DNA of 38,211 bases from contig JAJXTF010000005.1 of the NCBI GenBank assembly GCA_021784125.1, forward strand, positions 1 to 38,211, given 5' to 3'. Of this stretch, positions 1 through 38,211 are shown piece after piece. The translations under genes were made by a program, and so were the position numbers. How positions within the stretch are numbered: the first letter of the stretch is position 1; each line of letters opens with the position of its first letter. The notes beneath the pieces were generated by a model that worked only from the letters and a program-made list of their open reading frames with translations, ran no database searches and had not been told where the DNA came from. Source of the stretch: Pseudomonadota bacterium. GTDB lineage: Bacteria > Pseudomonadota > Gammaproteobacteria > Burkholderiales > Casimicrobiaceae.

Positions 1-171
1 GGCGGATTCTACGACCGGCTGCTTCCCGGACTGCGCAGCGCGATCCCCCGCATCGCGGGAGCGTTCGAGATGCAGCTGGTCGACGCGATGCCGCTTGCGC
101 CGCACGACTGCGCCGTCGACGCCATCGTCACCGAAACGCGCGTGATCGACGCCCGCGCGCGCAGCGGATGA
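1..171 (+). CDS. 5-formyltetrahydrofolate cyclo-ligase, C-terminal fragment (truncated by window start)
   Basis: Frame 1 translation GGFYDRLLPGLRSAIPRIAGAFEMQLVDAMPLAPHDCAVDAIVTETRVIDARARSG*; GGFYDR motif typical of the family. Confidence 0.8.
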   Translation, partial: GGFYDRLLPGLRSAIPRIAGAFEMQLVDAMPLAPHDCAVDAIVTETRVIDARARSG

Positions 172-1376
172 CGCCCGCGCGCACGGCCCGGGTCGCGCTG
201 GCCGCCACGCTGACGATCCAGATCTTCACCTCCTTCGCCGGGACGGCGACGGCGGTGCTGGCGCCCGAGATCGCCGGCGACTTCGGGATCGACCCGCGCC
301 TGATCGGCGTGTTCATCGGCACGGTCTACGGCGGCGCCATGCTCGCGAGCATCGCCTGCGGCAGCTTCATCGAGCGCTACGGCCCGATCCGCGTGTCGCA
401 GGTCTGCGTCGTGCTGTGCGCGTCGGGTGTGGCTGCAACGGCGTTCGCGCCCGCGTCGCTGCCCGGCCTGCTCGCGCTCGCCGCGATCGTGATCGGGCTG
501 GGCTACGGCCCGATAACCCCGGCATCGTCGCAACTGCTGCAGCGGACCGCGCCGCCGGCGCGCATGGCGCTGACGTTCTCGATAAAGCAGACCGGCGTGC
601 CCGCGGGCGCAGCGCTGTCGGGCGCACTGCTGCCGGGTCTGGCGCTGCTCGGGGGATGGCGCGCGACGTTCGTCGGGGTCGCGCTGGTCGGCGCGATCGT
701 CGTCGCGCTGGCACAGCCGATCCGCGGGCGGCTCGATGGCGAGCATTCGCCGCGGCGGCCGATGTCCTTCGCCGGCATCGTCGCGCCGCTCGCGCTGGTA
801 TGGCGGTCGAAACCCCTGCTGATGCTGGCGCTGGTCTCCTTCGCCTATTCGGCGACCCAGGTGTGCCTCACCAGCTACCTGGTCGTCTACCTGACCGGAT
901 CGCTGGGATTCTCGCTGGTGTCGGCGGGGCTCGCGCTGACCGCGACCACCCTCGCCGGCGCCGCCGGGCGCATCGGCTGGGGAATGGTCGCGGACCGCCT
1001 GCTGGCGCCGCGCAAGGTGCTGGCGCTGATCGGCCTGATCGCCGCCGGTTGCGCGCTGGCGATGGCCGCCTCCACGCCGCGGTGGCCCGCGGCGGTGGTG
1101 ATCGGGCTGGCGACCTGCTTCGGCGCCACGGCGATCGGGTGGAACGGCGTCCAGCTCTCGGAAGTCGCGCGCCTCGCGCCCCCCGGGGCCGCGGGAAAGG
1201 TGACCGGCGCGGCGAGCGTCATCACTTTCGCCGGGGTCGTCATCGGCCCGCCGTCGTTCGCGCTGCTCTCCAGCCTGACCGGCGGGTATCGCGCGGGTTT
1301 TGCGTCTCTCGCCGTCGCGAGCGGGTTCGCCGCCGTCGCGCTCCTTTCCAGGGAACCGCATACAATCGATGCCTGA
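168..1376 (+). CDS. MFS transporter
   Basis: 402 aa polytopic hydrophobic protein; start overlaps upstream stop (ATGA). Confidence 0.85.
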   Translation: MTPARTARVALAATLTIQIFTSFAGTATAVLAPEIAGDFGIDPRLIGVFIGTVYGGAMLASIACGSFIERYGPIRVSQVCVVLCASGVAATAFAPASLPGLLALAAIVIGLGYGPITPASSQLLQRTAPPARMALTFSIKQTGVPAGAALSGALLPGLALLGGWRATFVGVALVGAIVVALAQPIRGRLDGEHSPRRPMSFAGIVAPLALVWRSKPLLMLALVSFAYSATQVCLTSYLVVYLTGSLGFSLVSAGLALTATTLAGAAGRIGWGMVADRLLAPRKVLALIGLIAAGCALAMAASTPRWPAAVVIGLATCFGATAIGWNGVQLSEVARLAPPGAAGKVTGAASVITFAGVVIGPPSFALLSSLTGGYRAGFASLAVASGFAAVALLSREPHTIDA

Positions 1377-1396
1377 GAAGGCGACGGAGTGGAATC

Positions 1397-4051
<2,655 letters not shown>

Positions 4052-4085
4052 GGAGGTCGACGATGCACCTGCGACGGGATTTCCA

Positions 4086-5444
4086 ATGAGCGCGATCGAG
4101 GTCAAGGTTCCGGACATCGGTGACTTCGACGAAGTCCCGGTGATCGAGGTGCTGGTCAAGCCGGGCGACACGGTGGCCGCCGAGGACGCGCTGGTCACCC
4201 TCGAGTCCGACAAGGCGACGATGGACGTTCCCTCGCCCGCTGCCGGCGTCGTCAAGGCGGTGCAGGTGAAGGTCGGGGACAAGGTGAGCGAGGGTCGGGT
4301 CATCCTGACGCTCGAGGCTGCGGCGGCAGCGGCGCCCTCACCCCAACCCTCTCCCGCGAGCGGGAGAGGGAGTGAACCGGCGGGGGCAGCCTCACCCCAA
4401 CCCTCACCCCAACCCTCACCCCAACCCTCTCCCGCAAATGCACCCTCCCCTCAACCCGCTCCCGCGAGCGGGAGAGGGGGCGCCGAAGGCGCGGCCGAGG
4501 AGTCCGAGCCCGCGCGCAGTGCCCACGCCTCGCCGTCGGTGCGCAAGTTCGCACGCGAGCTCGGCGTCGACCTTGGCGCAGTGACGGCCTCGGGACCCAA
4601 GGGCCGCATCCTCCACGAGGACGTGCAGGCTTTCGTCAAGCGCGCGCTGTCCGCGGGTGGGGGTGGCGGCGCTGCAGCCACAGGCGCGATCACCGGGGGT
4701 GGCGCGCTCAACCTGCTTCCCTGGCCGGTCGTCGATTTCGCCAAGTTCGGACCGGTCGAGGCCATGCCGCTGTCGCGGATCAGGAAGATCTCCGGTGCGA
4801 ACCTCGCGCGCAACTGGGTGATGGTCCCGCACGTCACGCAGTTCGAGGATGCCGACATCACCGAGCTCGAGGCGCTGCGCGTCGCGCTCAACAAGGAGAA
4901 CGAGAAGGCCGGCGTCAAGGTCACGATGCTCGCGTTCCTGATCAAGGCCGCGGTGTCGTCGCTCGCGAAGTTCCCCGACTTCAACGCGTCGCTCGATGCG
5001 AGCGGCGAGAACCTGATCCGCAAGGGCTACTTCAACATCGGCTTCGCGGCGGACACGCCGAACGGCCTCGTCGTCCCGGTGCTCAAGGGCGCGGACGGCA
5101 AGGGCGTGCTGCAGCTCGCCAGGGAAATGTCGGAGCTGTCGGCCAGGGCGCGCGAAGGCAAGCTCGGCCCGGCAGACATGCAGGGCGGATGCTTTTCGAT
5201 CAGCTCGCTGGGCGGGATCGGCGGCACCGCGTTCACGCCGATCATCAACGCGCCCGAGGTCGCGATCCTCGGCGTGTCGAAGAGCTCGATCAGGCCGGTG
5301 TGGGACGGCAAGGCATTCCAGCCGCGCCTGGTGCTGCCGCTGTCGCTGTCCTACGACCACCGCGTGATCGACGGCGCTGCCGCCGCGCGCTTCATCGTTC
5401 ATTTCGCTTCGCTGCTCGCGGATTTCCGCCGGGCGCTGCTGTGA
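4086..5444 (+). CDS. aceF: Dihydrolipoamide acetyltransferase (PDH E2) with one N-terminal lipoyl domain
   Basis: Lipoyl motif [31 protein letters not shown], catalytic [10 protein letters not shown]; unusual repeat-derived linker. Confidence 0.96.
4332..4480 (+). repeat. GC-rich palindromic repeat cluster in frame inside the aceF linker
   Basis: CCCTCTCCCG-CGAG-CGGGAGAGGG (4347-4370, 10-bp perfect stem); three tandem CTCACCCCAACC units (4391-4426); second CTCCCG-CGAG-CGGGAG core (4459-4474). Confidence 0.9.
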
Positions 5445-6106
5445 CCCAGGACGAGCAGAAACAGGCCGTCGCCCGCGAGGCGATCCGCTACGTCGTCGAC
5501 GGCGCCTGGATCGGCGTCGGCTCGGGCTCGACGGCCAACATGTTCATCGATGAGCTCGGCAGGATCAAGCCCCGGATCAGGGGCGCCGTCGCGAGCTCGG
5601 TCAAGACCGCGGAACGGCTCAAGTCGCACGGCATCGAGGTCGAGGAGCTGAACAACGTTTCCGACATTCCCGTCTACGTCGACGGCGCCGACGAGGTGAC
5701 CGAGCGCGGCGCGATGATCAAGGGCGGGGGTGGGGCGCTGACGCGAGAGAAGGTCGTGGCCGCGGTGGCGCATCGCTTCGTCTGCATCGCCGACGCGTCG
5801 AAGCTCGTCGGCGTGCTCGGCAGGTTTCCGCTGCCCGTCGAGGTGATCCCGATGGCGCGAAGCTACGTCGCGCGCGAGCTGGTGAAGCTCGGCGGATTCC
5901 CCGCATGGCGGATGGGCTTCACCACCGACAACGGCAACGTCGTCCTCGACGTCTCGGGCCTTTCGATCGTCGACCCGGCAGGGCTCGAGGAACGGATCAA
6001 CGGCATCGCGGGCGTGGTCACCGTCGGCCTGTTCGCGCGGCGCGGCGCGGACGTGGTCCTGCTCGGCGGGGATGCAGGCGTGCGGACGCTGGTGCCCGGA
6101 ACGTAG
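5441..6106 (+). CDS. rpiA: Ribose-5-phosphate isomerase A
   Basis: 221 aa from GTG 5441 overlapping aceF stop (GTGA); [33 protein letters not shown] motifs. Confidence 0.95.
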
Positions 6107-6109
6107 GGG

Positions 6110-6150
6110 CCCCTCACTCCCGCCCTCGCCCCGCGAGCGGGAAGAGGGGG
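6110..6150. repeat. Degenerate copy of the aceF-type palindromic repeat in the rpiA-proA gap
   Basis: CCCCTCACTCCCGCCCTCGCCCCGCGAGCGGGAAGAGGGGG; same CCCG-CGAG-CGGG core flanked by C-rich and G-rich arms. Confidence 0.7.
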
Positions 6151-6176
6151 AACAGCGGCGCGCTACAATTCCCGGG

Positions 6177-7469
6177 ATGATGAACCTCGACGTTCCCGGT
6201 CTGGGCAGCTACACCGACATCGCCGCGTACATGAACGGCGTCGGCGCGGCGGCGCGCGACGCGTCGCGCGCGGTGGCGCGGGCGGGCACGCTGGCCAAGA
6301 ACCTGGCGCTCGCCCGCATGGCGGCGGCGATCCGCCGCGACTCGGCCCTGCTCCAGGCGGAGAACGCCGCCGACGTCGAGGCCGCGCGCGCTGCGGGGCA
6401 CGATGCAGCGTTCGTCGACCGGCTGACGCTGACGCCGGGCTCGATCGAGGCGATGGCGCGCGGCCTCGAGGAGATCGCCGCCCTGCCCGATCCGGCCGGG
6501 GAGATTTCCGACCTCAAGTTCCGGCCTTCGGGGATCCAGGTCGGGATGATGCGCGTGCCGCTGGGCGTCATCGCCATCATCTACGAATCGCGACCCAACG
6601 TCACCGCGGACGCCGCGGGACTGTGCCTCAAGGCGGGAAACGCGACCATCCTGCGCGGCGGATCGGAGGCGCTCCGCAGCAACCAGGCGATCGCTCGCTG
6701 CGTCCACGAAGGCCTGCGTGAGGCGGGCCTGCCCGAGGCTGCGGTCCAGGTCGTCGCGACGACGGACCGCGCCGCGGTCGGGCACCTGATCGTCGACGAG
6801 AAGCACGTCGACGTCGTCGTGCCCCGCGGCGGCAAGTCGCTGATCGAGCGCATCGCGCGCGACGCCCGCGTGCCGGTGATCAGGCACCTCGACGGCGTCT
6901 GCCACGTCTATGTCGACGCGCATGCCGACCTGCAGGCCGCGATCGCGATCGCCGACAACGCCAAGACCCAGCGCTATGCCCCCTGCAACACGATGGAGAC
7001 GCTGCTGGTGCACGCCGACATCGCGTCGCGCGTGCTGCCTCCGCTCGCCGCCATCTACGAATCCAAGGGCGTCGAGTTGCGCGGCTGCGCGCGCTCGCGC
7101 GCGCTGGTTCCCGCAATGAAGGCGGCGACCGAGGACGACTGGTACGCCGAGTACCTGGCGCCGATCCTCGCCATCCGGGTCGTCGATTCGCTCGACATGG
7201 CGATCGACCACATCGCGCGCTACGGCTCGCAGCACACCGATGCGATCGTGACCGAGAACCACCCGAACGCGATGCGCTTCCTGCGCGAAGTCGACTCGAG
7301 CTCGGTGATGGTCAATGCCTCGACCCGCTTCGCCGACGGTTTCGAATACGGCCTCGGCGCGGAGATCGGCATCTCGACGAACAAGCTGCACGCCCGCGGG
7401 CCGGTCGGCCTCGAGGGCCTGACCAGCCGCAAGTGGATCGTGCTCGGCACCGGCCAGATCCGCGGCTGA
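6177..7469 (+). CDS. proA: Glutamate-5-semialdehyde dehydrogenase (gamma-glutamyl phosphate reductase)
   Basis: [39 protein letters not shown] and other ProA motifs; start could be ATG 6177, 6180 or 6231. Confidence 0.95.
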
Positions 7470-7488
7470 GCGCACGACCAGCACCGCG

Positions 7489-8349
7489 ATGTCGAGCTCG
7501 GTCTCCATATCGATCGCGACCAATACCGCGATCGCCATCTCCAAGGGTTTCGGCTGGGTCGTGACCGGCTCGCCGACGCTGTTCGCCGAAACGGTCCACT
7601 CTATCGCCGATGTCGGCAACCAGGTGCTGCTCAAGATCGGCGAGCTGCGCAGCCGACGCGGCCCCGACCTCGAGCATCCGTTCGGGCGCGGACAGGAGAA
7701 GTTCTTCTGGGCGCTGGTCTCGGCCGTCAGCGTGTTCTTCATCGGCTGCGGCATCAACATCTACCATGGCATCGATGCGCTGGCGAAAGGCGGCGAAGTC
7801 GGGCATTTCACGCCATTGGTGCTCGGCCTGCTGCTGTTCTCGCTCGCACTGGAATCGTGGACTTTCCGCATCGCCTGGAAGGAGATCGGCGGCTGGAAAG
7901 GCGTCAAGGACAACCGGCACGACACGACGGTGATCGCCGTGCTGCTCGAGGACGGGGTCGCCCTGTTCGGCATCTTCCTGACGCTGCTGGTCGCAGGCAT
8001 CGGCTACGTCTACGGGCCGCATCCGGAATTCGATGCGGCAGTCGCCATCGTCGTCGGCGCCATCCTCGGCTTCATGGCGCTGTTCCTGGCGGCGATCAAC
8101 CGGCGGGTGCTGATCGACACCTCGGATCTCGAGCTCGATAGCGCAGCGCAATCCTGGCTCGCCGATCGCGGCATCGCCGCCCGCGTGCACTCGCTGGTGC
8201 TCGACAACGACCGGGCGATCGTCTTCGTCCGCCCGCAGGCCGGGGTCGATGACTCCCGTGCGGTCGGCGCCGCGCTGGCCGCGCACCTCGGGACGGCGCT
8301 GGGCAAGGACGCCAACGCCGTCTACTGGGAGTTCCCGGAGGGCGTCTAG
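7489..8349 (+). CDS. Cation diffusion facilitator family transporter
   Basis: 286 aa; TGSPTLFAETVHSIADVGNQ, HPFGRGQEKFFWAL, HDTTVIAVLLEDGVAL motifs. Confidence 0.85.
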   Translation: MSSSVSISIATNTAIAISKGFGWVVTGSPTLFAETVHSIADVGNQVLLKIGELRSRRGPDLEHPFGRGQEKFFWALVSAVSVFFIGCGINIYHGIDALAKGGEVGHFTPLVLGLLLFSLALESWTFRIAWKEIGGWKGVKDNRHDTTVIAVLLEDGVALFGIFLTLLVAGIGYVYGPHPEFDAAVAIVVGAILGFMALFLAAINRRVLIDTSDLELDSAAQSWLADRGIAARVHSLVLDNDRAIVFVRPQAGVDDSRAVGAALAAHLGTALGKDANAVYWEFPEGV

Positions 8350-9530
8350 GCGGTCGCCGCGGTCCCGCGCCGGCGCAGCCAAGCCAGCCACAGCGCCGCA
8401 GCCGCGATCAGCGCCAGGACCGGAAGCGCGGCGCGGTTCATCGTCTGCCAACCGCTGCCGGTCACCAGCGCGCCGGAGGCGAACGACGACAGGACCATCG
8501 TCGAGAACACGATGAGGTCGTTGACGCCCTGCGTCCGCGCCTTCTCGGCCGGCGTGTAGGTTTCCGTCAGCAGCGACGTGCCGCCCGTGTACATGAAGTT
8601 CCAGCCGGCGCCGACGAAGGCCAGCGCCGCGACGAAGTGCGCGACGCTCGTCCCGTTGAGCGCAACTGCGACCGCGATCGTCGTCAGCGCGACGCCGGTG
8701 AGGATGATCGCCAGTGCGCCGAAGCGCTTGATCAGATTGCCGGTGACGAAGCCGGGCGCGTACATCGCGACGACGTGCCATTCGATGACCAGCGCCGCAG
8801 CGCTGAACGGGTGGCCGCAGAAATCCATCGCGATCGGCGTCGCCGTCATCAGGAGGTTCATCAGGCCGTAGCCCAGCGCCGCCGCGAGCACGGCGACGAT
8901 GAAGGTCGGCTGGCGCATGATCGCGACCAGCGGCCTGCCGCCGCCGGCGCGCTCCGCATGCGAAGGCGGCGGTACGTGGACCCGCGACTGCACGGCCAGC
9001 GCCACCAGCGCGACGAGGGCAAGCGCGGCGAACGAGCCCTGGAACGGCGTCGCGAACAGGTCCTTGGTCAGCTTCGCCGTTTCCGGCCCGATGAATCCCC
9101 CGACCACCCCTCCGGCCAGCACCAGCGAGATCGCTTTCGCCCGATCGGCGGGCGCGGCGACTTCCGCCGCCGCAAAGCGGTACTGCAGACCGACGGCGTT
9201 GTAGACCCCGATGATCGCGGTCCCGAGGCAGAACAGAGGGAAGTTCGCGAGGTGCAGCGCCAGCGCGCCGATCGAGCAGCCGACGATGTTCACCAGCGCG
9301 CCGGTCATGAACCCCGCGCGCCGGCCTACCCGCCCCATCCACATCGACATCGGCATCGCGGCGAGCGCCGATCCCAGGACGTAGGTCGTCGCGCCGAAGG
9401 TCGCCAGCGCCTTGTTCTGCGCGATCGAGAAGCCGATCAGGCCGTTCATCGAGATCAGGCCCGCCGAGTTGACGAGGAGCAGCGCCTGGCAGCAGGCAAG
9501 CAGGAAGATGTCGCGGCGGGAGGTGCGCAC
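8346..9530 (-). CDS. MFS transporter
   Basis: Polytopic; likely GTG start at 9530 (TSRRDIFLLACCQALLLVNSAGLISMNGLIGF...); stop overlaps the convergent CDF stop. Confidence 0.85.
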   Translation of the reverse strand: MRTSRRDIFLLACCQALLLVNSAGLISMNGLIGFSIAQNKALATFGATTYVLGSALAAMPMSMWMGRVGRRAGFMTGALVNIVGCSIGALALHLANFPLFCLGTAIIGVYNAVGLQYRFAAAEVAAPADRAKAISLVLAGGVVGGFIGPETAKLTKDLFATPFQGSFAALALVALVALAVQSRVHVPPPSHAERAGGGRPLVAIMRQPTFIVAVLAAALGYGLMNLLMTATPIAMDFCGHPFSAAALVIEWHVVAMYAPGFVTGNLIKRFGALAIILTGVALTTIAVAVALNGTSVAHFVAALAFVGAGWNFMYTGGTSLLTETYTPAEKARTQGVNDLIVFSTMVLSSFASGALVTGSGWQTMNRAALPVLALIAAAALWLAWLRRRGTAATA

Positions 9531-9673
9531 GGTCAGTCCATGTGACCCGGCCGCGTCCGGGGCTCGCGGGGGTACGATCGAAAAGCCGTATGATAATCGC
9601 AGCGCGTTTCCAGGCCGGACCCCGATCCGGCATCGATCCTGCACCGATCGCTCGTCGACCCCGCGAAGCTCCC

Positions 9674-10246
9674 ATGTCGCTGCCTCCCCTCGCCGCGCAG
9701 ATTCTCGACTTCTGGTTCCCGCCGGGCACCCCGGGCGAACGCCACGAATGGTTCCGGAAGGATCCCGCATTCGACCGCGAGATCCGCGAGCGTTTCGGCA
9801 CCGCACTGGCCGCAGGCCTCGCCGGCGCCTACGGCGACTGGTGCACGAGCGCGCGCGGCGCCCTCGCGCGCATCGTCCTGCTCGACCAGTACACGCGCAA
9901 CGCGTTTCGCGACACGCCTGCCGCATTCGCGGGGGATCCTGCCGCGCTCGCCACCGCCGAGGATGCGGTCGAGCGCGCCTTCGACCGCGAGCTCGAGCCC
10001 CGCGAGCGCGCTTTCGTGTACATGCCTTTCGAGCACAGCGAATCGCTGCAGCTGCAGGAGCGCTCGGTCGCGCTGTTTGCGGCGCTCGCCGCGGACACGG
10101 GATCGACCGGCCAGCTGCCCTGGGCCGAGCGGCATCGCGACATCATCCGGCGCTTCGGCCGCTTTCCCCATCGCAACGCGATCCTCGGCCGCGCATCGAC
10201 GCCCGAGGAGTTCGAGTTCCTGAAGGAGCCGGGCTCGCGTTTCTGA
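9674..10246 (+). CDS. DUF924 family protein
   Basis: MSLPPLAAQILDFWFPPG...; IVLLDQYTRNAFRDTPAAFAGDP and PFEHSESLQLQE typical of the family. Confidence 0.88.
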   Translation: MSLPPLAAQILDFWFPPGTPGERHEWFRKDPAFDREIRERFGTALAAGLAGAYGDWCTSARGALARIVLLDQYTRNAFRDTPAAFAGDPAALATAEDAVERAFDRELEPRERAFVYMPFEHSESLQLQERSVALFAALAADTGSTGQLPWAERHRDIIRRFGRFPHRNAILGRASTPEEFEFLKEPGSRF

Positions 10247-10277
10247 TGCGGCGCGCGGACCCGGACGCCCTGCGCCC

Positions 10278-11891
10278 ATGCTGACCGTCGAGCTCGCGCT
10301 CGCGCTGTTCCTCGCCGTCGCGGCGATCGGCGCAGTGGCGAAATGGCTGCCCGTCCCGCTGTCGATCCTGCTCGTCGCAGGCGGCGCCGCACTGTCCTAC
10401 GTCCCCGGCCTCTCGCGTGTCGAGGTCGCGCCGCAGCTCTTCTTCCTGCTGTTCGTCCCGCCGCTGCTGTTCAGCGACGGCTGGCTGTTCCCCAAGCGCG
10501 AGTTCCTGGCGTTCCTGCGACCGATCCTGCTGCTCGCTTTCGGCCTGGTCGCGGCGACGGTCGTCGCCGTCGGCTACCTGATGCATTGGCTGATCCCGTC
10601 GCTGCCCCTCGCCGCAGCCTTCGCGCTGGGCGCGATCGTCTCCCCCACCGATGCCGTCGCGACGGAATCGGTGACGCGCCGGCTGCCGCTGCCGCCGCGG
10701 GTGACGCACATCGTCAACGGCGAGAGCCTGATCAACGACGCGTCGGGCCTGGTCGCGTTCAAGTTCGCCGTCGCGGCGGTCGCGACCGGCACGTTCTCGT
10801 GGGTCGATGCGACGGGTCAGCTCGTGCTGCTCGCGGGCGGCGGCGCGCTCGCGGGCTTCGCAGTCGCGCTGGTCGTCGGCTACGCCCGCGTCGCGCTGAT
10901 CGACCTCTGCGTCGACGACCCCAAGATCCAGACGATCATCTCGCTGCTGACACCCTACGCCGCGTACCTGGCCGCCGAAGCCCTGCAGGTCTCCGGGGTG
11001 CTGGCGGTGGTCACCGCGGGCCTGTACGCCGGCGTGCACGACTCGCGCCACCTGTCCGTCGCGACCCGTCGCCATGCTTGGGAGGTCTGGGCGATGGTCC
11101 TGTACCTGCTGAACGGGCTCGCGTTCCTGCTGCTCGGCCTGCAGCTCAAGCCGGTGATGGTCGCGATGCCGCGAGAGTCCTGGCTTTCGCTCGCCGGCTA
11201 CGCGCTCTTTCTCTATGCGATCATCACCGTCGTGCGCCTCGTCTGGGTCTATCCGGGGACCTACCTGCCACTGCTGCTGTCGGAGCGCCTGCGCCGGCGC
11301 GAGGGCTGGCGCGATCCGCGCGCGGTGTTCCTCGTGGGCTGGGCCGGGATCCGGGGCTCGGTGACGCTCGCAGCCGCGCTGTCGGTGCCGCTCGCGGGCG
11401 CCGCAGGTGCCGCGTTTCCCGGACGCGAGCTGATCGTGTTCCTCGCGGGAACGACCATCGTGCTGACCCTCTGCATCAACGGACTCACGTTGCCGACGCT
11501 CATCCGCATGCTGAACCTGCCCCGCGACGGCGCCGCCCTGCGCGAGGAGCGAATCGCCCGGCATGCGATGGCGCAGGCCGGTGCTGCCGCGATGCGCACG
11601 GCGATGGGCCGCGCGAAGGATCCCGGCGCCACCGCCTACGCGCAGTCCCTGCTCGCATATTACGAAAGGCAGATGCGCCGCCACTCGGCCGACGACGCGC
11701 AGCGTGCCGAGTTCGACTCGATCGACGCCGGCGAGCGCCGGTTGCGGCGCCTTGCCCTCGCCGCCGAGCGCGGCGAGCTGCACGCGCTGCGCGACACCGC
11801 GGTGATCAACGACGAGACGCTGCGGACGATCGAAGCCGAAATCGACCATGCGGAGAGCCTGTTGACGACCGACGTTCCCATCCACCCGTGA
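10278..11891 (+). CDS. Na+/H+ antiporter, CPA1 family
   Basis: 537 aa; SPTDAVATESV, NGESLINDASGLVAFKFA, GWAGIRGSVTLAAALSVP motifs. Confidence 0.92.
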   Translation: MLTVELALALFLAVAAIGAVAKWLPVPLSILLVAGGAALSYVPGLSRVEVAPQLFFLLFVPPLLFSDGWLFPKREFLAFLRPILLLAFGLVAATVVAVGYLMHWLIPSLPLAAAFALGAIVSPTDAVATESVTRRLPLPPRVTHIVNGESLINDASGLVAFKFAVAAVATGTFSWVDATGQLVLLAGGGALAGFAVALVVGYARVALIDLCVDDPKIQTIISLLTPYAAYLAAEALQVSGVLAVVTAGLYAGVHDSRHLSVATRRHAWEVWAMVLYLLNGLAFLLLGLQLKPVMVAMPRESWLSLAGYALFLYAIITVVRLVWVYPGTYLPLLLSERLRRREGWRDPRAVFLVGWAGIRGSVTLAAALSVPLAGAAGAAFPGRELIVFLAGTTIVLTLCINGLTLPTLIRMLNLPRDGAALREERIARHAMAQAGAAAMRTAMGRAKDPGATAYAQSLLAYYERQMRRHSADDAQRAEFDSIDAGERRLRRLALAAERGELHALRDTAVINDETLRTIEAEIDHAESLLTTDVPIHP

Positions 11892-11904
11892 CGCGAGGCC
11901 TGCG

Positions 11905-12618
11905 ATGACGACCCTCGACGCCCCGGTGGCGATGCTCGGCGGGACCTTCGATCCCGTCCACTATGGCCACCTGCGCCTGGCGTCGGAAGTGCGCGCGGCA
12001 CTGGCACTGCCCGAGGTGCGTCTGGTGCCCGCGGGGGATCCCCCGCACCGGGGCGCACCCGAAGCGAGCGCTGCCGACCGCATCGCGATGCTCGAGCTCG
12101 CGATCCGCGACTTCCCCGGCCTTAGGGTCGACACCCGCGAGATCCGGCGCGCCGGCAAGAGCTACACGGTGCTGACCCTCGAGGAGCTGCGCAGCGAGCG
12201 ACCGGGATCGCCGCTGCTGCTGCTGCTCGGCGCGGACGCCTTCCGCGGACTGACGACCTGGCACGAATGGCAGCGACTGTTCGAGCTGGCCCACCTCGTC
12301 GTCGTACCGCGACCGGGGGCCGATCTCGAAACGGAACTCCCGCAGGCCCTCGAGCGTGAATGGCGGATGCGCCACGCCCGCGATCCTTCCCCCTTGCGGT
12401 CGCGTCTGGCCGGCTCCATCTACGTCCAGGCGATCTCCGCGCAGCCGATTTCGTCGACGGCGATACGCGACGGGCTGATGCGCGAACCCGTGGGAAACCC
12501 GTCCCTCGCCGGTTTGCTACCCGCTGCGGTTTTGGCCTATATTCGATCGAGACAACTCTACCGACACCCCGCGAATGCGCCTTTCGAAGCTGCAGAAAAC
12601 CGCCGTCAACGCACTTGA
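11905..12618 (+). CDS. nadD: Nicotinate-nucleotide adenylyltransferase
   Basis: MLGGTFDPVHYGHLRLASEV; ISSTAIRDG motif; followed by rsfS. Confidence 0.95.
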   Translation: MTTLDAPVAMLGGTFDPVHYGHLRLASEVRAALALPEVRLVPAGDPPHRGAPEASAADRIAMLELAIRDFPGLRVDTREIRRAGKSYTVLTLEELRSERPGSPLLLLLGADAFRGLTTWHEWQRLFELAHLVVVPRPGADLETELPQALEREWRMRHARDPSPLRSRLAGSIYVQAISAQPISSTAIRDGLMREPVGNPSLAGLLPAAVLAYIRSRQLYRHPANAPFEAAENRRQRT

Positions 12619-12934
12619 AGACATCAAGGCGCGCGACATCGAAGTCCTGGACGTACGCAAGCAGACGAGCCTCTGCGACAGCTTGATCATCGCCTCCGCC
12701 GACTCCAACCGGCAGGTCAAGGCCCTGGCGGACCATGTCCGCGACAGGTTGAAGGAAGCCGGCGCGACGATCGTCGGTGTCGAGGGCGAGGAGTCGGCCG
12801 AGTGGATCCTGGTCGATGCCGGCGACATCGTCGTCCACATCATGCAGCCCGCGATCCGCGCGTACTACAACCTCGAGGAGCTCTGGGCGCCCCAGCCGCG
12901 CCTCGGGCGCCCGAGGCAAGCCTCGGCCGCATGA
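12575..12934 (+). CDS. rsfS: Ribosomal silencing factor RsfS
   Basis: 119 aa, LQKTAVNALEDIKARDIEVLDVRKQTSLCDSLIIASADSNRQVKALAD; 44-bp overlap with nadD. Confidence 0.95.
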   Translation: MRLSKLQKTAVNALEDIKARDIEVLDVRKQTSLCDSLIIASADSNRQVKALADHVRDRLKEAGATIVGVEGEESAEWILVDAGDIVVHIMQPAIRAYYNLEELWAPQPRLGRPRQASAA

Positions 12935-13017
12935 GTCCGACGGGCCGCCCCGAGGGCGAACGCGGGAGTGCGCAGCACGAAGGTGGCCCAGTGACCCCGA
13001 CGGGCCGCCCCGTGTGA
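12931..13017 (+). CDS. Candidate 28-aa ORF (MSPTGRPEGERGSAQHEGGPVTPTGRPV*) bridging rsfS and rlmH; probably repeat-element derived
   Basis: ATG 12931 overlaps rsfS TGA (ATGA); its TGA 13015-13017 overlaps rlmH GTG 13014-13016. Confidence 0.4.
   Translation: MSPTGRPEGERGSAQHEGGPVTPTGRPV
12937..13012. repeat. Direct repeat CCGACGGGCCGCCCCG, two copies, 60-bp period
   Basis: Identical 16-mers at 12937-12952 and 12997-13012. Confidence 0.95.
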
Positions 13018-13481
13018 GGCTCTGCGTCGTCGCGCTGGGACACAGGATGCCCGCCTGGGTCCGTGCCGGCTTCGACGAGTACGCGCGGCGGCTGCCGCGC
13101 GAGTTCGCTCTCCCGCTGGTCGAGATCAAGCCCGAGCCGCGCGACCGCGGCCGGAGCGTCGCGCAGATGCTGGTTGCCGAGGCCGACCGCATCGCCGCCG
13201 CGACGGCAGGCTACGCCAGCGTCGTCCTCGACGAGCGTGGAGCCGGCTGGTCGACGCACGATCTCGCCCTTCACCTGCGACAATGGCGCGAGGCCGGCCG
13301 CGACGTCGCTTTCGTCATCGGCAGCGCCGACGGCCTGCACGCCGACGTCAAGGCGAAGGCGCTTGCCGTCGTGTCGCTGTCGGCGATGACGCTGCCGCAC
13401 GGACTGGCGCGCGTGATCCTCGCCGAGCAGGTCTACCGCGCAACCAGCATCCTTGCCGGGCATCCCTATCACCGCGAATGA
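13014..13481 (+). CDS. rlmH: 23S rRNA (pseudouridine(1915)-N(3))-methyltransferase
   Basis: 155 aa from GTG; VRLCVVALGHRMPAWVRAGFDEYARRLP...; VIGSADGLHADVK; LSLSAMTLPHGLARVILAEQVYRA. Confidence 0.94.
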   Translation: MRLCVVALGHRMPAWVRAGFDEYARRLPREFALPLVEIKPEPRDRGRSVAQMLVAEADRIAAATAGYASVVLDERGAGWSTHDLALHLRQWREAGRDVAFVIGSADGLHADVKAKALAVVSLSAMTLPHGLARVILAEQVYRATSILAGHPYHRE

Positions 13482-13491
13482 CGGGACATCG

Positions 13492-14106
13492 ATGAGCGCA
13501 CCTCTGCTGTACCTTGCCTCGAGAAGCCCGCGGCGCCATGCGCTGCTGCGGCAACTGGACATCGAATTCGAGCCGCTGCTGCTGCGCGAGGCGATAGGGC
13601 GGCCGCCCGACGTCGTCGAGGAGGTGAAGGACGCCGAGCCCGCAGCGCATTACGTCGAGAGGATGGCGCGCACCAAGGCGCAGGTCGGCTGGCAGCGCAT
13701 GCAGAATCGCAAGCTCGCCGAGCGCCCGGTGCTGGGCGCCGACACCGAGGTCGTCCTCGACGGCGAGGTCTTCGGCAAGCCACGCGACGCCGATGACGCG
13801 CTGCGAATGGTCAAGCGCCTCGCCGGACGGACGCACCAGGTGCTGTCCACCGTCGCGCTGCGCTGGCACGAGCAGACCGAGGTGGAGATCTCGGTGTCGA
13901 AGGTGACGCTGAGGCGTCTCGCCGCGGCGGAGATCGAGCGCTACGTGGCGACCGGCGAGCCCATGGACAAGGCCGGCGGCTATGCGATCCAGGGGCGCGC
14001 CGCAGGGTTCATCACGCGGCTGGAAGGCAGCTACAGCGGCGTCGTGGGCCTGCCGCTCGCCGAAACCGCGGCGCTGCTCGCGCGCATCGGCGTCTCCGTG
14101 CTATAA
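13492..14106 (+). CDS. Maf family nucleotide pyrophosphatase
   Basis: LYLASRSPRRHALLRQL; GADTEVVLDGEVFGKP; GYAIQGRAAGFITRLEGSYSGVVGLPL. Confidence 0.94.
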   Translation: MSAPLLYLASRSPRRHALLRQLDIEFEPLLLREAIGRPPDVVEEVKDAEPAAHYVERMARTKAQVGWQRMQNRKLAERPVLGADTEVVLDGEVFGKPRDADDALRMVKRLAGRTHQVLSTVALRWHEQTEVEISVSKVTLRRLAAAEIERYVATGEPMDKAGGYAIQGRAAGFITRLEGSYSGVVGLPLAETAALLARIGVSVL

Positions 14107-14204
14107 GGTTTGCGCTCGCGCGCGAAAGCGACGAACCCACCCTCCCGGGATGGGATGACGCGGGCGCCAGCGAGGCGGGCGCGAGCGGCGCCGACCGGGC
14201 CCGG

Positions 14205-15662
<1,458 letters not shown>

Positions 15663-15672
15663 GGAGACCGCG

Positions 15673-16080
15673 ATGCCCGTCACCACGATGAACCATTTCA
15701 CGATCCTGACCGACGACATACCGGCGACCGTCGGGTTCTACCGCGATCTGCTCGGCCTGGTCGACGGTCCCCGCCCACCGTTCGACTTTCCCGGCGCGTG
15801 GATGTACGCGGGCGGGCTCCCGATCCTGCACATCGTCGGCGGCCGCCCGGCAGCCGAGCTACGGAGCGGCGTCATCGACCACATGGCGTTCTCCGCCACG
15901 GGGCTCGCCGACACCCTCGCGCGCCTGGCCGCCCGCGGCATCGTGCACAGCTGCCGCCGCCTGCCCGGCGGGCAGATGTGGCAACTGTTCTTCCACGACG
16001 GCAACGGCGCACGCGTCGAACTCGATTTCCCCGGCGACGAGCCGGGCCCCGACGAGCGCATTCAGGTGGCCGATGCCTAG
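15673..16080 (+). CDS. VOC (glyoxalase/bleomycin-resistance-like) family protein
   Basis: MNHFTILTDDIPATVGFYRDLLGL..., IDHMAFSATG, GARVELDF. Confidence 0.88.
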   Translation: MPVTTMNHFTILTDDIPATVGFYRDLLGLVDGPRPPFDFPGAWMYAGGLPILHIVGGRPAAELRSGVIDHMAFSATGLADTLARLAARGIVHSCRRLPGGQMWQLFFHDGNGARVELDFPGDEPGPDERIQVADA

Positions 16081-16726
16081 TGTCCACCGGCATCGACCCG
16101 ACCTCGCGATCGACCACCTGGTCGTCGCTGCGCGCTCGCTCGCCGAAGGCACGGCGTGGCTGCGCGGGCGGATCGGCGTCGACGCGCAGCCGGGCGGAGC
16201 GCACGTGGCGATGGGAACGCACAACGCGCTGGTCGGGCTGGGCCCGCGCCTGTACATCGAGGTGATGGCGATCGATCCCGCAGGCAGCGCGCCGGCCCGG
16301 CCGCGCTGGTTCGATCTCGACGACCCCGGGATGCGGGCGAGACTCGCCGAGGGTCCGGCGCTGGTGCACTGGGTCGTGCGCACGCGCGACATCGACACCG
16401 ACGCGACGCGAACCGACGTCGGGCCGATCCTGTCGATGACGCGCGGGGATTTCGCGTGGCGGATCACCGTTCCCGACGACGGGCACCTGCCGCAGCGCGG
16501 ACTGGTGCCGACGCTGATCCAGTGGTCCGATGCGCGGCATCCTGCCGATCGCCTCGCGCCATCGGGGCTGTCGCTGATGGCGCTCGCGGGCGAGCATCCC
16601 GACCCCGCGCCCGTGCGCAGCGCGCTGGCGGCACTCGGGCTGTCCGACGCCCTGAAGGTGACCTACGGCCGCTCGCCGCGGCTGGCCGCGATGCTGCGCA
16701 CGCCGCGCGGCGTCGTCACCCTGTAG
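16073..16726 (+). CDS. VOC family protein, glyoxalase-like domain
   Basis: LAIDHLVVAARSLAEGTAWLRGRIGVDAQPGGAHVAMGTHNALVGLGPRLYIEVMAIDP; overlaps upstream VOC gene by 8 bp. Confidence 0.85.
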   Translation: MPSVHRHRPDLAIDHLVVAARSLAEGTAWLRGRIGVDAQPGGAHVAMGTHNALVGLGPRLYIEVMAIDPAGSAPARPRWFDLDDPGMRARLAEGPALVHWVVRTRDIDTDATRTDVGPILSMTRGDFAWRITVPDDGHLPQRGLVPTLIQWSDARHPADRLAPSGLSLMALAGEHPDPAPVRSALAALGLSDALKVTYGRSPRLAAMLRTPRGVVTL

Positions 16727-16731
16727 CAAAT

Positions 16732-16782
16732 ATCCGGGTCTGACCCGGTTTCCTGAAAATCCGGGTCTGACCCGGTTTCCTG
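16732..16782. repeat. Two direct copies of ATCCGGGTCTGACCCGGTTTCCTG, each containing a CCGGGT-CTG-ACCCGG hairpin
   Basis: Identical 24-mers at 16732-16755 and 16759-16782 between convergent stops. Confidence 0.97.
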
Positions 16783-16785
16783 CCC

Positions 16786-17907
16786 TCAGCCCAGCGCGCC
16801 CCGCGCCTCGACCGGCCACAGGGCCGCGACGGTTCCGTCGCGCACGGCGACGATGTAGTCGTAGAGATTGACGGTGGGGTCGCAATGTCCCGGAACGAGC
16901 CACAGGCGCTCGCCCAGCGCCAGCGGCGCACGCGTCGCCGCGACGGACAGCACGCCGTGCTCGTCGGAGGCCTTGACGTACTCGACGCCGGCGCTGCCGC
17001 GGCGGGCATGCACCTGCGGCAGGCCGGAATCGAAGGAAAACGCCTTCAACCCCGCGTCGACGATCGCGCGACCGGGAGCAGGGGTGCTCATCACCCCGGC
17101 GAGGACGAACAGGCTCGGCTCGAAGCGCAGCTCCGGGGCATCGGCGACATTGCGCAGGTAGTCGGCGTCCATGAAGACGTAGGAACCCGGCTGCAGCTCG
17201 TTCCAGACACCGGAGTCGCGCTCGTGCTGCCAGGTGCCTGTGCCCGCGCCTGTCACGATGTCGCAGGCGATGCCCGCGCCCTCGATCAGCGCGCGCGTCG
17301 CCCGCGCGTCGCGTGCGGCGGATGCGATCGCCGCGCGGCGCTCCGCGGGCGCTCGCAGGTGCTGCGCCGGCCCGTGATACGCATGCAGGCCGCGAAAGCG
17401 CAGGGCCGGCTCGCGCGCGATCGCCTCGACGAGCGCCAGCGCGGGCGGCCCGGGGGGCACTCCGCAGCGGCCTGCACCGACGTCGACCTCGACGTAGGCG
17501 TCGATCACCGCCGAGGCGCGCGCGGCGACGGAGCCGAGCAGCGGGACGCAGGACAGCGCGTCGACGAGCACGCCGACGGTCGCCTCCCGGGCGAGCGTCG
17601 CCAACCGCTCGATCTTGGCGGGCGCCACGACCTCGTTGGTCACCAGGACGTCGCGGATGCCGGCCGCGATGAAAGCGGCCGCCTCGTCGGTCTTCTGGCA
17701 GCAGATGCCGACGGCACCGCGCGCCATCTGCATGCGCGCGATCTCGGGGCACTTGTGCGACTTGGCGTGCGGACGCAGGCGGATGCCCTGCGTCGCCTGC
17801 GCCATCGTCGCCAGGTTGCGCTCGAAAGGATCGAGGTCGACGACCAGCGCGGGTGTCTCGATCGCGTCGACGGGGTCGCCGACGCGCGCTGGCCTGCGCT
17901 GCGCCAT
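16786..17907 (-). CDS. DSD1-type PLP enzyme (D-threonine aldolase / D-serine dehydratase-like)
   Basis: 373 aa; ETPALVVDLDPFERNLATMAQ, RLRPHAKSHKCPEIARMQ, GAGTGTWQHE, WLVPGHCDPTVNLYD. Confidence 0.87.
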   Translation of the reverse strand: MAQRRPARVGDPVDAIETPALVVDLDPFERNLATMAQATQGIRLRPHAKSHKCPEIARMQMARGAVGICCQKTDEAAAFIAAGIRDVLVTNEVVAPAKIERLATLAREATVGVLVDALSCVPLLGSVAARASAVIDAYVEVDVGAGRCGVPPGPPALALVEAIAREPALRFRGLHAYHGPAQHLRAPAERRAAIASAARDARATRALIEGAGIACDIVTGAGTGTWQHERDSGVWNELQPGSYVFMDADYLRNVADAPELRFEPSLFVLAGVMSTPAPGRAIVDAGLKAFSFDSGLPQVHARRGSAGVEYVKASDEHGVLSVAATRAPLALGERLWLVPGHCDPTVNLYDYIVAVRDGTVAALWPVEARGALG

Positions 17908-18842
17908 CAGTAGACGAAGATCCAGTACGCGAGCGCGGCGATCAGCGTGTACTTGACCGCGCGAAACACCGTCCGGTTGCGCCGCTTGAGTCGCGTCAGC
18001 AGGTCGCTGCCCTGACCGAACAGCGCATAGATGCGGTTCAGCGCGCCCACCGGCTCGGTCTCGGTGTTCTGCGTCGACGCGGCCCGGATGACGGTGCGGC
18101 TCACGAAGCGATTGAACGCCTGCATCGCCCGTGTGTGCAGCGGGCGCTCGACGTCGCAGAAGAGGATGATCCGCGTCTTCCCGGTGGCATTCTCGGCCGA
18201 ATGGATGAACGTCTCGTCGAACAGCAGGTCCTCGCCGTCGCGCCACGCATAGGGTTCGCCGTCGACCCAGATCCTGCAGGCGTCGGAATTGGGGGTGACG
18301 AGCCCCAGGTGGTAGCGAAGCGACCCGGCGAAAGGATCGCGATGTCGGTTGAGCTTCGCCCCCGGGGGCAGCAGCGCGAACATCGCGGCATTGACGGTGG
18401 GCAGCGATTCGACCAGCGCAACGGTCCTCGGGCAGGCCGCCTGTGCGGACGGCAGCGGCTGGCCGTACCACTTGACGTAGAAGCGCTTCCAGCCGTTCTT
18501 GAAGAACGAGTTGAAGCCGAGGTCGTTGTGGCCGGTTGCGGCGCGGATCCGGCCCTCGTCGAACAGCGACAGCGCCTCGTCGCGGATCACCTGCCAGTTG
18601 TCGCGCAGCACGTCGAGCTCGGGAAGCGTGCGCGGATCCAGGATCGGCTTCGCCGGAACCGCCGAGAACAGGTACATCAGCGCGTTGTACGGCGCCATGA
18701 TCGTCGAGTGGTCGGCGAGCTGCTTGGTCAGCTTGTGCCGCACCCGCCCGCGGAAATGGACGAACAGCGCCGACGCGACGAACACGTACAGGACGATGAA
18801 CTTGGGCGCGAGGAGGTTCGTGGCGAGCAGGTTGTCGAGCAC
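17907..18842 (-). CDS. Aspartyl/asparaginyl beta-hydroxylase family protein, LpxO-like
   Basis: N- and C-terminal hydrophobic segments; LNRHRDPFAGSLRYHLGLVTPN and DETFIHSAENATGKTRIILFCDVERPL; GTG start inferred. Confidence 0.85.
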   Translation of the reverse strand: MLDNLLATNLLAPKFIVLYVFVASALFVHFRGRVRHKLTKQLADHSTIMAPYNALMYLFSAVPAKPILDPRTLPELDVLRDNWQVIRDEALSLFDEGRIRAATGHNDLGFNSFFKNGWKRFYVKWYGQPLPSAQAACPRTVALVESLPTVNAAMFALLPPGAKLNRHRDPFAGSLRYHLGLVTPNSDACRIWVDGEPYAWRDGEDLLFDETFIHSAENATGKTRIILFCDVERPLHTRAMQAFNRFVSRTVIRAASTQNTETEPVGALNRIYALFGQGSDLLTRLKRRNRTVFRAVKYTLIAALAYWIFVY

Positions 18843-18945
18843 GATCGGTGGCCGCCGGGGGCATCGCCGACGCGGGGGCGTCGGATCGAAGGCTGGGATT
18901 CTACTCCCGGCACCCTGCCCCCATCGCCACCGCCACCCGCCCCGC

Positions 18946-19722
18946 TCAGCGTCGATCGTCGGCGGCCGCGAGCTGCTGGTAGACGAGGCGCCCGATCGCG
19001 AGGAGTTGCGCGCGATCGAGGCTGCCCGCCAGCGCATACGCACAGCGGTCGTCCACCCAGTAGTAGACGCCGACGCCATCCTCGACCGCATAGCGAAACG
19101 CCGTCTCGCCGGTGCCGGGTCGCTTGCGCGCCTGCAGCGTCAGGCGCTGCTTGGCGGAGTTCTCGTACATGAACATGGCGGTCGGCTTCTCGTTCCCCGC
19201 CACCAGCCGCCCGCCGACCAGCGCATAGCCCGCGCCGTTGAGATCCGGCGCGTGCAGGGGAATGTCCAGCCGCCTGGAGAGCCACGCAACCAGCTGCTTT
19301 TCCTCCGGAGCCCAGACCTCGACCGGCCGCTTCGCATCCGAAGCGTAGAGCGCATGCGCGAACGCGGCCTCGCTCGCGAAGCTCGTCGGCATGCCCGCGT
19401 CCCGGAGGAGCGCGTTGCGGGCGTACCAGCCAAGGCCGACGCCGATCACCAGCGTGGCGGCGACGGCGAGCACAGGCAGGAAGATGCGGAGCGACCGCCG
19501 CGGCTTCGGCCGGGCCGCGTCGATCAGCCGCTGCGGCAGCGGCTCGTCCAGCAGCGCCGCCAGCCCTTCGCGCAGCCAGACGTTCTGGCCCTCGATGCCG
19601 GCGATCCTCGCGGCGAGGGCGGGATCCTGCACCATCGCTTCCTCGATCTCGGCGACGCGCTCGGGCGCGAGCTGCCGGTCGGCATAGGCGTGGACGTCGG
19701 CGTCGGTGACGGGCTTGCTCAT
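18946..19722 (-). CDS. Transmembrane anti-sigma factor
   Basis: MSKPVTDADVHAYADRQLAPERVAEIEEAM...; single TM LRIFLPVLAVAATLVIGVGLGWYA; directly downstream of ECF sigma. Confidence 0.8.
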   Translation of the reverse strand: MSKPVTDADVHAYADRQLAPERVAEIEEAMVQDPALAARIAGIEGQNVWLREGLAALLDEPLPQRLIDAARPKPRRSLRIFLPVLAVAATLVIGVGLGWYARNALLRDAGMPTSFASEAAFAHALYASDAKRPVEVWAPEEKQLVAWLSRRLDIPLHAPDLNGAGYALVGGRLVAGNEKPTAMFMYENSAKQRLTLQARKRPGTGETAFRYAVEDGVGVYYWVDDRCAYALAGSLDRAQLLAIGRLVYQQLAAADDRR

Positions 19723-19738
19723 GTCCTGGGTATCATCC

Positions 19739-20284
19739 TCAGCGCAGCATCCTGACCGGCGCTGGGTTCCCGTCGGGGACGCCCGACGTCGCGCGACGCA
19801 GCTTCTCCCGCGCGCGCGAAAGCCGCGACATCACGGTACCGACGGGAATGGCCAGCAGCTTCGCGATTTCCTCGTAGCGCATCTCCTCGACCGCGGCCAA
19901 TACCAGGACCTCGCGCTGCTCGGCGGGCAGTCGCCCGAGCTCGCCCAGTACCTCCAGCAGCTCGACGTGGGTCTGCTGGGTCGCGCGCACCGGAAGCTGC
20001 CAGGCGGCGTTGCCGTCGCCATCGCCGTCGATCGACACGTTCTGCGCATCCCGTGTCGCGGCTGCGAGCTGGTTGACGAACAGGTTGTGCATGATCGTGA
20101 ACATCCACGCCCGCAGGTCGCTTCCGGCCGTCCACAGGCGGCGCTTCTCCCATGCCCGTGCGAGCGTTTCCTGGACCAGGTCGTCGGCGCGCGTCGGGTC
20201 GCCGGTCAACACCCGCGCATAGCGGCGCAGCCGCGGAATCGCGGCCAGCATTTCCGGCTCGGGCAGCGGTGGATCGACGACCAT
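19739..20284 (-). CDS. ECF-type RNA polymerase sigma factor
   Basis: RYARVLTGDPTRADDLVQETLARAWEKR ... LPAEQREVLVLAAVEEMRYEEIAKLLAIPVGTVMSRLSRAREKLR. Confidence 0.92.
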   Translation of the reverse strand: MVVDPPLPEPEMLAAIPRLRRYARVLTGDPTRADDLVQETLARAWEKRRLWTAGSDLRAWMFTIMHNLFVNQLAAATRDAQNVSIDGDGDGNAAWQLPVRATQQTHVELLEVLGELGRLPAEQREVLVLAAVEEMRYEEIAKLLAIPVGTVMSRLSRAREKLRRATSGVPDGNPAPVRMLR

Positions 20285-20373
20285 GCGTGCATCATCCAAT
20301 GCGCGCCGCAACGGGTCCGCGACACGCGGACCCTGCGCCGTCGATATTACGCCGCCGCCGAGCGCGGCATCGT

Positions 20374-20784
20374 TCACTTCGCGACGTGCCAAGCGCCGTT
20401 CAGGAAGCCGTCGCCGGTCTTGTCCCCGGGCTTCTGGTCCTTCACCCATGCGTAGAGGGGTTTGCCCTTCCACGCCCACTGCTTCGTGCCGTCGTCGCGG
20501 GTGACGATCGACCAGTCGCCCCCTGCCTTGGCGTCGCCGACGGCCATCAGCGGCGGCCAGTTGGCGGCGCAGGGGCCGTTGCAGGCGCTCTTGCCCGGGG
20601 CATCCTTGTCGAAGGTGTAGAGCGTCATGCCGGCTGCGTTGGTCAGCGTACCGTCCGCCGCCTGCTTCGCGGGCATGGCGTCGTCCATCGCGTACGCGCC
20701 GTGCATCCCCATCGACGTGCAGGCGGAAAGGACCAGGGCGGCGACCAGCACGGCCGGACGGCCGACGATTCGACTCGAATTCAT
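20374..20784 (-). CDS. COG4315-type lipoprotein (secreted repeat of unknown function)
   Basis: Lipobox LVLSAC; GMTLYTFDKDAPGKSACNGPCAANWPPL and GKPLYAWVKDQKPGDKTGDGFLNGAWHV. Confidence 0.9.
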   Translation of the reverse strand: MNSSRIVGRPAVLVAALVLSACTSMGMHGAYAMDDAMPAKQAADGTLTNAAGMTLYTFDKDAPGKSACNGPCAANWPPLMAVGDAKAGGDWSIVTRDDGTKQWAWKGKPLYAWVKDQKPGDKTGDGFLNGAWHVAK

Positions 20785-20876
20785 GTGTGCTCCCTCTATT
20801 GTCGTGGCGACGGGCCGGTAAACAGGCGCGGACGCCGGGTTATTCCACCCCCCGGCGCCGGCCATGCCGTCGGGCT

Positions 20877-22343
20877 TCAGACAAGGAGCAGCGTCGCCAA
20901 GCCGAGGAAGATGAAGAAGCCGCCGGAATCGGTGACCGCGGTGATCATCACCGACGAGCCGACCGCGGGGTCGCGCCCGACCTTCAGCATCGTGAGCGGG
21001 ATCAGCACGCCCATCAGCGCCGCCAGCAGCAGGTTCAGCGTCATCGCCAGCACCATGACGAGGCCCAGCGACACGCGGTCGTAGAGGATCGTGGCGACCG
21101 CGCCCATCACGCCGCCCCAGATCAGGCCATTGATCAGCGCGACCGTCAGTTCCTTCCTGATCAGCTGCCGCGATTTCTCCTGCGTCACCTGGCCGAGCGC
21201 CGCGGCGCGCACGATCATCGTGATCGTCTGGTTGCCGGAATTGCCCCCGATGCCCGCGACGATCGGCATCAGCGCGGCCAGGGCGACCAGGCGCTGGATC
21301 GACCCCTCGAAGGCGCCGATGACCCGCGAGGCGATGAACGCGGTGACAAGATTGATGGCCAGCCAGGCCCAGCGGTTCCGGAACGACTTCCACACCGACG
21401 CGAACACATCCTCCTCTTCGCGCAGGCCGCCGTGGGCGAGCATCTCCTCCTCGCCGCGCCGGCGGACGAAGTCGAGCACTTCGTCGACCGTGACGCGCCC
21501 GACGAGCTTGCCGTTGGTGTCGACGACCGGCGCCGACACCAGGTCGTAGCGCTCGAACGCGCTCGCCGCCATCTCGGCTTTCTCGTGCTGCAGCAGCTTC
21601 ACCGGCGGGGGCTGCATCACGTCGGCGACCAGCGTCTCGGGCTCGCTGACGATGATCCGGTTGAGCGGCAGAACGCCCAGCAGCGTCTCGTGGCGGTCGA
21701 CGACGAACAGCTGATCGGTCTGCGACGGAAGTTCGTCGAAGCGCCGCAGGTAGCGCAGCACGACCTCGAGGGTCACGTCGGAGCGCACCTGGACGTCGTC
21801 GAAATCCATCAGCGCACCGACCATGTCCTCGTCGAAGGACATCGCGGCCCGCAGCTCCTCGCGATCCTCGACCGAGAGGCCCTGGAACACATCGTCCATC
21901 ACCTCCTGCGGCAGGTCGGGCGCCAGCGCGGCGATCTCGTCGGTCGGCAGCGCTTCGGCCGCCGCGACCAGCTCCTCGGTGTCCATCGAGGAGATCAGGG
22001 ATTCCCGGACCGCGTCGGAGGCCTCGACGAGGATCTCGCCGTCGCGGTCGGCCTTGACCAGGTTCCAGATGTAGAGCCGCTCGTCGAGCGGCAGGGTTTC
22101 CAGGATCCAGGCGATGTCGGCCGGGTGCAGTCCGGCGAGCTTGTCCTCGAGCTCGGTCCGGATCCGCGCCGCGACGGCGCTCGGCGCCGGCGCACCGCCA
22201 GGCGCGCCGCCCTGCTGCTCCTGGATCAGGCCTTCTACGAGCCGGTGCCGGCGCAGGAGCGCCGTGATCTCGACGAGCGCGTCCTGCACGCGTTCGCGTG
22301 GCTCGGAGCGCTCGGGCGCCCGGGCATCGAGTCGATCGGACAT
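20877..22343 (-). CDS. mgtE: Magnesium transporter MgtE
   Basis: 488 aa; MgtE N domain, CBS pair, GIGGNSGNQTITMIVRA in the membrane domain. Confidence 0.95.
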   Translation of the reverse strand: MSDRLDARAPERSEPRERVQDALVEITALLRRHRLVEGLIQEQQGGAPGGAPAPSAVAARIRTELEDKLAGLHPADIAWILETLPLDERLYIWNLVKADRDGEILVEASDAVRESLISSMDTEELVAAAEALPTDEIAALAPDLPQEVMDDVFQGLSVEDREELRAAMSFDEDMVGALMDFDDVQVRSDVTLEVVLRYLRRFDELPSQTDQLFVVDRHETLLGVLPLNRIIVSEPETLVADVMQPPPVKLLQHEKAEMAASAFERYDLVSAPVVDTNGKLVGRVTVDEVLDFVRRRGEEEMLAHGGLREEEDVFASVWKSFRNRWAWLAINLVTAFIASRVIGAFEGSIQRLVALAALMPIVAGIGGNSGNQTITMIVRAAALGQVTQEKSRQLIRKELTVALINGLIWGGVMGAVATILYDRVSLGLVMVLAMTLNLLLAALMGVLIPLTMLKVGRDPAVGSSVMITAVTDSGGFFIFLGLATLLLV

Positions 22344-22370
22344 CGGCAGGATCTCGGCAAGGGTGGATCT

Positions 22371-22390
22371 GCGGCTCTTTGGAGAGCCGC
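22371..22390 (-). other. Perfect hairpin between mtgA stop and mgtE start
   Basis: GCGGCTCT-TTGG-AGAGCCGC on + strand (8-bp stem, 4-nt loop). Confidence 0.75.
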
Positions 22391-22394
22391 GATT

Positions 22395-23090
22395 CTACGG
22401 CAACTCGGCCGCAGGCATCCGGGCCAGGATGATCCCGATCTTGCGGTTCAGCCCCGGGGCGCCCTGATGGTACTGGTAGAAGCGGGGATTGGGCGCCATG
22501 GCGGCCAGCCGCGCCGCCTGTGCGGCGTCGAGACGCGAGGCCGGGATGGCGAAATAGTGGCGCGCCGCCGCGTCGGCGCCGAAGATGCCGTTGCCCCACT
22601 CGATGACGTTCAGGTAGAGCTCGAAGATTCGGCGCTTGTCGAGGATCGACTCGAGCATCACCGTGATCACGGCCTCCTCGCCCTTGCGCAGCCAGGTCCT
22701 CGATCCCGACAGGAACAGGTTCTTGGCGAGCTGCTGCGAGATCGTCGATCCGCCGGCGACGATGCGCCCGCGGCGCTCGTTCTTCTCCAGCGCCAGCGCG
22801 ATCCCGTCCCAGTCGAAGCCCTCGTGCTCGATGAACTTCGCGTCCTCGGCGGCGATCATCGCGCGCTTGAGCGGGGTGGCGATGGCCGCATAGGGAACGA
22901 AGCGGTACTGCAGGCTGGCCCGCGGATTCTTCGCACGCATGACGGCGAGCCGTTCCGCCATGAACGCGGTCTCGCGCGGCGGGTGGTCGCGCCACCACCA
23001 GATCATCGCCGCGAAATAGGCGTGCAGGACGATCAGCGCCGCGAGCGCGGCCCAAAGCGCGTAGACGCCGAGGCGCTGCAGGCGCTTCAC
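22395..23090 (-). CDS. mtgA: Monofunctional biosynthetic peptidoglycan transglycosylase
   Basis: AAEDAKFIEHEGFDWDGIALALEKNER, AGGSTISQQLAKNLFLSGSRTWLRKGEEAVITVMLE. Confidence 0.95.
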   Translation of the reverse strand: MKRLQRLGVYALWAALAALIVLHAYFAAMIWWWRDHPPRETAFMAERLAVMRAKNPRASLQYRFVPYAAIATPLKRAMIAAEDAKFIEHEGFDWDGIALALEKNERRGRIVAGGSTISQQLAKNLFLSGSRTWLRKGEEAVITVMLESILDKRRIFELYLNVIEWGNGIFGADAAARHYFAIPASRLDAAQAARLAAMAPNPRFYQYHQGAPGLNRKIGIILARMPAAELP

Positions 23091-23093
23091 GGC

Positions 23094-24158
23094 CTACTCG
23101 CCGTGCAGCTCATCGCCCCGCGCGAAGGTCCAGGTGCGCGTGATGTACAGGATGTCCGTGTCCTTGCGGATGTCGTCGGGGAAAGGCGCGTAGGGTGCCG
23201 CCATCTCGACGATCTTGACGGCTGCCGCGTCGAGGATGCGCTGGCCGGACGAGTGGTTGACCTTGACGCTCTCGATGCTGCCGTTGGAGCTTATCGCGAC
23301 CGTCAGCACCAGGCTGCCGTAGAGCCGGTTCTCGCGTGCCGCTTCGGGATAGTTGAGGTTGCCGATGCGCTCGACCTTCATCCGCCAGTCCTCGACGTAG
23401 CGGGCAAAGCGGTATTCGGTTGCACGCGCGCCGATGTAGCGGCGTTTCGGACGCTTCTGGTAGGCGTCCATGTCCTTGGCGATCTGCGCCTCCAGGCGCA
23501 TCGCCTCGAGCGTCTTCTGCATCAACTCGTTGGCCGTCGGCGACTCCGTGGGCGCGACGGCGTCGACCGGCTTGGTCTCCGGCATCGGCACCGACACCGT
23601 GGCGCTGCGCTGCGTCAGCATTTCCTGCTTCGTGTTCTCGGGCGCCGGGGCGGATGCCGCCGCAACCGCGACATTGTGTTGCGGCTTGTCCTGCGGCAGC
23701 ACCGGCAGCGGCGACTTGGCGCGTCGCTTCTGGTCGGTGTTGCCCCCGCCGTCGAGGTTCGCCTGGGCGAGGATGTCGGCCTTGGTCGGCCGGGTCTGCG
23801 ACTTGGCATTGACCAGCGCGACCTCGAGCGCGGGGCCCTTGTCCCTGAAGCGGTTGAAATCGAAGGGACTGAAATGGACGGCGAGCACGATCGCGTGGGC
23901 GGCGATCGACGCGCCGAGCGCGATCAGTGCGACCCTGCCGTACCGGGACTGCGCCAGCGACTCGGGGGGAATGCGCGCCGGGGGAAGCGCGCCGGCGTAG
24001 GCGAGCTGCCCTTTCCTCGCGGGCGCCGCAGCCCCGGGCGCCGGCACCGCAACCCCGGGCGCGGGCACTGCCGCGAGCGGCGCTGCGGAGGACGAAGCGG
24101 ATCGTACGACGCGACGGGGCAAGGTGGTCAGGGCAGCCAAGGCGCAGGACCGGGGCAT
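23094..24158 (-). CDS. TonB-family energy transducer-like protein (start uncertain)
   Basis: One TM segment, Pro-rich middle, C-terminal NLNYPEAARENRLYGSLVLTVAISSNGSIESVKVNHSSGQRILDAAAVKIVEMAAPYAPFP. Confidence 0.82.
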   Translation of the reverse strand: MPRSCALAALTTLPRRVVRSASSSAAPLAAVPAPGVAVPAPGAAAPARKGQLAYAGALPPARIPPESLAQSRYGRVALIALGASIAAHAIVLAVHFSPFDFNRFRDKGPALEVALVNAKSQTRPTKADILAQANLDGGGNTDQKRRAKSPLPVLPQDKPQHNVAVAAASAPAPENTKQEMLTQRSATVSVPMPETKPVDAVAPTESPTANELMQKTLEAMRLEAQIAKDMDAYQKRPKRRYIGARATEYRFARYVEDWRMKVERIGNLNYPEAARENRLYGSLVLTVAISSNGSIESVKVNHSSGQRILDAAAVKIVEMAAPYAPFPDDIRKDTDILYITRTWTFARGDELHGE

Positions 24159-24204
24159 TGTAGCCTGCTCATGCCGCCGTCATAAGCCCCGCCGGGCCCG
24201 CCGA

Positions 24205-26055
24205 TCAGGCGGCCACGCCCGCGTAGCGGCATTCGAGGGCCGGCTGCAGCAGATCGACGCGCAGTATCGCCACCCGTACGCGCGTTTCCGGCGCGCTCTC
24301 CGGCATGTCAGCAAGCCTGACGAACAGCGGCAGCCGGTCGAAGCGAACCAGCGTGTCGCGGATCACGCTGGCCGTGCATTCGCCGGCGCCCTCCTGCAGC
24401 AGCCAGCGCAGGCACCAGTAGTGTTCCATCCGGTCCTGCATCTCGGCATATTGCGAATACGTCGCCTCGAAATCGGCGAGGGCCGCGTGGAGCTCGGCAT
24501 CGTTGTCGGCATAGGGGGGCCGCTCGCCCTGCACGACCGCCAGCAACTGGCGCTGGTTGACGAGGTCGCTGTAGCGCCGCAGCGGCGAGCTCGCCCACAG
24601 GTAATGCGACAGCCCCAGGCCCTGATGCTCGCCGGGCCGGGTGCTCATCCTGACCTTGCCGCCGGCCTGCACGCGATACAGCCCCGGCGCACCGGCGTCC
24701 GCGATGCGCCGTCCCCAGACGTGATTGACGTGGATCATCAGCTCGGCGACCAGCCGGTCGAGCGGATTGCCGCGGCTGCGCGGGACGATCGCCACGCGTC
24801 CGGGCTCGCCCGCGGAAGTCCCGTTCCAGTCGATGTCGAAGCTGTAGTCGATGCGCGCCGGATCGGACTTGCCGCGAGCCTCGTAGAGCCGCGTCGCGAA
24901 CTTCCACAGCGCGCGCAATTCGCCGATCCGGCGCGACTCGCCCGGGGCCGCCAGGTCGGTCGCGAACGCCTCGGTCAGCGCGTCGAGCCGCAGGTTCGCT
25001 GCAATGGGCACGCGCTCCAGCACCGTGCGCTGCCCGAGGATCTCGCCTGCAGCCGTCGCCTCGACGTACAGCGACAGCGCCGGGGGGCTCCTGCCTTCGG
25101 CGAGCGTGAACGCCGCGACGGCATCGTCGGGCAGCATCGTCAGCTTGCGCCCGGGCATGTAGACGGTCGACAACCGGGAGCGGGCGATCGCATCGAGCGC
25201 GCTCCCGCGCAGGATCGCGAGCGCCGGACAGGCGATGTGGATGCCGATCTCGACGTTGCCGCCGTCGAGCCTGCGCACCGAGAACGCATCGTCGATCTCG
25301 GTCGTCGCGGCATCGTCGATCGAGAATGCCTCGACCTGCGCAACCGGCAGCTCGGGGATCGCCGGCAGATCCCCCCAGGGCGGAAACGCAATGCCCGTCG
25401 GAAACGATTCGACGAGGAAGCGCCGGAAATGGTAGTCGTGGGTCGAGGCAATCGCGCCGCAGGCCGCGAGCAATTGCAGCGGATTCGACTTCTGCACCTC
25501 GCAGGCGGCATCGAGCGCCTTCCATTCGGGCGCATTCTTGTCCGGGCGGTAGAGCAGCATGTCGAGCTTCGCTGCCAGCGCTTCGGGCAGGCGGCCCTGC
25601 CCCAGGTCGGCGGCCCAGGCGGCGATGTCGCGCGCTTCGCGCGCCTTGCGCTCGCGCGAGGCCAGCGCGGCCTTGAGCGCCTCGGGCGGCGCCTTGCGAT
25701 AGCGCCCGCGCCCTTTCCGATAGAAATACATCGGCGCGGACGACAGCGCGAGCGCAACCGCGGTCGATTCGGCCGCCGCAGGCGTACCCCCGAAATACTC
25801 GCGCGCGAGCTCGTCGAAGCCGAACTCGCCGTCGACCGACACCTCCCACAGGAAATCGGGGTCGATGCCGGCGACGAGCTCGTGGGCGCGCGCCATCGTC
25901 TCGGCAGGCGAGGGCGCGGCGAAGCGCAGCAGCACGTGTGCCGCCTTGATCTTCTGGCGCTTCCCCGACGCGGCCTCGACCTGCAGCGAAGCGTCGTTGT
26001 CGGCGAGCAGCGTCCCGGCCTTCAACTGCCCATCGTCCTCGAACAGCACATTCAT
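24205..26055 (-). CDS. RNB-domain exoribonuclease (RNase II-like)
   Basis: 616 aa; SIDDAATTEIDDAFSV catalytic motif, YLWASSPLRRYSDLVNQRQLLA. Confidence 0.9.
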   Translation of the reverse strand: MNVLFEDDGQLKAGTLLADNDASLQVEAASGKRQKIKAAHVLLRFAAPSPAETMARAHELVAGIDPDFLWEVSVDGEFGFDELAREYFGGTPAAAESTAVALALSSAPMYFYRKGRGRYRKAPPEALKAALASRERKAREARDIAAWAADLGQGRLPEALAAKLDMLLYRPDKNAPEWKALDAACEVQKSNPLQLLAACGAIASTHDYHFRRFLVESFPTGIAFPPWGDLPAIPELPVAQVEAFSIDDAATTEIDDAFSVRRLDGGNVEIGIHIACPALAILRGSALDAIARSRLSTVYMPGRKLTMLPDDAVAAFTLAEGRSPPALSLYVEATAAGEILGQRTVLERVPIAANLRLDALTEAFATDLAAPGESRRIGELRALWKFATRLYEARGKSDPARIDYSFDIDWNGTSAGEPGRVAIVPRSRGNPLDRLVAELMIHVNHVWGRRIADAGAPGLYRVQAGGKVRMSTRPGEHQGLGLSHYLWASSPLRRYSDLVNQRQLLAVVQGERPPYADNDAELHAALADFEATYSQYAEMQDRMEHYWCLRWLLQEGAGECTASVIRDTLVRFDRLPLFVRLADMPESAPETRVRVAILRVDLLQPALECRYAGVAA

Positions 26056-26094
26056 GGAAAGGCGCCGGCGGCGGCGTCACTCGGAGGGGGCGCA

Positions 26095-26117
26095 ATTATA
26101 GCCGCGCGCCGTAGAAT
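26095..26117. promoter_or_regulatory. Candidate divergent promoter elements for the RNB gene (-) and aldo/keto reductase (+)
   Basis: TATAAT on - strand at 26100-26095; TAGAAT on + strand at 26112-26117; no convincing -35 seen. Confidence 0.4.
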
Positions 26118-26145
26118 GCCGGATTCGACGATGGGGAAACCTGCG

Positions 26146-27159
26146 ATGGAATACCGGCGGCTCGGAAACAGCGGCCTCGAAGTGTCCCGCGTGTGCCTCG
26201 GGACGATGATGTTCGGCGACCGGACCGGCGACGCCGAGGCCGGCGAGATCGTCGCCCACGCGTTCGATGCGGGCGTGAACTTCATCGACACCGCCGACGC
26301 CTATGCCGACGGCGGTTCGGAGACGATCACCGGCGCCGCGATCCGGGCCCATCGCGCGCGCTGGATACTCGCGACCAAGGTCGCCAACGTCATGGGCGGC
26401 GCGGGCAACGAGCGGCCGCACACGGGCGGGCTGTCGCGGCGCTGGATGTTCCAGGCCTGCGATGCCAGCCTGAAGCGTCTTGGCACCGACTGGATCGACA
26501 TCTACTACCTGCACCGCGACGACCCGAAGACGCCGCTGGCCGAGACCGTAGGCGCGATCGGCGACCTGATGCGCGCCGGCAAGGTCCGCTACTTCGGCGT
26601 GTCCAACTACCGCGGCTGGCGCATCGCCGAGACCATGCGCCTGTGCGAGCGCATGTCGGTGCCGCCGCCGGTCGTCTGCCAGCCGTACTACAACCTGCTG
26701 AACCGGATGCCCGAAGTCGAGATCCTTCCCGCCTGCGATCACTACGGCATCGGCGTCGCGTCGTATTCACCGATCGCGCGCGGCGTGCTGACCGGCAAGT
26801 ACGCGACCGGCGAGGTGCCCGCGGATTCGCGCGCAGGACGCAAGGATCCGCGGATGATGCAGACGGAGTTCCGCGAGGAATCCTTCGCGATCGCGGATAC
26901 GCTGAAGGCCCACGCGGAGAAGACCGGACGCACGGCAACGCAGTTCGCGCTCGCGTGGCTGTGGGCCAATCGGGTGGTCACGTCGGTCATCGCCGGGCCG
27001 CGCACCTTCGCCCAGTGGAAGGATTACGTCGAGGCGCTCGGCACCGCGTGGACCGACGCGGACGAGGCGCTGGTCGACTCGCTGGTCGTGCCGGGGCATG
27101 CGTCGACGCCCGGCTACAACGATCCCGCCTATCCGTTCCACGGGCGCCGGCGCGCCTGA
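26146..27159 (+). CDS. Aldo/keto reductase
   Basis: MEYRRLGNSGLEVSRVCLGTMMFGD; NFIDTADAYADG; WIDIYYLHRDDP; KVRYFGVSNYRGW. Confidence 0.93.
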   Translation: MEYRRLGNSGLEVSRVCLGTMMFGDRTGDAEAGEIVAHAFDAGVNFIDTADAYADGGSETITGAAIRAHRARWILATKVANVMGGAGNERPHTGGLSRRWMFQACDASLKRLGTDWIDIYYLHRDDPKTPLAETVGAIGDLMRAGKVRYFGVSNYRGWRIAETMRLCERMSVPPPVVCQPYYNLLNRMPEVEILPACDHYGIGVASYSPIARGVLTGKYATGEVPADSRAGRKDPRMMQTEFREESFAIADTLKAHAEKTGRTATQFALAWLWANRVVTSVIAGPRTFAQWKDYVEALGTAWTDADEALVDSLVVPGHASTPGYNDPAYPFHGRRRA

Positions 27160-27164
27160 ACCGT

Positions 27165-27791
27165 TCAGCGGCCCGGGTTCGACGTCGCGGGGGGCGGCGT
27201 TGCCGGCGCGGACCCGCTCGCCGCGGGCGAGGTCGAGGCCGACGACCCTGCGCCCGAGGCGTCGGCGTTCAGCGCCTTGATCACGTCGTCGGTGATGTCG
27301 ACCGACTTTCCCACCCACAGCGCGTCCTGCAGGATCAGGTCGTAGTTCTGCGCCTTGGCGTAGCTCGTCAGCACCTTGTCGAGCTCGCCTTTCAGCCTGT
27401 CGAGCTCCTCGAACTGCCTCGCGCGCAGGTCCTCGTTGAACTGCTGGCGCAACCGCTCGATCTCCCGCGACTGCAGGTCGAGGTTGCGCTCCCGCGAGGC
27501 ACGCTCGTCCGCCGACAGTCCCGGACCCTGCTTCTCGAGCTGTGCCTGGGCGGTCCGCAGCGCTTCCTCCTTCTTCGTGATGGCGTCGTCGCGCGGCTTG
27601 AACTCGCGCTCGATGCGATCGTGCGCGGACTTGGCGGCGGCCGACTGCTGCAGGATGCGTTCGACGTGGAGCACGCCGATCTTGTAGTCCGCGGCGAGCG
27701 CCGGCACCGCGGACGCCAGCAGCACCGCAACGGCGAACGCCGCGCGCGCAAGGCGCAGGCGGCGGGGCTTCGACGGATATCGCATGGTCAT
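27165..27791 (-). CDS. OmpH/Skp-family periplasmic chaperone-like protein
   Basis: Signal peptide ending AVPALAA then DYKIGVLHVERILQQSAAAKSAHDRIEREF and coiled coil. Confidence 0.83.
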   Translation of the reverse strand: MTMRYPSKPRRLRLARAAFAVAVLLASAVPALAADYKIGVLHVERILQQSAAAKSAHDRIEREFKPRDDAITKKEEALRTAQAQLEKQGPGLSADERASRERNLDLQSREIERLRQQFNEDLRARQFEELDRLKGELDKVLTSYAKAQNYDLILQDALWVGKSVDITDDVIKALNADASGAGSSASTSPAASGSAPATPPPATSNPGR

Positions 27792-27808
27792 TCGAGCCTG
27801 CCCCGGGA

Positions 27809-28702
27809 TCATTGGTTCGCGATGCCGTGCGGAACGTGGCCGGCAGACACGTGCACCGCGGCCGACGCGACGTGCCGGGCCTGGTCGTCGAAGAAGATGT
27901 CGGCGCCGAAGGCGCGAAGAAATTCGCCCTTGTCGAGGCCGCCGAGGAACAGCGCCTCGTCGATGCGGATGTTCCACGCGCGCAGCGTCCTTATGACGCG
28001 CTCGTGCGCGGGCGCGCTGCGCGCCGTCACCAGCGCGGTCCGGATCGGACTGCGGTCCTCCGGAAAGTCGGCCTGGATCCGGTGCAGCGCCGCGAGGAAT
28101 TCCTTGAACGGTCCGCCCGAGAGCGGCGTCGTCGCGGCTTCGCGCTCGCTCTGGGCGAACGCGGCGAGTCCTCCGGCCTGGTACACGCGCTCCGCCTCGT
28201 CGGAGAACAGCACGGCGTCGCCGTCGAAGGCGATCCGCAGCTCGTCGGTCTCGTTGCTGAAGACGCTGGGGAAGATCGTCGCCGCCGCGTAGCCGTCCTC
28301 GAGGGCGCGCCGGACGTCGCCGGTGTCGGCCGAGAGGAACAGCTGCGCCCCGAAAGCCGGTACGTAGCGCGACGTCGACTCGCCCTTGGTGAATGCCGCA
28401 CGCGTGATGTCGAGGCCGTAATGCTTGATCGAATTGAACACGCGCAGACCGGTGTCGGCGCTGTTGCGCGAGAGCAGGATCACCTCGACGTACTGCTTGG
28501 GCAGCCGGTTGAGACGCAGGAGCTTGGTGACCAGCGCAAAGGCGGGCCCCGGCGCGAGGATCTCGTCCTCGTGCTCGATCTGGTACTGGTGGTAGCTGTC
28601 GACGCCCTGCTCGGTGTAGACGCGATGGCTCTCGGCAAGATCGAACAGCGCCCGCGAGCTGATCGCGACGACGAGCTTGCCTTCGAGCGTGGGTGCGGCC
28701 AT
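27809..28702 (-). CDS. Cytosolic 5'-nucleotidase (NT5C1-like) family
   Basis: 297 aa; LVVAISSRALFDLAESHRVY, LLSRNSADTGLRVFNSIKHYGLDI, DEALFLGGLDKGEFLRAFGADIFFDDQ. Confidence 0.88.
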   Translation of the reverse strand: MAAPTLEGKLVVAISSRALFDLAESHRVYTEQGVDSYHQYQIEHEDEILAPGPAFALVTKLLRLNRLPKQYVEVILLSRNSADTGLRVFNSIKHYGLDITRAAFTKGESTSRYVPAFGAQLFLSADTGDVRRALEDGYAAATIFPSVFSNETDELRIAFDGDAVLFSDEAERVYQAGGLAAFAQSEREAATTPLSGGPFKEFLAALHRIQADFPEDRSPIRTALVTARSAPAHERVIRTLRAWNIRIDEALFLGGLDKGEFLRAFGADIFFDDQARHVASAAVHVSAGHVPHGIANQ

Positions 28703-28751
28703 GGAGCGAATACTACCGCCCGCGCGCGATCCGCGTTGGCGCGTCCTTCAC

Positions 28752-28837
28752 CCCCACCCCTTCCCTCACCCCATCCCTCTTCCGCCTCGCTCGCGCTCGG
28801 CACCCTCTACCGCGCGCGGGAGAGGGAAGGGGTGGGG
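28752..28837. repeat. Long inverted repeat/nested hairpins, GC-rich repeat family
   Basis: CCCCACCCCTTCCCTC (28752-28767) perfectly complementary to GAGGGAAGGGGTGGGG (28822-28837); inner CCCTCT-A-CCGCGCGCGG-G-AGAGGG. Confidence 0.92.
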
Positions 28838-28844
28838 CGACCGA

Positions 28845-30128
28845 TCAAGCCGCGCGCTTCAGGTCCCGCTCGAGCTCGCGGAAGGTCGCGCGGATCCGGG
28901 CCACGGCCCAGGCGAGGTCCTCGCGCCGGATGTTGAGCGGCGGCGCGATGCGGACGACCGTGCCGTGCGTGTCCTTGGACAGGATGCCGCGCGCGAGCAG
29001 CCGGTCGACGACGGGACGCGCGCCGACATAGCGGGGGTCGACCTCGATGCCGACGAACAGCCCGCGGCCGCGGACGTCGCGGACGATGTGGCTGCGCAGG
29101 TCGGAGAGCTCATCGAGCAGCCACGCGCCGAGCTCGGCCGAGCGCTCGACGAGCTTCTCGTCCTCCAGCACGTCGAGGGCGGCTATCGCGACCGCAGCGG
29201 CGAGCGGATTGCCGCCGAAGGTGCTGCCGTGGTCGCCGGGATGGAACACCTGCATCAGGTCGTCGGTCCCCACCAGCGCCGACACGGGCAGCAGTCCGCC
29301 ACCCAGCGCCTTGCCGAGAATGACGGCGTCCGGACGCACGCCGTCGTGCTCGCTGGCGAGGAAGCGCCCGCAGCGCCCGAGGCCGGTCTGGATCTCGTCG
29401 CAGATCAGCAGCACGCGATGCCGGCGACAGATCTCGGCGCAGCGCGCGAGATAGCCCGGCGGCGGCACGATGATGCCACCCTCGCCCTGGATCGGCTCGA
29501 CCAGGAACGCGGCGGTGCGCGGCGTGATCGCACGCTCGAGCGCCTCGGAATCGCCATAGGGGATCGTCGACAGCCCTGCCGGAAACGGACCGAAGCCGTC
29601 GCGGTACTGGGGTTCGGTCGACAGCCCGATCACGGCAATCGAACGACCGTGGAAATTGCCGTCGCAACCGATGATCTCCGCCCGGCCTTCGGGAATCCCC
29701 TTGACCTTGTGTCCCCACTTGCGCGCCGCCTTCAACGCGGTCTCGACCGCCTCCGCACCACCGTTGGCCGGAAGCACGCGATCGAGCCCGGTCAGGCCTG
29801 CGAGGCGCTCGAACAGCCGCGGCAGCGCGGCGTTGTGATAAGCGCGGGAGGTGACCCCGAGCTGCTGGGCCTGGGCGACGAGCGCGCCGAGGATGCGCGG
29901 ATGCGCGTGCCCGAAGCTCACCGCCGAATACGCGCTCATCAGGTCGAGGTAGCGGCGGCCGTCGACGTCGGTCAGCCAGCTGCCTTCGCCGCGCGCGAGC
30001 ACGACCGGCAGCGGATCGTAATTGTTCGCGCCGAACGCCTTTTCGCGAGCGATGAGGTCGGTTGCGGTGTCGGAAAGCGGAAGCGGGCGGAACGCGGGTT
30101 CGTGGCCCGCGCGAGGCTGCGATGTCAT
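28845..30128 (-). CDS. rocD: Ornithine--oxo-acid transaminase
   Basis: 427 aa; FGANNYDPLPVVLARGEGSWLTDVDGRRYLDLMSAYSAVSFGHAHPRI; LICDEIQTGLGRCG. Confidence 0.94.
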   Translation of the reverse strand: MTSQPRAGHEPAFRPLPLSDTATDLIAREKAFGANNYDPLPVVLARGEGSWLTDVDGRRYLDLMSAYSAVSFGHAHPRILGALVAQAQQLGVTSRAYHNAALPRLFERLAGLTGLDRVLPANGGAEAVETALKAARKWGHKVKGIPEGRAEIIGCDGNFHGRSIAVIGLSTEPQYRDGFGPFPAGLSTIPYGDSEALERAITPRTAAFLVEPIQGEGGIIVPPPGYLARCAEICRRHRVLLICDEIQTGLGRCGRFLASEHDGVRPDAVILGKALGGGLLPVSALVGTDDLMQVFHPGDHGSTFGGNPLAAAVAIAALDVLEDEKLVERSAELGAWLLDELSDLRSHIVRDVRGRGLFVGIEVDPRYVGARPVVDRLLARGILSKDTHGTVVRIAPPLNIRREDLAWAVARIRATFRELERDLKRAA

Positions 30129-30380
30129 CGCGTGCTCCTTGTGAAAGCGAGCCGACCGCGACGACGGGAAACCGATCAGGAAAGTCGCGCGCGGGCGGCA
30201 GGGAGCGCCGCATGGGCTTGTGGCCGCGGCGCGCTCAAGCGTTTGGGAACGGATTCCGACTTCGCCAAGTCATGCAGCCAAGCATAACCCGGGCGCGACC
30301 TGCCCGGCTAGATGCACCGCACAAGACGACGCGCACTGCGGAGCCTGCGATGGCCGAATTGCCGCAGCCGCAACCTGCGC

Positions 30381-30971
30381 TCAGGCACGCTGTAATGCAC
30401 AAAAGCCAAGGATCGCAGGAATCTGCTCGCCAAAACCGGAAAAGGCATGGTCCCCGCCGCCCTGGACGCATTGCCAGGCCCCGGCGTAGCAATCGATCGC
30501 CTTGCGGTAATCGAGGACCTCGTCGCCCGACTGCAGCAGCAGGAGATAGCGCGACGGCCGGCTGATGCGCGCAACGGCCATGGCACGCAACTCGGCGAAA
30601 TGCGCGCCGGTCACTTCGAAGCTCTCGCCGGTGTACATGTTCGTCTGCTTACCGGCGTGCGCCTGCAGATCCTCCCATGGCCTGACGGCGGGATTGATCA
30701 GCACCGCCCGCGCCTCGTGACGCTCGGCTGCGCAGGTCGCATAGAACCCGCCGAGCGAGCTGCCGACGAAAGCCAGCTGCGCAGGGTCGACGCTTCCGGC
30801 GATGGCCGATATCGCGGCCATCGCGCACGAGGGGCGGTGCGGGAGCTCCGGAACGTGCAGGATCGGCCGCTGCTCGGCGGGCAGCGCGGCGATCGCCTTC
30901 GCCAGCTGCGTCGCCTTCGTGCTTTGCGGCGACGAGCGGAATCCGTGCAGGTAGACGATCGTCGGCGTCAT
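30381..30971 (-). CDS. YqiA/YcfP-like alpha/beta-hydrolase esterase
   Basis: MTPTIVYLHGFRSSPQSTKATQLAKAI; LAFVGSSLGGFYATCAAERHEARAVLINPAVRPWEDL. Confidence 0.9.
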   Translation of the reverse strand: MTPTIVYLHGFRSSPQSTKATQLAKAIAALPAEQRPILHVPELPHRPSCAMAAISAIAGSVDPAQLAFVGSSLGGFYATCAAERHEARAVLINPAVRPWEDLQAHAGKQTNMYTGESFEVTGAHFAELRAMAVARISRPSRYLLLLQSGDEVLDYRKAIDCYAGAWQCVQGGGDHAFSGFGEQIPAILGFCALQRA

Positions 30972-32350
30972 GCGCCGGCGAGGGCATCGAGCAGCTTCCC
31001 GTGCACGCCGCCGAAAGCGCCGTTGCTCATCACCAGCACGTGGTCGCCCGATCGGGCGTCGCCAGCGACGGCGCGCACCAGCGCATCGAGATCGTCGAAG
31101 ACTTGCGCGCGCGAGCCCAGAGGCGCCAGCGCCGATCCCGCGTCCCAGCCGAGATTCGCCGCGTAGCAGTAGACGCGATCGGCCTGGGCCAGCGACTCGG
31201 GCAGTGCCGCCTTCATCGTGCCGAGCTTCATCGTGTTCGACCGGGGCTCGAGCACGGCGAGGATGCGCCCCGCCGGCTGCGACTTGCGCAGGCCGTCCAG
31301 CGTCGTCGCGATCGCGGTCGGGTGGTGGGCGAAATCGTCGTAGACCGCGACGCCGTTCGCCTGCCCGCGCAACTCCATCCGGCGCCTGACGCCGCGGAAC
31401 GATGCCAGCGCCGCGATCCCCGCGGCCATCGGAACCCCGACGTGCCGCGCTGCGGCGAGCGCGGCCAGCGCGTTCATGCGATTGTGGCGCCCCGGCAGCG
31501 CGATCTGCAGCGTCCCGGCAGGGACGCCGCGCTGTGCGATCGCGCCATCGTCGGCAATCGTCCACTCCGGAAGCGGCAGTCCGGAGGCGCGCGGCAACTC
31601 TGCGGGCGGCGTCGCGCCGAAGCGCTCGACTTCGCTCCACAGTCCGCGCGAGAACACCCGCGCGATGCTCGCCTCGTCGCCGTTGGCGATGATCCGCCCG
31701 TCGCCCGGCACCGTGCGGACCAGGTGGTGGAACTGGTTCTCGATCGCGGCCAGGTCGGGGAAGATGTCGGCGTGGTCGAACTCGAGGTTGTTCAGGATCG
31801 CGGTGCGCGGCCGGTAGTGGACGAATTTCGACCGCTTGTCGAAGAACGCCGTGTCGTACTCGTCGGCCTCGATGACGAAGAACGGGCTGTCGGTCAGGCG
31901 CGCCGAGACGTCGAAATCCAGCGGCACCCCGCCGATCAGGAAACCCGGCTGGAGTCCCGCATGGTCGAGAATCCGGGAGAGCATCGCCGATGTGGTCGTC
32001 TTTCCGTGGGTTCCAGCGACAGCGAGCACCCACTTACCGGCCAGAACATTCTCGTAGAGCCACTGCGGCCCCGAACTGTAGGGCAACCCGCGGTTCAGGA
32101 TCGCCTCGATCAGGGGATTGCCGCGGGAGACGACGTTGCCGACCACGAAGGCATCGGCGCCGCGCGCGACCCCGTCGAGTTGCGCGGCAGCGAAACCCTC
32201 GGTCAGCCCGATCCCCAGCGCCTCGAGTTGGGTCGACATCGGCGGATAGGGATTGGCGTCGCAGCCGGTGACCGCATGCCCGGCCTGGCGCGCGATCGCC
32301 GCGACGCCGCCCATGAACGTGCCGCAAATGCCGAGGATGTGCAGGTGCAT
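30968..32350 (-). CDS. mpl: UDP-N-acetylmuramate:L-alanyl-gamma-D-glutamyl-meso-diaminopimelate ligase
   Basis: MHLHILGICGTFMGGVAAIARQAGHAVTGCDANPYPPMSTQLEALGI; AVAGTHGKTTTSAML; VYDDFAHHPTAIATTL. Confidence 0.94.
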   Translation of the reverse strand: MHLHILGICGTFMGGVAAIARQAGHAVTGCDANPYPPMSTQLEALGIGLTEGFAAAQLDGVARGADAFVVGNVVSRGNPLIEAILNRGLPYSSGPQWLYENVLAGKWVLAVAGTHGKTTTSAMLSRILDHAGLQPGFLIGGVPLDFDVSARLTDSPFFVIEADEYDTAFFDKRSKFVHYRPRTAILNNLEFDHADIFPDLAAIENQFHHLVRTVPGDGRIIANGDEASIARVFSRGLWSEVERFGATPPAELPRASGLPLPEWTIADDGAIAQRGVPAGTLQIALPGRHNRMNALAALAAARHVGVPMAAGIAALASFRGVRRRMELRGQANGVAVYDDFAHHPTAIATTLDGLRKSQPAGRILAVLEPRSNTMKLGTMKAALPESLAQADRVYCYAANLGWDAGSALAPLGSRAQVFDDLDALVRAVAGDARSGDHVLVMSNGAFGGVHGKLLDALAGA

Positions 32351-32462
32351 CTGAGCGTACCGCCCGACGGGTTGGAAGCGGCGCATTATCGCCGAGCGCC
32401 GCCATCCCTGCGCTGCACCGCAACCAAACCTCTCCCGGGCACGGCACATTCCTTGCGTAGGA

Positions 32463-35252
32463 GTGAATCACCGTTCCCGCCGGATCGTGGCTTCGCACCC
32501 GAGCGCCGTGCCCCTGGATCGCCATCCCGCCCCCGTCGTCGCCTTCCGCGCCGGCATCAGCCTGCGCCTGATGCTGCTCGTGCTGGCGCTGGGATTGCCG
32601 TTCATCGTCTATGTCAGCCTCAGCGCGATGCGCCAGGCGGCGACCGACCGGGACGAAGCGAGGGAGCGGATGGTCTCGCTGGCGCGGCTGGTTGCCGCCC
32701 GCGTCGACGATTACGTGAGCGACATGGCGGGCACGCTTGCACTGTCCAGCCATGGCGTGACCCCCGACGCGGCGTACACGGCGGCCAACGACGCCTACCT
32801 GCAGAGCCTTCGCGACGAGCTTCCGCCGTCGATGAAAGACATCGGCGTATGGACCCTCGACGGACATGACGTCGGGACGCTGGACCGCGCGCGCGGCGCC
32901 GACCCCGACATCGCCGACCGCCCCGATTTCCGCGCAGCGCTGGCGACCCGCAAGCTCTCGATCGACGGCCCGCGCCGCGCCGCCGCAAACGGCGGGCCCG
33001 TCGCGTACTTCGCGCATCCGCTGCAGGACGGCGACGGCCGGATGCGGGGGGTCGTGACCGCGTCGTCGCGGCTCACCGAGCTCGCCGGCCTGCTCGACGC
33101 CAAGGGCGTCGCGCCCGCCCATACCGTGGTCACGCTGGTCAACGCCGCGGGCATCGTCCTCGCCCGCAACCGGGACCCCGCGGCATGGATAGGCCGGCGA
33201 TTTCCCGACGCCTTCGACACCCCGGCGGGAACGGCTGCGCAGACGGGGACCGGCGCTGTCGAGCGCGGCGATGCGAACGGCGAGCCGCTGCTGATCTCCT
33301 ACGCGACACCGTCGCGTGCGCCGTGGCGCGTGTACGTCGAGACGCCGGCGACGGCAATGCCGTCCTCGTCGCGACTGGGCGTGACCGAGACGGTCCTGCT
33401 GGGATTGGCGGCATTGGCGCTGGGCGTCGTGTTTGCGTTCCATTCGGGGACCCGGATCGCCCGCCCGCTGCGCCAGCTCGCTTCCGATGCCGCGCGCTTC
33501 GCGCGGGGGGACCTGTCGCACCGGACGGGCGTCGGCGGCGACGACGAGCTCGGGGTGCTCGCGAGCACGCTCAACCGGATGGCGCAGACGCTGCAGGAGC
33601 GAACCGTCGCCCTGGAGGGCAAATCCGCCGAGTTGCAGCGCACCGCCGCGAACCTGCAGCTGATCACCTCCAACGTCCCGGTGCTGATCACCTACATCGA
33701 CGCGGAGCACCGGTTCCGCTTCGTCAATGCCTACGCCCGCGAGATCTTCGGCGTCGCCCCCGAGAAGTTCATCGGCCGCACGCTCACCGACATGGTCGGC
33801 GCCGAGGTGTTCGCGCGCATCGAGGGGCGGATACGCGACGTTCAGGGGGGGCTGCCACAGACCTTCGAGACGAGCTTCTCGCCGTCGGGCGAGGCGCCGT
33901 ATTTCATGGTCAGCGCGTTCCCGGACTACGGCGACGAACGCGAGGTCCGCGGCGCCTACGTCGTCTGCCAGGACATCACGCGGCGCAAGGAAGTCGAGGA
34001 CGCACTGGCCGAGTCGGAGCACCGGATGCGCACCATCGCCGACACCGTCCCGGCGCTGATCGCGCAGCTTTCGGTCGACGAGGAGTACCTTTTCGTGAAC
34101 GCGCGCTCGCGGGACCTGTACGGCCTGCCGCCCGAAGCGGTCGTGGGCCGGCACGTCGCCGACTTCCTGAGCCCGGAGGCCTACGCGCAGACCCAACCCT
34201 ACATGGAGCGCGTGAAGGCAGGGGAACGCACGCGCTTCCAGCGCACGATGCTGCGCGACGGCCGCGAGCACCACGAGCTGGTCGACTACATCCCGGACCG
34301 CGACGCGCAGGGCAATGTCGTCGGCATCTATGCGCTGATGCAGGACGTGACCGACGTGCAGGAAGCGCGGGTCAGGGTCGAGGAGAGCGAGCGGCGCCTG
34401 CGCGGCATCACCGACAACATCCCGCTGCTCGTCGGTTACATCGACCGCGAGCGTCGCTATCGATTCAACAGCCGCTACTACGAAGCCTGGCTGGGCCGCC
34501 CGCTGTCCGAGATCACCGGGCACACGGTCGAAGAAGTCCTGGGGCCGGAAGCCTGGGCAACCATGGGCGCGAAGCTCGACCGGGCGTTCGCCGGCGAGCG
34601 CGTCGACTACGACCTGGAATTCACCGACCGGGCCGGGACGCGGCACGTGCGAGGCAGCTACGTCCCGGACATCGACGCGTCGGGCCAGGTCGTCGGCGTC
34701 TACACGTCGAGCCACGACGTCACGCCGCTTAAGGAAGCCGAGCAGGCGCTCGAGCGCCTCGCGCAGTACGACACCCTGACCGGCCTCCCCAACCGGCGGC
34801 GATTCAACGACGGCATCGCTGCGGCGCTGGCGCGGTCGCGGCGAACGGGAGCCCCGGTCGCGTTGCTGTTCCTCGACATCGACGGATTCAAGGGCATCAA
34901 CGACACGCTGGGCCACGCCGCCGGCGACGACGTGCTGCGCGAATTCGCGCGCCGGCTGTCGGCGTCGGTGCGCTCGACCGACCTCGTGGCCCGGCTGGCG
35001 GGCGACGAGTTCGTCATCGTGCTCGAAGGCACCCACGGACGCGAGGAATGCCGCTTCGTGGCCCGCAAGATCCTTGCCGCGATGCGCGGCGAGATCCACG
35101 CGGGCACGACGCCCTTGCGGGTGACGACGAGCATCGGCATCGCGCTCGGCCAGGGCGCCTCCACGACCGCCGAAGGACTGCTCAAGCGGGCCGACAGCGC
35201 GCTCTACGCCGCCAAGCGGCAAGGCCGCGACCGCTTCGAAATAGCGATCTGA
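32463..35252 (+). CDS. Membrane diguanylate cyclase: Cache-like sensor, HAMP, three PAS domains, GGDEF
   Basis: N-terminal TM, extracytoplasmic domain, second TM, HAMP (RIARPLRQLASDAARFARGDLSHR), three PAS blocks, YDTLTGLPNRR and LAGDEF; GTG start. Confidence 0.88.
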   Translation: MNHRSRRIVASHPSAVPLDRHPAPVVAFRAGISLRLMLLVLALGLPFIVYVSLSAMRQAATDRDEARERMVSLARLVAARVDDYVSDMAGTLALSSHGVTPDAAYTAANDAYLQSLRDELPPSMKDIGVWTLDGHDVGTLDRARGADPDIADRPDFRAALATRKLSIDGPRRAAANGGPVAYFAHPLQDGDGRMRGVVTASSRLTELAGLLDAKGVAPAHTVVTLVNAAGIVLARNRDPAAWIGRRFPDAFDTPAGTAAQTGTGAVERGDANGEPLLISYATPSRAPWRVYVETPATAMPSSSRLGVTETVLLGLAALALGVVFAFHSGTRIARPLRQLASDAARFARGDLSHRTGVGGDDELGVLASTLNRMAQTLQERTVALEGKSAELQRTAANLQLITSNVPVLITYIDAEHRFRFVNAYAREIFGVAPEKFIGRTLTDMVGAEVFARIEGRIRDVQGGLPQTFETSFSPSGEAPYFMVSAFPDYGDEREVRGAYVVCQDITRRKEVEDALAESEHRMRTIADTVPALIAQLSVDEEYLFVNARSRDLYGLPPEAVVGRHVADFLSPEAYAQTQPYMERVKAGERTRFQRTMLRDGREHHELVDYIPDRDAQGNVVGIYALMQDVTDVQEARVRVEESERRLRGITDNIPLLVGYIDRERRYRFNSRYYEAWLGRPLSEITGHTVEEVLGPEAWATMGAKLDRAFAGERVDYDLEFTDRAGTRHVRGSYVPDIDASGQVVGVYTSSHDVTPLKEAEQALERLAQYDTLTGLPNRRRFNDGIAAALARSRRTGAPVALLFLDIDGFKGINDTLGHAAGDDVLREFARRLSASVRSTDLVARLAGDEFVIVLEGTHGREECRFVARKILAAMRGEIHAGTTPLRVTTSIGIALGQGASTTAEGLLKRADSALYAAKRQGRDRFEIAI

Positions 35253-35290
35253 CGCGCGTTCGGGCGAGCGCCGTCCGGCACTCGTCCGAA

Positions 35291-36937
35291 TCACCTCGGC
35301 GCGATCGGAATGCGCACCGAGACGACGACACCGCTGCCGTCGCTGCGATTGGCAACGTCGATCGACCCGCCGTGAAACTGCGCGATCATCCGCGCGACGT
35401 AGAGTCCCAGGCCCAGGTGGGCGCCGCCACCCTGCGGGCGCACCGACACCATCGAATCGAACAGCCGCGCCTGCATGCCGGCGGGCAGCGGCGGGCCGGC
35501 ATTGGACACGGCGATCCGGACGAGGTCGCCGGCGCGCTCGACGCCGATGCCGACCGGTCCGCCGCCGCGGAACTCGACGGCATTGGAGACGAGCTTGTCG
35601 AGCATCTGCGCGAGCAGGTCGGGGGCGCCCGCGACGGTCATCGGACCGTCGGCGACCGCCAGCTCGAAAGGCACCTCGGGGTAGGCGAGGCGATAGCCGT
35701 CGACACAGGAGGCAATGACGGGAACGAGGTCGTAGCGCTCGCGAGCGGCTTCCTGCAGGGCCTGCTCGAGGCGCGCCGCCTCGGTCATCCGCGTGAGGAT
35801 CGCCGACAGGCGCTGCAAGCCGCCCTGCGCGCGCTCGATGTAGATTCGCGCGTCGGAGGCCAGTGACTGCTGCTGCAGGTTCTCGAGCGACGAGCGCACG
35901 ACCGCGATCGGCGTGCGCAACTCGTGCGAAAGGCGTCCGGCCATCTTTTCCTGGTACGCCGCGTAATCGGAGAGCCTCGCCAGCACGCTCGCGAAACTGC
36001 GCGACAGGTCGCCGATCTCGTCGCGTGCATCGACGCCCGCGAACGCAGCCCGCACCCGGCCGTTCGGATCGATCGCGGCCTCCGCGTCGTCGCGCAGGCG
36101 CCGGATGCGTGACGACAGCCTCGACGCGAACAGCGTCAGCGCGGCCGAGCCGAGGAGCAGCACGGCGAGCACGATGTTGAACAGCCGCTCGAAAGCGAGG
36201 TTGCGCTCGGCGAGCACGCGGTTGGTCGTCTGCTCGACGACGACGGCGCCTTCCACGTGGTCGCCGATCCAGATGGGGTTCGCCGCCGCGACGATGACCG
36301 CCTTGCCGTCGAGGGTCCGGCGCCGGTCGAAGGTCAGGATTCCGGCCAGCGCGCCCTCGATGTCGCGTCCCTGCGGTGGCCCGCGGGCAGCGGCTTCGTC
36401 GCGGAAATCCTCGGTCGGCTGCTCGAGGAACAGCGTGTAGAGGCGGCCCAGCGTCGCGCGCTCGACCGCCTGCCAGATGGCACCCAGCGTCGAATCCGGC
36501 GCGGCCTCGGCCGGCGGCTCGCGCTTGAGCGACCCGGTGTGGGCGAGCACGGTGAGGTCGCGATCGACGACCCAGATCCGCGCGTCGATCCGCGACAACC
36601 CGCGGATGATCTGCTCGATCTCCGGGGAGGCCGACGGCGGCAGCGTCACGCCGGCACTGCCTTCCTCGGCGATGCGCTCGCGCGCGAACGATGCGATCGG
36701 GTCGGGCGGAGCGTCGAACAGCCGCGGCCGGTCGTTCAGCGCAGTGGCGATCGCCTGGGCCGTCCCCGCGAGCGCGCGGTCCTGGGCGTTCTGCAGGAAG
36801 CGCTCGATCTCGCGCGCGTACTGGAAGCCCAGCCACGGCAGCGCGAGGAAGACCGTGAGCACCAGCGCGAGCTGCGCGCGTATGCCCAGCCTCGGCGAGT
36901 ACCGCCTGATCGCGCGCGCGAGCCCGCCGTCCGCCAT
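35291..36937 (-). CDS. Sensor histidine kinase resembling the proteobacterial dedicated sortase system kinase
   Basis: LGIRAQLALVLTVFLALPWLGFQYAREIERFLQNAQDRALAGTAQAIATALNDRPRLF; H-box GRLSHELRTPIAVVRSSLENL; DKLVSNAVEF. Confidence 0.82.
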   Translation of the reverse strand: MADGGLARAIRRYSPRLGIRAQLALVLTVFLALPWLGFQYAREIERFLQNAQDRALAGTAQAIATALNDRPRLFDAPPDPIASFARERIAEEGSAGVTLPPSASPEIEQIIRGLSRIDARIWVVDRDLTVLAHTGSLKREPPAEAAPDSTLGAIWQAVERATLGRLYTLFLEQPTEDFRDEAAARGPPQGRDIEGALAGILTFDRRRTLDGKAVIVAAANPIWIGDHVEGAVVVEQTTNRVLAERNLAFERLFNIVLAVLLLGSAALTLFASRLSSRIRRLRDDAEAAIDPNGRVRAAFAGVDARDEIGDLSRSFASVLARLSDYAAYQEKMAGRLSHELRTPIAVVRSSLENLQQQSLASDARIYIERAQGGLQRLSAILTRMTEAARLEQALQEAARERYDLVPVIASCVDGYRLAYPEVPFELAVADGPMTVAGAPDLLAQMLDKLVSNAVEFRGGGPVGIGVERAGDLVRIAVSNAGPPLPAGMQARLFDSMVSVRPQGGGAHLGLGLYVARMIAQFHGGSIDVANRSDGSGVVVSVRIPIAPR

Positions 36938-36965
36938 CGTCCGCTTCGCCGCCAGGCAGCCCCGT

Positions 36966-37664
36966 TCAGGGCGCAGCGGCATCCCAGCGATAGCCGAGCC
37001 CGTAGACGGTCACGATCCGGTCGAACGCCGGGTCGAGCGCCTGGAACTTGCGGCGAATCCGCTTGATGTGCGAGGTGATCGTGCTGTCGTCGACGGTGAT
37101 CCGCGCATCGCGCATCAGGCTGTCACGATCCTTGACGTGCCCCGGGTGCCGCGCGAGCGCGTGAACCATCCAGAACTCGGTCAGCGTCAGGTCGACGCGC
37201 CTGCCGTTCCAGTGCGCGGTCAGGCGCTTCAGGTCGAGCGTCAGCGCACCGCGCTGCTGGACGTCCTCGGCGGAGGAGGTCGACTGCGAGAGCTCGCTGC
37301 GGCGGAACAGCGCGGCGATCCGCGCGACCAGGTGCGGCAGGCTCGCATCCTTGGTCAGGTAATCGTCGGCGCCGAGCCTCAGACCGGCGACGATGTCGAA
37401 ATCCGAATCGCGCGCCGACAGGAAGATGATGGGGACGCCGGCGGACAGCGCGCGCAGTTCGCGGCAGAGGTCGAATCCGCCGTCGATGTCGTCGCCGAGC
37501 CCCACGTCGATCAGCGCGAGGTCGGGAAGGCGGGTGCGGAATGCGTCGAGCGCGCTCGCCCGATCGGCCCAGGTCGCGACCTCGTAGCCGTGGCGACGCA
37601 ACGCGTCGGCGACGTTGTCGCGCAATGCGGGTTCATCCTCGACGATGGCGATGCGGCGGCTCAC
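36966..37664 (-). CDS. OmpR-type response regulator resembling the proteobacterial dedicated sortase system regulator
   Basis: RRIAIVEDEPALRDNVADALRRHGYEV; GADDYLTKDASLPHLVARIAALFRR; TLTEFWMVHALARHPGHVKDRDSLMRDARITVDDSTITSHIKRIRRKFQ; GTG start. Confidence 0.85.
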   Translation of the reverse strand: MSRRIAIVEDEPALRDNVADALRRHGYEVATWADRASALDAFRTRLPDLALIDVGLGDDIDGGFDLCRELRALSAGVPIIFLSARDSDFDIVAGLRLGADDYLTKDASLPHLVARIAALFRRSELSQSTSSAEDVQQRGALTLDLKRLTAHWNGRRVDLTLTEFWMVHALARHPGHVKDRDSLMRDARITVDDSTITSHIKRIRRKFQALDPAFDRIVTVYGLGYRWDAAAP

Positions 37665-37690
37665 CAGCGCGATTCTGCCATCCCTTCGAC

Positions 37691-37746
37691 CGCGACCCTG
37701 CGACCACCGCACGCGCGACCCTGCGACCACCGCACGCGCGAACCTG
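37691..37746. repeat. 23-bp tandem repeat, two perfect copies plus a partial third
   Basis: CGCGACCCTGCGACCACCGCACG at 37691-37713 and 37714-37736, then CGCGAACCTG. Confidence 0.95.
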
Positions 37747-37948
37747 CCATCGGTCCCGCCATCGCTTGACGCCGATCCTGCCGGCGACGCTGCCAGTCCT
37801 TTGCCACATTTGATCCGCAGCGCGCCATGTTCGCGGCGCAGCGCCGCCGGGATCTGCGCGCCCAATGCTCCTCGGCGGAATGCGATTCGGCAGGCCGTCA
37901 CCGGGCGGCCGCAGGGGGCGCCTCGCGCCCCACCAGGATGGAGGCATC

Positions 37949-38211
37949 GTGAAGGACAGGTCACTCGCAAATCAAGGCTTGGGTCCGCGCGCATGGCGGG
38001 ATCTCGTCCGCCTGCTGGTCGAAAGCCTGGCCACCGGCGCGTTCGTGAGCGTCGTGCTGGCACTGGCGGTGTTCATCGTCGCGACGCAGGCGCGCGCGGC
38101 CGGCGGCCCGCCGACCGACGCGGCAACGCCGGCAGGCGCGGTCGAACCCCTGCTCGCGCTCGCCCTGCTCGGACTCGCGGCCGTGCTGCGCCGGCGCCAG
38201 CGCGGACGGGC
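37949..38211 (+). CDS. Hypothetical membrane protein, truncated by window end
   Basis: GTG start with GGAGG upstream; MKDRSLANQGLGPRAWRDLVRLLVESLATGAFVSVVLALAVFIVATQARAAGGPPTDAATPAGAVEPLLALALLGLAAVLRRRQRGR...; open to window edge. Confidence 0.6.
   Translation, partial: MKDRSLANQGLGPRAWRDLVRLLVESLATGAFVSVVLALAVFIVATQARAAGGPPTDAATPAGAVEPLLALALLGLAAVLRRRQRGR

Follow-up and report, generated by a model that had tools for sequence, protein, structure and literature searches.

A dispersed 60-nt repeat of the Burkholderiales at stop/start overlaps and a proposed translational relay between rsfS and rlmH

The rsfS-rlmH junction

In the window, by which we mean the whole 38,211-nucleotide stretch of DNA analysed, the gene order is nadD-like, rsfS, rlmH, and a 28-codon mini-ORF sits between the last two (Table 1). 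It is tied to both neighbours by a -4-nt stop/start overlap: the rsfS stop TGA (12932-12934) lies inside an ATGA at 12931, and the mini-ORF's own TGA (13015-13017) lies inside a GTGA at 13014, the GTG of which is the rlmH start. The translation of the ORF at 12931-13017 is MSPTGRPEGERGSAQHEGGPVTPTGRPV, followed by the stop. A first-pass annotation had described both overlaps along with two identical 16-mers (CCGACGGGCCGCCCCG) 60 nt apart, and the coordinates agree with it on all three points, with the 16-mers placed at 12937 and 12997. The wider match around the 16-mers covers 28 nt at 82%, and a related 19-mer, allowed up to three mismatches, was matched twice in the window versus 0.04 times expected, which is beyond chance.

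What had been taken for an 87-nt unit is an ORF of 1.4 units. The true unit is 60 nt, and on sequence grounds the 28-codon ORF is made up of a full unit of a dispersed repeat followed by a truncated one. It had also been stated that no clear Shine-Dalgarno sequence is visible for rlmH. None lies directly before its GTG, but a GAAGG that escaped mention precedes an internal in-frame GTG, from which an 8-codon ORF (VTPTGRPV, then stop) runs up to the rlmH start. Folding of the whole segment in the window gave no unusual stability (z -0.75).

Table 1. Features of the rsfS-rlmH junction in the window
Feature	Position	Strand	Remark
rsfS (ribosomal silencing factor), upstream gene	12575..12934	+	Pfam RsfS, E 1.1e-34
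rlmH (SPOUT methyltransferase), downstream gene	13014..13481	+	Pfam SPOUT_MTase, E 4.3e-43
28-codon mini-ORF	12931..13017	+	ATG overlaps rsfS stop; TGA overlaps rlmH GTG
Insert, 83 nt	12931..13013	+	Absent from G011 and G016, the two closest relatives, in which the junction is an empty GTGA
Complete 60-nt repeat unit (TGAGTCCGACGGGCC...GGTGGCCCAG)	12932..12991	+	
Truncated second unit, first 22 nt	12992..13013	+	
Hairpin 1: CGCCC (12946-12950) with GGGCG (12954-12958)	12946..12958	+	
Hairpin 2: GTGC (12968-12971) with GCAC (12975-12978)	12968..12978	+	
GAAGG, Shine-Dalgarno-like motif of the unit	12979..12983	+	7 nt before the internal GTG
Internal in-frame GTG, 3' start codon of unit 1	12991..12993	+	

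The same junction was compared in relatives, a check put forward with the original description. G011 and G016 read GC/GTGAGGCTG, a plain GTGA, where the window's own genome (G000) reads GC/ATGAGTCC...CCCCGT/GTGAGGCTC (slashes mark the boundaries), so that the filled allele is 83 nt longer than the empty one. In other congeners, the rsfS-rlmH spacer is longer or is again a plain GTGA. Judged from these alleles, the window segment is an insertion into a pre-existing overlap. The converse case is found on the minus strand of the window at 30847-31100, where the overlap is a plain GCATGACG and the orthologous junction in G016 (contig C56) holds a 60-nt unit.

Copies, insertion sites, and conserved features of the unit

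Searched with an 85-nt stretch of the junction, the window's own genome, a 3.2-Mb metagenome-assembled genome (MAG) in 354 contigs, gave further strong copies (E values of 8e-28, 5e-23, and 2e-11). Contig C306 carries two tandem units and a partial one before a mutT-like gene, C258 carries one unit before a yceI-like gene, and C325 carries a remnant at an opp-like junction, these gene names coming from a reading of the sequence and not from a family search. Each of these copies starts at TGA, and the intact ones end at GTGA. Within the genus, 12 of 22 genomes, counting the window's own, gave unit matches, with part of the matches in G002 and G008 belonging to another repeat family (see below) that was left out of the element counts. 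When 300 genomes of the order were searched at the protein level, clear copies turned up in G259, G262, G286, and G053, which belong to other families; some are tandem, and all read MSPP[GS]R[PL]KGE.RxA.xEG. Peptides of the SPTGRPEGE...SPTGRPV kind, which the first-pass annotation had described as recurring, have similar counterparts in the order, and the search that it had set as a check, across the Burkholderiales and within the genome, turned up further copies, so the unit is not unique to this locus.

A pattern scan of 85,488 species matched at least 120 loci. Among the matches listed, all specific record titles were from Betaproteobacteria/Burkholderiales, the informative ones naming Bordetella, Rhodoferax, Ideonella, Methylibium, Ramlibacter, Rhizobacter, Piscinibacter, Aquabacterium, and Rubrivivax; the window's own genome was the only match among 387 sampled genomes of the class. 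The highest count per genome was 116 copies (MAG M113S2SP1A66QC), with 81 in a MAG labelled Bordetella parapertussis, 47 in Bordetella genomosp. 13, and 40 in Piscinibacter sakaiensis, and the reversed pattern gave no matches. Several of the compared genomes are MAGs. Four of 15 Bordetella species have the element, and Variovorax and Diaphorobacter plasmids carry it; the phage and viral collections searched held no copies, and carriage by phages or viruses was rejected. As far as sampled, the family appears to be limited to the Burkholderiales, including Bordetella, Piscinibacter, Rhizobacter, Methylibium, and Variovorax plasmids. Tandem spacing was exactly 60 nt in 41 of 45 cases, and the arrays suggest that units were added secondarily, through recombination or slippage.

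Copies are oriented in sense. They begin at the TGA of the upstream gene, within an NTGA overlap, and usually end in a new RTGA. NTGA stood at the array start in 98 of 104 analysable arrays even though the TGA was no part of the scan pattern. By gene calls that are heuristic, here and in the frame counts below, the array TGA was the called upstream stop in 67 of 104 arrays versus 99 of 2,107 RTGA sites taken as controls from the same loci (odds ratio 37, p 8e-55). For Bordetella genomosp. 13, where the copies were chosen with a TGA-containing pattern, an NTGA start was seen in 20/20 and a called upstream stop in 18/20. Six filled/empty pairs from three closely related genomes (L062, L063, L056, L064, L060, and L068) differ by exactly 60 added nucleotides. 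Every empty allele contains NTGA (e.g., CATGAGC, GCATGACG, and GCGTGAGG), and because the base following TGA varies among them, the AGC after the left TGA must come from the element. The simplest description of the element is N/TGAGCCC...CCAR/TGA. It is from this distribution and these empty sites that we apply the label of candidate insertion element.

Conservation was assessed in 165 distinct ungapped units, the consensus of which is ATGAGCCCGCCGGGCCGCCCCAAGGGCGAATACCGGAGTGCGCAGCACGAAGGTAGTCCAGTGA. The reading frame is open in 159 of them, and mean entropies at codon positions 1, 2, and 3 are 0.45, 0.57, and 0.49; positions this equally variable do not support selection at the peptide level. 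Hairpin 1 (CGCCC-NNA-GGGCG) is nearly invariant and fully paired in 155 units. In hairpin 2 (GTGC-GCA-GCAC), the second pair is U-A in 84 units, C-G in 53, and G-C in 24 and has the highest mutual information of any pair; among 35 diverse units, the covariation score was 0.193 versus 0.082 when shuffled (0/500), with low scores for slid partners. We regard the hairpin covariation as strong but not independent evidence, because the two-sided changes are all at one pair and kinship can beat shuffles. On the 3' side of hairpin 2, a GRRGG motif varies mainly among purines (GAAGG, 87; GAGGG, 33; GGAGG, 18), and its end lies 7 nt from the 3' RTG. A Shine-Dalgarno core of this type occurs in 143/165 units versus 45/137 at equal distance before the sites' own first start. 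In the compared units, then, conservation is seen to track the hairpins and the Shine-Dalgarno-like motif, not the peptide. The earlier idea of a dispersed, ORF-preserving repeat survives in part, in that the repeat is dispersed in the Burkholderiales and its frame is usually open, but the peptide is not the conserved object.

Reading frames, a proposed relay, and competing explanations

Among 145 arrays starting at NTGA, 24 are followed by no sense gene that is clearly coding. In the other 121, where a sense gene clearly follows, the frame of that gene relative to the first NTG was split 76/30/15 (p 1e-11), the 15 being those in the third frame. The in-frame class is open throughout in 74 of its 76 arrays. 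In the second class, to which the window locus belongs, 30/30 mini-ORFs end with TGA exactly on the downstream gene's start. An unbroken chain is thus kept in 104/121 arrays, as 74 in-frame fusions and 30 mini-ORFs. On a Variovorax plasmid, the annotated phnK start is the ATG of the element, which gives a 4-nt overlap with the phnJ stop; on two further plasmids, the annotation starts the downstream gene at the element's 3' GTG.

An insertion between two genes that overlap tightly would ordinarily be expected to disrupt their translational coupling. In reporter work, termination-reinitiation coupling needed a -4 or -1 overlap, the last 15 nt of the upstream gene were enough for it, and it was near zero at a spacing of about 20-40 nt (PMC10666635), so an inert 60-nt insert at an NTGA junction should uncouple the genes. 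We consider it probable that the unit is a miniature dispersed insertion element of the Burkholderiales that enters co-directional NTGA overlaps and carries its own stop/start relay, which would preserve the coupling. The insert begins with TGA, so that the upstream stop is kept with a new start codon overlapping it, and 20 open codons follow; the unit holds the two short hairpins, the GRRGG, and, 7 nt later, a new RTG(A) that either shares the frame of the downstream gene or has its TGA on that gene's start. Ribosomes finishing the upstream gene would reinitiate at the rebuilt NTGA and then either read through into the downstream gene, adding about 20 residues, or terminate on the downstream start and reinitiate again, and the GRRGG would add direct initiation. 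In the window, the relay would lead from the rsfS stop through the 28-codon ORF, with its internal start at 12991, to the rlmH start. A relay-less 60-nt spacer should abolish coupling, so that only relay-carrying inserts would survive at NTGA junctions, and carriage of its own stop/start relay would let the element survive at coupled junctions. The same relay would explain the in-frame length and the tolerance of tandem copies. We infer this effect on translation from the anatomy of the unit. That the element may supply coupling had been proposed in the first-pass annotation; the anatomy fits, but the insertion is into an existing overlap and relatives have empty sites, so existing coupling was more likely preserved than newly created.

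A neutral or selfish repeat, persisting at NTGA junctions as the least harmful site and without effect on the downstream gene, is quite possible, though short of an even chance. Conservation at the nucleotide level, patchy presence such as that among the 15 Bordetella species, and tandem arrays all speak for it, but the third frame is rare (15/121), the mini-ORFs of the second frame all stop on the start of the following gene, and the GRRGG motif is kept together with its spacing. The frame bias and the kept GRRGG show constraint, not benefit. A gene for a conserved small protein or peptide, lying between rsfS and rlmH, would account for the open frames and the recurrence of similar peptides, yet it is highly improbable given that the three codon positions vary to the same degree, that related plasmid units use another frame, that the ORF is absent from the rsfS-rlmH junction in relatives, and that no Pfam or NCBIfam family was matched above cut-off.

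Unlikely, too, is a miniature element, REP-like or derived from IS200/IS605, that a Y1 (HUH) tyrosine transposase would move, with NTGA as the enzyme's short target and selection removing the other insertions. The small GC-rich unit with two hairpins, its orientation fixed to a short target, and the lack of a consistent target duplication would suit such an enzyme, and REPs are known near gene 3' ends (PMC3733652). However, Y1_Tnp (PF01797) was not found in the copy-rich genomes G323 (40 copies), G325 (47), G329 (81), and G259 (10), nor in G000, G016, and G013, some of these being MAGs or drafts; it was found once or twice in some other genomes. No autonomous split copy with an internal gene occurs among the 120 loci listed, and intergenic NTGA sites should have been targets too. 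With random insertion and later selection, copies would be expected at noncoding NTGA sites as well; that few were seen there is the most puzzling point. Reverse transcriptase (PF00078) was not found in G000, G016, G259, G329, and G322, absence from a MAG or draft being no proof. The consensus unit has no terminal inverted repeats, its two ends showing no complementarity, and beyond the NTGA present on both sides of the element, left/right agreement was no better than in permuted pairs at nearly all positions (83 arrays).

The preferred reading, an insertion element with its own relay, has a bolder form that we offer tentatively. The family may be a mobile one whose niche is the translated stop/start overlap, inserted or recruited possibly via an RNA- or translation-linked step, and the unit may be a reinitiation cassette that is portable, with the order start, hairpins, Shine-Dalgarno, start, and that alters the stoichiometry between operon neighbours and adds N-terminal extensions. 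Its occurrence in many overlaps would offer a natural, replicated experiment on reinitiation and a source of new N-termini and relay ORFs. It would also be an annotation hazard, in that many Burkholderiales start sites and spurious small proteins trace to it. The question posed is what moves a 60-nt element with so narrow a target.

The nearest known kinds are REP/RAYT, the Rickettsia palindromic elements (RPEs), and the Bor repeats, none of which is described at stop/start overlaps with a relay anatomy. Like REP/REPIN sequences with their RAYT, the element is a small, GC-rich, hairpin-forming repeat that lies near the 3' ends of genes in tens of copies per genome, with copies in tandem or in clusters. 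Unlike them, it has no conserved GTAG or CGTC tag beside a hairpin in its consensus, is always in sense in stop/start overlaps with an open frame and a Shine-Dalgarno-like motif, and shows no RAYT (Y1) gene in several of its copy-rich genomes. It also differs from a classical MITE, which has terminal inverted repeats. RPEs are likewise small dispersed repeats whose in-frame insertion adds residues to host proteins, but they are about 150 bp and lie within Rickettsia genes, whereas this 60-nt unit lies at two-gene junctions, where it extends an N-terminus or makes a relay ORF; in-frame fusion to the downstream gene was found in 74/121 arrays, at the junction rather than inside genes. The Bor repeats of Bordetella, stem-loops of 26-30 bp in all Bordetellae studied (Petrillo et al. 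2006, PMC1590033), are likewise short, hairpin-forming, and close to coding regions in a genus of the Burkholderiales; the present unit, at 60 nt and in 4/15 Bordetella species, is set apart from them by description, the Bor consensus being given only as a figure. Termination-reinitiation coupling at ATGA overlaps uses the same -4-nt overlap, which here is carried and duplicated by a dispersed repeat. There was no Rfam match above the gathering score, NCBIfam gave 0 matches, and Pfam gave sub-cut-off matches only. A search of the open-access literature gave no description of the element. It belongs with a known kind, the small dispersed hairpin repeat, and its behaviour is possibly new.

Related and look-alike repeats

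A second, unrelated high-copy intergenic repeat of roughly 200 nt or more is present in the same genus (L261-L280 in G008 and L314-L320 in G002, at about 700-1000 of each locus). It has a 15-bp inverted repeat (TCGATGCAAAAGGCG/CGCCTTTTGCATCGA), a core GTCGCCCGACGGGCCGCCCCTAGGGCGACC, and no Rfam match. A short core is shared with the NTGA element, hence the cross-matches, and many pattern matches in G008 and G002 that looked like frame-broken copies, with TAG in the loop, belong to this unrelated repeat.

On plasmids, a subfamily (L341 1491-1567, Diaphorobacter; L342 1491-1567, Variovorax) has units of about 65 nt that are read in another frame. A repeat of 11-12 nt stands on either side (TGAGCGACGCG; TGAGCGCCGCGC), and its two copies change in concert from one site to the other, as expected of a target duplication. 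The longer target-site duplication hinted at by these copies is probably not a general feature, the 83-array permutation giving no general signal, and a longer duplication in L344 was explained as a leftover tandem unit. An IS110-family transposase gene (L344 1-594) lies just upstream of the copy on Variovorax plasmid PBL-E5, with no sign of a link beyond being a neighbour. A variant second hairpin, GCGC-GATA/GACA-GCGC, occurs in L278 (about 3925-4000) and L279 (about 740-815) of G008 and in G002 (C64:52384-52871), where the variant unit on C64 has a tandem spacing of about 66 nt.
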